From positions 4,092,001 to 4,156,000 of the forward strand of contig NZ_LT907842.1 in NCBI RefSeq assembly GCF_900215245.1: a DNA stretch of 64,000 nt, given 5' to 3'. Position numbers and translations under genes: made by a program. The DNA comes from Pseudomonas fluorescens. GTDB lineage: Bacteria; Pseudomonadota; Gammaproteobacteria; Pseudomonadales; Pseudomonadaceae. Below are positions 1 through 64,000 of this stretch, piece after piece. The notes beneath the pieces were generated by a model that saw only the letters and a program-made list of their open reading frames with translations, searched no databases and was not told where the DNA came from. Positions within the stretch are counted from its first letter, which is position 1. Every line of letters starts with the position of its first letter.

Positions 1-223
1 GGAAGGCTGCCAGGCTGCGATCTTTCTCGTTGATCTGGCGCAACAGGTGCTGGGCTTCGAATTCGCTGAGGTGCAGTTCGCTGAGCAGGTTGAACAGCGG
101 AGAATCATCCAGCAACACTTCCTTGCTCGCCGCTTCCGGGGCAGACAGTGTGCTGATTTGAAGTGCGATCATGTCGTCGATACGGTAGTATTCGCGGCGT
201 TCTTCTTCATCTAATGTCGACAT
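1..223 (-). CDS. PilZ domain protein, N-terminal part only
   Basis: Only the first 74 codons are in the window; the gene runs off the left edge. The protein begins MSTLDEEERREYYRIDDMIA, and the R-E-Y-Y-R stretch near residues 9-15 resembles the RxxxR start of a PilZ domain, which binds cyclic di-GMP in many proteins. The rest visible (residues 20-74) looks helical and acidic. It is divergent from lolC, the same neighbourhood as a PilZ gene next to lolC in P. aeruginosa (recalled, not searched). The second PilZ motif (D/NxSxxG) is outside the window, so binding of c-di-GMP cannot be judged. Confidence 0.7.
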   Translation of the reverse strand, partial: MSTLDEEERREYYRIDDMIALQISTLSAPEAASKEVLLDDSPLFNLLSELHLSEFEAQHLLRQINEKDRSLAAF

Positions 224-317
224 GGCGAACCCAAAGTAGCGGTAATGGTCTGAGTGTAAAGCTGCTTACCTGACCCCGCCACCGGGACGTCTTCTTTTCC
301 TCCGAACAAGCCCCGAC

Positions 318-1568
318 ATGTTCAGACCTCTCTTCGTATTTATTGGCACGCGTTATACCCGTGCAAAGCGCCGCAATCATTTTGTGTCGTTCATTTCCCT
401 CACCTCGATGATCGGGCTCGCCTTGGGCGTGGTCGTGATGATCGTGGTGCTGTCGGTGATGAACGGCTTCGACCATGAGATGCGCACCCGCGTGCTGGGC
501 ATGGTGCCCCACGCGACCATCGAGTCCGATGAACCCATCAGCGACTGGCCAAGCCTGGCCGACAAGGTCAAGCAGAACCCCAAGGTGGTGGCCGTTGCGC
601 CATTCACCCAGATGCAGGGGCTGCTGACCAACGACGGCAAGGTGCAGAAAATCCTGCTCAATGGCATCGACCCGGCCCAGGAACGAAACGTGTCGATCAT
701 CGACAAGTTCATGTTGCAGGGCAAACTCGACGACCTGGCCCCCGGCAGCTTCGGCATCGTGATCGGCGACAAGGCCGCGGCCAAGCTCGGCGTGGGCATC
801 GGCGACAAGCTGACCTTTGTCGCGCCGGAAGTCACCGTGACCCCGGCGGGCATGTTCCCGCGCATGAAGCGCTTTACCGTGGTCGGCACCTTCCACGTCG
901 GCGCCGGCGAGATCGACGGCTACCTCGGCCTGACCAACCTCACCGACCTGGCACGCCTGCATCGCTGGCAGCCGGACCAGGTGCAGGGCCTGCGCCTCAA
1001 GTTCAACGACCTGTTCGACGCACCGCGCGGCGCCTGGGAAATCGCCCAGCACCTGGGTGAATCCAAGTACTACGCCCGTGACTGGACCCGTACCCACGGC
1101 AACCTGTACCAGGCCATCCGCATGGAAAAAGCCATGATCGGCCTGTTGTTGCTGCTGATCGTCGCCGTGGCCGCGTTCAACATCATCTCCACCCTGGTGA
1201 TGGTGGTGAACGACAAGAAGGGCGATATCGCCATCCTGCGTACCCTTGGCGCCACGCCGGGGCAGATCATGGCGATTTTCATGGTGCAGGGCACCGTGAT
1301 CGGCGTGGTCGGCACCTTGATCGGCACCGCCGTCGGCATTTTGGCCGCGCTGAACGTCAGCGCCGCCATCGCCGCGCTGGAAAAAGTCATCGGCCACAAG
1401 TTTCTCAACGCTGACGTCTACTTCATCGACTACTTGCCGTCCCAGGTTCAGGCCCAGGACGTGTTGATGGTGGGCGGCGCCGCGTTGGTATTGAGTTTCC
1501 TTGCCACCCTGTATCCAGCCTGGCGCGCGGCACGTACCCAGCCAGCACAGGCCTTACGTTATGAGTGA
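318..1568 (+). CDS. lolC: Lipoprotein-releasing system permease LolC (LolC/E family)
   Basis: Inner-membrane subunit of the LolCDE ABC complex, which extracts outer-membrane lipoproteins from the inner membrane and hands them to LolA. The 416-residue length and layout are typical: one membrane segment at about residues 26-50, a large periplasmic domain, then three membrane segments at about 270-300, 320-350 and 380-405 (FtsX/MacB permease core). The start ATG gives [20 protein letters not shown], closely matched by the paralogue encoded from 2319. The stop overlaps the lolD start by 8 bases, so translation is probably coupled. Which paralogue is called C or E rests on gene order. Confidence 0.93.
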
Positions 1569-2259
1569 ATCGGGCATGAGTGAAAAAGCGATTTTGAGCT
1601 GCCGCAACCTGGGCAAATCCTACGAGGAAGGTCCGGAATCGGTGGTGGTGTTGTCCAACCTGCAGCTGGAACTGCACCCGGGCGAGCGCGTGGCGATCGT
1701 CGGCAGTTCCGGTTCGGGCAAAAGTACCTTGCTCAACCTGTTGGGCGGCCTGGATACGCCGTCCCAGGGCAGCGTATGGCTGGCCGGCGAAGAATTGTCG
1801 GCTCTCGGTGAGAAGGCGCGCGGTCAACTGCGCAACCGTTCGTTGGGTTTTGTCTACCAGTTCCACCATTTGCTGCCGGAATTCACTGCCCTGGAAAACG
1901 TGTGCATGCCGCTGCTGATCGGCAAGACCGCGATCCCGGAAGCCCGCCAGCGCGCCAAGGCGTTGCTGGAGCGCGTCGGCCTCGGCCATCGCCTGGAGCA
2001 CAAGCCGGCCGAGCTGTCCGGCGGTGAGCGCCAGCGCGTGGCGATTGCCCGCGCACTGGTGAACAAACCAGGCCTGGTGATGCTTGACGAGCCGACCGGC
2101 AACCTCGACTCCCACACCGCTCAGGGCATCAAGGATTTGATGCTGGAACTGAGCACCCAGATGCGCACCGCGTTCCTGGTGGTGACCCATGACATGAGCA
2201 TGGCCCGCCAGATGGACCGCGTGTTGCACCTGCAGGAAGGTCATCTGGTCGCCATCTGA
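1561..2259 (+). CDS. lolD: Lipoprotein-releasing system ATP-binding protein LolD
   Basis: ATPase that powers LolCE. Visible motifs are Walker [10 protein letters not shown], signature [10 protein letters not shown], Walker [13 protein letters not shown] and the switch histidine in VVTHD. The 232-residue form starts at the ATG that overlaps the end of lolC; an internal ATG at 1576 (MSEKAIL...) gives 227 residues and is an equally credible start, since neither has a strong Shine-Dalgarno. A good hairpin with a T-tract follows directly, before the second permease gene. Confidence 0.93.
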
Positions 2260-2268
2260 CCCGTTTCA

Positions 2269-2300
2269 AGCCCGGCGCCTGGCGCTGGGCTTTTTCATTT
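2269..2300 (+). terminator. Rho-independent-type hairpin between lolD and the second permease gene
   Basis: AGCCCGGCGC pairs with GCGCTGGGCT (one G-T pair) around a two-base loop and is followed by TTTTTC and then TTTTTTC. It lies 10 bases after lolD and about 20 bases before the next start, inside what is otherwise a lolCDE operon, so it may attenuate the last gene. Confidence 0.7.
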
Positions 2301-2318
2301 TTTCAACGGTGCCCGCGA

Positions 2319-3563
2319 ATGTTCAGACCGTTATCGATTTTCATCGGCACGCGCTATACCCGCGCCAAGCGCCGCAACCGTTTTGTTTCGTTTATCTCGA
2401 TGACCTCGATGATCGGCCTCGCCCTGGGCGTGCTCGCGATGATCGTGGTGTTGTCGGTAATGAACGGCTTCCAGCGCGAAATGAGCACACGCATTCTCGG
2501 CATGGTGCCGCACGCCACCATCGTCGGTGTGAACCCGATTGATGATTGGCAGCCGGTGGCCGCTGCGGCGATGAAGAACCCGGAAGTCACCGCAGCGGTG
2601 CCTTTCACGCAGATGGACGGCATGTTCTCCTACAAAGGCGCGATGCAGCCGATCGAGATCAGCGGCGTCGACCCAGCCCAGGAAGGCAAGGTCTCGATCG
2701 TGGCCCAGCATATTGTGCGCGGCAAGCTGGAAGACCTGAAAGCCGGCGAGTTCGGCGTGGTCATCGGCGACATCACCGCACGGCGCTTCCGCCTGAACGT
2801 GGGCGACAAGCTCACCCTGATCGTCCCGGAAATCAGCACGGCACCGGGTGGTATCACCCCGCGTATGCAACGTTTGAACGTGGTCGGTATCTTCAAGGTC
2901 GGCGCCGAGCTGGATGGCTCCATGGCCTTGATCAACATGGCCGACGCCGCCGAGATCCAGCACTGGCAGCCGAACCAGGTGCAAAGCGTGCGCCTGGCGG
3001 TGAAGGACCTGTACGCAGCGCCCAAGGTTTCGGCGGACATCGCTGCCAGCTTGGGCGCGGCCTACAAGCCGGATGACTGGACCCACACCCAGGGCAGCCT
3101 GTTCAGTGCGATGAAGATGGAAAAGACCATGATCGGCCTGCTGTTGCTGATGATCGTCGCCGTCGCCGCGTTCAACATCATTGCCACGCTGATCATGGTG
3201 GTGAACGACAAGGGCGCCGACATCGCGATTCTGCGCACCATCGGCGCCACGCCACGGCAGATCATGGCGATCTTCATGGTGCAGGGCACGGTGATAGGCA
3301 TCGTCGGCACCCTGATCGGCGGCGTGCTGGGGGTGATTGCGGCGTTGAACGTGAGTGAGTTGGTGGGTTGGCTGGAGCGCGTGAGCGGCCAGCATATCTT
3401 CAGTTCGGACGTGTACTTCGTCAGCAACCTGCCTTCGGAACTGCAGGGCGGCGATGTGCTGCTGATTTGCTCGGCGGGGTTTGTGTTGAGCTTCTTGGCG
3501 ACGCTGTACCCGGCGTATCGGGCGGCGAAGATTGAGCCGGCGCATGCGCTCAGGTATTCGTAA
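2319..3563 (+). CDS. lolE: Lipoprotein-releasing system permease LolE (LolC/E family)
   Basis: Second integral membrane subunit of the LolCDE complex, 414 residues, a clear paralogue of the 318-1568 product: both begin [20 protein letters not shown] and both end in the same three-membrane-segment FtsX-type core with a shared VVNDKxxDIAILRT loop. The N-terminal membrane segment is at about residues 26-50. There is no strong Shine-Dalgarno before the ATG, and the gene sits only about 20 bases behind a terminator-like hairpin, so its expression may depend on readthrough from lolCD. A REP pair follows the gene. Confidence 0.92.
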   Translation: MFRPLSIFIGTRYTRAKRRNRFVSFISMTSMIGLALGVLAMIVVLSVMNGFQREMSTRILGMVPHATIVGVNPIDDWQPVAAAAMKNPEVTAAVPFTQMDGMFSYKGAMQPIEISGVDPAQEGKVSIVAQHIVRGKLEDLKAGEFGVVIGDITARRFRLNVGDKLTLIVPEISTAPGGITPRMQRLNVVGIFKVGAELDGSMALINMADAAEIQHWQPNQVQSVRLAVKDLYAAPKVSADIAASLGAAYKPDDWTHTQGSLFSAMKMEKTMIGLLLLMIVAVAAFNIIATLIMVVNDKGADIAILRTIGATPRQIMAIFMVQGTVIGIVGTLIGGVLGVIAALNVSELVGWLERVSGQHIFSSDVYFVSNLPSELQGGDVLLICSAGFVLSFLATLYPAYRAAKIEPAHALRYS

Positions 3564-3571
3564 AGTCTGAG

Positions 3572-3654
3572 ACCGCTATCGCAGGCAAGCCAGCTCCCAC
3601 ATTTGAATGTATTCACACATCAAAATGTGGGAGCCGGGCTTGCCCGCGATAGGG
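3572..3654. repeat. REP pair (inverted)
   Basis: Two REP elements in opposite orientation (3575-3603 and 3624-3652), each with the GTGGGAGC..GCTTGCC core, separated by about 20 bases. They lie in the gap between the convergent lolE and copS genes. No T-tract follows. Confidence 0.9.
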
Positions 3655-3669
3655 CCGGTACAGCTTGCA

Positions 3670-5031
3670 TCAATCTGCTGTTGGCAACTCAATCACAAAC
3701 CTGGTCCACCCCGCCCCAGACTCACAGTAAATCCTCCCGCCATGCGCCCGCACAATCGACTGGGTAATCGCCAGCCCCAGCCCCGCATGCTCGCTGCTGC
3801 CTTCACGGCGCGCCGGGTCCGCACGGTAGAACCGATCAAACAACCTCGGTAACAACGCCGCTGGAATGCCTTCGCCGGTATTCTCCACCGTCAGCGTCAC
3901 GCCCTGTTTGCGTTCAACCATCCGCACCCGCACCTCGCCACCGGCCGGGGTAAACCTGAGCGCGTTATCGAGCAAATTCGACAACGCCCGGCGCAACATG
4001 CCGCGATCAGCCGCCGTGTGCGCGGCGCCCTCGCGCACCAGGCTCACGTGGGCGTCCTCGGCCAACAAGGCGAAGAACTCCAGCAGCGCCTCCACTTCAG
4101 CTTCCAGCACCAAGGCTTCGTGCTTGGGCATGAGCAGCCCGTGATCGGCCTTGGCCAGGTACAACATGTCATTTACCAACTGCGCCATCCATTGCAGTTC
4201 TTCCAGGTTGCTGTGCAGCGCTTCGCGGTAATCTTCCAGCGGGCGCGGCTGAGTGAGGATGACCTGGGTGTGGGTCAGCAGGTTCGACAGGGGCGTGCGC
4301 AGTTCGTGGGCGATGTCGGCGGAGAAGGCCGAGAGGCGCTGGAACGAATCGTCGAGGCGGCCCAGCATCGCGTTGAAGGCCTGGGCCAGTTCGGCGAGTT
4401 CCACGGGCATTTGCTGCTGGGGCAGGCGTTGGGTCAAGGAATGCGCCGACACCCCGGCGGCCACTTCACTCATGCGCCGCAACGGCCGCAAGCCACTGCG
4501 TGCCGCCCAGGCGCCGAGCAGCGCGGTGGCCAGCGCCGAGAGGCCGACGGTCAGCCAGATCAGATGCTGCATGCGTTGCAGGAAGTGCTGGTGATGGGTG
4601 ATGTCGAGCATCAGGCTCAGTTGCGGCGAGCCCGGCTGGTTTGGCAGCAACGGCACGTTGTACACGCGGTAGTCGGTGCCGGCGTTTTGCAGGCTGTGCA
4701 GGCCTGGCGCTGCGGGCAGTGCGACGCCCGGTGCGCCGTCATACCAGCGCTGGCCGGCGGCCGTAATGCGCAACGCCAGGTCGGGTTGCCGGTTGAGTTC
4801 AGTGCGCAATTGCGCTTCGCGCTGGGCGAACAACTGTGGCGTATCCACACCCTGCAACGTGCTGCGCAGCGCCACCAGTTTGCCGTCGAGCAACTGTTGG
4901 TCGAGTTCGACAAAGTGGGCCTCACTGGCCTGGTTGAAGAGCACGCCGGCGATCAACGAGACCACCGCCGTGCACGCCGCAAACAGCAGCGCCAGGCGGC
5001 TGGCCAGGGACAGGCGCTTGATCAATTGCAC
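3670..5031 (-). CDS. copS: Heavy-metal (copper) sensor histidine kinase, CopS/CusS type
   Basis: Membrane kinase partner of the CopR regulator encoded just upstream. Membrane segments lie at about residues 10-33 and 158-180 with a periplasmic sensing domain between them, then a HAMP region, the H-box [13 protein letters not shown] (His242), and an ATPase domain with N ([10 protein letters not shown]), G1 (NTGEGIP) and G2 (GLGLAI) boxes. The start codon is GTG and overlaps the end of copR by 10 bases, so the two are cotranslated. The family (CopS, CusS, IrlS) senses copper or other metals in the periplasm; copper is favoured here by the cop box and cupredoxin next door. Confidence 0.9.
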
Positions 5032-5702
5032 CGTTCCTCCAACACATAGCCCATGCCGCGCACGGTGTGGATCAGCTTGTTGGGGAAGTGGTCATCGACT
5101 TTCAGGCGCAATCGGCGGATCGCCACTTCGATGATGTTGGTGTCGCTGTCGAAATTCATGTCCCACACTTGAGAGGCGATCAGCGACTTGGGCAGCACTT
5201 CGCCCTGGCGGCGCAGCAACAGCTCCAGCAGCGAGAATTCCTTGGCGGTGAGGTCGATGCGCTGGCCGTCCCGTTCGACGCGGCGGCGGATCAGGTCCAG
5301 GCGCAGGTCAGCCAGTTGCAGCGCGGTGTCCTGCGGTGTGCTGCTGCCACGGCGCAACAGGCTGCGCACCCGGGCCAGCAGTTCGGAAAAGGCGAAGGGT
5401 TTGACCAGGTAATCGTCGGCGCCCAGTTCCAGGCCGTGCACGCGGTCTTCCACCGCATCGCGGGCGGTGAGGAACAGCACCGGGAGGTCCAGGCCGGCAC
5501 TGCGCACGGCCTGCAGGATTTGCCAGCCGTCACGGCCCGGCAGCATCACATCAAGGATCAACAGGTCGTAATCACCGGTCAGCGCCAGGTGTTGCCCGCT
5601 GGTGCCGTCGGCGACCAATTCGGTGGTAAAGCCCGCCTCGGTCAGGCCCTGGCGCAGGTAGTGGCCGGTTTTCGGTTGGTCTTCAACGATCAGCAGTTTC
5701 AT
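5022..5702 (-). CDS. copR: Copper response regulator CopR (OmpR family)
   Basis: 226-residue OmpR/PhoB-type regulator: receiver domain (residues 1-120, acidic pocket E7-D8, phospho-acceptor D51 in [10 protein letters not shown], Lys in LVKPFAF) and a winged-helix DNA-binding domain (about 130-225, [15 protein letters not shown]). The ATG at 5702 gives [13 protein letters not shown], the usual start; an upstream in-frame ATG would add 21 unlikely residues. It is divergent from a cupredoxin gene, and the shared gap holds a motif matching the CopR box. Expected to activate the cupredoxin gene and probably other copper genes elsewhere. Confidence 0.92.
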
Positions 5703-5766
5703 GGGCAGCTCTTGGCAGCGGGTCACGATGGGCTTTATACCGTGGGCGCCAGGGCAGGGGCGCAAC

Positions 5767-5782
5767 CTGACAAAGTTGTAAT
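5767..5782 (+). promoter_or_regulatory. CopR-binding box (cop box)
   Basis: The sequence CTGACAAAGTTGTAAT fits the pattern I recall for the Pseudomonas CopR site, CTGACA-N5-GTAAT, without mismatch. It lies 77 bases before the cupredoxin start and 65 bases before the copR start, in the middle of the divergent promoter region. Confidence 0.8.
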
Positions 5783-5858
5783 CTAGCAGTCAGCTGGCTG
5801 GCAGCGGGGCCATCTTAAAGTGCTGAGCAAGCTGGACACACTTTTTTGGAGAAGCGTC

Positions 5859-6380
5859 ATGGCATTGCGTACACCACTGTTATTGGCGGGCTGTTTGTTG
5901 GCGTTAAGCGTTAATGCAATGGCCGATGAGGCCCACACCTACGCGTTTGGCCACCCGGCACCGGCCGATAAAGCCACGCGCACCGTGGAAGTCACCCTGC
6001 AGGACATTTCCTTTTCGCCCAAGGCTCTGGATGTAAAAGCCGGTGAGACCGTGCGCTTTGTGCTGGTCAACAAAGGCCAGTTACTGCACGAATTCAATCT
6101 GGGTGATGCGGCGATGCACGCCGAACACCAGAAAGAAATGCTCAAGATGCAAGCCAGCGGCATGCTCACGGCCACCGGCATGGGCAAGATGGACCACGCC
6201 GCCATGGGGCATGGCGATATGGGCGGCATGAAGCATGACGACCCCAACAGCGTGCTGGTCGAGCCGGGCAAGTCCGCCGAGCTGACCTGGACCTTCACCA
6301 AGGCCACCGGTCTTGAGTTTGCCTGCAACATTCCGGGGCATTATCAGGCGGGCATGGTCGGCAAGCTGACCGTTGAGTGA
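5859..6380 (+). CDS. Periplasmic cupredoxin-like copper protein
   Basis: 173 residues with a Sec signal peptide (MALRTPLLLAGCLLALSVNAMA, cleavage near residue 22). The mature part is a cupredoxin fold: DISFSPKALDVKAGETVRF, a ligand-like His in LLHEFNLG, and the C-terminal FACNIPGHYQAGM segment supplying Cys, His and Met as in type I copper sites. A Met/His-rich insert (about residues 82-128, many M, H and D) could bind extra copper. The ATG at 5859 has GGAG ten bases upstream. It sits beside copRS under a cop box and next to queF, as in P. aeruginosa. Likely a copper-induced periplasmic copper binder; electron transfer is not excluded. Confidence 0.88.
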   Translation: MALRTPLLLAGCLLALSVNAMADEAHTYAFGHPAPADKATRTVEVTLQDISFSPKALDVKAGETVRFVLVNKGQLLHEFNLGDAAMHAEHQKEMLKMQASGMLTATGMGKMDHAAMGHGDMGGMKHDDPNSVLVEPGKSAELTWTFTKATGLEFACNIPGHYQAGMVGKLTVE

Positions 6381-6446
6381 GGCGATTCTTAAGGGCGGGA
6401 GCAAAGGCTGGTAGACTGGCGCGGTTTATTTAGCCAGGTTTCCGCC

Positions 6447-7277
6447 ATGCATCCCGCAGCCGAACATTCGCCGCTGGGCAAGTCCAGTGAATACATCTCC
6501 ACCTACACCCCGTCGTTGCTGTTCCCGATCCCTCGCGCCGCCAAATGGGCCGAGCTGGGCCTGAGCGCCGAAACCCTGCCGTACAAAGGCGTGGATTTCT
6601 GGAACTGCTTCGAATTGTCCTGGTTGCTGCCGTCGGGCAAGCCGGTGGTGGCCATCGGTGAATTCAGCATTCCGGCCGAGTCGCCGAACATCATCGAGTC
6701 CAAATCTTTCAAGTTGTACCTCAACTCGCTGAACCAGACCGCGTTTGCCGACACGAAAAGCCTGGAAGCCACCTTGCGCACCGACCTCAGCGCCGCTGCC
6801 GGCAAGCCTGTGAGTGTGCGCATCCGCAGCCTGGCCGAGGTTGAGGCCGAAGGCGTGATGGCGTTGCCGGGCGTGTGCATTGACGATTTGGACATCAGCG
6901 TCAGCAACTACGAGCACCCGCGCCCGGAACTGCTGCGGTGCGACGACTCGCGCATCGTTGAGGAGAGCGTGCACAGCCACCTGCTCAAATCCAACTGCCC
7001 GGTCACCAGCCAGCCGGATTGGGGCAGCGTAGTGGTGGAATACCGTGGCCACGCGTTGGATCACGCCAGTTTGCTGGAATATATCGTGAGCTTTCGCCAG
7101 CACTCGGACTTTCATGAGCAGTGCGTGGAGCGCATCTTTTTGGACTTGCAGCGGTTGCTCAAGCCCGAGAAGTTGACGGTGTATGCACGCTATGTGCGCC
7201 GCGGTGGGTTGGATATCAACCCGTATCGCAGCACGGAAGATGTGCAGTTCCAGAACGTGCGCCTGGCTCGCCAATAA
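6447..7277 (+). CDS. queF: NADPH-dependent 7-cyano-7-deazaguanine reductase QueF
   Basis: Reduces preQ0 to preQ1 in queuosine synthesis for tRNA. At 276 residues it is the long, two-domain (type II) QueF of proteobacteria. The nucleophilic Cys is C184 in [16 protein letters not shown], and the [11 protein letters not shown] motif for NADPH binding is at about residues 84-94. The start ATG gives [16 protein letters not shown], standard for the family. It stands alone between the copper locus and a REP pair. Confidence 0.96.
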
Positions 7278-7293
7278 GCATCACCCAAAACTA

Positions 7294-7385
7294 AATGTGG
7301 GAGCTGGCTTGCCTGCGATAGCGGCCCATCAGTCATACATCGGGTGACTGATACACCGTCATCGCAGGCAAGCCAGCTCCCACAG
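7294..7385. repeat. REP pair (inverted)
   Basis: Two facing REP units (TGTGGGAGCTGGCTTGCC... and its reverse complement) about 30 bases apart, in the gap between the convergent queF and DUF4404 genes. Confidence 0.9.
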
Positions 7386-7413
7386 TGGGTTCTGTGTGGG
7401 GCGTGGGATCGTA

Positions 7414-7680
7414 TTAGATCCCGATGTTACCCAAGGTGATCATGATATTGCGCAATGTCCCGGAAATGACCGGGTGTTCAGCATCGAACTCTATCGCCGC
7501 TTGATTCACATCATCGGAAATACTGGGTGTTTGGGTGGCCGGTTCAAGTTCGAGTTGTAATTCGAATTTGGCAATCAAGGCTTCCAGCGCTTCACGTTTT
7601 TCTTCAGACAGCGGCGGTTGCTGTTCCAACTGCCCGCGCAGGATGTTGACCTGTTCTTCAAGCTTTATGCGGTCAGGCAT
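7414..7680 (-). CDS. Small DUF4404-like protein
   Basis: 88 residues, start MPDRIKLEEQVNILRGQL. The first 50 residues are charged and helical with heptad-like leucines, probably a short coiled coil; the C-terminus ends in a hydrophobic stretch HPVISGTLRNIMITLGNIGI. It resembles the DUF4404 family of small Pseudomonas proteins (from memory). The start at 7680 is chosen because AAGGAAG lies 7-13 bases upstream; an upstream ATG adds 15 residues without a ribosome site. Function unknown. Confidence 0.75.
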   Translation of the reverse strand: MPDRIKLEEQVNILRGQLEQQPPLSEEKREALEALIAKFELQLELEPATQTPSISDDVNQAAIEFDAEHPVISGTLRNIMITLGNIGI

Positions 7681-7790
7681 GACGTTCTTCCTTTTATCGA
7701 TAGGCACTGGCATAGACCGCGGCACGCCGGGAAAGGTCTACGGGCTGACCTGTAGATTAATCCACCGGCGCCTTGAGTGCATGATCTCTA

Positions 7791-8399
7791 TCAGGGCTTC
7801 TCGCCTTTAAGCTGGCGCAGGCTGATATCCGCCAGGCAGGTGCCCAGTTCGCCAAGGTGGTCGATCACCGAGTGCACGCCCAACCCATACAGCGCCACCG
7901 TGGCTTTGCCGCGTTTATGTTCGCGCTGCTGCTCGGTCAACGCCTGCCATTGCTCGGGCGCCAAGCCGCACAGTGAGCCGCAGGACGCCAGGCCGATGGT
8001 CCACAACCCGGCATTCAGGCCCGCTTGCAGCAAGCGTGGCTCGCCGCTGACCAGCACGCAGCCTTCCAGGCGTTCGATATTCAAGGCCATCAGGGCTTGC
8101 CAGCAGGCATGCGGCGCCGGCCAGCGGATGGAGGAGGGCGGTGTTGCCTTCACCCAGTCGGGCAATGCGGCCGACAGCGGTGTGGTCACCGAGGCGGGCA
8201 GTTCATCCAGCCAGGCGCAAGGCACCCCTTGGTCCTTGAGACTGCGCAGGATCTTCAGCGCGCCGGGCGTGGCTTGGGAGTCGGGGCAGGGCGAGTCGGT
8301 GCGTGCCTGGGAACCGAAATCCACCAGGCAGCCACTCAGGCCAAACAGCACGGCGGTCAAGGAGGGGGCTCTGGCGACGGCAATTTCGGCGTGAGGCAT
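7791..8399 (-). CDS. HAD-superfamily-like protein lacking the catalytic aspartate motif
   Basis: 202 residues resembling the phosphonoacetaldehyde-hydrolase-like branch of the HAD superfamily, as found near mlaA in other pseudomonads. The motif I region reads AVLFGLSGCLVDFGS, where active enzymes have DxD or DxxG; Gly and Ser replace the nucleophile and acid/base Asp. Later segments (VLVSGEPRLLQAGLNAGLWTIGL) still follow the motif III/IV layout, but with Glu in place of the usual Asp pair. An AGGGAT site precedes the ATG. It may be a binding or regulatory pseudo-enzyme; the substrate is unknown. Confidence 0.7.
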   Translation of the reverse strand: MPHAEIAVARAPSLTAVLFGLSGCLVDFGSQARTDSPCPDSQATPGALKILRSLKDQGVPCAWLDELPASVTTPLSAALPDWVKATPPSSIRWPAPHACWQALMALNIERLEGCVLVSGEPRLLQAGLNAGLWTIGLASCGSLCGLAPEQWQALTEQQREHKRGKATVALYGLGVHSVIDHLGELGTCLADISLRQLKGEKP

Positions 8400-8595
8400 T
8401 TCGACATCCCTGAAATAGCTGTGACGCTATCGAGGCGACATGACAAGCGGATGACACTCGGGCGCACTTGTAGGAATTTTGTGCATTTTTCGTATGTCGG
8501 TTCCGCGTTACTGCCTAAATCGACACTTCCGTCATATACTGACGATCTTATTCAGGGCATAGCGCCCATGACAGACCATTCAAGGAGCAAAAGCT

Positions 8596-9285
8596 ATGCG
8601 CTGGAGCCACTACTTCGCTCAGCTATCTGTGTGTGCCACTGTTCTTCTGGCCCCGTTCGCCGCACAGGCCGCGTCGCAAGACGATCCATGGGAAAGCGTC
8701 AACCGCCCGATCTTCACCTTCAACGACACCGTTGATACCTACGCGCTCAAGCCATTGGCGCAGGGCTACCAGTTTGTCACGCCGCAATTCGTGCAGACGG
8801 GCATCCATAACTTCTTCCGCAACATCGGCGATGTCGGCAACTTTGCCAACGACGTGTTGCAGCTCAAGCCACACGCGGCCGGTGTCGACACCGCGCGTTT
8901 GCTGATGAACACCACGTTTGGTGTACTGGGCTTCATTGATGTGGGCACCAAAATGGGCCTGCAACGCAACGACGAAGACTTCGGCCAGACCCTGGGCTAC
9001 TGGGGCGTCGGCAGCGGTCCTTACGTGATGCTGCCACTGCTCGGCCCAAGCACCCTGCGTGATGCGCCGTCCAAATACGTCGACAGCTACACCCAACCGT
9101 ACCGTTACATGAACGATATCGGCTGGCGCAACAGCACCTTCGGCCTGAACATCGTCGACACCCGTGCCAGCCTGCTCGACAGCGAGAAGCTGATTACTGG
9201 CGACAAATACACCTTCATCCGTAACGCTTACCTGCAGAACCGTGAGTTCAAGGTCAAGGACGGCAAGGTCGTCGACGACTTTTAA
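8596..9285 (+). CDS. mlaA: MlaA (VacJ) family outer-membrane lipid asymmetry protein
   Basis: 229 residues of the MlaA family, which removes misplaced phospholipids from the outer leaflet of the outer membrane. The family core is clear: DPWESVNRPIFTFNDTVD, FFRNIGDVGNFANDVLQ, RLLMNTTFGVLGFIDVGTKMG and DFGQTLGYWGVGSGPYVMLPLLGPST. The N-terminus is a Sec signal ending FAAQA-AS; unlike E. coli MlaA there is no Cys at the cleavage site, so it seems not to be a lipoprotein. GGAGC lies upstream of the ATG. It ends in front of a bidirectional terminator shared with the PilZ gene. Confidence 0.93.
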   Translation: MRWSHYFAQLSVCATVLLAPFAAQAASQDDPWESVNRPIFTFNDTVDTYALKPLAQGYQFVTPQFVQTGIHNFFRNIGDVGNFANDVLQLKPHAAGVDTARLLMNTTFGVLGFIDVGTKMGLQRNDEDFGQTLGYWGVGSGPYVMLPLLGPSTLRDAPSKYVDSYTQPYRYMNDIGWRNSTFGLNIVDTRASLLDSEKLITGDKYTFIRNAYLQNREFKVKDGKVVDDF

Positions 9286-9302
9286 GCCGTGACGTTTTGA
9301 AA

Positions 9303-9338
9303 TGAAAAAAAGGCGACCCGCGTGGTCGCCTTTTTTGT
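9303..9338. terminator. Bidirectional rho-independent terminator
   Basis: AAAAAAAGGCGACC pairs with GGTCGCCTTTTTT around a CGCGT loop; the A-run and T-run serve both strands. It lies between the convergent mlaA and PilZ genes. Confidence 0.92.
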
Positions 9339-9346
9339 GCGCGATT

Positions 9347-9652
9347 TCAGCGCATTTTCAAGATCCTGAGGCCCAGGTGCTGGCGCTCGCCATCATTCTT
9401 GGCCCACACCACCTCGGTGTCCGCCTCCAGGCCCGCGAGGGCGGCGTGCTCCGAGTCAATGCGCACGGTCAGTTGGTCGCCCACCTCGAACTGGCGGGGG
9501 GCCTGCACCTGCATGCCAGAGCTGGAAAGGTCCACACAGACCCCGGCAATCTCCTGCCCGGCGTGGATTAACGACACATCGGCATCCACTCGCATGCGGA
9601 TGAAATCGCGTTTTTCGGCGTAGTCGCGCTCGTGTTCGCTCACGGGTTCCAT
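9347..9652 (-). CDS. Single-domain PilZ protein
   Basis: 101 residues that are essentially one PilZ domain, the cyclic-di-GMP receiver. The RxxxR-type motif is in KRDFIRMRVDADV (about residues 14-26) and the second motif DLSSSGMQV (D-x-S-x-x-G) is at about residues 41-49. Arg, Asp, Ser and Gly expected for ligand binding are all present. It lies between mlaA and the rssB-like gene, as in P. aeruginosa. No output domain is attached, so it would act by binding a partner. Confidence 0.88.
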   Translation of the reverse strand: MEPVSEHERDYAEKRDFIRMRVDADVSLIHAGQEIAGVCVDLSSSGMQVQAPRQFEVGDQLTVRIDSEHAALAGLEADTEVVWAKNDGERQHLGLRILKMR

Positions 9653-9919
9653 CCTTACTTTGTGTTGTGGTCGTGGGTGTTCTTATAACTCCCAGTGATT
9701 TGCGGTGTAAAGACGCCCGGCGACCATCGGCATGAGCTTGAAACCCCTGACGGATGGGAGTACCGTCTGCGCCTTAGAAGGGCACCTCTGCTTTACCTTT
9801 GTGCATGGGCAAAATCCCGATGCTTTGTAGGACAGAGTGGCTAGAAAGCGAATCCAGTACGTGAGCCCGGCCATTGTCGAGCCACCTACGCCAACCTAAT
9901 TCTGGCGCCGTTTGCCCAC

Positions 9920-11101
9920 ATGCAAAAAACCAGTGCCACGCTGCTGATAATCGATGACGACGAAGTAGTGCGCGCGAGCCTCGCGGCCTACTTGGAAGAC
10001 AGTGGCTTCAGCGTCCTGCAGGCCAGCAATGGCCAACAGGGTCTCCAGGTATTCGAGCGCGACAAGCCCGACCTTGTGATCTGCGACCTGCGCATGCCCC
10101 AGATGGGCGGCCTCGAGCTGATCCGCCAGGTGACTGAGCTTGCCCCGCAGACGCCGGTGATTGTTGTGTCCGGTGCCGGCGTGATGAACGACGCTGTCGA
10201 GGCCCTGCGCCTGGGCGCCGCCGACTACCTGATCAAGCCCCTGGAAGACCTGGCTGTGCTGGAGCACTCGGTGCGCCGTGCGCTGGACCGTGCCCGCCTG
10301 CTGCTGGAAAACCAGCGCTACCGCGAAAAGCTAGAAACCGCCAACCGCGAGCTCGAAGCCAGCCTCAACCTGCTCCAGGAAGACCAGAACGCCGGTCGCC
10401 AGGTGCAGATGAACATGCTGCCGGTCAGCCCCTGGACCATCGACGAGTTCCAGTTTGCGCACCAGATCATCCCGTCGTTGTACCTGTCGGGTGATTTCGT
10501 CGATTATTTCCGCGTCGATGAGCGGCGTGTGGCGTTCTACCTGGCCGACGTCTCCGGCCATGGCGCTTCTTCTGCTTTTGTCACCGTGTTGTTGAAGTTC
10601 ATGACCACACGGCTGTTGTTCGAATCCAAGCGCAATGGCACCTTGCCGGAGTTCACTCCCTCCGAGGTGCTGGGCCACATCAACCGAGGCCTGATCAGCT
10701 GTAAGCTGGGCAAGCACGTGACGATGGTCGGCGGCGTGATTGATGAAGAAACCGGTCTTTTGACCTACAGCATCGGCGGTCACCTGCCGATGCCGGTTTT
10801 ATACACTCCTGACAGTGTGCGTTACCTGGAAGGCCGTGGTCTGCCGGTGGGCTTGTTCAATGAAGCCACCTACGAAGACCACATCCTGGAACTGCCGCCG
10901 ACCTTCAGCCTTACGCTGATGTCCGACGGTATCCTCGACTTGCTTCCAGAGCCTACACTCAAGGAGAAAGAAGCCGCCTTGCCCCAAAAGGTCAAGTCGG
11001 CGGGCGGCAGCCTGGATGGCCTGCGGCAGGTTTTTGGATTGGCCACGCTAGGGGAGATGCCGGATGATATCGCCCTATTGGTGTTGAGCAGGAATCTTTG
11101 A
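9920..11101 (+). CDS. rssB: Response regulator fused to a PP2C/SpoIIE-type phosphatase (RssB type)
   Basis: 393 residues: receiver domain (about 5-122; acidic pocket D12-D14, phospho-acceptor D56 in LVICDLRMPQ, Lys in LIKPLEDL), a helical linker (about 130-165), then a PP2C-like phosphatase (about 180-393) with LADVSGHGASSAF and LMSDGILDLL metal-binding motifs. Pseudomonas RssB proteins have this layout, whereas the enterobacterial RssB phosphatase domain is degenerate. The stop shares a base with the start of the STAS protein gene (TGATG), so the pair is a probable partner-switch: the phosphatase would dephosphorylate the STAS protein. The downstream target, possibly RpoS stability, is inference. 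Confidence 0.88.
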   Translation: MQKTSATLLIIDDDEVVRASLAAYLEDSGFSVLQASNGQQGLQVFERDKPDLVICDLRMPQMGGLELIRQVTELAPQTPVIVVSGAGVMNDAVEALRLGAADYLIKPLEDLAVLEHSVRRALDRARLLLENQRYREKLETANRELEASLNLLQEDQNAGRQVQMNMLPVSPWTIDEFQFAHQIIPSLYLSGDFVDYFRVDERRVAFYLADVSGHGASSAFVTVLLKFMTTRLLFESKRNGTLPEFTPSEVLGHINRGLISCKLGKHVTMVGGVIDEETGLLTYSIGGHLPMPVLYTPDSVRYLEGRGLPVGLFNEATYEDHILELPPTFSLTLMSDGILDLLPEPTLKEKEAALPQKVKSAGGSLDGLRQVFGLATLGEMPDDIALLVLSRNL

Positions 11102-11583
11102 TGAGTACCGGAAGAATCCAATTCGCCGAGCAAGACGGGACCTTCGTCCTGAAGTTTGTCGGTGAAGTGCGCCTGACCTTGTGTTCGGCGCTGGATGCAA
11201 CGATTGAGCGGATTTTCACAGCCCTGAATTTCTCGGCGATCGTGATCGATCTGACCGAAACCCGCAGCATCGACAGCACCACCCTTGGCTTGCTGGCCAA
11301 ATTGTCCATTCTGTCGCGGCAGAAGGTCGGCCTGTTGCCGACGGTGGTCACCACCCACGAAGACATCACCCGTCTGCTGCAGTCCATGGGGTTTGACCAG
11401 GTGTTCAACATCGTTGACCGCCCGATCCCCTGCCCGGAATGCCTGACCGACCTGCCGTCGCAAGACCAGTCTGAAGAAGTGGTACGGATCAAGGTGCTGG
11501 AAGCGCACAAGATCCTGATGGGCCTGAACGAGTCCAACCGCGAAGCCTTCCACGACCTCGTCAACGCCCTGGAACGCCACTGA
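11101..11583 (+). CDS. rssC: STAS-domain anti-sigma-factor antagonist (RssC type)
   Basis: 160 residues. The first 100 form a STAS domain of the SpoIIAA class with a phosphorylatable serine region RSIDSTTLGLLAK (about residues 57-69). The C-terminal 45 residues are charged and helical. It is coupled to the upstream phosphatase gene by a one-base overlap, making it the likely substrate. Start is the ATG at 11101; a TTG one codon earlier is not needed. A REP pair and a terminator follow. Confidence 0.85.
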   Translation: MSTGRIQFAEQDGTFVLKFVGEVRLTLCSALDATIERIFTALNFSAIVIDLTETRSIDSTTLGLLAKLSILSRQKVGLLPTVVTTHEDITRLLQSMGFDQVFNIVDRPIPCPECLTDLPSQDQSEEVVRIKVLEAHKILMGLNESNREAFHDLVNALERH

Positions 11584-11605
11584 TCCCCAGTTGAAACCCA
11601 ATCCA

Positions 11606-11697
11606 AATGTGGGAGGGGGCTTGCTCCCGATGACGGTGTGCCAGTGATGAATGCATTGCCTGACACGCTGCTATCGGGAGCAAGCCCCCTCCCACAG
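11606..11697. repeat. REP pair (inverted)
   Basis: Facing REP units of the GTGGGAGGGGGCTTGCTCCC subtype, about 30 bases apart, between the STAS gene and the tal terminator. Confidence 0.9.
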
Positions 11698-11732
11698 TGG
11701 AACTGAGCTCGGCTTGCGCTCGGCGAAAGACA

Positions 11733-11771
11733 CAAAAAAGGGCGGCACCCGCGAGGGTGCCGCCCTTTTTG
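11733..11771. terminator. Bidirectional rho-independent terminator
   Basis: GGGCGGCACCC and GGGTGCCGCCC form a strong stem around GCGA, flanked by AAAAAA and TTTTT. It lies between the convergent STAS gene and tal. Confidence 0.93.
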
Positions 11772-11783
11772 TCGCCGTCTGCC

Positions 11784-12710
11784 TTACAACTTGGCAGTCA
11801 ACAACGCTTCAAGCTTCTCCTGGTCCCGAGCAAACTGACGAATCCCCTCTGCCAGCTTCTCAGTCGCCATCGCATCCTCGTTGGACTCCCAACGGAACTG
11901 CGCTTCAGTCAAATGCACCCGCGCTTCACCGGCATGGCCTGGCGACAACTTGCGCTCCAGCTTGCCTTCATCCGCCGCCAGCTTCTCCAGCAGGTCCGGG
12001 CTGATGGTCAAGCGGTCACAGCCGGCCAGCTCTTCAATCTGGCTGAGGTTACGGAAGCTCGCGCCCATCACCACAGTCTTGTAGCCATTGGCCTTGTAGT
12101 AGTTGTAGATGCGCGTCACCGACTGCACGCCCGGGTCATCGGAACCGGTGTAGTCGTTGCCGTTGGCCTTCTTGTACCAGTCGTAGATACGGCCCACGAA
12201 CGGCGAAATCAGGAACACCCCAGCCTCGGCACAGGCCACGGCCTGGGCAAACGAGAACAGCAGCGTCAGGTTGGTTTGAATGCCTTCTTTTTCCAGCTTC
12301 TCCGCCGCGCGGATGCCTTCCCAGGTGGAGGCGATCTTGATCAGCACACGGTCACGGCCAACGCCGGCTTTGTCGTACAGGTCGATCAGACGGTGCGCAC
12401 GCTTGAGAATGGCCGCTTCATCGAACGACAGGCGGGCATCCACCTCAGTGGAAATACGGCCCGGTACGACTTTCAGAATTTCTTGACCTACCGCCACCGC
12501 AAAACGGTCGCTGGCCAGGCCCACGTCGCCGTTACAGTCCTTAACGCACTCATCCAGCAGCTTGGCATAGCCTGGGATCGAAGCGGCCTTGAGTAGCAGG
12601 GAAGGGTTGGTAGTGGCGTCTTGCGGCTTGAGCTTGGCGAGGGTAGAAAAATCGCCGGTATCGGCTACAACGGTGGTGAATTGCTTGAGTTGTTCCAGCT
12701 TGGAAGTCAT
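11784..12710 (-). CDS. tal: Transaldolase
   Basis: 308 residues, the class I transaldolase of the non-oxidative pentose phosphate pathway (sedoheptulose 7-phosphate plus glyceraldehyde 3-phosphate to erythrose 4-phosphate plus fructose 6-phosphate). Family motifs seen: [11 protein letters not shown] near the N-terminus and the Schiff-base lysine in [12 protein letters not shown]. Start [11 protein letters not shown] is the usual one; the longer reading upstream is unsupported. Divergent neighbours are separated by non-coding sequence with two REP units. Confidence 0.97.
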
Positions 12711-13048
12711 GGGCGTGCTCTGTCCTGTGGGTCTGATGACATTACCCGAGCGCCGGCAGGCGCTCAAGGGCGCAAATGCGTTCGATCGTTTGCGAGGGCA
12801 ACAACCTGAAAACAGCCGTTTGAATCGCCGGCCATACTGCTAACTAGGAGACCAAAACCGCCGACAGGTTCAACCCAACTGCCCCGCGACCACTCAGATC
12901 AAACGGTGGGAGCTGGCTTGCCTACGATGGCGGCGGCAAACACACCACCAGCTTCCAGACAAACATCAATCCAACTGTGGGAGCGGGCTTGCTCGCGAAA
13001 GCAGCCTATCAGCCACCAAACCCACCCACTGACACCCAACCCGCCAAA
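12711..13048. repeat. Gap between dusA and tal with two REP units in the same orientation
   Basis: The tal upstream region (12711-12900) shows no clear motif. Two REP units follow in direct, not inverted, orientation at about 12904-12933 and 12975-13005, of two subtypes (AGCTGGCTTGCCTACG and AGCGGGCTTGCTCGCG). The dusA stop follows. Confidence 0.8.
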
Positions 13049-14035
13049 TCACCGCCCCTCCAACAACTCCCCCGCCTGATCCAGCAACGCCAACGGATCA
13101 CTCGCCTTATGAATATCCACCGACAACAACTGCCTGAACCGACGAGCCCCCGGAAACCCGGTCCCCAGCCCCAACACATGCCGAGTAATGTGATGCATCG
13201 CCCCACCACTGGCCAAATGCTCCGCAATATAAGGCCGCAACTGCGCCAACGCCTCAGCCCGACTCACCACCGGCGCGGCACTGCCAAACAACTGCTGATC
13301 CACCTCCGCCAGCAAATACGGATTGTGATAAGCCTCGCGCCCCAACATCACCCCATCAAACACCTGCAAATGCGCCTGGCACTGCTCCAGCGTCTTGATC
13401 CCACCATTCAACACAATCTCCAACGCCGGGAAATCCTGCTTCAACTGCGCCGCCACGTCATAGCGCAACGGCGGAATATCCCGATTCTCCTTCGGCGACA
13501 ACCCCTCAAGAATCGCAATCCGCGCATGCACCGTAAAACTGGTACACCCGGCATCCCTCACCGTCCCAACGAAATCACACAACTCGGCATAACTGTCCCG
13601 CCCATTGATCCCGATACGATGCTTCACCGTCACCGGAATCGACACCGCATCCCGCATCGCCTTCACACACTCCGCCACCAGTGCAGGGTGCGCCATCAGG
13701 ATCGCGCCGATCATATTGTTCTGCACCCGATCACTCGGGCAGCCGACGTTCAAGTTCACTTCATCGTAACCGGCCGCCTCAGCCATACGCGCACAAGCGG
13801 CCAGGTCGGCAGGAACACTGCCGCCCAACTGCAGCGCGAGTGGGTGCTCGGCTTCGTTGTGACGCAGGAAGCGCTCGTGGTCGCCATGCAGGATCGCGCC
13901 CGTGGTGACCATCTCGGTGTAGAGCAGGGCGTGCTTGGAGAGCAGGCGCAGGAAGAACCGGCAGTGACGGTCGGTCCAATCCATCATCGGGGCGACGGAG
14001 AAGCGGCGGGAGAGTGGGGCGGATTGTAGGGGCAT
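13049..14035 (-). CDS. dusA: tRNA-dihydrouridine(20/20a) synthase DusA
   Basis: FMN enzyme that reduces uridine 20/20a in tRNA. 328 residues with the DusA hallmarks RRFSVAPMMDWTDRHCRFF at the N-terminus, NLNVGCPSDRV with the active-site Cys (about residue 100), VKHRIG, and ITRHVLGL near the C-terminus. The gene is intact, but its 5' end contains a 29-base stretch that is repeated perfectly 2.86 kb upstream, next to a decayed second dusA 5' end. The first 20 or so codons and the promoter were therefore probably supplied by an inserted element. dusA is a known integration target of genomic islands. Confidence 0.96.
   Translation of the reverse strand: MPLQSAPLSRRFSVAPMMDWTDRHCRFFLRLLSKHALLYTEMVTTGAILHGDHERFLRHNEAEHPLALQLGGSVPADLAACARMAEAAGYDEVNLNVGCPSDRVQNNMIGAILMAHPALVAECVKAMRDAVSIPVTVKHRIGINGRDSYAELCDFVGTVRDAGCTSFTVHARIAILEGLSPKENRDIPPLRYDVAAQLKQDFPALEIVLNGGIKTLEQCQAHLQVFDGVMLGREAYHNPYLLAEVDQQLFGSAAPVVSRAEALAQLRPYIAEHLASGGAMHHITRHVLGLGTGFPGARRFRQLLSVDIHKASDPLALLDQAGELLEGR
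13975..14003. repeat. Left copy of 29-bp direct repeat (attL-like) in the dusA 5' end
   Basis: Starts TCCAATCCATCATCGG and is identical to 16839-16867. On the minus strand it encodes FSVAPMMDW of DusA, the segment used as attachment site by dusA-specific integrases. Left of the repeat the two copies have nothing in common; right of it they remain similar for about 90 bases. Confidence 0.85.
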
Positions 14036-14461
14036 GGGGGAATCTGAGTTAGCGAGGCGAATGGGGCGCAGTTTATCAGGGATGTGTCTAGGGTGTGGGA
14101 GGGGCTTGTGCGCTTCTCACCACCTCGCGTTGCACATTGCTTCGTGTGGAATGTGTCGGGATCGGAGGGAGGCCAGTACGTTAGATATCGTGGTCTGACC
14201 CCGATATCCCCCGTTTGCCAGTCTAGATATGCATAAATGCATTTTTTTGTTGCGGTGTTTGCTGTGTATGCATACAGTATGTGTGCGGCATGATGAAGAG
14301 TGCAGCAGACGGGGATTTTTGTTCGTTGAGCTTCTCAGAAACAGAGAGCTTCAGAGCCGAAGCCGTTTGTCAGAGGGTAGTAAGGTGATGGGGTAATCAG
14401 CCGTTCACTTTACTGAAATATGAGAGCTATCCTACTGAATATAGCGAAAAGGAAATTCACT
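14036..14461. other. Intergenic region between dusA and the bacteriocin gene
   Basis: Holds the dusA promoter side, which matches 16900-16955 imperfectly; a truncated REP (14095-14115); a CGTGGTCTGACCCCGAT motif near 14199-14215; a short palindrome ATGCATAAATGCAT-like (14229-14242); and the SOS box listed separately. No gene is seen. Confidence 0.7.
14262..14277 (+). promoter_or_regulatory. LexA/SOS box upstream of the bacteriocin
   Basis: CTGTGTATGCATACAG fits the LexA consensus CTGT-N8-ACAG with both half-sites perfect. It lies 185 bases before the bacteriocin start. It predicts DNA-damage induction, the usual control of colicins and many Pseudomonas bacteriocins. Confidence 0.82.
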
Positions 14462-16237
14462 ATGCCTATGATTGGCGACACGCTTTATCTTCCAGAAATT
14501 GAAATCAACGCTATTAATAAATATGAACCACAGACATTCGGAGGCGGAGGTGGTGACAGTGATTTCTCACATAGTCACACTGGACAGCTAATTAACGTTG
14601 CAACGCGTACTTATATACTTAGCACATACCCCCCCATTATTTCCCAAAATGTTAAGGATCAAGAGGCGAGCTTTGCAACGAATCTTCAGTCGATGCCCGA
14701 ATCTATTGCAAAAAGCATTACTGCAATAGAACAAAATGAAGGCAGTCCCGCGAGCGAAGTCGAGAAAATCGAACAGCATATTCGTTCGGTAGATACGCTA
14801 ATCACTCAAAAATCACAGGCTGCTGCTGCTCAAAAGGCGATTGCTGATAAGTACTACTATGGAGACTTCTTTCGTTTCCCGACTATGCAATTTATTAAAG
14901 ATGCAATCAGCGGGAGCAAGACAAACTACCCTCCAGATAAAAATTATAAAGAATGGTACACTTCACTTGAGGCTGCGTATGCTGCAAAATATATCATTCG
15001 GGAGATCGATTATTTAAATGTCCTGAAGCAGAATCTTCAAGCACAGGCTAACCAAGCACGTGCAGACGCTGAGGCCAAACGTATTGCCGATGAGGCGGCA
15101 GCAGCTGAGGCTGCTAGGGTAGCTGCTGAAGCCGCAGCACTTAAAGCAGCTCACACGTTCAGGCTTCCCGCAGCCGGTGCTATGCAACTGAGTACGGCTG
15201 CAGGCTCTATTGCCGTCACGGCAGGTTCAGGCGTTACGTTGGAGGCGGCGATTCAAGCGGCTAAGGTAGCGCTGAGTACAGTTGTGAGTGCGGCCACGGC
15301 AGTCGGTATTGGAGCTTTGACGTATTCAGAGTCCCTTGGCAACGGGGAGCTGCCCGCGACAATGCTGGATCTGCCCGCTAAGGAACTGGCGCCTAGCCTG
15401 CCTGATAATCTTCTCGAGGTAGCGGCGGCTGGTGGGACGGTTGATGTGCTATATCGGCTTTATGGTGATCAATCGAAGTATTCGGTAGTGGCCACCCAGG
15501 TCACTGGTGGACTAGCCCCCACTGTTCCGGTAAGGGCATTGGTGCTTGATCCTGTGGCCAACGCCTATACGTTTACTACAACCGATACACCACCGATTAC
15601 CCTGGCATTCCCTATTGCAGTACCAGGAAATAGCTCAACGGCAACTCCGGCACAGCCCGTGGAGACTCCGGTATACACAGGCATCACTCTGACCCCAATT
15701 GACGTCAAAGCTGAGCCGTTTCCGATTGCCAGCCAATTGAGCATCCGAGACGCTATTTACGTTTACCCCGCGGATTCGGGTTTGCCGCCGATTTATGCGG
15801 TATTTAGTAGTCCGTACGAAGGTGCTACCACTAAAGGTGTACACAGCGGACGGATGTACAATCCTGATAAAGCCGGAGGTCCAACCCAAGATCTTGATTG
15901 GGCAACGGCAACGGTGACTCAGGAAGGTATTGATCTGGTTAAATTGCATACGTCACGATTCGTACCTTCTGATGCTAATAAGATTATGATTGAACGGCTA
16001 GAAAAGATACTAAGTGGTCAGATCCCTGTTACGGATGTTGATAAACGATTTTACACCCATGAAATGCGAGAGTTAGAACGTTACAGGGCGCTCGGGGTAG
16101 CTGATGGGGTAGAAGGAAATGTTTGGAATAATGCTCATGCTGCAACCTTAGAAGACTATAAGCTGAGGGATGCTGACGATTTATTCTATACGCCTGAAGC
16201 CATTGCTGCAGAAATTAAACAAGTATATGGAGAGTAA
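14462..16237 (+). CDS. S-type pyocin-like bacteriocin (colicin-type toxin)
   Basis: 591 residues from the ATG at 14462, chosen because AAGGA lies eight bases upstream; an ATG at 14420 would add 14 residues. Layout: Gly-rich N-terminus (GGGGGDSDFSHSHTG), helical receptor/coiled-coil part with an Ala-rich run (about 190-235), a pyocin S translocation domain (about 230-450: HTFRLPAAGAMQLSTAAG, ALTYSES, VPVRALVLD, PADSGLPPIYAVFSSPY), and a C-terminal killing domain (about 450-591). The killing domain has no HNH nuclease motif; conspicuous residues are H533-E in FYTHEMRELERYRALG and N-N-A-H559 in WNNAHAATLEDYKL. AT-richer than its surroundings, SOS-box controlled, and followed by a probable immunity gene. 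Target in the cell is unknown. Confidence 0.88.
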   Translation: MPMIGDTLYLPEIEINAINKYEPQTFGGGGGDSDFSHSHTGQLINVATRTYILSTYPPIISQNVKDQEASFATNLQSMPESIAKSITAIEQNEGSPASEVEKIEQHIRSVDTLITQKSQAAAAQKAIADKYYYGDFFRFPTMQFIKDAISGSKTNYPPDKNYKEWYTSLEAAYAAKYIIREIDYLNVLKQNLQAQANQARADAEAKRIADEAAAAEAARVAAEAAALKAAHTFRLPAAGAMQLSTAAGSIAVTAGSGVTLEAAIQAAKVALSTVVSAATAVGIGALTYSESLGNGELPATMLDLPAKELAPSLPDNLLEVAAAGGTVDVLYRLYGDQSKYSVVATQVTGGLAPTVPVRALVLDPVANAYTFTTTDTPPITLAFPIAVPGNSSTATPAQPVETPVYTGITLTPIDVKAEPFPIASQLSIRDAIYVYPADSGLPPIYAVFSSPYEGATTKGVHSGRMYNPDKAGGPTQDLDWATATVTQEGIDLVKLHTSRFVPSDANKIMIERLEKILSGQIPVTDVDKRFYTHEMRELERYRALGVADGVEGNVWNNAHAATLEDYKLRDADDLFYTPEAIAAEIKQVYGE

Positions 16238-16238
16238 A

Positions 16239-16514
16239 ATGAGTAACATTAATGACGTGGTAGTCGCTGAAGCACCAAGGGATGTAGTTCTTTTTATTGT
16301 AAGAAACAAACCAATTTCGTATCCAATGCTGGATCGACTCTACAGCAGGAATGGGTGGGCCAATATTTCAAATAACTTAGAGCTTTTGAAGCTTATTGAA
16401 AATATGGAGCTCGAAGGGGTGGTTGAACATGTTGATGGAGGAATAAGAAAAGGCCCAAACTGGAATGCGCCAGCATTCATGGTTGAGAATAAGTATACGT
16501 TGAGTGATATTTAG
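16239..16514 (+). CDS. Probable cognate immunity protein of the bacteriocin
   Basis: 91 residues starting one base after the bacteriocin stop, with GGAGAG overlapping the toxin's last codons as its ribosome site. It has no signal peptide or membrane segment, so it would act in the cytoplasm on a nuclease-like toxin. The sequence (DVVLFIVRNKPISYPMLDRLYSRNGW, then two charged helices) looks like a small helical or winged-helix fold; no named immunity family is recognised. The role is inferred from position, size and the terminator that closes the pair. Confidence 0.75.
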   Translation: MSNINDVVVAEAPRDVVLFIVRNKPISYPMLDRLYSRNGWANISNNLELLKLIENMELEGVVEHVDGGIRKGPNWNAPAFMVENKYTLSDI

Positions 16515-16518
16515 GTCT

Positions 16519-16552
16519 GTAAAAAACCCAGCTCAAGCTGGGTTTTTTTTGC
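16519..16552 (+). terminator. Rho-independent terminator after the immunity gene
   Basis: AAAAAACCCAGCT, a CAA-type loop, AGCTGGGTTTTTTTT. It closes the bacteriocin-immunity transcription unit. Confidence 0.92.
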
Positions 16553-16762
16553 TTGGACTTTGAAAAGTTATTCCTCTCCGTATTCTGGATACTCTTGATG
16601 CTTGTGCTTTTAGGTATACCCAAATGGGTCATGGATACCCACACAGCGTCAGATGTTGACGTTTGAAGGGGATGTTGGGATTGGAGCGACAGGCATTGGC
16701 GATAAGCACCGTGCCTTACGGATGTGGTATTGTCGGCCAGGCGAGGGCTATTTCAGGAGGGG

Positions 16763-16812
16763 AGTGGTACGAAAGTGGTACGGGGTTTTTTATCGTGCGC
16801 TACAGGGTACGT
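16763..16812. repeat. Integrase-arm-like direct repeats
   Basis: AGTGGTACG occurs at 16763-16771 and 16774-16782, spaced by 11 bases, with a related AGGGTACGT at 16804-16812. They end 27 bases before the right 29-bp repeat, the place expected for arm-type sites of a tyrosine integrase. No integrase gene is present in the window. Confidence 0.5.
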
Positions 16813-16838
16813 ATTACAATGTCTGTAGAATTAGCAGT

Positions 16839-16867
16839 TCCAATCCATCATCGGGGCGACGGAGAAG
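16839..16867. repeat. Right copy of 29-bp direct repeat (attR-like)
   Basis: Identical over 29 bases to 13975-14003 within dusA. To its right the sequence continues as a diverged dusA 5' end; to its left it is unrelated to dusA. The interval between the start points of the two copies is 2864 bases and holds only the bacteriocin and immunity genes. Confidence 0.85.
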
Positions 16868-16902
16868 TGGCGGGAGAGGGGAGCGGTATTTAGGGATATT
16901 GG
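16839..16902 (-). pseudogene. dusA 5'-end remnant
   Basis: On the minus strand this reads ...APLSRHFSVAPMMDW-NC-stop, matching the start of DusA and then breaking off exactly at the repeat boundary. The start codon position carries ATA where dusA has ATG, and several bases differ outside the repeat, so it is not expressed as a protein. It is what is left of the original dusA 5' end after insertion of the island. Confidence 0.75.
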
Positions 16903-17032
16903 GGTCTGAGTCAGGGGGGTGAATGGGGTGCAGTTTATCAGGGATAGGTCTTGGGTGCCGGGGAGGCGTGTTCTGTGCCCTTGCATATGCCGATGAGTTC
17001 AGGGCAATTGCTGCGCCGAATATCGTGGTCTG

Positions 17033-17094
17033 ACACCGATTTGCACGATTTACAACACCGATTTGCATGACGCAGACTTGCACCGATATGCAGA
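17033..17094 (+). repeat. Three short imperfect direct repeats
   Basis: ACACCGATTTGCACGA (17033-17048), ACACCGATTTGCATGA (17055-17070) and GCACCGATATGCAGA (17080-17094), spaced 22 and 25 bases apart, i.e. about two helical turns. The array resembles a protein-binding iteron cluster; no replication gene is nearby. Confidence 0.55.
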
Positions 17095-17219
17095 CAGTAA
17101 ATACAGTGTTGTCGCAATAATGCTAGCTGCGACATACTAGAGGGCAACAAAGCGGCCCTCCGGGAGAGTTCTATTAATTTTCGAGGTGAATGTCCAAGCT
17201 AGTACAGTAATGATCTATT

Positions 17220-17633
17220 CTAATCATCAGTATCTTGCCCGCCATAGATATTGGCTCTGCTTCTCGAAGAGCGACCGTCGCTGTAGCGAGTATCGTGTCC
17301 GCCATAAATGTTTCCGCTGCTTCGCGCCGAAGTGCCATCGCTGTTGTGGGTATCCTGCCCGTCGTAAATGTTCCTACTGCTTTGCGAGGTAGTGCCATCG
17401 CTGTTGTGAGTATCTTGCCCACCGTAAATATTGGCGCTGCTTTGCGATGTGCGGCCATCGCTGTAGCGGATATTCTCGCCACCATAAATATTAGCGCTGC
17501 TGGTAGACGTTGTTCCATCGTCATATCTGCAGTTGTAGCCGTTATAGATATTTTTACTGCACGTGTCAGCATAGGCTTGATGCAGGGGCGAAAATAGAAT
17601 AATCGAACCCAGCAGAGCAATCTTGAGGTTCAT
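17220..17633 (-). CDS. Secreted protein made of 20-residue tandem repeats
   Basis: 137 residues. A Sec signal peptide (MNLKIALLGSIILFSPLHQAYA) is followed by a Cys-containing cap (DTCSKNIYNGYNCRYDD) and then about five units of exactly 20 residues with the pattern S-x-NIYGGxDxxxSDGxxSxS, visible in the DNA as a 60-base tandem repeat. GGAG lies before the ATG. The mature part is rich in Gly, Ser, Asp, Asn and Tyr and has no hydrophobic segments, so it is probably extracellular or periplasmic and forms a repetitive beta-type structure. No family recognised; function unknown. Confidence 0.72.
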   Translation of the reverse strand: MNLKIALLGSIILFSPLHQAYADTCSKNIYNGYNCRYDDGTTSTSSANIYGGENIRYSDGRTSQSSANIYGGQDTHNSDGTTSQSSRNIYDGQDTHNSDGTSARSSGNIYGGHDTRYSDGRSSRSRANIYGGQDTDD

Positions 17634-18069
17634 TAAAGCTCCGTTCGAGATAACTCGATATCATAGGAAAAGATATTAGGTGTCGCGGCCACGCGCGAAC
17701 GCTTTTTTGAATGGTAAATAAGGATATTTATGAATGTTTGTCTCGAGCTCCTTGATTAAGTCTGAGGGGCGGAGTTGCTTTGCGTGCCTGAGCGAATCAA
17801 TGGGGCTGGCAACATGCCACTATTTATACAGACTGATCACCTCGGACGAAGTTTCCGCCATAAAAATTATTTTTATAAAATGTATACCGGGGTCATTTAT
17901 GTCGGGGTCAGATCACAATAAACCCTAGGAATCGTCCCACGCTTTTCTCAGCTTGCCCATCAGACCATTCATCACTAACCTCATCCCGCCGCTGCAAACC
18001 CAGCGGCCGGAGGTGGAAGTCCGTATTGCTAAGGCGTTTTAACTCCCGAAAATATTTGGAGCTTCGCCG
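17634..18069. other. Gap between the repeat protein and the DUF6124 gene
   Basis: AT-rich promoter side for the repeat protein (17634-17760), then mixed sequence with a TGTCGGGGTCAGATCAC motif (17897-17913) that is the inverted counterpart of motifs near 14199 and 17025. From about 17930 the base composition returns to that of the core genome. No gene or RNA recognised. Confidence 0.5.
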
Positions 18070-18435
18070 ATGCCTAACAAATCACGCAATCCTTATGTCG
18101 ATCAAAACACTGCGCCCGTCGATGCCAAGCTACAAACGGCTGCCCAGCGAGCAATTCACCATTACCTGCCGCCATCTGATGACGTTGCCCACGTCGAGCA
18201 TCCAACCAGCAATATCTTCCTAGTCAGCCCCAACATCGACACCGAAACCCTCCTAGCCAACGCCGCCGAGCACCTCGATTCCGCCAACCAAATAACCGCC
18301 ACCCTGGCCTTCGACCTCGAAGACCCGCACCGCGCCATCATCCTCGGCATTCAACAACTCATCGACCTAAGCGCGCTACTCGTCGCCCGCGCCCAAGAGC
18401 AAGTCGCGCCTGCCGCCAGCCCAGCCACCGCCTGA
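18070..18435 (+). CDS. DUF6124-like small protein
   Basis: 121 residues, MPNKSRNPYVDQNTAPVDAKLQTAAQRAIHHYL... with the middle segment NIFLVSPNIDTETLLANAAEHLDSANQITATLAFDLEDPHRAIILGIQQL. This pattern (serine/asparagine-rich start, a helix ending in HHYL, then D-T-E-x-L-L-A-N-A and an alpha-helical tail) matches a family of small pseudomonad proteins annotated DUF6124 (from memory). No signal peptide or membrane segment. Function unknown. Confidence 0.75.
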   Translation: MPNKSRNPYVDQNTAPVDAKLQTAAQRAIHHYLPPSDDVAHVEHPTSNIFLVSPNIDTETLLANAAEHLDSANQITATLAFDLEDPHRAIILGIQQLIDLSALLVARAQEQVAPAASPATA

Positions 18436-18446
18436 CCCCCAACCCC

Positions 18447-18467
18447 GCCGCCTTACCCCAAGGCGGC
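18447..18467 (+). terminator. Perfect hairpin after the DUF6124 gene, no T-tract
   Basis: GCCGCCTT and AAGGCGGC form a perfect 8-bp stem around ACCCC, 12 bases after the stop. The missing T-run makes it a weak terminator at best. Confidence 0.4.
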
Positions 18468-18581
18468 AACCTGAACCCGTGCTGTCACCGCGCAAAATTT
18501 CATAATCCCCAGTGCCTTTGAGCTCTACGATCCTCTTCAAGAGAGGACCCTCGCGCCTCCAGCCCACAGGGAACTGAAAAC

Positions 18582-18803
18582 ATGATCTCGAACCTGGTTA
18601 AAGCCGCGTTGATTGCTGGCACGTTGTTGTTGGGCGCTTGTTCGACGGGGTCGTCGGGTGGGAGTGGTGACCCTTGTTTTACTGGCGGATGCCAGGCGTT
18701 TGGGGACCATAGCCCGAGCAAGGCGGCCAAGATGAGTTTTGGTGGGAGTGGGTTGGGGAGTAGTTATGGAGAGTATGGGTCGGGGTTGTTGCATGATGAT
18801 TGA
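18582..18803 (+). CDS. Small lipoprotein, Gly/Ser-rich
   Basis: 73 residues. MISNLVKAALIAGTLLLGAC is a lipoprotein signal with lipobox LGAC (Cys20). The mature part (about 54 residues) is Gly/Ser-rich with two more Cys in DPCFTGGCQAF that could form a disulphide. No family recognised. The residue after the lipid Cys is Ser, not Asp, so export to the outer membrane is expected. A REP unit follows. Confidence 0.7.
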   Translation: MISNLVKAALIAGTLLLGACSTGSSGGSGDPCFTGGCQAFGDHSPSKAAKMSFGGSGLGSSYGEYGSGLLHDD

Positions 18804-18842
18804 TGGGGTGGTGGGGCAGTCATTGACTTGGTGACTGACCCA

Positions 18843-18874
18843 CCGCTTTCGCGAGCAAGCCCGCTCCCACATTG
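18843..18874 (-). repeat. Single REP element
   Basis: One REP unit (reverse orientation, CGCGAGCAAGCCCGCTCCCAC) between the convergent lipoprotein and MFS genes. Confidence 0.85.
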
Positions 18875-18903
18875 GATCTTGGGTGGGCTTTAAAAAGGTG
18901 GTG

Positions 18904-20091
18904 TCAGTGGCCGCCTTTCATGCGGCGGGCGATGAGGTAGAGGCCCAGGCCGGCCAGTGCGGTGGCGGCGCCGATGTAGCCGGTGCTGGTCCAGCCGTAT
19001 CCCGCGGTAATTGCCATGCCGCCAAACCACGGGCCCAGCGCGTTTGCCAGGTTGAACGCGGCGTGGTTGGAGGCTGCCGCCAAACTTGGGGCTTCGTGGG
19101 CGATGTCCATCAGGCGGATTTGCAGCGGTGCGGCCAACGCCACCATGGTGCCGACCAGGCCCATGCTCAGCAGCACGCCCCACAGCGACGATGCCGCGAA
19201 GGGGAAGAACAGCAGCACGGCGATCGACCACACCAAGATCAAGCCCACGGCACGAAATTGCAGGCGGTCAAACAGCTTGCCGCCAGCAATGTTGCCGATG
19301 ATGCCGCCCAAGCCAAAGGCGGCGAGGCCGAAGGGGATCCATTGGGGCGAGACTTTGGTCACTTCGAGCATGGTCGGGGCGAGGTAGCTGAACACGCAGA
19401 ACATGCCGGCAAAGCCAATCGCGCCGATCGACAGGGCCATCCACACTTGGGGTTTGGTGAAGGCGCGCAGTTCTTTGCGTGGGTCGCTGCGCGGTTCGTC
19501 GCGGCGGTCGGGGACGAATTGCCAGACCAGGGCGATGGTGCACAGGGCGATGGCGCTGACCAGGGCGAACGCCGAGCGCCAGCCGAGGTGTTGGCCCAGG
19601 AAGGTCGCGATGGGGTTGCCGAGCAGCATGGCCAGGGTGAGGCCCATCATCACGCGGGCCACGGCGCCGGCGCGTTTGTCGTTGGGCACCATGCTGGAGG
19701 CGACGACGGCGGCGATGCCGAAGTAGGCGCCGTGGGGCAGGCCGCTGATAAAGCGGAAGGCCACCAGCGAGCCGAAGGTCGGGGTGAAGGCGGTGGCGAG
19801 GTTGCCCAGGGCGTAGAGTCCCATCAGCAATAACAGCATGTGTTTGCGCAGCAGTTTGGCGCCGAGGATCGCCAGCAGTGGCGCGCCGACCATCACGCCG
19901 AGGGCGTAGGCGCTGATGGCGTGGCCGACTTGCGGTTCACTCAAGTTCAAATTCTGGGCGATGTCGGGCATCAGGCCCATGATGGCGAATTCGCCGGTGC
20001 CGATCGCGAAGGCGCCCACGGCCATGGCCGCTTCCATTTTGGCGGCGCTGCGCGCGGGCAGTACATGCCCGGGTGTTTGCTGGATAGTCAT
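18904..20091 (-). CDS. MFS efflux transporter, AraJ/YdhP-like
   Basis: 395 residues with about 12 hydrophobic segments, a major facilitator of the DHA1 drug/sugar exporter class. The conserved N-terminal part FAIGTGEFAIMGLMPDIAQNL and the ISAYALGVMVGAPLLAILGAKLLRKHML loop between segments 2 and 3 resemble AraJ/YdhP-type exporters. Start taken as ATG 20091 (MTIQQTPGH); a GTG nine codons earlier is possible. Substrate cannot be read from the sequence. Confidence 0.85.
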   Translation of the reverse strand: MTIQQTPGHVLPARSAAKMEAAMAVGAFAIGTGEFAIMGLMPDIAQNLNLSEPQVGHAISAYALGVMVGAPLLAILGAKLLRKHMLLLLMGLYALGNLATAFTPTFGSLVAFRFISGLPHGAYFGIAAVVASSMVPNDKRAGAVARVMMGLTLAMLLGNPIATFLGQHLGWRSAFALVSAIALCTIALVWQFVPDRRDEPRSDPRKELRAFTKPQVWMALSIGAIGFAGMFCVFSYLAPTMLEVTKVSPQWIPFGLAAFGLGGIIGNIAGGKLFDRLQFRAVGLILVWSIAVLLFFPFAASSLWGVLLSMGLVGTMVALAAPLQIRLMDIAHEAPSLAAASNHAAFNLANALGPWFGGMAITAGYGWTSTGYIGAATALAGLGLYLIARRMKGGH

Positions 20092-20583
20092 GGGTAACTC
20101 TGTGTGGGTGAAGTGCACGAAGGACCGCCGCCGATGCTACGCAAGCAGCGGCGAAGGTGTCTAGAACAGCCATGACCGCGAGAGTTCCGCGCCAATTGCG
20201 ACCCTGTGACGCCACGTCGCGCTCGCTCGGCTTGACAGGGGCGGGGAAAAGTCCGGTTTTAGCGCTGTCAATTGGCCAAACGACGCATAAACGCTGTTTA
20301 GCGTGATATTCTGCGCGCCGTCTTGGTCTAGTCTTTCCCCGGTGCGTACACCCGTATACGTCCCGGCGGTTGGCTGTCGCCCAGGTAGCTGAAGCCAATA
20401 ATGATAAGAAGTCAGCGCAGAAGGGACATAAAAGTGAGGTCGATACGTCGGCCTTGTGTGCCCACCCTGCGGCCCTTACGTGAATGTGCAAACCCCGCGG
20501 TGCGTTGCCTGACGCAGCGCGATAGAGGGTTGCCCATGCTCAGGGGCAGTGGGGCGGATGGCGTTTTATCATAGGTGCTACTG
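20092..20583. other. Divergent promoter region between the MFS gene and mqo
   Basis: About 490 bases without a convincing gene. A small hairpin ACGCT-GTTT-AGCGT is at 20291-20304. Nothing else recognised; the mqo promoter must lie here. Confidence 0.5.
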
Positions 20584-22239
20584 ATGTTTAAAAAAGTAAA
20601 CACTGCCCTGCTGGGGCTGGCTTTGTCGATGGGGATCACGTCCGTTCACGCGGAAGAGGCAAAGAAAGTCGATGTGCTGCTGATCGGCGGCGGCATCATG
20701 AGTGCGACCCTGGGTGTTTGGCTCAATGAGCTGCAGCCGGACTGGTCGATGGAGATGGTCGAGCGCCTCGATGGCGTGGCTGAAGAAAGCTCCAACGGCT
20801 GGAACAACGCCGGTACCGGTCACTCAGCCCTGGCTGAGCTGAACTACACCCCGGAAAACAAGGACGGCACCGTTGAGATCCCGAAAGCGGTCGAGATCAA
20901 CGAAGCGTTCCAGATTTCCCGTCAGTTCTGGTCCTGGCAGGTCCAGCAGGGCGTGCTGAAGAACCCGCGTTCGTTCATCAACTCCACACCGCACATGAGC
21001 TTTGTGTGGGGCGATGACAACATCAAGTTCCTGAAAAAACGCTACGAAGCCCTGCAAGCGAGCCCGCTGTTCGCCGGTATGCAGTACTCCGAAGACCCGG
21101 CGCAGATCGCCAAGTGGGTTCCGCTGATGATGGAAGGGCGTGACCCGAACCAGAAAATCGCGGCCACCTGGACCCCGATCGGCACCGACGTGAACTTCGG
21201 CGAGATCACCCGCCAGTTCGTCGCTCACCTGCAAACCACGCCGAAGTTCGACCTGAAACTGTCGAGCGAAGTGCAGGACATCACCAAGAACGCCGACGGT
21301 TCGTGGCGTGTGAGCTACAAAAATCTGAAAGACGGCACCAAGACTGAAACCGACGCCAAGTTCGTGTTCATCGGCGCCGGCGGCGGTGCATTGCACCTGC
21401 TGCAAAAGTCGGGCATTCCTGAAGCCAAGGAATACGCAGGCTTCCCGGTGGGCGGTTCGTTCCTGGTGACCGATAACCCGGCCATCGCCGAGCAGCACAT
21501 GGCCAAGGCCTACGGTAAGGCTTCGGTTGGCGCGCCACCGATGTCGGTGCCGCACCTGGACACCCGCGTGCTGGATGGCAAGCGCGTGATTCTGTTTGGC
21601 CCATTCGCGACCTTCTCGACCAAGTTCCTGAAGGAAGGCTCGTACCTGGACCTGCTGACCAGCACCACCACCCACAACATCTGGCCAATGACCAAAGTCG
21701 GTATTCGTGAATACCCACTGGTTGAGTACCTCGCCGGCCAACTGATGCTGTCCGATGACGACCGCTTCAAGGCGTTGCAAGAGTACTTCCCGAACGCCAA
21801 GCAGTCCGACTGGCGCCTGTGGCAAGCCGGTCAGCGCGTGCAGATCATCAAGCGTGACGAAGAGCAGGGCGGCGTCCTGAAACTCGGCACCGAAGTGGTC
21901 AGCTCCGCCGACAACACCATCGCCGGCCTGTTGGGTGCATCGCCAGGCGCGTCCACCGCGGCTCCGATCATGCTGACCGTGCTGCAAAAAGTGTTCAAGG
22001 ACAAGGTCGCGACCCCTGAGTGGCAGGCCAAACTGCACCAGATCGTACCGAGCTACGGCACCAAGCTGAACGACAGCCCTGAGGCTGTTGCCAAGGAATG
22101 GGCCTACACGGCCGGCGTCCTGCAACTGACCCCACCGCCTGCGATTCCGCAGTTGAACGCACCCAAGGCAACTCAGGCCACCGAGGCTGCCAAGCCTGCG
22201 GCTGAGCCGAGCAAGCCGGCGTCTGACCTGGCGCTGTAA
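20584..22239 (+). CDS. mqo: Malate:quinone oxidoreductase with signal peptide
   Basis: 551 residues. FAD-dependent, membrane-associated enzyme oxidising malate to oxaloacetate and passing electrons to quinone. FAD site [16 protein letters not shown] is at about residues 30-45; family blocks [20 protein letters not shown] and [18 protein letters not shown] are present. It starts with a cleavable-looking Sec signal ([23 protein letters not shown]) and ends in an Ala/Pro/Lys-rich tail (last 30 residues), both absent from the shorter Mqo type. AGGTG precedes the ATG. A terminator shared with the next gene follows. Confidence 0.95.
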
Positions 22240-22254
22240 GCCAAGCCCGATGTT

Positions 22255-22295
22255 AAAAAGCCCGCTGAACCGGTAACGGTCAGCGGGCTTTTTTG
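22255..22295. terminator. Bidirectional rho-independent terminator
   Basis: AGCCCGCTGA pairs with TCAGCGGGCT, with AAAA before and TTTTTT after, between convergent mqo and the NAD(P)-binding reductase gene. Confidence 0.92.
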
Positions 22296-22306
22296 TGGGC
22301 CAGTGT

Positions 22307-22972
22307 TCAGGCGCGAACGCGCTCGACCGCAGGCAGTTCAACCGTGCGTTCGGCCGCTGCCAGCGCCGCCTTTAAACCCGCTTGGTCCAGCGGCACGCAA
22401 TAGGCGGGTTTCGCCCGTTCAAAACGCCAGCTTTCATCCAGCCCGCCGGCGTCCACCGCGTCGAAACCGAGTTCGTCGAGCAGGCGGATTACCTGCGCCT
22501 TGGCCGTGGCGTCATCGGCAGCCACCGGCAGTGCACGGCGGTCGGGCGCGCCGTGGGGGCGGGCGTCTTGCGTCAGGTCTGGGGCAAAGATCGCATTGAA
22601 CACCTTCACGACGTGTGAGTGCGGTAAGTGCTCGGCAAGCAGCCGGCTGGTGGTGGTTTCAAAGCGGTCCAGCACCGGGATATGCCCATCGCGGTTCGGG
22701 TAGTAATTGTTCGCGTCCAGCACCGTTTTGCCTTCCAGCCACTGTGCGGGCACGCTGCGGTAGTGTTCCAGGGGAATCGCCACCAACACCACGTCGCCAA
22801 ACTTTGCGGCATCTTCAGCGCTGCCCACCTGGACGCCGAGTATGCCGCTGAGCACGCTGCTCATGGTGTGCGGGCCGCGGGAGTTGCTCAACATCACGTC
22901 ATGCCCGGCAGCCAGCGCGAGCTGTGCCACGGCACGTCCGATAAAACCTGCTCCAATCACACCGATCTTCAT
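22307..22972 (-). CDS. NAD(P)-binding oxidoreductase, F420-reductase-like fold
   Basis: 221 residues with an N-terminal Rossmann dinucleotide site MKIGVIGAGFIGRAVAQLALAAGHDV and SNSRGP, as in NADPH-dependent F420 reductase-like proteins (family of NADP oxidoreductases with coenzyme F420 fold). Pseudomonas does not normally make F420, so the substrate is probably another small molecule. Start ATG 22972. It is divergent from a LysR regulator gene 99 bases away, the typical LysR-target layout, so that regulator probably controls it. Confidence 0.8.
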   Translation of the reverse strand: MKIGVIGAGFIGRAVAQLALAAGHDVMLSNSRGPHTMSSVLSGILGVQVGSAEDAAKFGDVVLVAIPLEHYRSVPAQWLEGKTVLDANNYYPNRDGHIPVLDRFETTTSRLLAEHLPHSHVVKVFNAIFAPDLTQDARPHGAPDRRALPVAADDATAKAQVIRLLDELGFDAVDAGGLDESWRFERAKPAYCVPLDQAGLKAALAAAERTVELPAVERVRA

Positions 22973-23071
22973 GGCCTTGCTCCTGATCAATCGTAGAGCG
23001 GCTATGATGATTCGCGACTAACTGGCGATAAATACGCGTTTTGGCTTGGGTGTTGTTACTGGGAGTTGGGA

Positions 23072-23968
23072 ATGATGGACCGCCTTTCAAGCATGAATGC
23101 CTTTGTGGTGGCCGCCGAGTTGGGCTCTTACGCGCGTGCCGCCGAGCGCTTGGGCCTGTCGGCGCAGATGGTGGCCAAACATGTTGCCGCGCTGGAGCAG
23201 CGCCTCGGCGCCCGTTTGCTCAACCGCACCACGCGACGGCAAAGCCTGACCGAGCTGGGGCACGCGTACTACGAGCGTTGCAAACATATCCTGACGGAGG
23301 CGCAGGCTGCCGATTCACTCGCCCAGATCATGAATGACACACCGCGCGGCAAGCTGAAAATTACCGCCCCGGTCACCTTCGGCTCCTACAGCCTGATGCC
23401 GCTGATTACCGCCTTTTTGCGCGACAACCCGGACGTGGAAATCGACCTGCACCTGACGGATCGTTTCGTTGACCTGGTGGAGGAAGGCTATGAGGCGGCC
23501 TTCCGGATCGGCCCGCTGGGCACCACGGGCTTGACGGCCCGGCCGCTGGCGCCTTATCGGCTGGTGGTCTGCGCGGCGCCGGCGTACCTCGCGGCGCGGG
23601 GTATACCGCAGCGGCCGGCGGACCTTGAGCAACATGAATGCCTGGGCTACGCCTTCTGGTCACGCCCGGCGGACCGCGAGTGGGTCTTTCACCAAAACGC
23701 GACGCCCTACACGGTGCGGGTGGCCAGCCGTCTGCACATCAATGAAAGCAGGGCGTTGATGTCGGCGGCACTGGATGGGTTCGGCATCGTTCTCGGCGCC
23801 GAAGACTTCCTGCGCACCGCATTGGCCAAAGGCGAACTGGTACGCGTGCTGCCGGCCTTTGAAGCGCCCAGCCGCCCCATGCATCTGGTTTACACCGCCA
23901 ACCGGCAGCGCACGGCCAAGTTGCGGCGATTTGTCGAGGCGGTGCTGGCACGCTTCGGCCCGGCGTGA
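23072..23968 (+). CDS. LysR-family transcriptional regulator
   Basis: 298 residues: winged helix-turn-helix at about 1-65 (MNAFVVAAELGSYARAAERLGLSAQMVAKHVAALEQRLGARLLNRTTRRQSLTE) and a substrate-binding domain at about 90-295. The ATG at 23072 has GGGAG six bases upstream. Divergent from the reductase gene, its likely target. The subfamily (CrgA-like, short effector domain) often binds small aromatic or quinone-like inducers, but the effector is unknown. Confidence 0.88.
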   Translation: MMDRLSSMNAFVVAAELGSYARAAERLGLSAQMVAKHVAALEQRLGARLLNRTTRRQSLTELGHAYYERCKHILTEAQAADSLAQIMNDTPRGKLKITAPVTFGSYSLMPLITAFLRDNPDVEIDLHLTDRFVDLVEEGYEAAFRIGPLGTTGLTARPLAPYRLVVCAAPAYLAARGIPQRPADLEQHECLGYAFWSRPADREWVFHQNATPYTVRVASRLHINESRALMSAALDGFGIVLGAEDFLRTALAKGELVRVLPAFEAPSRPMHLVYTANRQRTAKLRRFVEAVLARFGPA

Positions 23969-24207
23969 GGGCTAGCGGTGGACACCGGGTTTAACCCGCC
24001 CATCCCGTGTCCATGTGGTGAGCGCCCGGCGGATGCTCGTATGCCTGGAACAACCGACTGTCGTATGCACGCCTTGAGGCCCATGGGTTCAGCAATCCGA
24101 CAGACATCATTTGTTAAAAAGAACCCAGAGCCAAGCAGGAGCGAAGCTGCAACAAGGGGGCATTTTTTCTGATGTAAGTGCTGGGCGTTAGCGCCCGAGG
24201 ATTTTGT

Positions 24208-24537
24208 ATGTTGCTACGTTATGCGGCATTGGCGGCGGTCGTCGTCGCGGCGTCCGGGTGTGTGCAAGAGCGCGTGGTACATGAGCGCGGGCCGGTACAG
24301 CGTGAGTACGTTGAAGTGGTTGCGCCACAACCGCCGCCGGTCCAGGTGATCGAAGTCGAGCCGGCTGCACGCTATGGCTATGTGTGGTCACGCGGTTACT
24401 GGCGTTGGCAAGGCGGCCGCTATGTCGCGGTGCACGGCCATTGGGAGCCGGTGCGCGAAGGTTATCGCTATGTGCATCCGCACTGGGTGCAGCGCAATGA
24501 CGGTTACCACTGGCAGGGCGGTGGCTGGGTTCGCTGA
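24208..24537 (+). CDS. WXXGXW-repeat lipoprotein
   Basis: 109 residues. Lipoprotein signal MLLRYAALAAVVVAASGC, lipobox ASGC (Cys18). The mature part has a Pro/Val-rich linker (VVAPQPPPVQVIEVEPA) and Trp-rich units YVWSRGYWRWQGGRYVAVHGHWEP and YHWQGGGWVR, the pattern of the WXXGXW (YXWG-type) repeat family. GAGG precedes the ATG. Probably anchored in the outer membrane; role unknown. The 239 bases upstream hold no recognised gene. Confidence 0.78.
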   Translation: MLLRYAALAAVVVAASGCVQERVVHERGPVQREYVEVVAPQPPPVQVIEVEPAARYGYVWSRGYWRWQGGRYVAVHGHWEPVREGYRYVHPHWVQRNDGYHWQGGGWVR

Positions 24538-24544
24538 ACCTCAA

Positions 24545-24919
24545 TCAGATCGGCTTTTGGGTGCCTAACAGCTTGACCTCTCGCAGCAACGCGGCACCGA
24601 GTTGGTCGCTGCCCAGTTCCTGATAGCCGACTATCTGGGTTTCGCCGTTTTCTTCGGCCTGAATGATGATCACCGGTGTTTCCTTACCGGTGGCTTCATC
24701 CACATGCAGGGCGTACTGCGGGACATCCACCTTGATCGGTGAGCCCGCCGGCTTGCCTCGCACATTCAGCGTAAACGCCGCACAGCCGCTATCGATATCC
24801 ACGCTGGTCGCGGAGCGGCCGCTGACGAAGCAGGTTGTCGGCAGCTCAGGCCAGGTAATGGTGTCGGCCAGGGCGAGGGTGGGCGCCATGGCCATGGCAA
24901 CAAGAATCAACGTACGCAC
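24545..24919 (-). CDS. Exported protein of unknown function
   Basis: 124 residues from a GTG start at 24919, giving a Sec signal MRTLILVAMAMAPTLALA and a mature start DTITWPELPTTCFVSG; AAGAGA lies nine bases upstream. A TTG at 24940 is an alternative. The mature protein has two Cys (TTCFVSG and DSGCAAF) that may form a disulphide, and is mostly beta-like. No family recognised. Convergent with the lipoprotein gene, eight bases away. Confidence 0.68.
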   Translation of the reverse strand: MRTLILVAMAMAPTLALADTITWPELPTTCFVSGRSATSVDIDSGCAAFTLNVRGKPAGSPIKVDVPQYALHVDEATGKETPVIIIQAEENGETQIVGYQELGSDQLGAALLREVKLLGTQKPI

Positions 24920-24990
24920 GTGGGGAGTTCTCTTGATCAAGGGCGGTGGCGTTTTTTACCAAAGCCCGGCGTTCGTCGCAACGCTGCGGC

Positions 24991-25386
24991 TCAGGCCAGG
25001 CGTTTCATCCCCGTGGCCTTGGCTGCGTTGAGGTCAAAGGTGGCGGTGTATTCACAGCCGGCTGCATGGGCGCAGCGTTCGATCAGGTAGTCGGCGAAGT
25101 CGGCTTTGCCGCCTGTGAATCGTCGCAGTGCCTGCCAGATGATCTCGGCGTGCTCGACGGTCAGTTCACGGGTGCGCAGCAGCGTTTCCAGCACGGTCAC
25201 CACGTCGCTTTTGGCCGATTGATAGCAGCTTTGCAGCACCCAGACCAATTCCACCACCGACACCAGGCTGACAAAGCCCGGCGACACGCTGGTGAGCGAC
25301 TCGATCAACGCCGAGGCCTTGGGCGATTGCACGGGGTCATCCTGGGTGACGTAGCGCACCAGCACATTGGTATCGAGCCCGATCAT
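24991..25386 (-). CDS. PIN-domain toxin (VapC-like)
   Basis: 131 residues with PIN-domain acidic positions: D5 in MIGLDTNVLVRYV, Glu in VSVVELVWVL, and Asp in GKADFADYLI and ATFDLNAA. PIN toxins cleave RNA. The ATG overlaps the stop of the AbrB-type gene by four bases (ATGA), the usual antitoxin-toxin layout. The C-terminus ATFDLNAAKATGMKRL is typical of the family. RNA target unknown. Confidence 0.88.
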   Translation of the reverse strand: MIGLDTNVLVRYVTQDDPVQSPKASALIESLTSVSPGFVSLVSVVELVWVLQSCYQSAKSDVVTVLETLLRTRELTVEHAEIIWQALRRFTGGKADFADYLIERCAHAAGCEYTATFDLNAAKATGMKRLA

Positions 25387-25625
25387 CCGGCGTTGGCTCC
25401 TTGCGCGGCGATGGCGCGGTTCATGTCTTCGATCGACACAGCCTGTGCGGGCTTGCGGATCAGCCCCTTGAGGTCCTGCACGGTTTTGCTCGCGGCGATG
25501 ATGGAAAACTTGCCGTCTTCCGTTTCGACAAATTCAACCCGGTCGCCTGTTTCCAGGCCAAGCGCGGTGCGCACTTGCACGGGGATAGTGATTTGCCCTT
25601 TCGAGGTGAGTGTGGCGGTGGCCAT
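25383..25625 (-). CDS. AbrB/MazE-type antitoxin
   Basis: 80 residues: a SpoVT/AbrB swapped-hairpin DNA-binding domain (MATATLTSKGQITIPVQVRTALGLETGDRVEF) followed by a toxin-binding tail (LKGLIRKPAQAVSIEDMNRAIAAQG). Start 25625 is chosen for the GGAG nine or so bases upstream; earlier ATGs add unlike residues. It would neutralise the PIN toxin and repress the operon. The upstream stretch holds a CTTAC/GTAAG inverted repeat (25649-25668 area), a possible operator. Confidence 0.87.
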   Translation of the reverse strand: MATATLTSKGQITIPVQVRTALGLETGDRVEFVETEDGKFSIIAASKTVQDLKGLIRKPAQAVSIEDMNRAIAAQGANAG

Positions 25626-25795
25626 AGTGAAAATCTCCATCGTGATATTCCTTACGTTAAGGTAAGGATTGATGAAGGACAAGATCCGTTGGTCCATAGG
25701 TTGCTCGGCTGGTGTGAGTGAGTGGGAACAGGTAAAACCCTAGTTCGAACTGTGCGCTCTCACACGCTTTCCTCCGGCCTCAAGAGATACAAGCT

Positions 25796-26188
25796 ATGAC
25801 CGACCGCCACCTGATCATTCCTGCCGCCATGCAACCCATAGTCGAGCGCGCCGGCTACGTGCCTGCGGTAAAAGTTGGCAATACTCTTTACTGCGCAGGC
25901 CAGGTTGGCCGTACGCCGCAACTGGCCGTGATCGACGATCCCGAGGCGCAATTCATCGCGGCCTGGGAAAACCTGAGGGACGTATTGGAGGAGGGCGGTT
26001 GCAGCTTCGATGACGTGGTGGACATGACCACGTATCACGTGAACATGCGCCAGCACATGGCGGTTTTTCGTGAAGTGAAAAACCGCCTGTTTCCACGCGG
26101 GCAGTGCGCCTGGACCACAATCGGGGTGTCCGAACTGGCGCACCCCGGGCTGCTGGTGGAAATCAAATGTGTGGCGGTGCAGCGCTAG
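25796..26188 (+). CDS. RidA (YjgF) family protein, atypical active site
   Basis: 130 residues with the RidA fold: YCAGQVG, AAWENLRDVLEEGGCSFDDVVDMTTYHVNM and a C-terminal VEIKCVAV. The archetype's Arg (R105 in E. coli RidA, in ARSxVEV) is not obvious: the aligned segment reads RGQCAWTTIGVSELAHPG. It therefore may belong to a Rid subgroup without 2-aminoacrylate deaminase activity. It is separated from the toxin-antitoxin genes and convergent with ppnN. Confidence 0.82.
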   Translation: MTDRHLIIPAAMQPIVERAGYVPAVKVGNTLYCAGQVGRTPQLAVIDDPEAQFIAAWENLRDVLEEGGCSFDDVVDMTTYHVNMRQHMAVFREVKNRLFPRGQCAWTTIGVSELAHPGLLVEIKCVAVQR

Positions 26189-26192
26189 ACGC

Positions 26193-27566
26193 TTACTGAA
26201 CCACGCGATAGCACGGCACATACGCCGCGCCGCCCGGCAATTTCATGCGGTGTTGGGCGACAAATGCCTGCAGCAGTTCGTCCAGCGGTTTCATGATGGC
26301 CGGGTCGCCGTGGATCTCATACGGCCCGTGCTGTTCGATCAGGCGAATGCCCTTGTCCTTGACGTTACCGGCCACAATCCCGGAGAACGCGCGGCGCAGG
26401 TTGGCCGCCAGTTCGTGGGGCGGCAGCGTAAGGCTCAGCTGCAGGCCGGCCATGTTTTCGTGAGTCGGGTCGAACGGGCGCTGGAAGCCTTCGTCGATCT
26501 TGAGCAGCCAGTTGAAGTGGAACGCGTCGTTGCGTTCGCGACGGAACTGTTTCACGGCCTTGAGCCCGACGGTCATCTGGCGGGCCACTTCGGCCGGGTC
26601 GTCGATGATGATCTGGTAGTGCGCCTGCGCCGCTTCGCCGAGGGTGGCGCCGACGAACGCGTGCAGTTGTTGCAGGTACGGCGCGGCGTGTTTGGGCCCG
26701 GTGAGGATGACCGGGAACGGCACATCGCGGTTGTCCGGGTGCATCAGGATGCCCAGCAGGTACAGGAACTCTTCGGCCGTGCCGGCGCCGCCCGGGAAGA
26801 TGATGATGCCGTGGCCGACGCGCACGAAGGCTTCCAGGCGTTTTTCGATGTCCGGCAGGATCACCAGTTCGTTAACGATGGGGTTCGGGGCTTCGGCCGC
26901 GATGATGCCCGGCTCGGTCAGGCCCAGGTAACGCCCGCCGGTAATGCGTTGTTTGGCGTGGGAAATGGTCGCGCCTTTCATCGGGCCTTTCATCACGCCG
27001 GGGCCGCAGCCGGTGCATACGTCGAGGCTGCGCAGGCCCAGTTCGTGGCCGACTTTCTTGGTGTATTTGTATTCTTCGGTATTGATCGAGTGCCCGCCCC
27101 AGCACACCACGATTTTCGGCTCGACGCCCGGGCGCAACGTGCGGGCGTTGCGCAGCAGGTGGAAGACGTAGTCGGTGATGCCTTGGGAGTCGCTCAGGTC
27201 GATGCGCTGGCTGCCCAGCTCGTTCTCGGTGTAGACGATGTCGCGCAGGGCGCTGAAGAGCATTTCGCGGGTGCTGGCGATCATTTCGCCATCGACGAAC
27301 GCGTCGGCCGGTGCATTCAACAGTTCCAGGCGCACGCCGCGGTCCTGCTGGTGGATGCGCACTTCAAAGTCTTGATAAGCGTCGAGGATGGTCTTGGCGT
27401 TGTCGATATGCGCGCCGGTGTTGAGGATGGCCAGGGCGCATTGGCGGAACAGCGTGTAGATGCTGCCGGTTCCGGCTTCACTCAGTTGCTGGACTTCACG
27501 TTGGGAGAGGGTTTCGAGGCTGCCCTTGGGGCTGACGGAGGCATTGATGACTTGACGTTGGGGCAT
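26193..27566 (-). CDS. ppnN: Nucleotide 5'-monophosphate nucleosidase PpnN (LOG family)
   Basis: 457 residues matching E. coli PpnN (YgdH) in length and layout: N-terminal regulatory region, central LOG/lysine-decarboxylase-like domain with the nucleotide-phosphate motif IIIFPGGAGTAEEFLYL (about residue 275-290) and GCGPGVMKGPMKGA, and a C-terminal domain. It splits purine monophosphates to base plus ribose 5-phosphate, and the E. coli enzyme is stimulated by (p)ppGpp. Start ATG 27566 (MPQRQVINASVSPKG). Confidence 0.93.
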   Translation of the reverse strand: MPQRQVINASVSPKGSLETLSQREVQQLSEAGTGSIYTLFRQCALAILNTGAHIDNAKTILDAYQDFEVRIHQQDRGVRLELLNAPADAFVDGEMIASTREMLFSALRDIVYTENELGSQRIDLSDSQGITDYVFHLLRNARTLRPGVEPKIVVCWGGHSINTEEYKYTKKVGHELGLRSLDVCTGCGPGVMKGPMKGATISHAKQRITGGRYLGLTEPGIIAAEAPNPIVNELVILPDIEKRLEAFVRVGHGIIIFPGGAGTAEEFLYLLGILMHPDNRDVPFPVILTGPKHAAPYLQQLHAFVGATLGEAAQAHYQIIIDDPAEVARQMTVGLKAVKQFRRERNDAFHFNWLLKIDEGFQRPFDPTHENMAGLQLSLTLPPHELAANLRRAFSGIVAGNVKDKGIRLIEQHGPYEIHGDPAIMKPLDELLQAFVAQHRMKLPGGAAYVPCYRVVQ

Positions 27567-27715
27567 TCTGATTCCTTGAAAACACAGCCACCGCACCCGC
27601 CGTGGGCGGCGGTGGCTGGAGAATGGTGAGCGCCGAACTCGGTCGCACGCGACGGTTAGTTTGGCAGGCCTGGGGCCATGCGCAAACTCCGTCCAGCACC
27701 ATCATGCCGCAGAAC

Positions 27716-28540
27716 TTACTGAATCAGCTTCCAGTTTTTGTAGAAAACTCGACGCAGGGTAAAGACCAGCCCGGCAAAACCCGAGATCACGGCATTGAGC
27801 ACTGACGGCAGCAAGGTCGGACGAACGATGTCAATGAACAGGCAGTACCGTTTTGCGTCGTTCTTGTTGAAGGACGCATGCATCAGCGTGTCATCGAAGA
27901 TGAACAGCGGGTCGTCGTGCCAGTAGTGCTTGTGCTTGCCCACCTGGATGTAAACACCCTCATGGTGAGGCGCCGGCGCCATGTTGTAGAGCACGCGGAA
28001 CATCATGCGCAGTGGGCCGAAGTGAAAGGACGTCGAGCGGTTTTCGTTGAACACCGACACGCCGATGGTCTTCACAAATGGCAGTTTCTTGCGCAGTTGC
28101 GGGATGTCCAGGGTGGTTTCGATGGGGCGGCCGTACCATTGGAAGAACAACATGCCGCGTTTTTTCTCGGCCATGCGCTCGTCCAGGTAGCTGATGATTT
28201 CATCCTTGTTGGCCATGGCGTCGTCGATCACCTGTTGCAGGTCTTCACGCCAGGCCGGCGGCAAGTCGCGCATGGTGTAGACGTGGCGGTTGCGCAGGCT
28301 CAGCAGGTCGAACAGGGTGTTGAACGGCGCCAATATCCAGGTATTGCGGCCATTGCCGACGAAGTACTTCTTGATGGTGTCACGGTCATACAGGCCGTTG
28401 CGCAGGAAGTCATAAATGCCGCAGAACAGGACCAGCAGCAGAAATACCAGGCTGGTGCGTGGGAAGCAGTAGATGAACAGCAGAACGCCGAGAACCCAGG
28501 CGACTGAGACCAGTTTTTTTTGAACAGCACTTTTACTCAT
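27716..28540 (-). CDS. lpxO: Lipid A beta-hydroxylase LpxO-like (aspartyl/asparaginyl hydroxylase family)
   Basis: 274 residues with two or so hydrophobic segments near the N-terminus (about 8-45) and a dioxygenase domain carrying Fe(II)/2-oxoglutarate ligands: His in STSFHFGP, HKHYWHDDPLFIFDD, and the later LMHASFN with RYCLFIDIVRP. LpxO adds a 2-hydroxyl group to a secondary acyl chain of lipid A at the inner membrane. ATG 28540 has GGAG nine bases upstream; a longer form from 28585 is possible. Confidence 0.87.
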   Translation of the reverse strand: MSKSAVQKKLVSVAWVLGVLLFIYCFPRTSLVFLLLVLFCGIYDFLRNGLYDRDTIKKYFVGNGRNTWILAPFNTLFDLLSLRNRHVYTMRDLPPAWREDLQQVIDDAMANKDEIISYLDERMAEKKRGMLFFQWYGRPIETTLDIPQLRKKLPFVKTIGVSVFNENRSTSFHFGPLRMMFRVLYNMAPAPHHEGVYIQVGKHKHYWHDDPLFIFDDTLMHASFNKNDAKRYCLFIDIVRPTLLPSVLNAVISGFAGLVFTLRRVFYKNWKLIQ

Positions 28541-28815
28541 GAAGCGAGGCTCCGGACCGGAAACAAAGCGAAACAATCCCGCCATGATAGTGGGTTATCA
28601 CGGCGCTGGGCGTTTTAAATATTGCGAATTTGTGAAGGCCCGACACAGTTTTTAACCCCACGGTGCGGCGTGCATCGGGTTTTGTTGATTGGATTTTGTA
28701 AACAGAAGATTTGCGACTATCGTGACGCTTCGGTTTTTCAGACGTCATAGACCGGTACGATTGAAGTTGAATGGCCACCATTGGCCTTCGGCACCTTGGA
28801 AGAGGCAGAAATTTT

Positions 28816-30009
28816 ATGATCATCAAACCGCGGGTTCGTGGCTTTATCTGTGTGACCGCTCACCCTGTGGGCTGTGAAGCGAACGTCAAGGAACAGATCG
28901 ACTACGTAACCCAGCATGGCGCCATTGCAGGCGGCCCAAAGAAGGTGCTGGTCCTCGGCGCTTCCACCGGTTACGGCCTGGCCGCGCGCATCAGTGCTGC
29001 GTTTGGCTGCGGCGCCGACACCCTGGGTGTGTTTTTTGAGAAAGAAGGCGAAGAAGGCAAGCTGAGCTCCGCCGGCTGGTACAACAGCGCGGCGTTCGAG
29101 AAGTTTGCCGTCGAAAAAGGCCTGTACGCCAAGAGCATCAACGGCGACGCGTTCTCCGACGAGATCAAGCGCCTGACCATCGAAACCATCAAGAAAGACC
29201 TGGGCAAGATCGACCTGGTGGTTTACAGCCTGGCCGCGCCACGCCGTACCGACCCGCAGGGCGTGGTGCACACCTCCACCCTCAAGCCGATCGGCAAGGC
29301 CGTGACCCTGCGCGGTATCAACACCGATAAAGGCGTGGTGGTCGACACCACCCTCGAGCCTGCGACCCAGGAAGAAATCGACGGCACCGTGAAAGTCATG
29401 GGTGGCGAAGACTGGCAGCTGTGGATCGACGCCCTGCGTGATGCGGACGTGTTGGCCGAAGGCGCCAAGACCACCGCGTTCACCTACCTGGGCGAGAAGC
29501 TGACCCAGGACATCTACTGGAACGGCTCCATCGGCGAAGCCAAAAAGGATCTGGATAAAAAAGTCCTGACCCTGCGCGACAACCTCGCGGCGCTCAAGGG
29601 CGATGCCCGTGTGTCGGTGCTCAAGGCCGTGGTTACCCAGGCGAGCTCGGCGATCCCGATCATGCCGCTGTACCTGTCGTTGCTGTTCAAAGTGATGAAA
29701 GAGCAGGGCACCCACGAAGGCTGCATCGAGCAGGTCTACGGCTTGTTCAAGGACAGCCTGTACGGCACAGCGCCGAAGCTGGACGCCGACGGCCGCCTGC
29801 GCGCCGACCTGGCCGAGCTGGAACCTAAAGTCCAGGACGCCGTAGCGGCGCTGTGGAACCAGGTGACCGACGACAACGTCAACGAGATCAGCGATTTCGC
29901 CGGCTACAAGGCTGAATTCCTGCGCTTGTTCGGCTTTGAAGTCGACGGTGTGGATTACGAAGCCGATGTGAACCCGACGGTGAAGATCAATGGCTTAGTC
30001 CAAGCCTAA
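28816..30009 (+). CDS. fabV: Enoyl-[acyl-carrier-protein] reductase FabV
   Basis: 397 residues, NADH-dependent last step of fatty acid elongation. FabV has its own Y-x8-K active site, seen here as [10 protein letters not shown] (about residues 235-244), and the N-terminal [20 protein letters not shown] and [15 protein letters not shown] dinucleotide site. FabV type reductases are triclosan-insensitive. The ATG at 28816 is the standard start; the longer upstream reading is spurious. It is divergent from lpxO. Confidence 0.96.
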
Positions 30010-30036
30010 ACACCGTCAACAATGTGGGCGCGGGCC

Positions 30037-30127
30037 TGTGTGGGAGCCGGGCTTGCCCGCGATAGCATCGCCGCGGTGTAACGGATACACCGAGGTGACT
30101 GCATCGCAGGCAAGCCAGCTCCCACAC
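30037..30127. repeat. REP pair (inverted) with a partial third unit
   Basis: TGTGGGAGCCGGGCTTGCCCGCG... and its inverted partner, preceded by a partial AATGTGGGCGCGGGCC, between fabV and the HAD gene. Confidence 0.87.
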
Positions 30128-30247
30128 CAGCCGCGCCCACCTTTGCCTTCGGTGAATCGCAACCTTCCTGCTTTCCTTCGCGCTCCCACCCTCGCTCACA
30201 ATCTGCCAGACTCCTTGGGCTATCACGCCACGCCAACGGAGGATCTG

Positions 30248-30871
30248 ATGACGATTCGTGCAGTAGTTTTTGATTTCGGCGGTGTCCTGTTCGACTGGAA
30301 CCCGCAGCACCTCTACCGCAAGCTGATTACCGACGATCACGAGCGGCACCACTTTCTCGAAACCATTTGCACCCAGGCCTGGAACACCGAGCAGGACGCC
30401 GGTCGTAGCCTGGCCGAAGGCACGCGCCACCTGGTTGAGCAATACCCGCAACACCAAGCCTTGATCCAGGCCTATTACGAGCGCTGGCACGAGATGCTGC
30501 GCGGCTCATTGCCCGACGGCGTGGCGATCCTCGAAGCCTTGCATGCGGCCGATATGCCGCTGTTCGGGCTCACCAACTGGTCCGCTGAAACCTTCCCCTA
30601 TGCGCGGGCCAACTATCCGTTCCTGCAGCGTTTTCGCGACATCGTGGTGTCGGGCGAGCTAAAGCAGATCAAGCCGGATGCGGCGATCTATGAGGCGAGC
30701 CTGGCCCAGGTGCGCGCGCATCTGCCGGATATCGAGCCGCGTGAACTGGTGTTTATCGACGATGTTGCCGGCAATATCGACGCCGCTGTCGCCCTTGGCT
30801 GGCAGGGCATTCACCATGTGTCGGCCGAGCGTACGGCGGCAGGTTTGCGTGAGTTGGGCGTGAGATTCTAG
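30248..30871 (+). CDS. HAD-superfamily hydrolase (YihX / haloacid dehalogenase-like)
   Basis: 207 residues. Motif I DFGGVLFDWN (nucleophile D10 area), motif II Thr/Asn in FGLTNWS, motif III Lys in LKQIKPD, motif IV FIDDVAGNI; all key residues are present. The first motif with G-G-V instead of DxDGT is typical of YihX-type phosphatases and haloacid dehalogenases. GGAGG precedes the ATG. Its stop overlaps the stop of the convergent LysR gene by sharing a CTAG. Confidence 0.88.
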   Translation: MTIRAVVFDFGGVLFDWNPQHLYRKLITDDHERHHFLETICTQAWNTEQDAGRSLAEGTRHLVEQYPQHQALIQAYYERWHEMLRGSLPDGVAILEALHAADMPLFGLTNWSAETFPYARANYPFLQRFRDIVVSGELKQIKPDAAIYEASLAQVRAHLPDIEPRELVFIDDVAGNIDAAVALGWQGIHHVSAERTAAGLRELGVRF

Positions 30872-31773
30872 CGCGCCCATTTTTCCATGGCGAAATCCAC
30901 GAAGGCGCGCAGTTTGGGCAGGCGGTAGCGGTCCTGTCGGTAAAGCAGGTGCATCGGCCGGCTGGGCAGTTGGTAGGTGGTTAACAAGGCCACCAGCTTG
31001 CCGCTCTCCAGGTCCGGTTGCACCAGGGCATCGGCCAGCATGATGATGCCCATGCCGTTTACCGCCGCCTGGCGCAAGCCTTGTGAGCTGTTGATGGTCA
31101 ATGAGCCGGAGACCGGAACCTCTACCTCGCCTTCCTCACCGGTCATGCGCCACAGTTTGTCGGTGTCGCGCCAGTTGTCGTTGGCCGGGTAGGCGAACGC
31201 CAGGCAGTCATGGTGCTGCAGGTCGCTGGGTGTCTGCGGCGTGCCGCGTCGCGCCAGGTACTCAGGTGATGCGCAAAGGGTCAGGGTGTAGGCCTGCATG
31301 GGCCGCGCGATCAGGCTGGAGGCCTCCAGCTCGCCGAGTCGGATCGCCACGTCAAAGCCGCTGTCGACCAGGTCCATGCGTTCGTTGCTCAGCACCACGT
31401 ACAGGTTGATCAGCGGGTAGCGCTGGGAAAACTCACTCAGGGCGGGCGTCAGGCGTTCGGTGCCGAATACCGGTGGTGCAGTGATTCGCAGGCTGCCTTT
31501 GGGGGTGTCGCTGTGGGCCTGCTCCGCCAGCAGTTCGGAGTCGGCCACCAGCCCCAGCACTTCCAGGCAGCGCTGGTAATACTGCCCGCCGAATTCCGTG
31601 AGGCTTTGTTTGCGGGTGGTGCGCTTGAGCAGGCTGACCCCCAGCCGTTGTTCCAGCGCACGCAAATGATTGCCGACCATGGTGGTCGACATCCCGCATT
31701 CCTGCGCGGCGGCGGTCATGCTGCCGGTCTCCACCACTTTCACGTACACCGACATCGCCTGGAACAGATCCAT
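30868..31773 (-). CDS. LysR-family transcriptional regulator
   Basis: 301 residues: helix-turn-helix (about 1-65, MSVYVKVVETGSMTAAAQECGMSTTMVGNHLRALEQRLGVSLLKRTTRKQSLTEFG) and effector-binding domain (about 90-298). Start MDLFQAM at 31773. Divergent from the class III aminotransferase gene 103 bases away, which it probably regulates. Convergent with the HAD gene with overlapping stops. Confidence 0.88.
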   Translation of the reverse strand: MDLFQAMSVYVKVVETGSMTAAAQECGMSTTMVGNHLRALEQRLGVSLLKRTTRKQSLTEFGGQYYQRCLEVLGLVADSELLAEQAHSDTPKGSLRITAPPVFGTERLTPALSEFSQRYPLINLYVVLSNERMDLVDSGFDVAIRLGELEASSLIARPMQAYTLTLCASPEYLARRGTPQTPSDLQHHDCLAFAYPANDNWRDTDKLWRMTGEEGEVEVPVSGSLTINSSQGLRQAAVNGMGIIMLADALVQPDLESGKLVALLTTYQLPSRPMHLLYRQDRYRLPKLRAFVDFAMEKWAR

Positions 31774-31876
31774 TATCAAGCCCAGGTTTAAAGTCATTGC
31801 AGGAATGTGCAGTTTATCCAGCTCAGGTGGCTAACGATACTGCACCTATCCCAACGATGCACTGGAGCCTGCCACC

Positions 31877-33046
31877 ATGACCGCCGCCTGCCTGATGACC
31901 ACGTATCAACCCTTGGCCCTGAGCTTCACCCGTGGCCTGGGCACGCGCCTGTGGGACCAGCAGGGCCGCGAATACCTCGACGCGGTGGCCGGTGTGGCGG
32001 TGACCAATGTCGGGCATTCCCACCCAAGGCTGGTCACGGCAATCAGTGAACAGGCGGGCCTGCTGCTGCATACGTCCAACCTCTACAGCATCGACTGGCA
32101 GCAACGCCTGGCCCAGCGCCTGACCCAGTTGTCCGGCCTGGACCGCGCCTTCTTCAACAACTCCGGCGCCGAAGCCAACGAAACGGCGCTGAAGCTGGCA
32201 CGCTTGCATGGCTGGAAAAAAGGCATCGAAGAGCCGCTGGTGGTGGTGATGGAAAACGCGTTTCACGGGCGTACCCTCGGCACCATGGCGGCCAGCGACG
32301 GGCCTTCGGTGCGCTTGGGCTTTCAGCGTTTGCCGGGGGATTTTCTCAAGGTCGGTTTTGGCGATCTGGCGGCCCTGGAAGCCCTCACTCACGCGTTCGG
32401 CCCACGCATTGCGGCGGTACTGCTGGAACCCATCCAGGGCGAAAGTGGCGTGATACCCGCGCCGCCCGGCTACCTCAAAGCCTTGCGCGAGCATTGCTCG
32501 CGCCACGGTTGGCTGATGATGCTGGATGAGATACAGACCGGCATCGGCCGTACCGGCAGCTGGTTTGCGTTCCAGCATGAAGGCATTGTTCCGGACGTGA
32601 TGACCCTGGCCAAAGGCCTCGGCAACGGCGTGCCCATCGGCGCCTGCCTGGCACGCGCCACGGTGGCTGAGTTGTTCACGCCGGGTAGCCACGGCAGCAC
32701 GTTCGGCGGCAACCCGTTGGCCTGCCGCGTGGGCTGCACGGTGCTGGACATTATTGAAGAGCAGGGCCTGCTGCAGAACGCTGCGCAACAGGGCGAACGG
32801 CTGCTGGCGCGGTTACAGGTGGCGTTGAGCGAGCATGCGCAGGTAGCGGCGATTCGTGGGCAGGGGTTGATGATTGGCATCGAACTGGCCCGCCCCTATC
32901 GCGACCTGGCCCAGCGCGCAGCGCAGGAACACGGGCTGTTGATCAATGTGACGCGCGGCAAAATCATTCGCCTGCTACCGCCGCTGACGCTGGATGCCAA
33001 CGAAGTCGAGATGATCGTGCGGGCCATCACCCGCTTGTTGGACTGA
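31877..33046 (+). CDS. Class III PLP aminotransferase (acetylornithine aminotransferase-like)
   Basis: 389 residues of the ArgD/omega-aminotransferase fold type I group. PLP lysine in [14 protein letters not shown] (about residue 245), [13 protein letters not shown] with the Asp that binds the pyridine nitrogen, and [16 protein letters not shown]. Closest by eye to acetylornithine/succinylornithine aminotransferases, but it lies outside arginine genes and is divergent from a LysR regulator, so it could serve catabolism of another diamine or omega-amino acid. Confidence 0.87.
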
Positions 33047-33057
33047 AGCCCGATCAA

Positions 33058-33150
33058 CTGTGGGAGCTGGCTTGCCTGCGATAGCGATCTGTCTGTGCCA
33101 AATGTAGGGGCTGGTACACCGCTATCGCCGGCAAGCCAGCTCCCACAGTT
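33058..33150. repeat. REP pair (inverted)
   Basis: Facing REP units of the AGCTGGCTTGCC subtype between the convergent aminotransferase and punR-like genes. Confidence 0.9.
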
Positions 33151-33164
33151 GAGCTGCGTGACTT

Positions 33165-34079
33165 TCAGCCATCCGGGCCATTCAGCCATTCCTGGTTCAT
33201 CGTCTCGGTATCGCCCAGGTACTCCAGCAGCCACGCCATCGCCGGGGACAGCTTGTTCTGTGCCCAGGCCACACACGATGGGCTGGCCGGGAACGGCCGG
33301 CTTAATTGCAATGCCACCAGCTCACCGCGCTCGATCCACGGCAATACCTGATGCGCCGGGGCCATGCCGACACACAGGCCATCGCGCAGGCAATCAATGG
33401 CCGAGGCCCAATTGGGCACCACCAGTCGGCGCTGGTTATCCAGGGTCCAGGTGTCGCGTTTGGGCAGGTTGCGCGAAGTGTCGGTCATGCAAAGCGAGGC
33501 GAACGGGCGCAGTTGGTCATCACTGAGCAAGCCCGCGGCCGTCGCCAGCGGGTGCTTCGCGCTGACCACGCACAGCCAGTTCAACAACCCCATGTCGCGA
33601 AACGTGAAGCGGCTGGCCACCGGCACCGCGCTGGTGGCGCCGATCACGATGTCGGTGCGTTCATCGGCCAGCGCGTCCCACACGCCGTTGTACACCTCGT
33701 ATTCCAGCAGCAATTCCACCTCGGGAAACTGCCGATAGAAATCCAGCACCAACTGCCGACAGCGTTGGGGTTTGACGATGGAGTCCACGGCCACCTTCAA
33801 CTGGCCGCTCCAGCCATTCGCCACCTGCTGACACAAGCGCCGTGTGCCGAGCATTTTTTTCATCACGCCGCGGGCTTCATCTATAAATAAACGGCCGGCC
33901 GGGGTCAGTTCTACGTCGCGATGGCGCCGCACAAACAACGGCACCGCCAGCCATTCCTCAAGCTGGCGCACCGTGTAGCTGATGGCCGACGGTACGCGAT
34001 GCAGTTCCTGCGCGGCGGCGCTGAAGCTGCCGTGGCGGGCCACGGCATCCACGACGTCCAGCGAGTATTCAGACCACAT
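33165..34079 (-). CDS. punR: LysR regulator PunR-like (purine nucleoside-responsive)
   Basis: 304 residues from MWSEYSLDVVDAVARHGSFSAAAQELHRVPSAISYTVRQLEEWLAVPLFVRRHRDVELTPAG, a LysR helix-turn-helix close to E. coli YdhB (PunR) in my memory, plus an effector domain. It is divergent from a transporter that closely follows E. coli PunC; in E. coli PunR activates punC for adenosine and other nucleosides. The 122-base gap between the two would hold the operator. Assignment rests on the neighbour and resemblance. Confidence 0.8.
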   Translation of the reverse strand: MWSEYSLDVVDAVARHGSFSAAAQELHRVPSAISYTVRQLEEWLAVPLFVRRHRDVELTPAGRLFIDEARGVMKKMLGTRRLCQQVANGWSGQLKVAVDSIVKPQRCRQLVLDFYRQFPEVELLLEYEVYNGVWDALADERTDIVIGATSAVPVASRFTFRDMGLLNWLCVVSAKHPLATAAGLLSDDQLRPFASLCMTDTSRNLPKRDTWTLDNQRRLVVPNWASAIDCLRDGLCVGMAPAHQVLPWIERGELVALQLSRPFPASPSCVAWAQNKLSPAMAWLLEYLGDTETMNQEWLNGPDG

Positions 34080-34201
34080 TAGCGCTGCCTTCAAAATATT
34101 TGATAAGAGTGTCCAATTATTATCGCTTCACACAGAAACTGTCAGCTTCATAATGAGCGCCAGTCAGCAAATAGTTTGATGGCAGGATTAACAAGGCTTC
34201 A

Positions 34202-35386
34202 ATGAAAAATTCTTTTGGCTTCACTTGGTATCTGGCGGGGCTGAGCATGCTCGGTTATCTCGCCATGGACATGTACTTGCCGGCGTTCGGCGCAATGGGC
34301 GAGCAGTTGCAGATTGGTGCGGGCGCGGTGGGCGCCAGCTTGAGCATTTTTCTCGCCGGCTTCGCGGTGGGGCAGTTGCTGTGGGGGCCGTTGTCCGACC
34401 GCCTGGGGCGCAAGCCGATCCTGGTGACGGGCTTGAGCCTGTTTGTGTTGGGTTGCCTGGGCATGTTCTGGGTCGAAACGGCGCCGCAACTGTTGGCGCT
34501 GCGCTTTATGCAGGCGATTGGCGTGTGTTCTGCCGCGGTCAGTTGGCAAGCGCTGGTGATTGACCGCTACCCGGCCGACAAGGCCCATCGCGTGTTCGCC
34601 AGCATCATGCCGCTGATGTCGCTGTCGCCGGCCCTGGCGCCGCTGCTGGGCGCGATGGTGTTGAATCACTTGGGTTGGCAGGCGATCTTCGGGGTGTTGC
34701 TGGGCGTGTCGCTGCTGTTGCTGCTGCCGACGTTGTTCCTGCGCAAGATGCCGAAACGTCGGGCAGAAGAGGGCGAACCTTCGCGCCTCGGTTACGGGCA
34801 GTTGCTGACCTCCCGCGTGTTTACCGGCAACGTGATGATCTTCGCCGCGTGCTCGGCAAGTTTCTTCGCCTGGCTGACCGCGTCGCCCTTCATCCTCGGC
34901 GATATGGGCTACAGCCCGAACGACATTGGCCTTAGCTACGTATTGCCGACCTTGGCCTTTCTGGTGGGCGGCTACAGTTGCCGCAGCGCGTTGCAGCACT
35001 GCCAGGGCAAAGTCTTGCTGCCGTGGTTGCTGGTGGCTTATTGCATCAGCATGGTGGCGTTGTACCTGGTCGCGACCCTGACCGTGCCGACCCTGACCAC
35101 CTTGCTGATTCCCTTCTGCCTGATGGCCTTGGTCAACGGTGCGAGCTACCCCATCGTGGTGGCGAATGCGCTGATGCCCTTTGCGGAAAATTCCGGCAAG
35201 GCCGCTGCGCTGCAGAACACCCTGCAACTGGGGCTGTGCTTTCTGAGCAGCTTGCTGGTGTCGTCGATGATCGACCAGCCGTTGCTGATCACCGTGATCG
35301 TGATGCTCGCCACCGCGCCATTGGCCGTGTTGGGTTACTGGCTGGCGCGACCGAAGGCAGACAACTCGGAACTCGCAAACGCCTGA
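34202..35386 (+). CDS. punC: MFS purine nucleoside transporter PunC-like (YdhC/Bcr family)
   Basis: 394 residues, 12 predicted membrane segments, DHA1/Bcr-type MFS. It follows E. coli YdhC/PunC closely by eye: [30 protein letters not shown]-type [47 protein letters not shown], and [13 protein letters not shown]. PunC imports purine nucleosides. Divergent from the punR-like gene, with a Tsx-like porin and an NCS2 purine permease downstream, which supports a nucleoside role. Confidence 0.83.
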
Positions 35387-35389
35387 GCT

Positions 35390-35495
35390 GATGTGGGAGC
35401 TGGCTTGTCGGACCGTCGAACCGCTGCGATTGTATCGACTCGGTGCTCCTGATGTATCGAGTTGACCGCATCGCAGGCAAGCCAGCTCCCACAGT
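35390..35495. repeat. REP pair (inverted)
   Basis: Facing REP units with a longer spacer (about 60 bases), between convergent punC and the Tsx-like gene. Confidence 0.85.
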
Positions 35496-35515
35496 TTGAT
35501 TCGGTTTCTCCCGTG

Positions 35516-36349
35516 CTAGAACGTCACTTCCATATTCACCGTCGGCGTCGATGTCCGCGTGCCCAGCCCGCCATCCACGCCAAACTTGTTGTGCCAGTAT
35601 TCATAACCCACCCCGAGATACAGGTTCGGCTTCACGCTTTTACCGGGCCGCACCGCCACCATCAGCGCGGTGCGCATCAGGGTTTCCGGCGCGGTGTCGC
35701 GGCCATGGTAGTCCTCGCCCTTGTCCCCGACGTAATTGATAAATCCCTGGAATTTCGCCGCGTGGTTGGCGATTTCAAAGGGGCGCAGCCACGTCAGGTT
35801 GAGCATGTAGGTGTCGTCGAAGGTGTGATTCGACTCGCGTGCGCCGGGGATGCCGGTGTGGTTCCTTTCTTTGTAGTACATCAGGCTCAGGTCCAGCACG
35901 CCGACAGTGTTGAACTTCAAGGTCGGGCCGATGACGAGTGCGCGCTTTTTCGCTGAAGCAGCGTTGTTGTTGCGGTTGGCGTCAAAGCCCAGCGTCAGGG
36001 CGTAGTCCTTGATCAGCCCGGTGCCCAGCGGCACATCCAGGACCCGTGAGGCATACAACTGGTGTCGATACACCGCGTAGACCTCGCTGCCACCCCGGTC
36101 GGTGCCCTTGCGCGGGTCATGGCTGTCGGACAGGAACACATCAAGGTTCAGGTAGTTGCTGCCGTAGCGGTAGCCGCTGGCGTGGGTAAAGCTGTAGATG
36201 CGCTTGCTGAAATCGTCGGGGTTATTCGGATTGGTGAAGTGTTGGCCGTAGCGAAACCCTACGCTGTTGTTCATCCATTCCACCGCGACAGCCTCCCCGC
36301 CGCCGAGAAGGGTCAATGCAACGGTTGCGCCCTGTAATGCCTTTTTCAT
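35516..36349 (-). CDS. Tsx-like outer-membrane nucleoside channel
   Basis: 277 residues: Sec signal (MKKALQGATVALTLLGGGEAVA) and an alternating beta-barrel pattern ending in the aromatic C-terminus VNMEVTF typical of outer-membrane proteins. EWMNNSVGFRYGQHFTNP, YLNLDVFLSDS and GVGYEYWHNKFG resemble the nucleoside-specific channel family (Channel_Tsx). Start ATG 36349, with AGGA upstream. It is divergent from the NCS2 permease and convergent with the punC-like gene. Exact ligand is inferred from family and neighbours. Confidence 0.8.
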   Translation of the reverse strand: MKKALQGATVALTLLGGGEAVAVEWMNNSVGFRYGQHFTNPNNPDDFSKRIYSFTHASGYRYGSNYLNLDVFLSDSHDPRKGTDRGGSEVYAVYRHQLYASRVLDVPLGTGLIKDYALTLGFDANRNNNAASAKKRALVIGPTLKFNTVGVLDLSLMYYKERNHTGIPGARESNHTFDDTYMLNLTWLRPFEIANHAAKFQGFINYVGDKGEDYHGRDTAPETLMRTALMVAVRPGKSVKPNLYLGVGYEYWHNKFGVDGGLGTRTSTPTVNMEVTF

Positions 36350-36430
36350 TGTTTCAGGTCCTTTGGCGTTCTGGCTCATGACGGCCGAATTGTTTTTGTA
36401 ACGCCGACGGAGGGTATCTTGTTCGATTGA

Positions 36431-36440
36431 TTGTATACAA
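36431..36440. promoter_or_regulatory. Candidate operator TTGTATACAA
   Basis: Perfect 10-bp palindrome in the 158-base divergent region between the Tsx-like and NCS2 genes, followed by TTGCATACAG at 36465-36474. GntR-family regulators often bind palindromes of this kind; no regulator of that family is in the window. Confidence 0.5.
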
Positions 36441-36507
36441 CTCTATGGACACGCAGTCCAAACATTGCATACAGTGCTCGCACAACAAAAACAGAGAACC
36501 CCTCACC

Positions 36508-38010
36508 ATGACTATCCCGAAGGCGTCACCGCAACGGCCAGAAGATGAGAATCTCGGCGTCGCGGCCAACATGGCTTACGGCCTGCAGCATGTGCTCACC
36601 ATGTACGGCGGCATCGTCGCTGTACCGTTGATCGTCGGCCAGGCGGCCGGTTTGTCGCCGGCGGATATCGGCCTGTTGATCGCCGCATCGCTGTTCGCCG
36701 GTGGCCTGGCCACGCTGCTGCAAACCCTGGGCTTGCCGTTTTTTGGCTGCCAGTTGCCGCTGGTGCAGGGTGTGTCGTTTGCCGGTGTGGCAACCATGGT
36801 GGCGATTGTCGGCAGCGATGGTGCCGGCGGGGTGCCGGCGATTCTCGGGGCGGTGATGGCCGCGTCGTTTATCGGCTTACTGATTACGCCGGTGTTCTCA
36901 CGGATCACCAAGTTCTTCCCGCCGCTGGTGACCGGCATCGTGATCACCACCATCGGCCTCACATTGATGCCCGTGGCGGCACGCTGGGCCATGGGCGGCA
37001 ATAGCCGTGCGGCGGATTTCGGCAGCATGGCGAACATCGGCCTGGCTGCACTGACGCTGGTGCTGGTGTTGCTGCTGAGCAAGATCGGCAGCGCGACGAT
37101 CTCGCGTTTGTCGATCCTGCTGGCCATGGTGATTGGCACCGTGATTGCGGTGTTCCTCGGCATGGCGGATTTCTCCGGGGTGACCCAGGGGCCGATGTTC
37201 GGTTTCCCCACACCCTTTCATTTCGGCGTGCCGACCTTTCATGTGGCGGCGATCATTTCCATGTGCATCGTGGTGATGGTGACCTTGGTGGAAACCTCGG
37301 CGGACATTCTGGCGGTGGGGGAGATCATCGATACCAAGGTCGATTCCAAGCGCCTCGGTAACGGCTTGCGCGCCGATATGCTATCGAGCATGTTCGCGCC
37401 GATCTTCGGCTCATTCACCCAGAGTGCGTTTGCCCAGAACGTCGGCCTGGTGGCGGTGACCGGGGTGAAGAGTCGGTTTGTGGTGGCAACGGGCGGGGTG
37501 TTCCTGGTCGTGCTCGGCCTGCTGCCCTTCATGGGCCGGGTGATTGCGGCAGTGCCGACATCGGTGCTGGGCGGTGCCGGGATTGTGCTGTTTGGCACGG
37601 TGGCGGCCAGTGGTATTCGCACGCTGTCCAAGGTGGATTACCGCAACAACATGAACCTGATCATCGTCGCGACGAGCATCGGTTTCGGCATGATCCCCAT
37701 CGCCGCACCGACCTTTTACGATCACTTCCCAACCTGGTTCGCGACGATTTTCCATTCGGGGATCAGTTCGTCGGCGATCATGGCGATCCTGTTGAATCTG
37801 GCGTTTAACCACTTTACCGCTGGCAACTCGGACCAGCAGTCGGTGTTTGTGGCGGGGACTGAGCGCAGTGTGTACTTCCACGATGTGGCGGCATTGCGCG
37901 ATGGGGATTACTTCAGCGGCGGTAAGATGTTTGATGCTGAAGGGAAGGAGATTCCGGTGGTGGCTGAGGTGCCCAGGAAGTCCGTAAAGCCTGAGACCAC
38001 TGAAGTCTGA
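36508..38010 (+). CDS. NCS2 nucleobase:cation symporter (xanthine/uric acid permease)
   Basis: 500 residues, about 12-14 membrane segments. NCS2 motifs are clear: MYGGIVAVPLIVG, CQLPLVQGVSFAG, VETSADILAVGEI and FAQNVGLVAVTGVKSR (QN-x-G...TGV-x-SR). The motif variants are those of the xanthine/uric acid branch (XanQ, UacT) rather than uracil. Start ATG 36508; a longer reading adds 27 unlikely residues. Divergent from the Tsx-like porin, giving an outer plus inner membrane purine route. Confidence 0.88.
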   Translation: MTIPKASPQRPEDENLGVAANMAYGLQHVLTMYGGIVAVPLIVGQAAGLSPADIGLLIAASLFAGGLATLLQTLGLPFFGCQLPLVQGVSFAGVATMVAIVGSDGAGGVPAILGAVMAASFIGLLITPVFSRITKFFPPLVTGIVITTIGLTLMPVAARWAMGGNSRAADFGSMANIGLAALTLVLVLLLSKIGSATISRLSILLAMVIGTVIAVFLGMADFSGVTQGPMFGFPTPFHFGVPTFHVAAIISMCIVVMVTLVETSADILAVGEIIDTKVDSKRLGNGLRADMLSSMFAPIFGSFTQSAFAQNVGLVAVTGVKSRFVVATGGVFLVVLGLLPFMGRVIAAVPTSVLGGAGIVLFGTVAASGIRTLSKVDYRNNMNLIIVATSIGFGMIPIAAPTFYDHFPTWFATIFHSGISSSAIMAILLNLAFNHFTAGNSDQQSVFVAGTERSVYFHDVAALRDGDYFSGGKMFDAEGKEIPVVAEVPRKSVKPETTEV

Positions 38011-38100
38011 ACGGTGGGAGGTGGTTTGCTTGCCATGGGCATAGGTCTTTACGCAGCGCTTTGGGGTGCTCTGGGCCTGTGGGGCGTTTCGGTGGGTTGG
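38011..38100. repeat. Degenerate REP next to the long inverted repeat
   Basis: ACGGTGGGAGGTGGTTTGCTTGCC resembles a decayed REP unit (about 38012-38035). The rest up to 38100 shows nothing recognised. Confidence 0.5.
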
Positions 38101-38893
38101 GTATATATCCGTTGGTGCGGTAACGGCGGCTATGGGTTCCGCTCTTACAGCGGGTCACTTTTTTACAAACGCCTAAAAAAGTAACCAAAAAACGCTTTGC
38201 CCCACCACTCGGTGCCTCGCTTAGGCTCGGCATGCCCTCACTCCGGCTTGAATCCGTGGGCCGCCGCAATGGGCCATCCTTGGCCCAGTGCGGCTAACCC
38301 GGCGTCCTGCCGGGTTACCCACGGATTCAAGCCTGCGTTCGGCCAGCGTGGTTAACGGGGCCTGTCAGATCAAGATCAACAGCAGATCAAAAGCAGAGCA
38401 CGGCGGCCTGACAGCCGACCTGAGTGGTAGAAGCAAAAGCAGGGCAAGAGCACAGCAACACCACGTTTACCGGATGAAATGGGTTCCAAATGTGGGAGCG
38501 GGCTTGCTCGCGAATGCGGTGTGCCAGTCACCCACTCCATCAACTGACACACCACTTCGCTTGTGCTTTTGATCTAACCACTCAGGTCGGCTGTCAGGCC
38601 GCCGTGCTTTGCTTTTGACTTTGATCTTGATCTTAGGCGCCCCGTTAACCACGCTGGCCGAACGCAGGCTTTGGAGCGTGGGTAAACCGGCAGGACGCCG
38701 GTTTAGCCGCGATGGGCCAAGGATGGCCCATGGCGGCGGCCCACGGTCCAAAGCCTGCGTGAGGGCACACCGAGCCCAGGCGAGGTGCCGAGTGGTGGGG
38801 CAAGAGCCCTTTGGTTACTTTGGGGCTTTTCCAAAGTGACCCGCCGTAAGGGCGGAACCCATTGCGGCCGTGACCCAAACAACGGATATGTAC
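38101..38893. repeat. Long imperfect inverted repeat, arms about 335 bp
   Basis: Left arm 38101-38440 pairs with right arm 38564-38893. Matching points include TATCCGTT/AACGGATA at the outer ends, GGGTTCCGC..TTAC with its counterpart, GCCCCACCACTCGG/CCGAGTGGTGGGGC, GGGCCATCCTTGGCCCA, TTCGGCCAGCGTGGTTAACG and GGCGGCCTGACAGCCGACCT. Each arm has its own smaller inverted repeat (for example CTTGAATCCGTGGG with CCCACGGATTCAAG at 38251-38335). A REP unit lies in the 120-base centre. No gene: frames crossing it are not conserved between arms. May be a genome-wide non-coding repeat family of fluorescent pseudomonads. Confidence 0.85.
38489..38519 (+). repeat. Single REP element in the centre of the inverted repeat
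   Basis: TGTGGGAGCGGGCTTGCTCG unit inside the loop between the two arms. Confidence 0.85.
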
Positions 38894-38947
38894 TCAGCGC
38901 CCCCGACAACCCGTAAAAAAAGATAGCTAAATACAGCTAGCAGGATC

Positions 38948-39880
38948 TCAACCCGCTTTGAGTGCCGGGTGCGGCACCGAGCAGGCCTCATCCAGAAACT
39001 TCACCACGGTCCCCATGCACGCCTGGCGTTCTTCCACATGGGGCATGTGGCTGGAGTCTTCAAACAGCGCCCAACGCACGTCCGCGATCTCATCCAGGAA
39101 CGGTTTAACCACCAATGGCGTGGCTTCGTCGTGCCGGCCGGAGATCACCAGGGTGGGCACATTGATCGCCGACAGCCGGCCAATCACGTTCCAGTCCTTC
39201 AAGCTGCCGATCACATGGAACTCCGTCGGGCCGCTCATGGCGTGGTACACCGTCGGGTCCGAATCCACCGCCGCGAAGGTGCGCGCCACTTCTTCCGGCC
39301 ACGGGATGACGCGGCACACGTGCTGGTCATAGAAAACCCGCGAGGCGGCGAGGTATTCCGGGTCTTGGTAGGTACCGGCCTGTTCGTGTTTGAGCAGGGT
39401 TTCATGCACGCCTTCAGGCAACAGTTGGCGCAGGCGGTTGGCTTCGCTGACCCAGGTACGCATGCACGTCGGCGAGTTGGCCGGGATGAATGCGCGCAGG
39501 CCTTTGGGTTGCAGAATCGCGTGCTCGCTGCCGAGCATGCCGCCCCAGGATTGCCCGAGGATCGCGTAATTGTCGCTGATCTGCAGGTGGTCCAGCAGGT
39601 TGTTCAGCTCTGCGAGGAACAGCTCGATGGTCCAGAAAGACGCATCTTTTTCCGGTAGGTGTGTGGAGCGGCCATTGCCCAGTTGGTCGTAGTGGATAAC
39701 CGCATGACCGCTGGCGGCAACGTCCTTGAACGCGTCGACATAGTCATGGGTGCAACCAGGGCCGCCGTGGATGATCACCAACGGTGTACGGCCGGTGGTC
39801 AGGTCGCCGGTGACGCGGTACCAAGTCTGGTAGGCGCCGAAGGCCGCATAGCCTTCGCGCATCTTCTCGATGAATTCCAT
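38948..39880 (-). CDS. pip: Proline iminopeptidase-family hydrolase (first copy)
   Basis: 310 residues, alpha/beta hydrolase that releases N-terminal proline from peptides. Oxyanion GGPG in [13 protein letters not shown], nucleophile Ser in GQSWGG, acid Asp in SGRHDEATP, His in [10 protein letters not shown]. No signal peptide, so cytoplasmic. ATG 39880 ([15 protein letters not shown]) is preferred over an upstream frame. A lux-box-like palindrome lies 62 bases upstream, and the gene is directly downstream of the LuxR-solo gene in the same orientation. Its partner copy lies on the other side of that regulator. Confidence 0.88.
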
Positions 39881-39941
39881 TTCGTACCCTGCTCTGAAAA
39901 AAAGGATCAGGGCTACGATAGTCGGCACGCAACGTTTAAGT

Positions 39942-39961
39942 AACTAGCAAAACAGCTAGGT
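39942..39961 (-). promoter_or_regulatory. lux-box-like palindrome before the first iminopeptidase gene
   Basis: On the minus strand ACCTAGCTGTTTTGCTAGTT: ACCTA-N10-TAGTT, with an inner perfect CTAGC-N6-GCTAG. It matches the other box (40819-40838) in the outer ACCTA/TAG positions and lies 62 bases before the start codon. Confidence 0.7.
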
Positions 39962-39973
39962 TTTTCCGACGGT

Positions 39974-40759
39974 TCAATCTTCCAGCAAGCGGTAATGGGT
40001 GGCGCGGACCACCGCCTGGACGCGGTTTTTGGCCCCCAGTTTGTGCATTGCCGAGGCCAGGTGCAGGGTGACCACCGCCAGTGAACGGCTCAATTGCGCG
40101 GCGATTTCGGCGGCGGTCAAGCCTTCGGCGGCCCATTTCAGGCATTCGCGCTCGCGTTTGGTCAGATGAATATGCGGGTAGGTCCGTAGCTCTTTGCTGA
40201 ACAACGGGTAGGCCGCTTCCTGCAAGGCATGGGTAATCAGGCTGAAATCCGCCAGGGTCTGCTGGGCATCATTCAATACCGTGCTGGCGTTGCCGGTACG
40301 CAGGCCGGTCAGTGAGGCGAAACCGCCGCGCGGCAGATGGATGGGCACGCTGACCCCGCAGGTCAGTTGGCGTTCATGCAGGTAAGTGGACACCGGCGCA
40401 TGGCAGGGGTCGATGATTTTTTGCAGTGCGGTCTGGGCTTTTGCTTCATAGGACCAGACAAACGGCGACACCGTGCTCAGGGCCAGGTGTTGCACCGGAT
40501 CGATCTGGTAAAACCCTTCGCGGCACCATAACGCGTGCCAGTCCGGCGGCGTGTTGCGCAGCTCCAGCACCGACGGCGTGATCAGTGAACCGTCCTGGTC
40601 GATGGGCACTGGCGTGTAGTCGTACACCAGCGCATCGAAACCCAATTGTTGGGCGAGGATAAACGTGTTGTCCATCTGTTCCTCCAGGCTCCTGCCTGGC
40701 ATCAGACGGTTATTGAAGGCGGTTAGCTTGGCCAGCATCCGTTCTGCTCCCGAATTCAT
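39974..40759 (-). CDS. pipR: LuxR-family solo regulator, OryR/PipR type
   Basis: 261 residues: N-terminal autoinducer-binding domain (about 15-165) and C-terminal LuxR helix-turn-helix (about 195-260, LTKRERECLKWAAEGLTAAEIAAQLSRSLAVVTLHLASAMHKLGAKNRVQAV). In the ligand pocket the TraR positions W57, D70 and P71 appear kept (PPDW, IDPVQ), while the Y61 position is Trp (HALW), a change characteristic of plant-compound-responsive LuxR solos. No luxI is nearby. It sits between two proline iminopeptidase genes and a peptide ABC transporter, the PipR locus layout described in plant-associated Pseudomonas. ATG 40759 preferred over a GTG 11 codons earlier. Confidence 0.85.
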   Translation of the reverse strand: MNSGAERMLAKLTAFNNRLMPGRSLEEQMDNTFILAQQLGFDALVYDYTPVPIDQDGSLITPSVLELRNTPPDWHALWCREGFYQIDPVQHLALSTVSPFVWSYEAKAQTALQKIIDPCHAPVSTYLHERQLTCGVSVPIHLPRGGFASLTGLRTGNASTVLNDAQQTLADFSLITHALQEAAYPLFSKELRTYPHIHLTKRERECLKWAAEGLTAAEIAAQLSRSLAVVTLHLASAMHKLGAKNRVQAVVRATHYRLLED

Positions 40760-40818
40760 TTGAATCTCGACTTGCGGCAAGTAGAATGCCACGCCCCGGC
40801 GAAGGACTGCCAGGCCAA

Positions 40819-40838
40819 ACCTATAAGAAATACTAGGT
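40819..40838 (+). promoter_or_regulatory. lux-box-like palindrome before the second iminopeptidase and transporter genes
   Basis: ACCTATAAGAAATACTAGGT: perfect ACCTA-N10-TAGGT, extending one base further out on each side. It lies 84 bases before the iminopeptidase start and 60 bases upstream of the regulator's own start on the other strand, so it could control both. Confidence 0.78.
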
Positions 40839-40921
40839 TATGGACGCACGGCATCCTCGGTAGTGTTGGCCACATAAACGGCCGCTGACTACCCGGCCGA
40901 TCCAACACAAGGAATGTAAGC

Positions 40922-41809
40922 ATGTGGCGTGAAACTGCCCCCGACCAGCAGTACAACGTGCAAGTCGACGGCCATAACGTCGTGGCCTACAGCTTTGGCG
41001 ACGGCGATGAGGTGCTGTTGTGTCTCAATGGCGGCCCAGGCTTGCCGTGTGACTACTTGCGCGACGCCCATGGCTGGCTCAAAGACCATAACCTGCGAGT
41101 GGTTGCATTCGACCAGCTTGGCACCGGCGCATCAGCCAGACCGACTGATGTTTCCTTGTGGGAAATCAGCCGTTATGTCGAAGAAGTTGAGACCGTGCGC
41201 CGTGCACTGGGCCTCGGTCGCGTGCACTTGCTGGGGCATTCCTGGGGCGGCTGGCTGGGCATCGAATACGCCATCCATTACCCCAACGCACTGAAAAGCC
41301 TGATCCTCGAAAACACCGTCGGCGACATTCCGCACCTGTCCCAGGAGCTCGAGCGCCTGCGCGGTGCCCTCGGCAGTGAAACCGTGGCCATGATGCAGCG
41401 TCATGAAGCCATGGGCACCCTGGACCATCCGCAGTACCAGGCCGCGATTACCTTGCTCAACTACCGTCACGTCTGCCGTCTGGACGAATGGCCGGAGCCG
41501 GTCAAGCGCTCCCTCGGCGACTGGAACATGGGCCCCTACGAAGCCATGCAGGGCCCCAACGAATTCCTGTATATCGGTAACCTCAAGGATTGGAACCGCA
41601 TCCCCGAAATGGCTGACTTCAAGATGCCAATACTGATCACCACGGGTCAGCATGATGAACTCACGCCGGCCTGCGCCCATCGCATGAAGCTGGCCGCCAG
41701 GCATGCCGAATTACAGGTGTTTCCGAACAGCAGCCACATGCCCTTTTATGAGGAACCCCAGGCGTACTTCCCGGTGCTGCTGGACTTCCTCGCTCGCCAT
41801 CGAGGCTGA
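40922..41809 (+). CDS. pip: Proline iminopeptidase-family hydrolase (second copy)
   Basis: 295 residues, same alpha/beta hydrolase family as the 38948-39880 product. GGPG in LCLNGGPGLPCDY, Ser in GHSWGG, Asp in TGQHDELTP, His in SSHMPFYEE. Cytoplasmic by sequence. AAGGA lies ten or so bases before the ATG. It is the first gene of a probable six-gene operon with the peptide transporter (next start four bases after its stop) and follows a lux-box-like site. Natural peptide substrate unknown. Confidence 0.9.
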   Translation: MWRETAPDQQYNVQVDGHNVVAYSFGDGDEVLLCLNGGPGLPCDYLRDAHGWLKDHNLRVVAFDQLGTGASARPTDVSLWEISRYVEEVETVRRALGLGRVHLLGHSWGGWLGIEYAIHYPNALKSLILENTVGDIPHLSQELERLRGALGSETVAMMQRHEAMGTLDHPQYQAAITLLNYRHVCRLDEWPEPVKRSLGDWNMGPYEAMQGPNEFLYIGNLKDWNRIPEMADFKMPILITTGQHDELTPACAHRMKLAARHAELQVFPNSSHMPFYEEPQAYFPVLLDFLARHRG

Positions 41810-41812
41810 CGG

Positions 41813-42760
41813 ATGAACCTGGCGCGTTACCGTTTTGTGCTGTCCCGGCCGCTGCAATTGCTGCCGGTGTTGTTTGGCATCAGCCTGATCACCTTTGTGC
41901 TGGTGCGTTCGATCCCCGGTGACCCGGCGCGCGCCTTGCTGGGTTCACGCAGTACCCCGGATGCGTTGCTGAAAATCCGCGCCCAGTACGGCCTGGATCA
42001 ACCGTTGTGGCTGCAGTATTTCTACTTCCTCAAGAACCTGCTCAAGGGCGATCTCGGCCAGTCGCTGCTGTACAAGGTTGACGCTTTGAAGCTGATTGTC
42101 ACGCGGATCGAACCGACCCTGGTGCTGGTGCTCGGCAGTGTGCTGCTCGCGCTGTTGATTGCGCTGCCGCTGGCGACGGTGGCGGCGCGCAATAAAGGCG
42201 GCTGGGCAGACAACCTGATCCGCGTGTTCACCACGGTTGGCCTGGGCATGCCGGCGTTCTGGCTGGGCCTGATGTTGATTTTGTTGCTGAGCGTGAAGTG
42301 GGGCCTGTTCCCGGTGTCCGGCTACGGGCGCAGCTGGCTGGATAAGGCTCACCATATGCTGCTGCCCTGTTTGACCATCGCCCTGGCGCTGTCGGCGGTG
42401 TTGGTCCGTAACCTGCGTGCGAGCATGCTGATGGAGTTGCAGGCCGACCATGTCACCGCCGCCCGGGCACGCGGGCTGCCGGAGGCCGCCGTGTTCCGTC
42501 GCCACGTGCTGCCCAACTCCCTGGTACCGGCGGTCAACCTGCTGGCGGTGAATATCGGTTGGTTGATCAGCGGCACCGTGGTCATTGAAAGCCTGTTCGC
42601 GATTCCTGGCATCGGCCAATTGCTGGTGCGCGGCATCTTCACCCGTGACTACATGGTGGTGCAGGGCGTGGCCATGGTGCTGGCGTGTGCGACGGTGGTG
42701 GTCAACTTCGTCGCCGACGTGGTCACGGTGGCCCTCGACCCACGGGTGAACATGCAATGA
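41813..42760 (+). CDS. Peptide ABC transporter permease, DppB-like
   Basis: 315 residues, six membrane segments, opening RFVLSRPLQLLPVLFGISLITFVLVRSIPGDPA, the hallmark of DppB/OppB permeases; EAA-type loop near ARARGLPEAAVFRRHVLPNSLVP. It forms the channel with the DppC-like subunit. Four bases behind the iminopeptidase gene, and its stop overlaps the next start (ATGA). Confidence 0.92.
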   Translation: MNLARYRFVLSRPLQLLPVLFGISLITFVLVRSIPGDPARALLGSRSTPDALLKIRAQYGLDQPLWLQYFYFLKNLLKGDLGQSLLYKVDALKLIVTRIEPTLVLVLGSVLLALLIALPLATVAARNKGGWADNLIRVFTTVGLGMPAFWLGLMLILLLSVKWGLFPVSGYGRSWLDKAHHMLLPCLTIALALSAVLVRNLRASMLMELQADHVTAARARGLPEAAVFRRHVLPNSLVPAVNLLAVNIGWLISGTVVIESLFAIPGIGQLLVRGIFTRDYMVVQGVAMVLACATVVVNFVADVVTVALDPRVNMQ

Positions 42761-43614
42761 GCAGCCGCCCACTGATTGCCCCGTGGCGTTTGCGCCTGCG
42801 TTTTGGTTTTCGCGACGGTCGACTGACCGCTGCGTGGGGGCTGTTGATTGTGTTGGCCTGGCTTGCCCTGGCACTGGTTGCGCCGTGGGTAGCGCCGTTT
42901 GACCCGGTTGCGCAAAACACCGATATCAGCTTGTTGGCCCCCAGCATGGCCCATCCGTTCGGCACGGATAACTACGGCAGGGACATCCTTTCGAGGGTGG
43001 TCTGGGGCGCGCGCATCGACTTGCAACTGGCCATCATCGGCGTGATCTTCCCGTTCATGATCGGCACCTTCGTCGGCGCCGTCTCCGGCTACATGGGCGG
43101 TCGTTTCGACAGCGTCTGCATGCGCGTGATCGATGTGATTCTCGCGTTCCCGTTCCTGGTGCTGATGCTGGCGATCATGGCCATTCTCGGCCCGGGCTTG
43201 AAGAGCTTCTATATCGCCATGGCGCTGGTGGGCTGGGTGTCGTATGCGCGGCTGATCCGCTCACAGATCCTGGTGCTCAAGGAGAGCGACTTCGCCCTGG
43301 CCGCCAAGAGCCTGGGCTTTGGCCACGGGCGCATTCTGTTCCGGCATTTGTTGCCCAACGCGATGTTTGGCTCGATCGTGTTTTCCATGTCCGACGCGGT
43401 GCTGGTGCTGCTCAACGGCGCCGCCGTGAGCTACCTGGGCCTGGGTGTGCAACCGCCGACGGCCGAGTGGGGCACGATGGTGGCCGAAGGGCAGGCGTTC
43501 ATCACCACCGCCTGGTGGATTTGCACCTTTCCGGGGCTGGCCATCGTCACCCTGGCCATGGGTTTCAGCCTGTTGGCCGATGGCGTGGCGCAAGTGTTGG
43601 GGGATCGATCATGA
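42757..43614 (+). CDS. Peptide ABC transporter permease, DppC-like
   Basis: 285 residues, six membrane segments. HPFGTDNYGRDILSRVVWGARIDLQLAI is typical of DppC/OppC, and the coupling loop reads ALAAKSLGFGHGRILFRHLLPN. The start is the ATG overlapping the previous stop; the longer upstream reading is out of place. Its stop overlaps the start of the ATPase gene. Confidence 0.92.
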   Translation: MSSRPLIAPWRLRLRFGFRDGRLTAAWGLLIVLAWLALALVAPWVAPFDPVAQNTDISLLAPSMAHPFGTDNYGRDILSRVVWGARIDLQLAIIGVIFPFMIGTFVGAVSGYMGGRFDSVCMRVIDVILAFPFLVLMLAIMAILGPGLKSFYIAMALVGWVSYARLIRSQILVLKESDFALAAKSLGFGHGRILFRHLLPNAMFGSIVFSMSDAVLVLLNGAAVSYLGLGVQPPTAEWGTMVAEGQAFITTAWWICTFPGLAIVTLAMGFSLLADGVAQVLGDRS

Positions 43615-44567
43615 GCCTGCTTCAAGTGCAGGACCTCAGCGTGATCGCCCATAACGCCGGGCGTGATGTCACCCTGGTTGACCGGGTGTCCTTCGACCTG
43701 GCCGAAGGCGAAATCCTCGGCCTGGTCGGCGAGAGTGGCTCGGGCAAGACCCTGGCCTGTCGCGGCCTGATGCGCCTGTTGCCGTCGGCCAATCTGCGCG
43801 TACAAGGCGGTGCCGTGCGCCTGGCCGGTCGCGATCTATTGCAACTGGATGATCCTGGTATGCGTGCGGTGCGGGGCGGGCAACTGGGCATGATCTTCCA
43901 GAACCCCAGCAGCCATCTTGACCCGCTGATGCGTATCGGCGAGCAGATCGCCGAAGGTATTCGGCTGCATCAAGGCGCGTCAAAAAAAGACGCACGCCTG
44001 CTCGCCATCGAGGTGCTGCGCCAGGTCGGGATTCCCGATCCCAAGGCGCGAGTCGACAACTACCCTCACGAGTTTTCCGGCGGCATGCGTCAGCGGGCAA
44101 TGATCGCCGTGGCCCTTGGCTGCAACCCGAAAGTGCTGATTGCCGACGAGCCGACCACCGCGCTGGATGTGACCGTGCAGGCGCAAATCCTGCGCCTGTT
44201 GCTGGACCTGCGCGACCAGCGTGGCCTGTCGATGATCATGATCACCCACGACCTCGGCGTCGTGGCGCAAACCTGTGACTCGATCGCGGTGATGTATGCC
44301 GGGCGCCTCTGTGAACACGGCAGCAAGCACGACGTGCTGGCCCATCCACAGCACCCGTACACCGCCGGCCTGATCGATTGCCAGCCCGCCCACAGCGGCG
44401 GTCACGCCTTGCTGCGCACCATTGCTGGCCAGCCGCCGTTGCTGGATGCCTTGCCCGCCGGTTGCCGGTTCAACCCGCGCTGCCCGCAGGTGGGCGCCTT
44501 GTGCACCGAGCGGCTGCCGGAAGGCGCGCGGGTGGCGTGTCACTATCCCTTGGGAGGCCGCCCATGA
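43611..44567 (+). CDS. Peptide ABC transporter ATPase, DppD-like
   Basis: 318 residues. Walker [11 protein letters not shown], signature [12 protein letters not shown], Walker [15 protein letters not shown], switch His in MITHDLGVV, and the C-terminal oligopeptide-transporter extension with Cys cluster ([13 protein letters not shown]). The ATG overlaps the DppC-like stop; the stop overlaps the next ATPase start. Confidence 0.92.
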
Positions 44568-45583
44568 GCCTGTTGCAGATCAAGGACCTGGAGGTGCGCT
44601 TTGCGGCGTCCGGCAGCGGTTTGTTCGGCCTGAAAAAACAGTGGGTGAGGGCGGTGAACGGGGTGTCGCTGACCCTCGCCGCCGGTGAGACCCTGGGCCT
44701 GGTGGGCGAATCCGGCAGTGGCAAAAGCACTCTGGGCCGGGCAATTTTGCACCTCAACCCGATCAGCGCCGGGCAGGTGTTGTTCGATGGCGTCGACATG
44801 GCCCATGGCAGCGCTATCGACATCGCTCGCCTGCGCCATGAAACCGCGATGATTTTCCAGGACCCTTACGCCGCCCTGAACCCGCGCCACACCCTTGGCG
44901 AAACGCTTGCCGAAGTGCTGCGGGTGCACCGCAAAGCCGCGCCAGAGCAAATTCCCCAGCGCGTGCATGAATTGCTCGAACTGGTCGGCCTGCGCCCCGA
45001 GTTGGCCAGCCGCAAACCCGGTTCACTCAGTGGTGGCCAATGCCAGCGTGTCGGTATCGCTCGGGCGCTGGCGGTGGAGCCGCGCTTGATCATCGCCGAT
45101 GAGTGCGTGGCGGCATTGGATGTGTCGATTCAGGGCCAGATCATCAACCTGTTGCTGGAACTGCAACAGCGCATGAACCTGGCGATTCTGTTTATCGCCC
45201 ATGACCTGGCCATCGTGCGCCGCCTGTGCGACCGCGTGGCGGTGATGTACCTGGGCAAAATCGTTGAGGAAGGGCCGGTGGAGGCGGTGTTTACCGCACC
45301 GCGCCATCCTTACACGGCGGCGCTGATCGAGGCGATTCCCGAGATTGATCCGCGTCGGCCCTTGCCAGCAGAGCCGTTGCCGGGTGAGCCGCCGAGCCCG
45401 TTGAATGTGCCCGCAGGTTGCGCCTTTCACCCGCGTTGCCGCTATGCCCGGACGATGTGTTCCGTGGTGTTGCCGCCTACTCATTTCCTGCACGAGCATC
45501 GATACAGTTGCGTGCTTGAAGCACCTTTGACCCTTTCTGCCATTCATGAACAAGGAGTTATGACATGCAATCCCGCCACTTGA
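44564..45583 (+). CDS. Peptide ABC transporter ATPase, DppF-like
   Basis: 339 residues. Walker [12 protein letters not shown], signature LSGGQCQRVGIA (Cys where Gln/Arg is common), Walker B LIIADECVAALDVS (Cys for the usual Pro in DEP), switch His in FIAHDLAIV and the C-terminal Cys-containing AFHPRCRYARTMC. Its 3' end overlaps the binding-protein gene by 19 bases, so the last residues (QGVMTCNPAT) are encoded over that gene's ribosome site and start. Confidence 0.9.
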   Translation: MSLLQIKDLEVRFAASGSGLFGLKKQWVRAVNGVSLTLAAGETLGLVGESGSGKSTLGRAILHLNPISAGQVLFDGVDMAHGSAIDIARLRHETAMIFQDPYAALNPRHTLGETLAEVLRVHRKAAPEQIPQRVHELLELVGLRPELASRKPGSLSGGQCQRVGIARALAVEPRLIIADECVAALDVSIQGQIINLLLELQQRMNLAILFIAHDLAIVRRLCDRVAVMYLGKIVEEGPVEAVFTAPRHPYTAALIEAIPEIDPRRPLPAEPLPGEPPSPLNVPAGCAFHPRCRYARTMCSVVLPPTHFLHEHRYSCVLEAPLTLSAIHEQGVMTCNPAT

Positions 45584-47079
45584 AGTTGCTCGCCGCAGCT
45601 ACATTGACCGCGTGGTCCCTCACTGCCGGGTTGGCACACGCCGCTGGCGTGCTGACCATCGGCTGCCGTGAAGACAGCACCACCTTCGATCCGATCAAAA
45701 GCGCGCAAAACCGCGACACCTGGGTGTTCGCCAACGTCTACGACACCCTGGTGCGCGTGGATAACCTGGGCACTAAGATGGAGCCGGGCCTGGCAGAAAG
45801 CTGGGAGATCTCCAAGGATGGCCTGACCTACACCTTCAAGCTGCGTGAGGCGACGTTCTCCGATGGCTCGCCGATCACCGCCGCCGACGCCGCGTTCAGC
45901 CTGTTGCGCATCCGCGATAACAAGGCCTCGCTGTGGAGCGATCCGTTCAGCCTGATCAACACGGCCAAGGCTGCCGACCCGCAAACGCTGGTGGTCACCC
46001 TGAAAACCCCGGCCGTTGCGTTCCTCTCGCAATTGGCCTCGCCGACGGTATCGATCCTGTCGGAAAAAGCCATGACCAAAATGGGCGAAGACGCCTACTC
46101 GGAAAACCCGGTGACGTCCGGCGCGTTCACCGTCGAGGAGTGGCGCAAGGGCGATCGCGTCATCCTGAAAAAGAACCCGAACTTCTGGCAGGCCAAGAAC
46201 GTCAGCCTGGATGGCGTGGAGTGGGTCTCCGTGACGGACGACAACACGCGCATGCGCATGGTGCAGAACAACGAACTCGACACGGCGATCTTCGTGCCGT
46301 TCTCCCGCGTGGAAGAACTGAAGAAAGATAAAAACGTGGTGATCCACTCCGACCCGTCCACCCGCGAAGATCACCTGCTGATCAACCACGCCCACGGTCT
46401 GCTGGCCAAGCAGCCGGTGCGCGAGGCGCTGGACATGGCCATCGACAAACAATCGCTGGTGAAGACTGCGACTTACGGTCAGGGCACCGTGGCCTATTCC
46501 TACATCCCGAAAGGCTCGCTGTTCCACTATGCCAACAACCTGCAGCGCCCGTATGACCCGACCGCCGCCAAGAAACTGCTGGAGGAGGCCGGGGCCAAGG
46601 ATTTGAAGCTCAACTACGTGGTCAACGCCGGCAACGAAGCGGATGAGCAGATTGCGGTGATCATCAAGGACCAGTTGGCCAAGGTCGGCGTGACCGCCAA
46701 CCTGCAGAAAGTCGACCCGACGCAAAGTTGGCAGATGCTGGTGGACGGTGAGTACGACATTTCAGTGATGTACTGGACCAACGACATTCTCGACCCGGAC
46801 CAGAAAACCACGTTCGTACTCGGCCATGACACCAACCAGAACTACATGACCCGCTACAAGAATGACAAGGTCAAGGACCTGGTGGCGGCCGCGCGGATCG
46901 AGGCCGACCCGGTCAAGCGCGAGCAGATGTATGTGGAGTTGCAGAAACTGGCGAAACAGGATGTGAACTGGATTGATCTGTACTACAGCCCGTACATCAA
47001 CATCTCACGCAAGAATGTGAGTAACTTCCTGCAAAACCCGCTGGGGCGCTTTACCCTTGAGGACGTGGTGAAAAACTAA
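45565..47079 (+). CDS. Peptide ABC transporter substrate-binding protein (DppA/OppA family)
   Basis: 504 residues: Sec signal (MQSRHLKLLAAATLTAWSLTAGLAHA) and the SBP family 5 fold. The family signature region is AESWEISKDGLTYTFKLREATFSDGSPITAADAAFSL. Periplasmic. AAGGAG lies within the end of the upstream ATPase gene, eight bases before the ATG. Last gene of the operon; placed after the iminopeptidase and four transporter genes it would set peptide choice. Confidence 0.92.
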   Translation: MQSRHLKLLAAATLTAWSLTAGLAHAAGVLTIGCREDSTTFDPIKSAQNRDTWVFANVYDTLVRVDNLGTKMEPGLAESWEISKDGLTYTFKLREATFSDGSPITAADAAFSLLRIRDNKASLWSDPFSLINTAKAADPQTLVVTLKTPAVAFLSQLASPTVSILSEKAMTKMGEDAYSENPVTSGAFTVEEWRKGDRVILKKNPNFWQAKNVSLDGVEWVSVTDDNTRMRMVQNNELDTAIFVPFSRVEELKKDKNVVIHSDPSTREDHLLINHAHGLLAKQPVREALDMAIDKQSLVKTATYGQGTVAYSYIPKGSLFHYANNLQRPYDPTAAKKLLEEAGAKDLKLNYVVNAGNEADEQIAVIIKDQLAKVGVTANLQKVDPTQSWQMLVDGEYDISVMYWTNDILDPDQKTTFVLGHDTNQNYMTRYKNDKVKDLVAAARIEADPVKREQMYVELQKLAKQDVNWIDLYYSPYINISRKNVSNFLQNPLGRFTLEDVVKN

Positions 47080-47101
47080 ACGCCCAGATACACCGCAAAC
47101 C

Positions 47102-47190
47102 AATGTGGGAGCTGGCTTGCCTGCGATGGCATCAACTCGGTATGTCAGATACACCGCGGGGATGCCATCGCAGGCAAGCCAGCTCCCACT
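47102..47190. repeat. REP pair (inverted)
   Basis: Facing REP units of the AGCTGGCTTGCC subtype with a further inverted GATGGCATC/GATGCCATC, closing the transporter operon opposite yciK. Confidence 0.9.
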
Positions 47191-47230
47191 TAAACCCGGT
47201 TCCACCGTTTGATTTGTGCTGTGTCAGGTT

Positions 47231-47971
47231 TTACTGCGCATCAAACGCCTGCCCATTGATCCCGGCACTGTCCGGGCCCATCAGGTAGAGGTAAACCGGC
47301 ATGATCTCTTCCGGCGCTGGCCGCTCCATCGGGTTTTCACCGGGGTACGCCTGGGCGCGCATGCTGGTGCGGGTACCGCCCGGGTTGATGCTGTTGGAGC
47401 GTACCGAGGCCACGTCTTCGAGCTCGTCGGCCAGGGTTTGCATCAGGCCTTCAGTGGCAAACTTCGACACGCCATAAGCGCCCCAGTACGCCCGGCCCTT
47501 GCGCCCGACGCTGCTGGAGGTGAACACCACCGAGGCATCCTGGGACAGCTTGAGCAGCGGCAACAGCGTGCTGGTCAGCATGAACATCGCGTTGACGTTG
47601 ACGTGCATCACGCGCATGAAATTCTCACCGGACAACTGCTCGATCGGCGTGCGTGGGCCGATGATCGAGGCGTTGTGCAGCAGGCCGTCGAGGCGGCCGA
47701 ATTCTTTTTCGATCATCGCGGCCAGCTCATCGTATTGATGGGGCAGGGCGGTCTCCAGGTTGAACGGAATCACCACCGGTTGCGGTTGGCCGGCGGCTTC
47801 GATCGCGTCGTACACCTCGGCCAGGTTGGCTTCGGTCTTGCCCAGCAACAGCACAGTGGCGCCATGGGCGGCGTAGGTTTTTGCCGCCGCCGCGCCAATC
47901 CCGCGACCGGCGCCGGTTACCAGGATCACGCGGCCTTTGAGCAGTTCTGGACGTGCGGAGTAATCAAACAT
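47231..47971 (-). CDS. yciK: Short-chain dehydrogenase YciK
   Basis: 246 residues, SDR fold. Cofactor site TGAGRGIG (about residues 19-26), NAS in LLHNAS, catalytic Ser in FTSSSVG and YxxxK in YGVSK (Y156-K160 area). Starts MFDYSARPELLKGRVILVTGA, the YciK pattern. It heads the block mupP-ubiG in pseudomonads. Substrate unknown. Confidence 0.92.
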   Translation of the reverse strand: MFDYSARPELLKGRVILVTGAGRGIGAAAAKTYAAHGATVLLLGKTEANLAEVYDAIEAAGQPQPVVIPFNLETALPHQYDELAAMIEKEFGRLDGLLHNASIIGPRTPIEQLSGENFMRVMHVNVNAMFMLTSTLLPLLKLSQDASVVFTSSSVGRKGRAYWGAYGVSKFATEGLMQTLADELEDVASVRSNSINPGGTRTSMRAQAYPGENPMERPAPEEIMPVYLYLMGPDSAGINGQAFDAQ

Positions 47972-48034
47972 AAATAGCCTCGACAGAGTTCAGTAGGTTT
48001 ACAAACACTGAACCAAGAACAGTACACAAATCCT

Positions 48035-48126
48035 AATGTGGGAGGGTGCTTGCTCCCGATTGCAGAGTGTCAGGCCCTGTATCAATCACTGACCTACCGC
48101 TATCGGGCGCCAGCCCCCTCCCACAT
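48035..48126. repeat. REP pair (inverted)
   Basis: Facing REP units of the GGGAGGGTGCTTGCTCCC subtype between yciK and mupP. Confidence 0.87.
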
Positions 48127-48160
48127 CGGGTCTTCATAGGTCAGCAGGACCGGTGAGCAA

Positions 48161-48832
48161 TCAGCAACTGCACAGTGCGTTATCCAGCACCTTGCGCAGT
48201 TCCAACGGGTGATCCACCACGACATCGGCGCCCCAGTTGCGTGGGTTGTCGTCCGGGTGGATGTAGCCGAACGTGACCGCGGCAGTGCGCGTGCCGGCGT
48301 CACGGCCGGACTCGATATCACGCAAGTCATCGCCCACGAACAGCACGCTGGCCGGGTCCAGGTCGAGCATCTTGCACGCCAGGATCAGCGGCTCCGGGTC
48401 CGGCTTGCTGTTCTTCACGTGGTCCGGGCAGATCAGTAGCGCGGAACGCTCGGCCAGGCCCAGTTGCTGCATGATCGGTTCGGCAAAGCGCAACGGTTTG
48501 TTGGTGACCACACCCCAGACCAGCTTGGATTTCTCGATGTCTTCCAGCAACTCGGCCATGCCGTCGAACAGTTTGCTGTGGATGGCGCAGCCCTTGAGAT
48601 AGCGCTCCAGAAACTCCAGGCGCAGCGCTTCAAAACCAGGGGATTCGGGGTCCATCGAGAAGGTCACGGCAACCATCGCCCGTGCCCCGCCGGAGATTTC
48701 ATCGCGGATGTGCTGGTCGTTGATCGGCGCCAGGCCGCGATCGGCGCGCATGGCCTGGCAGATCGCGATGAAGTCCGGCGCGGTGTCCAGCAAGGTACCG
48801 TCCATGTCGAAGAGAACCGCTCGCAACTTCAC
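48161..48832 (-). CDS. mupP: N-acetylmuramic acid 6-phosphate phosphatase MupP
   Basis: 223 residues, HAD phosphatase: DMDGTLLDT (nucleophile Asp9), TNKP motif II, K in [11 protein letters not shown] and [11 protein letters not shown]. In Pseudomonas MupP dephosphorylates MurNAc 6-phosphate in peptidoglycan recycling, feeding UDP-MurNAc synthesis independently of MurA. It was previously named as phosphoglycolate phosphatase. Start is GTG 48832, four bases after the ubiG stop, so the two are coupled. Confidence 0.9.
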
Positions 48833-48836
48833 AGGC

Positions 48837-49535
48837 TTACTCCTCGCGCAGGGTCTGGATCATGTAGTTGACGTCCACGTCGCTGGCCAGCTTGTAGTGC
48901 TTGGTCAGCGGGTTGTAGGTCAGGCCGATGATGTCTTTGACGGTCAGCCCGGCCTGACGGCTCCAGGCACCCAGCTCGGACGGGCGGATGAATTTCTTGA
49001 AGTCGTGGGTGCCACGCGGCAGCAGCTTCATGATGTATTCGGCGCCGATGATCGCGAACAGGTAGGCCTTGGGGTTGCGGTTGATGGTGGAGAAGAACAC
49101 CTGGCCGCCCGGCTTGACCATGCGAAAGCACGCGCGAATCACCGAAGACGGGTCCGGCACGTGCTCGAGCATTTCAAGGCAGGTGACCACGTCGAACTGC
49201 TCGGGCATTTCTTCGGCCAGGGCTTCGGCGGTGATCTGGCGGTATTCCACGCTCACGCCGGATTCCAGTTGGTGCAACTGGGCCACGGCCAGCGGGGCTT
49301 CGCCCATGTCGATGCCCATGACGGTGGCGCCGCGCTGGGCCATCGCCTCGCTGAGAATGCCGCCGCCGCAACCGACGTCGAGCACCTTCTTGCCGGCCAG
49401 GTTAACCCGTTCGTCAATCCAGTTGACCCGCAGCGGGTTGATGTCGTGCAGGGGTTTGAACTCGCTTTCGCGGTCCCACCAGCGGTGGGCAAGGGCTTCG
49501 AATTTGGCGATTTCAGCGTGGTCGACGTTGCTCAT
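48837..49535 (-). CDS. ubiG: Ubiquinone biosynthesis O-methyltransferase UbiG
   Basis: 232 residues, class I SAM methyltransferase for both O-methylations in ubiquinone synthesis. SAM motif [13 protein letters not shown] (about residues 50-62), [12 protein letters not shown] and [16 protein letters not shown] are UbiG-typical, as is the N-terminal [19 protein letters not shown]. Upstream of mupP in the same orientation. Confidence 0.96.
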
Positions 49536-49598
49536 GGTAAATCCTCTAAATCTGATAAATCGGTTTGCAGGTGTTGAAGCGTAGGTTCAAACCCTGCG

Positions 49599-50930
49599 TT
49601 ATTCGCTGTGCCCGCTGATCCGTTGGCCCCAGGCAATGGCCGTGGCGGTCAACTGTGGCTCATCCATGCGGGTCAATTGCCGGTTGTCGAGCAACTGCTT
49701 GCCGGCGACCCAAAGGTGTTTCACACAATCGCGTCCGGTGGCATATATAAGCTGTGAGACCGGATCGTAGATCGGTTGTTGCGCCAGCCCCGAAAGATCA
49801 AAGGCCACGATATCGGCAGCCTTGCCGACCTCCAGCGAGCCGATCTCGGCCTCCAGGCCCATGGATCGCGCACCGTTGAGTGTGGCCATGCGCAGGGCGC
49901 GGTGGGCATCCAGCGCGGTGGCCGAGCCGGCAACGGCCTTGGCCAGCATCGCTGCGGTACGGGTTTCGCCCAGCAAGTCCAGGTCATTGTTGCTGGCGGC
50001 ACCGTCGGTGCCGATCGCCACATTCACGCCAGCCTGCCACAGACGCTCCACCGGGCAAAAGCCGCTGGCCAGTTTCAGGTTCGATTCCGGGCAATGGATG
50101 ACACTGGTGTTGCTTTCTACCAGCAAAGCCAGGTCATCCTCGCTGATTTGGGTCATGTGTACGGCCTGGAAGCGCGGGCCGAGCAGGCCGAGGCGACCCA
50201 GGCGCGCCAGTGGGCGTTCACCGGTCCGCTCGACGGCCTGCTGCACCTCGAAGGCGGTTTCGTGCACGTGCATGTGGATGGACGCGTCGAGTTCTTCGGC
50301 GATCACGCGGATTTTTTCCAGGTTTTCATCGCACACGGTGTATGGCGCGTGGGGGCCGAAGGTGATCTTGATGCGCGGGTGGTGCTTGAGGTCGCCGAAC
50401 AGTTCCACGCCCTGGCGAATGGCCTCATCGGCGCTGCTGGCGCCGGGAATCGGGAAGTCGAGGATCGGAATTGCGATTTGCGCGCGCATACCGCTGTTGT
50501 GCACGCAGTCGCTGGCGACCTTGGGGTAGAAGTACATGTCGGAAAAGCAGGTGATGCCACCTTTGAGCTGCTCGGCGATGGCCAGGTCGGTGCCGTCGCG
50601 CACGAAGGCTTCATCGACCCATTTGGCCTCGGCGGGCCAGATGTGCTTTTCCAGCCAGGTCATCAGCGGCAGGTCGTCGGCCAGGCCGCGAAACAGGCTC
50701 ATCGCGGCGTGGCCGTGGGCATTGATCAAGCCGGGGCTGAGCAACATGCCCGGCAGCTCGCGCACCTCGCTGGCCGTCAGCTTCAAGGCCGCAGCCCGCG
50801 GGCCGATAAAGGCAATGCGCCCATCGCGGATGCCCAGGCCATGTTCCTTGAGCACCACGCCGGCAGGTTCGACAGGTACCAGCCAGGTGGGCAGCAGCAA
50901 CAGGTCGAGCGGGGCGGCAGTGGAGGTCAT
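49599..50930 (-). CDS. mtaD: Methylthioadenosine/S-adenosylhomocysteine deaminase MtaD (TRZ/ATZ family)
   Basis: 443 residues, amidohydrolase. Metal ligands NAHGHAA (two His), VHMTQIS and GTDGAASNN (Asp), with catalytic [10 protein letters not shown]. In Pseudomonas it deaminates methylthioadenosine to methylthioinosine in methionine salvage. Divergent from mtnA, which acts later in the same salvage route. Older annotations call it an atrazine-type hydrolase. Confidence 0.92.
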
Positions 50931-51039
50931 CGCAGGCTTCTTCTCGGGCAGCTATAAAAGAAGGGCGAAGTATACCCGAGCGTCCTGGCTGGCGGATCGC
51001 TATAATCGGCGGCTTTTGTTCATGAGTGCGGGGTAAGGG

Positions 51040-52110
51040 ATGCGCGACCGACTGTTAGCGGCAGAGAAAGTGAAGGCCATCGAATGGCGTGATGGCGCAC
51101 TGCACCTGCTCGATCAGCGTGCCTTGCCGTCCCGGGAAACCTGGGTGGTCTGCGCCACCGCGGCTGAAGTGGCTGACGCCATTCGGGCCATGGTGGTGCG
51201 CGGGGCACCTGCAATCGGCATCAGCGCCGCCTATGGTCTGGTGCTCGCCGCGCGTGAACGGATCGCCGAAGGGGCTGACTGGCAGGCGGCGTGGGAAGAA
51301 GACTACGCGTTACTGGCTGATAGTCGCCCGACGGCGTCGAACCTGTTCTGGGCCTTGAAGCGCATGCGCGATCGCCTGGACCGCGTGAAGAAATCCGCCG
51401 ACCCGCTGGCCGTGCTGGAAGCCGAAGCCATCGCGATTCATGAAAGCGACCGGGAAGCCAACCTCGTCATGGCCCAATTGGGCCTTGATCGGATTCGCAA
51501 GCATCAGGGCAATGCCCAGGCGATCCTGACCCATGGCAATGCCGGCGCCTTGGCCACCGGCGGTGTCGGCACGGCCCTCGGGGTGATTCGCGCGGCCTTC
51601 CTGGAGGGCTTGGTCGAGCATGTCTATGTCAATGAAACCCGCCCCTGGCTGCAAGGTTCGCGGCTGACGGCGTGGGAGTTGGCGGCAGACGGTATTGCGG
51701 TCACGGTAAATGCTGACTCGGCCGGCGCGCATATTCTCAAGACCAAGGGCGTGACCTGGGTGATTGTCGGCGCCGACTGCATTGCGGCCAACGGTGATGT
51801 GGTCAGTACGATCGGTACGTATCAGCTGGCCGTCTGTGCCATGCACCATGGCGTACGCTTCATGGTGGTGGCGCCAAGCTCGACACTCGATTTGATGATG
51901 GCCACTGGCGATGACGTCGCCCTGGAAGAGCGTGATCCCGGCGAGTTGCTGGATGTTATGGGGCAGCGGTTGGATGTGGCTGCCCTTAATCCTGTGTTCG
52001 ACGTCACCCCGGCCGATCTGATTGATGTGATCGTGACCGAAAAAGGCATTGTCGAGCGGCCGGATACGGCGAAGTTGGCCAAGTTGATGTGCCGTAAGCG
52101 GCTGCATTAA
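51040..52110 (+). CDS. mtnA: Methylthioribose-1-phosphate isomerase MtnA
   Basis: 356 residues, converts methylthioribose 1-phosphate to methylthioribulose 1-phosphate in methionine salvage. Family motifs: [15 protein letters not shown] (about residues 50-64), [21 protein letters not shown] with the active-site region, and [21 protein letters not shown] with the catalytic Asp near residue 245. Divergent from mtaD. A REP pair follows. Confidence 0.95.
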
Positions 52111-52533
52111 AGGCTTTGCTGTCTGTGGCGTCGCTATCACCGGCAAGCCAGTTTCCGCCTTTGATAGGTGGGCACATCCAAAATGTGGGAGCGGGCTTGC
52201 CCGCGATTGGCCTTAAAAGTCAATAAACCCCTCGGATCTGCACCGGAAAAATAGCACCACCCTATCTCTGAGCCCCTCTCGTCGCCCTCAAGCCTGTCAT
52301 CCGTCAACTTACTATGCTCCATGCGCATCTGGGGGATAGGTGCGTGGCGGCGATTGTGATAACATCCGGCGGTTTCCAGGGCTGCCCCGAGGGGTTGCCT
52401 ATAACGTGCAGATCCGTGTCATAACTCGTTGATTTGTCGTAAGTCGTTGTCAGGCACTCTGCCGGCAGCGGCGAGCTTCGTTCGTCCCATAGGATGTGAC
52501 GAGGTTTCACCCGAAAAAGGAATCAGGCTTCTC
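52111..52533. other. gyrA upstream region
   Basis: Holds a REP pair (52131-52210: GCTATCACCGGCAAGCCAG and TGTGGGAGCGGGCTTGCCCG) followed by about 320 bases of promoter and leader for gyrA without a recognised gene. AAAAGGAAT lies 14 or so bases before the gyrA start. Confidence 0.75.
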
Positions 52534-55197
52534 ATGGGCGAACTGGCCAAAGAAATCCTCCCGGTCAATATCGAAGACGAGCTGAAACAGTCCTACCTCG
52601 ACTACGCGATGAGCGTAATTGTCGGTCGAGCACTGCCTGATGCGCGCGATGGCTTGAAGCCCGTGCACCGGCGTGTGCTGTTCGCGATGAGCGAGCTGGG
52701 TAACGACTGGAACAAGCCGTACAAGAAATCTGCCCGTGTTGTCGGTGACGTGATCGGTAAGTATCACCCTCACGGCGACACTGCGGTGTACGACACCATC
52801 GTTCGGATGGCTCAGCCGTTTTCCCTGCGCTACCTGCTGGTAGACGGCCAGGGTAACTTCGGTTCGGTCGACGGCGACAACGCTGCGGCCATGCGATACA
52901 CCGAAGTGCGCATGACCAAGCTGGCGCACGAGCTGCTGGCCGACCTGCACAAAGAAACCGTGGACTGGGTGCCGAACTACGACGGCACCGAAATGATCCC
53001 GGCGGTCATGCCGACCCGTATTCCCAACCTGCTGGTCAACGGCTCCAGCGGTATCGCCGTGGGCATGGCCACCAACATTCCGCCGCACAACCTCGGTGAA
53101 GTCATCGACGGTTGCCTGGCCCTCATCGACAACCCCGAGTTGACCGTCGATGAGCTGATGCAATACATCCCCGGCCCGGACTTCCCGACCGCCGCGATCA
53201 TCAACGGTCGCGCCGGTATCATCGAAGCCTACCGTACCGGTCGCGGCCGCATCTACATGCGCGCCCGCTCGATGATCGAAGACATCGACAAGGTCGGTGG
53301 CCGTCAGCAGATCGTCATCACCGAACTCCCTTACCAGCTGAACAAGGCGCGTCTGATCGAGAAGATCGCCGAGCTGGTTAAAGAGAAGAAGCTGGAAGGC
53401 ATCACCGAACTGCGCGACGAGTCCGACAAAGACGGTATGCGCGTGGTGATCGAGCTGCGTCGTGGCGAAGTGCCTGAGGTGATCCTCAACAACCTCTACG
53501 CCCAGACCCAGCTGCAAAGCGTGTTTGGCATCAACGTGGTTGCACTGATCGACGGCCGCCCGCGCATCCTGAACCTCAAGGACCTGCTGGAAGCCTTCGT
53601 GCGTCACCGCCGCGAAGTGGTGACCCGCCGTACCGTGTTCGAACTGCGCAAGGCCCGCGAGCGCGGCCACATCCTGGAAGGTCAGGCGGTTGCACTGTCG
53701 AACATCGACCCGGTTATCGCGCTGATCAAGGCTTCGCCGACGCCGTCGGAAGCGAAAGAAGCCCTGATCAAGATGCCGTGGGAATCCAGCGCCGTGGTGG
53801 CGATGGTTGAACGCGCCGGTGCCGACTCCTGCCGTCCCGAGACCCTCGACCCGCAATACGGTCTGCGCGACGGCAAGTACTTCCTGTCGCCGGAGCAGGC
53901 TCAGGCCATCCTCGAGCTGCGTCTGCACCGCCTGACTGGCCTGGAGCACGAGAAGCTGCTGGCCGAGTACCAGGAGATCCTCAACCAGATCGGCGAGCTG
54001 ATCCGCATCCTCAACAGTGCCGTGCGCCTGATGGAAGTGATCCGCGAAGAGCTGGAAGTGATCCGCGCCGAATACGGCGACGTGCGCCGCACCGAAATCC
54101 TTGATGCCCGTCTCGACCTGACCCTGGGTGACATGATCCCGGAAGAAGAGCGCGTTGTGACCATTTCCCACGGTGGCTACGCCAAGACTCAGCCTTTGGC
54201 TGCGTACCAGGCCCAGCGTCGTGGCGGTAAAGGCAAATCGGCGACTGGCGTGAAGGATGAGGACTACATCGCTCACCTGCTGGTTGCCAACAGTCACACC
54301 ACGCTGCTGCTGTTCTCCAGCAAGGGCAAGGTGTACTGGCTGAAAACCTATGAAATCCCGGAGGCCTCGCGTGCCGCCCGTGGTCGTCCATTGGTCAACC
54401 TGCTGCCGCTGGACAGTGATGAATACATCACCACCATGCTGCCGGTCGATGAGTACACCGAAGGTCACTTCATCTTCATGGCCACCGCCAAAGGTACTGT
54501 GAAGAAGACCCCGCTGGAATCCTTCAGCCGTCAACGCAGTGTGGGCCTGATCGCCCTCGAGCTGGACGAAGGCGACGTGTTGATTTCCGCCGCGATCACC
54601 GATGGTGAGCGTGAAGTCATGCTGTTCTCCGACGGCGGCAAAGTGACGCGCTTCAAGGAATCCGACGTTCGCGCCATGGGCCGTACCGCCCGCGGTGTGC
54701 GCGGCATGCGTCTGCCGGAAGGGCAGAAGCTGATTTCGATGCTGATCCCGGAAGAAGGCAGCCAGATCCTTACCGCTTCGGCGCGTGGTTATGGCAAGCG
54801 CACCGCCATCAGCGAGTTCCCGGAGTACAAACGTGGCGGCCAGGGCGTAATCGCCATGGTCAGCAACGATCGCAACGGCCGTCTGGTCGGCGCGGTCCAG
54901 GTGCTCGACGGCGAGGAAATCATGCTGATTTCCGACCAGGGTACTTTGGTGCGTACACGTGTGGCTGAAGTGTCGAGCCTGGGCCGTAACACCCAGGGCG
55001 TGACGCTGATCAAGCTGGCCAGCGACGAAACTCTGGTCGGCCTGGAGCGTGTCCAGGAGCCATCGGAAGTCGAAGGCGAAGAGCTGGAAGGCGAGGAAGG
55101 TGCGGTATTCGATGGCGAGGTGATCGCAGCAGGCGATGACAACGTCGACGAGCCAACCCTCGATGCTGCCGCAGACGAAGAAGAACCGCAGGAATAA
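52534..55197 (+). CDS. gyrA: DNA gyrase subunit A
   Basis: 887 residues. Breaks and rejoins DNA in the gyrase A2B2 complex to add negative supercoils. Active-site Tyr in [11 protein letters not shown], quinolone-resistance region [12 protein letters not shown] with Thr at position 83 and Asp at 87 (the Pseudomonas wild type), GyrA-box QRRGGKGK (about residue 565) and six beta-pinwheel blades after it. The C-terminus is a strongly acidic tail (about 45 residues, E and D rich). Start [18 protein letters not shown] is the usual one. Confidence 0.98.
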
Positions 55198-55207
55198 GCG
55201 GACACAC

Positions 55208-55240
55208 AGGGGGCGGATGAAGATTCGCCCCCTTGTTGTT
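55208..55240 (+). terminator. Rho-independent terminator after gyrA
   Basis: AGGGGGCG and CGCCCCCT form an 8-bp stem around a ten-base loop, followed by TGTTGTTTG. The T-run is interrupted, so some readthrough into serC is plausible. Confidence 0.75.
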
Positions 55241-55340
55241 TGTCCGTATGGAAATATCGACAGCCATGGAGATCCAGTGTGGGATCGGGTGTCGGCTGAT
55301 ATGTTTGCGTGACTACCACCAGATCAGAGTGAGATTGGAT

Positions 55341-56426
55341 GTGAGCAAGAGAGCCTATAACTTCTGTGCCGGTCCCGCGGCGCTTCCTGAAGCAGTCCTG
55401 CAGCGCGCGCAGGGTGAACTCCTCGACTGGCATGGAAAAGGCCTCTCCGTGATGGAAATGAGCCATCGCAGCGATGAGTTCGTGTCCATTGCCACCAAGG
55501 CCGAGCAGGATCTGCGCGACTTGCTGGACATCCCCTCCAATTACAAAGTGCTGTTCCTGCAAGGCGGCGCCAGCCAGCAGTTCGCGCAAATCCCGCTGAA
55601 CCTGTTGCCCGAACAAGGCACTGCCGACTATATCGACACCGGCATTTGGGGCCAGAAGGCGATTGAAGAAGCGTCGCGCTACGGCCACGTCAACGTGGCG
55701 GGCACCGCCAAGCCTTACGACTACTTCGCCATTCCCGGTCAGAACGAGTGGAAGTTGTCCAAGAACGCCGCCTACGTTCACTACGTCGCCAACGAAACCA
55801 TTGGCGGCCTGGAGTTCGACTGGGTGCCGGAAGTGGGCGACGTGCCGTTGGTGTGTGACATGTCTTCGGACATTCTGTCGCGCCCGATCGATGTGTCCAA
55901 GTACGGCATGATCTACGCCGGTGCGCAGAAGAACATCGGCCCGAGCGGTATTCTGGTCAACATCATCCGCGAAGACCTGCTGGGGCGTGCGCGTTCGGTG
56001 TGCCCGACCATGCTCAACTACAAGGTCGCGGCCGATAACGGTTCGATGTACAACACCCCGCCGGCCTTTGCATGGTATCTCTCGGGCCTGGTGTTCGAGT
56101 GGCTGAAAGAGCAGGGCGGCGTGGCGGCCATGGGTAAGCTTAACGAAGAGAAGCAGCGCACGCTGTATGACTTCATCGACGCCAGCGGCCTCTACAGCAA
56201 CCCGATCAACCTCACCGACCGCTCGTGGATGAACGTGCCGTTCCGCCTGGCTGACGACCGTCTGGACAAGCCCTTCCTGGCCGGTGCCGACGAGCGCGGC
56301 TTGCTGAACCTCAAGGGCCACCGCTCGGTAGGTGGCATGCGCGCCTCCATCTACAACGCTGTCGATATCAACGCCATCAAGGCGCTGATTTCCTACATGG
56401 CAGAGTTCGAAAAGGAACACGGCTAA
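55341..56426 (+). CDS. serC: Phosphoserine aminotransferase
   Basis: 361 residues. Converts 3-phosphohydroxypyruvate to phosphoserine for serine, and serves pyridoxal 5'-phosphate synthesis. Start is GTG 55341 (VSKRAYNFCAGPAALPE); no ATG fits. PLP lysine in YAGAQKNIGPSG (about residue 198). Its stop overlaps the pheA start (TAATG). Confidence 0.95.
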   Translation: MSKRAYNFCAGPAALPEAVLQRAQGELLDWHGKGLSVMEMSHRSDEFVSIATKAEQDLRDLLDIPSNYKVLFLQGGASQQFAQIPLNLLPEQGTADYIDTGIWGQKAIEEASRYGHVNVAGTAKPYDYFAIPGQNEWKLSKNAAYVHYVANETIGGLEFDWVPEVGDVPLVCDMSSDILSRPIDVSKYGMIYAGAQKNIGPSGILVNIIREDLLGRARSVCPTMLNYKVAADNGSMYNTPPAFAWYLSGLVFEWLKEQGGVAAMGKLNEEKQRTLYDFIDASGLYSNPINLTDRSWMNVPFRLADDRLDKPFLAGADERGLLNLKGHRSVGGMRASIYNAVDINAIKALISYMAEFEKEHG

Positions 56427-57520
56427 TGTCTGAGCAAGAACTCAAGGCCCTGCGCGTACGCATTGACAGCCTGGACGAGAAAGTCCTGGAGCTGATCAGT
56501 GAGCGCGCGCGGTGCGCCCAGGAAGTAGCACGGGTAAAAATGGCCTCACTGGCTGAAGGCGAAGTGCCGGTGTTCTACCGGCCTGAGCGCGAAGCCCAGG
56601 TGCTCAAGCGCGTGATGGAGCGCAACAAGGGCCCGTTGGGCAACGAGGAGATGGCGCGGTTGTTCCGTGAAATCATGTCGTCATGCCTGGCGCTGGAGCA
56701 GCCGCTGAAAGTGGCGTATCTCGGCCCTGAAGGCACCTTCACCCAGGCGGCGGCCATGAAGCACTTCGGCCACGCCGTGATCAGCAAGCCGATGGCGGCG
56801 ATCGACGAAGTGTTCCGTGAAGTGGCGGCCGGTGCGGTGAATTTTGGCGTGGTGCCGGTGGAAAACTCCACCGAAGGCGCCGTCAACCACACGTTGGACA
56901 GCTTCCTTGAGCACGACATGGTGATCTGCGGCGAAGTCGAGCTGCGCATCCACCACCACTTGTTGGTGGGCGAGAACACCAAGACCGACAGCATCAGCCG
57001 CATCTATTCCCACGCGCAATCGCTGGCTCAATGCCGCAAGTGGCTGGACGCGCATTACCCGAATGTCGAGCGCGTGGCGGTGTCCAGCAACGCCGAAGCG
57101 GCCAAGCGGATCAAGGGTGAGTGGAATTCGGCGGCGATTGCCGGCGACATGGCCGCTGGCCTGTATGGCCTGACGCGCCTGGCCGAGAAAATCGAGGATC
57201 GCCCGGACAACTCCACGCGCTTCCTGATGATCGGCAGCCAGGAAGTGCCGCCGACGGGCGATGACAAGACTTCAATCATCGTCTCCATGAGCAACAAGCC
57301 CGGCGCGCTGCATGAGCTGCTGGTGCCGTTCCACGATAACGGGATTGACCTGACGCGAATCGAGACACGTCCTTCGCGCAGCGGTAAATGGACGTATGTG
57401 TTCTTTATCGACTTCGTCGGCCATCACCGCGACCCACTGGTTAAAGGTGTGCTGGAGAAAATCAGTCAGGAAGCCGTGGCACTCAAGGTGCTGGGCTCTT
57501 ACCCGAAAGCGGTTTTGTGA
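56426..57520 (+). CDS. pheA: Bifunctional chorismate mutase / prephenate dehydratase
   Basis: 364 residues: chorismate mutase helical domain (about 1-90, RVRID-type start LKALRVRIDSLDEKVLELI), prephenate dehydratase (about 95-270, GPEGTFTQAAAMKHFG and PVENSTEGAVNHTLD) and an ACT domain (about 275-355) with ETRPSRSGKW, the phenylalanine-binding ESRPS-type loop. Makes phenylpyruvate for phenylalanine. Starts on the last base of the serC stop. Confidence 0.96.
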   Translation: MSEQELKALRVRIDSLDEKVLELISERARCAQEVARVKMASLAEGEVPVFYRPEREAQVLKRVMERNKGPLGNEEMARLFREIMSSCLALEQPLKVAYLGPEGTFTQAAAMKHFGHAVISKPMAAIDEVFREVAAGAVNFGVVPVENSTEGAVNHTLDSFLEHDMVICGEVELRIHHHLLVGENTKTDSISRIYSHAQSLAQCRKWLDAHYPNVERVAVSSNAEAAKRIKGEWNSAAIAGDMAAGLYGLTRLAEKIEDRPDNSTRFLMIGSQEVPPTGDDKTSIIVSMSNKPGALHELLVPFHDNGIDLTRIETRPSRSGKWTYVFFIDFVGHHRDPLVKGVLEKISQEAVALKVLGSYPKAVL

Positions 57521-57529
57521 GGCTTTAAC

Positions 57530-58642
57530 ATGAGTGGCAACTTCCTCGCCCTGGCTCAGCCGGGCGTGCAACAACTGTCGCCCTACGTTCCGGGCAAGCC
57601 TGTGGACGAGCTGGCGCGTGAGTTGAACCTGGACCCGTCCAGGATCGTAAAGCTGGCCAGTAACGAAAGCCCGTTGGGCCCGAGCCCCAAAGTGTTGGCG
57701 GCGATTCGTGACGAGTTGGCTGAGCTTACGCGCTATCCGGACGGTAACGGTTTTGCCCTCAAGTCGCTGCTCGCGCAAACCTGCCGGGTCGAGCTGAACC
57801 AGGTGACGTTGGGTAACGGTTCCAACGATATTCTAGAGTTGGTGGGGCGTGCCTACCTGGCGCCTGGCCTGAATGCGGTGTTCAGCGAGCACGCGTTTGC
57901 GGTGTACCCGATCGTGACTCAGGCGGTCGGTGCCGACGCGCGGGTTATTCCTGCCAAGGACTGGGGGCATGACCTGCCGGCCATGCTGGCGGCCATCGAC
58001 GCGCAAACCCGCGTGGTGTTTATCGCCAACCCGAACAACCCGACCGGTACCTGGTTTGACGCTCAGGCGCTGAACGACTTCCTGCAGGATGTGCCGGAGC
58101 ATGTGCTGGTCGTGCTGGACGAGGCCTACATCGAGTACGCCGAAGGCAGCGACCTGCCGGATGGCCTGGATTTCCTTGCGGCTTACCCCAACCTGCTGGT
58201 CTCGCGTACCTTCTCCAAGGCCTATGGCCTGGCGTCGCTGCGGGTCGGTTACGGCTTGTCCACCGCGGTGGTCGCCGATGTGCTGAACCGCGTGCGCCAA
58301 CCGTTCAACGTCAACAGCCTTGCCCTGGCGGCGGCCTGTGCGGCGGTGAAGGATGCCGAGTACCTGGAAGAAAGTCGTCGCATCAATGAAAGCGGCATGC
58401 TGCAACTACAGGAAGGTTTCCGTGAGTTGGGGCTGGGCTGGATCCCTTCCAAGGGCAACTTCATTTGCGTCGACCTTGGCCAGGTGGCTGCGCCGGTGTT
58501 TCAGGGCCTGTTGCGCGAAGGCGTGATCGTGCGCCCGGTGGCCAACTACGGCATGCCGAACCACCTGCGTATCACCATTGGCTTGCCGGCAGAAAACACG
58601 CGCTTCCTGGAGGCGTTGGCCAAGGTTCTGGCCCGTGGTTGA
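57530..58642 (+). CDS. hisC: Histidinol-phosphate aminotransferase (HisC2 type)
   Basis: 370 residues, PLP aminotransferase: SNESPLGPSPK, NPNNPTGTW, DEAYIEY and the Schiff-base Lys in SRTFSKAYGLASLRVGYG (about residue 230). In this aromatic operon it probably also serves as an aromatic aminotransferase, as with HisC paralogues elsewhere; histidine genes are not present. The tyrA/aroA start overlaps its stop region. Confidence 0.93.
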   Translation: MSGNFLALAQPGVQQLSPYVPGKPVDELARELNLDPSRIVKLASNESPLGPSPKVLAAIRDELAELTRYPDGNGFALKSLLAQTCRVELNQVTLGNGSNDILELVGRAYLAPGLNAVFSEHAFAVYPIVTQAVGADARVIPAKDWGHDLPAMLAAIDAQTRVVFIANPNNPTGTWFDAQALNDFLQDVPEHVLVVLDEAYIEYAEGSDLPDGLDFLAAYPNLLVSRTFSKAYGLASLRVGYGLSTAVVADVLNRVRQPFNVNSLALAAACAAVKDAEYLEESRRINESGMLQLQEGFRELGLGWIPSKGNFICVDLGQVAAPVFQGLLREGVIVRPVANYGMPNHLRITIGLPAENTRFLEALAKVLARG

Positions 58643-60881
58643 TGTCACTGCATTGCAACCTGTTGTGCCTATGATCGGTCGCCTGGTGGTGGTCGGTCTG
58701 GGGTTGATCGGCGGCTCCTTCGCCAAAGGCCTGCGTGAAAGCGGCTTGTGTGGCGAAGTGGTCGGTGTTGACCTGGACCCGCAATCGCGCAAGCTGGCGG
58801 TTGAGCTGGGCGTGGTGGATCGCTGTGAGGCGGACCTGGCGGTCGCTTGCCAGGGCGCCGATGTGATCCAGCTCGCCGTGCCAATTCTGGCGATGGAGAA
58901 GTTGCTGGCCTTGCTGGCCGCTATGGACTTGGGGCAGGCGATCCTGACGGATGTCGGCAGCGCCAAGGGCAATGTGGTGCGCGCCGCGCAACGGGCCTTT
59001 GGCGGCATGCCTGCACGCTTTGTACCGGGCCATCCGATTGCCGGCTCCGAGCAGAGCGGGGTGGAAGCCTCCAATGCGCAGCTGTTCCGTCGCCATAAGG
59101 TGATCCTGACGCCGCTTGAGCAAACCGATCCGGTAGCGCTGGCGGTGGTGGACCGTCTTTGGCGCGAGCTGGGCGCGGATGTCGAGCATATGCAGGTCGA
59201 GCGCCACGACGAAGTGCTGGCGGCGACCAGCCACTTGCCGCATTTGCTGGCATTTGGTCTGGTGGATTCCCTGGCCAAACGTAACGAGAACCTCGATATT
59301 TTCCGCTACGCCGCCGGTGGCTTCCGTGATTTCACGCGGATTGCCGGCAGCGACCCGGTGATGTGGCACGACATCTTCCTCGCCAATCGCGAAGCGGTGT
59401 TGCGCACCCTGGACACTTTCCGCAGTGACCTTGACGCCTTGCGCGACGCGGTCGATGCCGGGGATGGCCATCAATTGTTGGGCGTATTCACCCGTGCGCG
59501 GGTGGCACGTGAGCATTTCAGCAAAATCCTGGCTCGCCGGGCTTATATGGAAACTGCAGTGAACGCCGATGAGCTGAACTTCCTCGCCAACCCGGGTGGC
59601 CGCTTGAGCGGGCAAATCCGGGTGCCGGGCGACAAGTCGATCTCGCATCGCTCGATCATGCTCGGTTCGTTGGCCGATGGCGTGACCGAGATCGAAGGTT
59701 TCCTCGAAGGTGAAGATGCGCTGGCGACGTTGCAGGCTTTTCGCGACATGGGTGTTGTGATTGAAGGGCCGCACCATGGGCGCGTGACCATTCATGGGGT
59801 AGGCCTGCATGGCTTGAAGCCGGCGCCGGGGCCGATCTACCTGGGTAACTCGGGCACGTCGATGCGCCTGTTGTCCGGCTTGCTGGCGGCGCAACGCTTC
59901 GACAGTGTGCTGACGGGTGACGCTTCGCTGTCCAAGCGCCCGATGAGCCGCGTGGCTGAGCCGTTGCGGGAGATGGGGGCGGTGATCGAGACCGGCCCGC
60001 AGGGGCGCCCGCCGTTGACTATCCGCGGTGGTCAGGCCTTGAAGGGGGTTACTTATGCGCTGCCGATGGCCAGTGCTCAGGTCAAATCCTGTCTATTGCT
60101 GGCCGGGTTGTATGCCGCGGGTAAAACCTCGGTGATCGAGCCTGCGCCGACCCGTGACCACACCGAGCGAATGCTGCGTGGGTTTGGCTGCCCGGTGGTG
60201 GTGGAAGGGGCGATGGCATCGGTGGAATCCGGGCATGCGCTGACCGCTACACATATAGAGGTGCCGGGGGATATTTCCTCTTCGGCGTTCTTCCTGGTGG
60301 CGGCGTCGATTGCCGAAGGCTCCGAGTTGCTCCTGGAACATGTTGGTGTCAACCCGACGCGTACCGGGGTGATCGATATTCTGCGGTTGATGGGCGCGGA
60401 CATCACCCTGGAAAATCTGCGGGAAGTTGGCGGTGAGCCGGTGGCTGACTTGCGGGTGCGTGCCGCTGCACTAAAAGGGATCGAAATTCCCGAAGCGTTG
60501 GTGCCGTTGGCTATCGATGAGTTCCCGGTGTTGTTTGTTGCGGCCGCCTTTGCCGAGGGCCGCACGGTATTGCGCGGTGCTCAAGAGCTGCGAGTCAAAG
60601 AGTCCGACCGTATCCAGGTCATGGCCGACGGTCTCCTGGCATTGGGCGTGAAGTGTGAACCGACACCTGATGGGATTATCATTGATGGTGGCCTGATGGG
60701 CGGCGGTGAAGTGCTTGCCCATGGCGATCACCGGATTGCCATGGCATTCAGCGTGGCTTCCCTGCGGGCGACGGCGCCGATTCGTATCCGTGACTGCGCC
60801 AACGTAGCTACATCTTTTCCGAATTTTCTTACACTGTGTGCCCAAGTCGGCATCCGTGTTGCCCAAGAGGCTAAATTGTGA
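58635..60881 (+). CDS. tyrA/aroA: Fused prephenate dehydrogenase / 3-phosphoshikimate 1-carboxyvinyltransferase
   Basis: 748 residues from GTG 58635, which has AAGG nine bases upstream and overlaps hisC by 8 bases; ATG 58671 would give 736. The TyrA part (about 1-300) has the NAD site [17 protein letters not shown] and [14 protein letters not shown]; the AroA part (about 310-748) has [48 protein letters not shown] and KESDRI. One polypeptide thus makes 4-hydroxyphenylpyruvate and EPSP, the target of glyphosate. The AroA part follows the 'GNSGTSMR' class-II-like pattern. Confidence 0.95.
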
Positions 60882-61567
60882 ATATCAAAGCACCGGTGAT
60901 TACCATCGACGGGCCAAGTGGCTCGGGCAAAGGCACGATCGCCGGCATCCTGGCCAAGCGCCTGGGCTGGTGCCTGCTGGATTCCGGCGCGCTTTACCGC
61001 CTGCTGGCATTTGCCGCACGCAACCATGGCGTCGACCTGACCAACGAAGAATCCTTGAAGTTGCTGGCGGCGCACCTTGATGTGCAGTTCGTCGGCGCGA
61101 CGGAAGGTCATCCCCAGCGCATTATCCTGGAAGGGGACGATGTGACGGATGATCTGCGTAATGAACAAGTGGGCTCCTGGGCGTCCCAGGTTGCCGCGCT
61201 GCCGGCCGTGCGTGACGCTTTGCTGCAGCGCCAGCGGGCTTTTCAGGAGCCGCCGGGCCTGGTGGCCGATGGCCGCGATATGGGCACCGTGGTGTTTCCG
61301 GATGCGCCGCTGAAGATTTTCCTGACCGCCAGCGCCGAGGAGCGGGCGCGTCGCCGCTACTTGCAGTTGAAGGGCAAAGTCGATGGTGTTAGTCTGTCGA
61401 GTCTGCTAGATGAGATCCGTGCACGCGATGAGCGTGATACCCAGCGTGCGGTAGCCCCGCTCAAGCCGGCGGCTGACGCCATACAGCTGGATTCCACGGA
61501 GTTGTCCATCGAGCAGGTGCTGGAACGCATCTTGAGTGAAATCGCCATTCGCGATATCGCCGGGTGA
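60878..61567 (+). CDS. cmk: Cytidylate kinase
   Basis: 229 residues. P-loop [36 protein letters not shown] and [11 protein letters not shown] in the NMP-binding/lid part. Phosphorylates CMP/dCMP. Start is GTG 60878, overlapping the tyrA/aroA stop by 4 bases (GTGA). Followed by the rpsA leader. Confidence 0.96.
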
Positions 61568-61578
61568 CCAAGAAGGCT

Positions 61579-61668
61579 GCAGGGGACCAGTCATAGTCCT
61601 GCGGTGCTTCTTCTAATTGAAACTAACCCACACCGTCTGGGGTGTGGAGATGGGCGTATTCTTCGCCC
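61579..61668 (+). promoter_or_regulatory. Structured rpsA leader with three hairpins
   Basis: Hairpin 1: GCAGG...CCTGC (61579-61602). Hairpin 2: CCACACC-GTCTGG-GGTGTGG (61628-61647), perfect. Hairpin 3: GGGCG-TATTCTT-CGCCC (61652-61668), ending about ten bases before the AGGA ribosome site. The layout recalls the S1 autoregulatory leader in E. coli, in which free S1 represses its own translation. Confidence 0.6.
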
Positions 61669-61686
61669 TTATCAACAGGAATTAAA

Positions 61687-63381
61687 ATGAGCGAAAGCTT
61701 TGCGGAACTCTTTGAAGAAAGCCTAAAAACCCTGAACCTTCAGGCAGGCTCCATCATCACCGGTGTTATCGTTGATATCGATTACCAAGCTCGCTGGGTA
61801 ACCGTTCACGCTGGTCTGAAGTCTGAAGCTCTGATCCCGCTGGAACAGTTCTACAACGATGCTGGCGACCTGACTATCAATGTCGGTGACGAAGTTCACG
61901 TTGCTCTGGACTCGGTTGAAGACGGTTTCGGTGAAACCAAGCTGTCCCGTGAAAAAGCCAAGCGCGCTGAATGCTGGATTGTTCTCGAAGCAGCCTTCGC
62001 AGCTGAAGAAGTGGTCAAGGGCGTTATCAACGGTAAGGTTAAAGGCGGCTTCACTGTCGACGTTAACGGCATCCGTGCGTTCCTGCCAGGTTCTTTGGTC
62101 GACGTTCGTCCAGTGCGCGACACCACGCACCTGGAAGGCAAAGAACTCGAATTCAAGGTCATCAAACTCGACCAGAAGCGCAACAACGTTGTCGTTTCCC
62201 GTCGCAGCGTCCTGGAAGCAGAGAACTCCGCCGAGCGTGAAGCTCTGCTGGAATCCCTGCAGGAAGGCCAACAAGTCAAAGGTATCGTCAAGAACCTCAC
62301 CGATTACGGCGCATTCGTCGATCTGGGTGGCGTCGATGGCCTGCTGCACATTACCGACATGGCTTGGAAGCGTATCAAGCATCCTTCCGAAATCGTCAAC
62401 GTTGGCGACGAGATCGATGTCAAGGTTCTGAAGTACGATCGTGAGCGCAACCGCGTTTCCCTGGGCTTGAAGCAGCTGGGCGAAGATCCATGGGTTGCTA
62501 TCAAAGCACGTTACCCAGAAAGCACTCGCGTAACCGCGCGTGTTACCAACCTGACCGACTACGGCTGCTTCGCTGAGCTGGAAGAAGGCGTGGAAGGCCT
62601 GGTACACGTTTCCGAAATGGACTGGACCAACAAAAACATCCACCCTTCGAAAGTCGTACAAGTCGGCGACGAAGTGGAAGTTATGGTTCTGGACATCGAC
62701 GAAGAGCGTCGTCGTATCTCCCTGGGCATCAAGCAGTGCAAATCTAACCCATGGGAAGATTTCTCTGGCCAGTTCAACAAGGGCGATAAAATCTCCGGCA
62801 CCATCAAGTCGATCACCGATTTCGGTATCTTCATTGGTCTGGACGGCGGCATCGACGGCCTGGTTCACCTGTCCGACATCTCCTGGAACGAAGTTGGCGA
62901 AGAAGCTGTTCGTCGTTTCAAGAAGGGCGACGAGCTGGACACCGTTATCCTGTCGGTTGACCCAGAGCGCGAGCGCATCTCCCTGGGTATCAAGCAACTG
63001 GAAAGCGATCCGTTCTCCGAGTACGTTCAAGAGAACGACAAAGGCGCAATCGTTAAAGGCACTGTGAAAGAAGTTGACGCCAAAGGCGCCATCATCGTTC
63101 TGGCCGACGATATCGAAGCGACTCTGAAAGCCTCCGAAATCAGCCGTGACCGCGTTGAAGACGCGCGCAACGTTCTGAAAGAAGGCCAGGAAGTAGAAGC
63201 CAAGATCATCAGCGTTGACCGCAAGAGCCGCGTGATCCAACTCTCCATCAAGTCGAAAGACGAGATCGAAGAGAAAGAAGCAATCCAGAGCCTGCGCGAC
63301 AAGCCAGCGACCTCTGACATCGCTTCGGGTCCGACCACTCTGGGCGACCTGCTGCGTGCACAAATGGAAAAACAGAACTAA
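61687..63381 (+). CDS. rpsA: 30S ribosomal protein S1
   Basis: 564 residues with six S1 (OB-fold) repeats at about 20-85, 105-170, 190-260, 275-345, 365-435 and 450-520; repeats 3-6 share the [18 protein letters not shown] pattern. It binds mRNA and helps start translation. Start [18 protein letters not shown] with AGGA six to nine bases upstream. Codon choice is strongly biased toward preferred codons, as in highly expressed genes. Confidence 0.98.
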
Positions 63382-63396
63382 GTTCTGTCCGACCAT

Positions 63397-63428
63397 TAAA
63401 AAGGGCGACTTCGGTCGCCCTTTTTTGT
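63397..63428 (+). terminator. Rho-independent terminator after rpsA
   Basis: AAAAAGGGCGACTTCGGTCGCCCTTTTTT-type: GGGCGAC and GTCGCCC stem around TTCG, flanked by A and T runs. Confidence 0.93.
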
Positions 63429-63541
63429 GCCTGAAATTCGTTGAATCAACAAATGAGAACCAAGCTGCGCAGCCGGGTGTCAGAACTGACTATAGTTCTT
63501 CATAAAAGCGCTGCAGCGTTGTTGATTCAATAAGGATTTAA

Positions 63542-63826
63542 ATGAACAGGCTTATCATTTTGCTCGCGGTCGTAATACTTGCTGGCTGCTCTGCCACCAG
63601 TGCCAAAACACACGCCAAGCGCGGCATTAGTGGCATTGAGATCGACTGCTCGGGCCTTGGCAGTAACTGGGATAAGTGCGAGAAACGCGCGGCTCGGGAA
63701 TGCAAGATGCAGGGCTACAAGGTCGTCACCCGATCCAGTGATGCCAAGGATGAAGAGGGCGACTACCTGTTCGGCTGGAACCCCGCCGGCGCTGTTACTC
63801 GCACCATGTTGGTGATCTGCAAATGA
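63542..63826 (+). CDS. Small lipoprotein with cysteines
   Basis: 94 residues. MNRLIILLAVVILAGC has lipobox LAGC (Cys16). The mature part has Cys in EIDCSGL, DKCEKR, ARECKM and a C-terminal ICK: four Cys that may form two disulphides. It lies between rpsA and ihfB; small lipoproteins are common there in pseudomonads. Upstream AAGGA. Function unknown. Confidence 0.82.
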   Translation: MNRLIILLAVVILAGCSATSAKTHAKRGISGIEIDCSGLGSNWDKCEKRAARECKMQGYKVVTRSSDAKDEEGDYLFGWNPAGAVTRTMLVICK

Positions 63827-63958
63827 GGCTGCCAAGCGTGGGTTGCGGGTGTCTGGCTATGCTGCAGATAAGTTGCTGGGTGGGCTGTTCAAATTCATCG
63901 AGTCATGCTAAAACCTTCGAAGCGCTTTTCCTAGCTGCTTGAAAAAGAAGGGAAAAAT

Positions 63959-64000
63959 ATGACGAAGTCGGAGTTGATCGAACGAATTGTCACCCATCAA
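63959..64000 (+). CDS. ihfB: Integration host factor beta subunit, start only
   Basis: Fourteen codons are present, MTKSELIERIVTHQ, the IhfB N-terminus, before the window ends. AAGGG-type ribosome site lies upstream (AGAAGGGAAAAAT). Position after rpsA is the usual one. IhfB pairs with IhfA to bend DNA. Confidence 0.85.
   Translation, partial: MTKSELIERIVTHQ

Follow-up and report, generated by a model that had tools for sequence, protein, structure and literature searches.

A candidate trans-mobilised bacteriocin unit between core repeats at dusA in Pseudomonas fluorescens

Genomic islands specific for dusA were described by Farrugia et al. 2015 (PMC4482086), in which the integrase gene was the single gene shared by all 94 islands, the sizes ranged from 4,758 to 184,808 bp, a new dusA 5' end was typically supplied by the island and excision was easier to detect after mitomycin C. 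Such islands are also reported in Vibrio (PMC8409611), and the mobile elements of Pf-5 are treated in PMC2647930. Islands flanked by att sites and devoid of an integrase are already known from microcin H47 and the CIMEs. The microcin H47 island of E. coli is 12.6 kb in size and is bounded by long repeats with four exchange sites; its mobility was experimentally shown and termed a 'parasitic strategy', the host recombinase being unknown in that report (Azpiroz et al. 2011, PMC3191183). Classical CIMEs, as presented in a survey of S. salivarius, are att-flanked cargo of 1.2-13 kb without recombination genes, which lie in tandem with intact elements and are considered mobile only in cis, by accretion (PMC7563491). 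S-type pyocins are generally described as modular proteins with receptor-binding, translocation and killing domains, accompanied by an immunity protein. Bacteriocin genes vary between strains, by routes of exchange that are largely obscure. The matches listed for the open-licence literature included no paper describing a bacteriocin cassette at the dusA gene of Pseudomonas.

The locus described here lies in a 64-kb stretch of P. fluorescens DNA (the window), and is a new, very small variant of the integrase-less island within the DusA system. The 29-bp core TCCAATCCATCATCGGGGCGACGGAGAAG occurs twice as a perfect direct repeat and has no other copy in the window; a window-wide repeat search found no other exact direct repeat of 29 bases and none of at least 30 bases, so the bracket around the bacteriocin gene noticed in the sequence-only reading is the longest exact direct repeat of the 64 kb. 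The core-to-core unit of 2,864 bp (13975-16867) is composed of core, dusA 5' arm, pyocin gene, likely immunity gene, prophage-type right end and core (Table 1). Like the dusA islands and prophages (PMC4482086), it is inserted at the 5' end of dusA between direct core repeats, and its right arm is shared with the integrase-bearing members found here; unlike the islands as described there, it is a 2,864-bp unit in which no DusA-type integrase gene was found, with a native-type arm beside dusA. As in the microcin H47 island (PMC3191183), a bacteriocin cassette lies between direct repeats without a recombinase of its own; in contrast to the account of that island, a likely recombinase family, predicted arm sites and a strain with both unit and integrase can be named for the window unit. 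It also resembles the CIMEs of PMC7563491, keeping att sites with no recombination gene found; unlike the elements described there, it has been found at a second site bounded by two ends of its own, and one of its arms is of dusA type and not that of a parent element.

Table 1. Features of the bacteriocin unit and its target gene (window coordinates)
Feature	Position	Strand	Basis
dusA, tRNA-dihydrouridine synthase A, intact target gene	13049-14035	minus	PF01207 (Dus) E 5.9e-89
Left 29-bp core; with dusA forms an attB-type site (dusA, core, native-type 5' end)	13975-14003		repeat and junction comparison
CATCATCGG, putative strand-exchange segment	13982-13990; right copy 16846-16854		ends of the G360 unit copy
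Native-type part of left dusA 5' arm; dusA ATG kept (CAT at 14033-14035)	14004-14042		27-row arm alignment
Element-type part of captured dusA 5'/promoter arm	14090-14215		arm alignment; markers 14090, 14106
CTGTGTATGCATACAG, LexA-box-like motif upstream of pyocin gene	14262-14277	+	CTG-N10-CAG
Predicted S-type pyocin (bacteriocin), 591 aa	14462-16237	+	PF06958 E 1.5e-28; homologue names; weak Foldseek match
Likely immunity gene, 91 aa	16239-16514	+	adjoins pyocin gene; name of one relative
Terminator-like hairpin with T run	16521-16550	+	read directly from sequence
Prophage-type right end (P arm)	16764-16838	+	similarity to dusA-prophage right ends
GTGGTAC, predicted arm site of the integrase, 75 bp before the right core	16764-16770	+	same place in integrase-bearing prophages
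GTGGTAC, predicted arm site of the integrase, 64 bp before the right core	16775-16781	+	same place in integrase-bearing prophages
Right 29-bp core; forms an attR-type site with the P arm before and the dusA 5' end after it	16839-16867		repeat and junction comparison
Second dusA 5' end, decayed, with ATA in place of the start codon	16868-16990		arm alignment

The sequence-only reading had placed the left core within an intact dusA and the right core at the start of a decayed dusA 5' end, with unrelated sequence to the left of the two copies and similar sequence to their right. All of this was borne out by the comparison, the sequences to the right being 84% identical over 121 nt including the core and 82% over 135 nt, and insertion at a dusA attachment site is supported. 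The same reading had explained the similarity by an element that supplies a new dusA 5' end, and this part did not hold: the dusA-proximal arm is of native type to about 14042 and keeps the ATG. Farther out, in alignment columns 125-180, the left arm is 100% identical to the element arm of the relative G360 and 98% to that of P. simiae, and at most 82% to native arms. Position 14033 has the element state (T, no ATG) in the G360 element, the P. simiae element and the right copy of the window, and in none of the 23 other arms, eight of which are right-hand copies detached from dusA; the arm that the element carries in G360 and P. simiae lacks the dusA start codon. The element states at markers 14090 and 14106 are likewise absent from those 23 arms, the left copy being element-type and the right copy native-type there. 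The right copy as a whole is element-type at two proximal markers and native-type at the distal ones. The switch is imperfect, as further differences between the left arm and the element arm of G360 occur at 14095, at 14101 and at three positions beyond. Since the left arm combines native with element sequence as a mosaic, the similarity to the right of the core cannot be read simply as a 5' end supplied by the element. The pattern suggests that the window copy was placed or repaired by homologous recombination within the captured dusA arm, with a crossover that may have fallen between about 14042 and 14090. With a native-type proximal arm and an element arm devoid of a start codon, the 29-bp repeats alone are no proof of an integrase-made insertion at dusA, and more generally such an insertion does not necessarily follow from core repeats at a phage site.

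The right end of the unit matches integrase-bearing dusA prophages. Its right arm and core are 84.5% identical to the right end of the dusA prophage of G360, 83% to that of G030 and 72-75% to those of G209, G099 and G175. The two GTGGTAC copies, 11 bp apart, form a pair that occurs once in the 6.5-Mb genome of the window strain (G000), at the unit. Copies at both -75/-64 (or -74/-63) are present in 9 of 21 right ends compared, which include the units of the window, G360 and P. simiae as well as the integrase-bearing prophages of G099, G030, G263 and G360. The pair was found at 10 places in 9 of 18 chosen genomes, the backwards control giving 0; nine of these places lie 75 bp (74 in the G360 unit) from a core, and the tenth, in G179, is a matching right end at a contig break. 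It occurs twice in G360, at the dusA-prophage right end and in the bacteriocin unit. GTGGTAC may be an arm site of the DusA-type integrase. The pair is not general, since five of the 21 right ends have one copy and seven have none, and five of the nine genomes without the exact pair (G361, G136, G238, G310 and G079) have integrases 91-96% like that of G099. The three GTGGTAC-type sites of the dusA prophages' other arm are absent from the unit, which carries an attR-type site, and an integrase may therefore use it poorly. In IMG/VR, two contigs carry a related pyocin and five carry the right-end pattern.

The full core-to-core unit was seen in three genomes only, those of the window strain, G360 and P. 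simiae CCUG 50988. Window positions 13982-16860 align with G360 C1:3434136-3437015 at 98.4% identity over 2,882 columns, and the flanking backbone of the two genomes is 92.8% identical on the left and 90.9/86.3% on the right. The G360 copy sits at a non-dusA site: its left junction falls at core position 8 (13982), and its right core has no mismatch to position 16 (16854), followed by 4 of 6 matching letters to position 22. The unit has thus been found at different sites with its ends in one core, as in trans-mobilised islands. When the contexts of pyocin relatives were compared (15 places from a 107-genome list, together with G119, G040, G122 and G179), G360 alone aligned across the whole unit. 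In P. simiae the unit is 97.5% identical over 2,878 columns with a flank of 89.7%; its BLAST bounds are 13992-16860, with a clean match from about 14000. The G360 copy lies inside a mosaic island in which another core of dusA type, at a prophage end, is 145 bp away, and the matches listed for 199 genomes included no contiguous joined empty site; on both grounds a composite event at G360 is possible. ARAGORN detected no whole tRNA in L114, L164, L165, L167 and L168, the loci searched for a tRNA site at this copy. The right flank of the G360 unit ends in a tRNA 3'-like stretch, presumably of tRNA-Cys, that is also present in G140 and G031. Megablast of 13900-17200 against plasmids and phages gave no match.

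The observation that the element encodes no integrase was borne out: with the integrase of G099 (stop-to-stop frame, 411 aa) as tblastn query, nothing in the window matched significantly (best E 1.5), and a DusA-type integrase was not found in G000 at E <= 1e-40, the best match being 28% identical. The unit is thus att-flanked cargo without recombinase genes, as in trans-mobilised islands, and in the window strain it is today probably immobile unless a helper enters. G360, on the other hand, has a full-length DusA-type integrase (463-aa open frame, 91% identical to that of G099) within a 36.6-kb dusA prophage that also carries primase, terminase, baseplate and tail genes. Since the G360 copy lies outside dusA with its ends inside the core in a strain with a full-length integrase, and the window strain has none closer than 28%, the unit has moved without an integrase of its own, probably in trans. 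Judging from these comparisons, we think it likely, if by no means certain, that the unit is mobilised in trans by a DusA-type prophage integrase, and it probably also enters dusA by homologous recombination. The dusA prophage would be the helper, its integrase acting in trans on the core and the predicted arm sites of the unit; the unit would be excised as a circle, and homologous recombination through the captured dusA arm would provide an alternative entry to dusA. A packaging signal common to the unit and the G360 dusA prophage was not seen in the two prophage stretches compared, where only the two att arms align. Trans-mobilisation is directly testable because unit and full-length integrase occur together in G360. 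The limits of the moving unit can be given almost to the nucleotide, and a probable helper family with predicted recognition sites can be named.

A more specific version is possible, and we put it forward tentatively: the unit may be a minimal two-way satellite of DusA prophages, made of a prophage right arm, a core and a captured piece of host dusA, which would enter either through the integrase of a resident prophage, with secondary sites used as well if dusA is already occupied, as in G360, or by RecA-mediated recombination in the dusA arm. If so, entry through the dusA arm would also spare dusA the broken start codon of the cassette.

Mobilisation in cis, as defined for CIMEs (PMC7563491), appears unlikely. 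It would deny the unit independent movement, a neighbouring dusA prophage carrying it as part of a composite and later being lost. A tandem arrangement is indeed found in G040, where dusA and a pyocin of the window family are separated by some 43 kb, the size of a prophage, that include an integrase (one stop); in P. simiae the unit is fused directly behind a truncated integrase (residues 1-197), and the dusA-type core near the G360 copy is consistent with the same reading. However, the G360 unit stands alone, with both ends inside the core and 145 bp of other sequence before the prophage end. No prophage adjoins the window unit.

The sequence-only reading had left a choice between a remnant and a cassette moved in trans, and the core-to-core unit at a non-dusA site in G360 favours the latter. 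Decay in place of a dusA prophage to its right end and a bacteriocin gene is improbable. The right end is of prophage type, and G209, G219 and G094 have integrases truncated in situ at dusA, but the left arm is of dusA type, unlike the prophage arm in G099, and decay would not give a unit 97.5-98.4% identical in three contexts whose flanks differ by 7-14%. Spread by homologous recombination only, RecA moving the cassette via the dusA arm and flanks with the core repeats as passengers, is very improbable: the reciprocal switch of arm markers and the dusA and promoter region common to the relatives aligned would fit it, but nothing aligns outside the unit at G360, where insertion point and unit could have only about 9-15 bp of core in common. 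That the dusA 5' end was duplicated in tandem and a bacteriocin gene then inserted by chance between the copies can practically be dismissed, for although the arms share about 120 nt including the core, a dusA duplication cannot supply the prophage right end with paired GTGGTAC before the right copy, and the G360 copy also refutes it.

Matches to the dusA core were found in 253 of 298 genomes, and 40 stretches from 39 genomes were read, each of at most 20 kb, so that large prophages are under-counted. Sites with no second core at <=6 mismatches were found in G004, G282 and G052, and other cargo lies between the same repeats in G304, G150, G039, G261 and others. Relatives with both repeats and no bacteriocin, which had been named beforehand as evidence against an inserted element, do exist (e.g., G304 and G150), but what they carry are other cassettes, which does not speak against mobility. 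G119 and G040 have a pyocin of the window kind at dusA, where no second core was found.

Relatives of the pyocin are present in 107 of 398 genomes, and many of the homologues listed are named S-type pyocin. Like S-type pyocins, the window protein has a Pyocin_S domain and is followed by a small adjoining gene with a probable immunity function. Its AlphaFold model is of low confidence (mean pLDDT 62.9) and gave no Foldseek match at E <= 0.001, the best being a weak one to pyocin S2 (5odw, E 5.8e-3), and the sequence matched no solved structure. Unlike in S-type pyocins, no Pfam family matches the C-terminal region (about residues 455-591), and the only NCBIfam match was far below cut-off. The 91-aa product has no match in Pfam or NCBIfam, and one of 21 relatives is called 'Immunity protein' by a source. 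One CTG-N10-CAG is present in each of 10 pyocin upstream regions examined, and we take the window motif to be LexA-box-like; the pyocin would be SOS-induced and would kill competitors. In G122, an N-terminal part as in the window pyocin is joined to Ntox44.

The absence of an integrase from the unit, noted by the sequence-only reading, is borne out: a query with the integrase of the dusA prophage in G099 (G-numbers denote the Pseudomonas genomes compared) gave no significant hit in the window, and the closest sequence to it in the window's own genome, G000, is just 28% identical. Relatives or fragments of it at E <= 1e-40 occur in 123 of 398 genomes of the genus, G000 not among them. The same reading was right about the perfect 29-bp direct repeat, which has no further copy in the 64-kb window and is longer than any other exact direct repeat there, about the left copy inside intact dusA and about the right copy beginning a decayed dusA 5' end. 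The two arms (the dusA 5' stretches beyond the cores) are 82-84% alike across about 120-135 nt, core counted in, and the G+C content is 48% in the 2,864-bp unit vs 59.9% in the window. Upstream of the pyocin gene stands CTGTGTATGCATACAG, a LexA-box-like motif by the Pseudomonas consensus; one CTG-N10-CAG per upstream region, palindromic to varying degree, was present in 10/10 examined. Among the exact repeats listed for the window, dispersed, REP-like GTGGGAGC...GCGAT copies at 3578, 3626, 7294, 30039, 47102 and other positions rank next in length. An ORF of 137 aa at 17220-17633 on the minus strand begins with a signal-like sequence, contains about five repeats of 20 aa (NIYGGQDTHNSDGTTSQSS type; 60-nt DNA spacing) and had no Pfam or NCBIfam match; it sits in a stretch (about 16982-17934) that gave no alignment with the eight relative loci compared.

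Features of the bacteriocin unit and its attachment site in the window
Feature	Coordinates	Strand	Remark
dusA	13049-14035	minus	intact; holds left core
Left core (29 bp)	13975-14003		
Predicted S-type pyocin gene	14462-16237		between cores
Likely immunity gene	16239-16514		91 aa; between cores
Terminator-like hairpin, then non-coding right end			between cores
Right core (29 bp)	16839-16867		

The full unit was found in three genomes, G000, G360 and P. simiae CCUG 50988. The G360 copy (C1:3434136-3437015) matches window 13982-16860 at 98.4% over 2,882 columns and lies at a non-dusA site, where nothing aligns beyond the unit bounds; a further, shorter match pairs the right-hand dusA arm with the unit's own arm. 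It starts at core position 8, and its right core is mismatch-free to position 16 and then agrees in 4 of 6 letters, for which strand exchange inside CATCATCGG would be the simplest reading. Its pyocin reading frame is broken near the start. At dusA, the G000 and G360 flanks are 92.8% and 90.9/86.3% identical. The P. simiae copy has 97.5% identity over 2,878 columns (flank 89.7%), matches cleanly from about 14000 and stands directly behind integrase residues 1-197. Because dusA of G360 is occupied by a 36.6-kb prophage with a full-length integrase gene and with primase, terminase, baseplate and tail genes while the unit sits elsewhere, we favour movement of the unit by an integrase supplied in trans. 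Against it count the small number of genomes (three) with the full unit, the unit's attR-type site (prophage-type arm, core and dusA 5' end) without the prophages' other arm, and two genomes, G119 and G040, with this kind of pyocin at dusA in which a second core was not found. A composite event at the G360 site is a possible alternative: the end of a prophage carries a further dusA-type core 145 bp from the unit, the right flank of the unit is the end of an island finishing in a tRNA 3'-like stretch, and in the matches listed for 199 genomes the joined empty site was not seen in one piece, the top two hits starting immediately to the right of the join.

The unit's right end is of the DusA-prophage type. 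Twenty-one right ends were compared, 12 of them aligned as well. Nine carry GTGGTAC twice, 75 and 64 bp away from the core (74 and 63 in two), namely those of the window, of the unit copies in G360 and P. simiae, of G158 and G236 and of the integrase-bearing prophages of G099, G030, G263 and G360; a single site was kept in five (G175, G209, G304, G361, G261), and none was present in seven (G219, G150, G039, G197, G094, G040, G011), most of which finish in different arm sequence. The prophages' other arm, from core to integrase, has one GTGGTAC and two copies of its complement in 5/5 examined, three with cut integrases. GTGGTACNNNNGTGGTAC is present in 9 of 18 chosen genomes at 10 places in total, once in G000 (the unit) and twice in G360 (dusA prophage and unit); at nine places a core lies 74-75 bp away, the remaining one (G179) is in the matching right end at a contig break, and its backwards control gave 0 occurrences. 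We infer that GTGGTAC may be an arm site of the integrase, although the exact pair is missing from G361, G136, G238, G310 and G079, whose integrases are 91-96% like that of G099. In G179 (P. viridiflava p11.D4) a related element has its right end divided between two contigs (stretches L043 and L051); each of them matches the same 11 query bases, and both contigs end in unrelated sequence, a pattern resembling a further insertion within that right end. DusA-type right ends whose core leads into non-dusA-5' sequence were also seen in L139 (G290), L144 (G209 contig 10) and L150 (G238), and are possibly secondary sites of the DusA-type integrase family; those of G290 and G209 stand apart from the dusA-core match, and TCCAATCCATCACCGAAAAGG is common to G209 and G238. 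G374 (L169) has a similar right end, but at the dusA locus and with the arm replaced.

The claim that the element supplied a new dusA 5' end was not supported. In an alignment of 27 arms, markers were positions at which the element arms of G360 and P. simiae share a state that differs from most of the 23 others, which were counted as native; eight of these are right-hand copies unattached to dusA. The element state at 14033, which destroys the dusA start codon, occurs in 0/23 native arms and is shared by the two element arms and the right copy of the window, whereas the left copy retains ATG. At 14090 and 14106 (element state again 0/23) it is the left copy that has the element state, the right copy being native-type. 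Columns 22-75 of the left arm are nearest to natives (94% to G286 and G175 vs 85% to the G360 element), columns 75-125 are not decisive (96% both to the P. simiae element and to the G360 native arm), and columns 125-180 are 100% identical to the element vs 82% to the best native; further differences between the left arm and the G360 element are at 14095, 14101 and three later places. In the right arm, columns 22-75 are closest to the G360 element by a weak margin (85% vs 82%) and columns 75-125 to natives (92% vs 79%); the comparison of this copy extends to about 14115, beyond which it aligns poorly. Both mosaic arms would result from a reciprocal crossover in the interval from about 14042 to about 14090, through homologous integration or later repair. 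Because the mosaic fits such a crossover, the core repeats alone are no proof of an integrase-made insertion at dusA.

Published work on dusA islands gives the integrase as the sole gene common to the 94 studied, with sizes from 4,758 bp up, and states that an island typically supplies the dusA 5' end (PMC4482086). The unit departs from two defining features, the integrase and the supplied 5' end, and is therefore not classed as a dusA island. Bacteriocin mobility without an own integrase is described for microcin H47 (PMC3191183), and the unit would work as an H47-type parasite within the DusA system. CIMEs are decayed elements flanked by att sites (PMC7563491).

The sequence-only reading had proposed to look in relatives for empty sites and for other cargo. 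The dusA loci of relatives were compared in 40 stretches of <=20 kb each, a limit that under-counts large prophages, and gave sites with no second core as well as two-core brackets with other cargo. With up to 6 mismatches allowed, a second core is not found in G004, G282 and G052, where conserved downstream genes are close by. A second core right of the dusA core (<=6 mismatches) was found in nine stretches, with the integrase full-length in one (G099), cut in three (G209, G219, G094) and missing from five (G150, G039, G261, G158, G236). Two further two-core loci, G122 (P. fluorescens PfR 37; second core with 7 mismatches) and G304 (2.0 kb), had no integrase match. Since integrase genes are cut at differing points beside dusA with cargo retained, in L034 (G209), L037 (G219), L048 (G094) and L185 (P. 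simiae), our results suggest that dusA elements repeatedly lose the integrase. The cargo included HNH and DUF2971 proteins (G150), an AAA ATPase (G209), a DUF4238 protein (G094) and a pentapeptide protein (G219), and that of G304 had no Pfam match. At dusA of G122 (L042, oriented 3794-5210), the N-terminal part of the pyocin recurs (193 aa, 76%), joined to an Ntox44 C-terminal domain, and the neighbouring gene product is different (142 aa), a predicted killing-domain swap at one locus.
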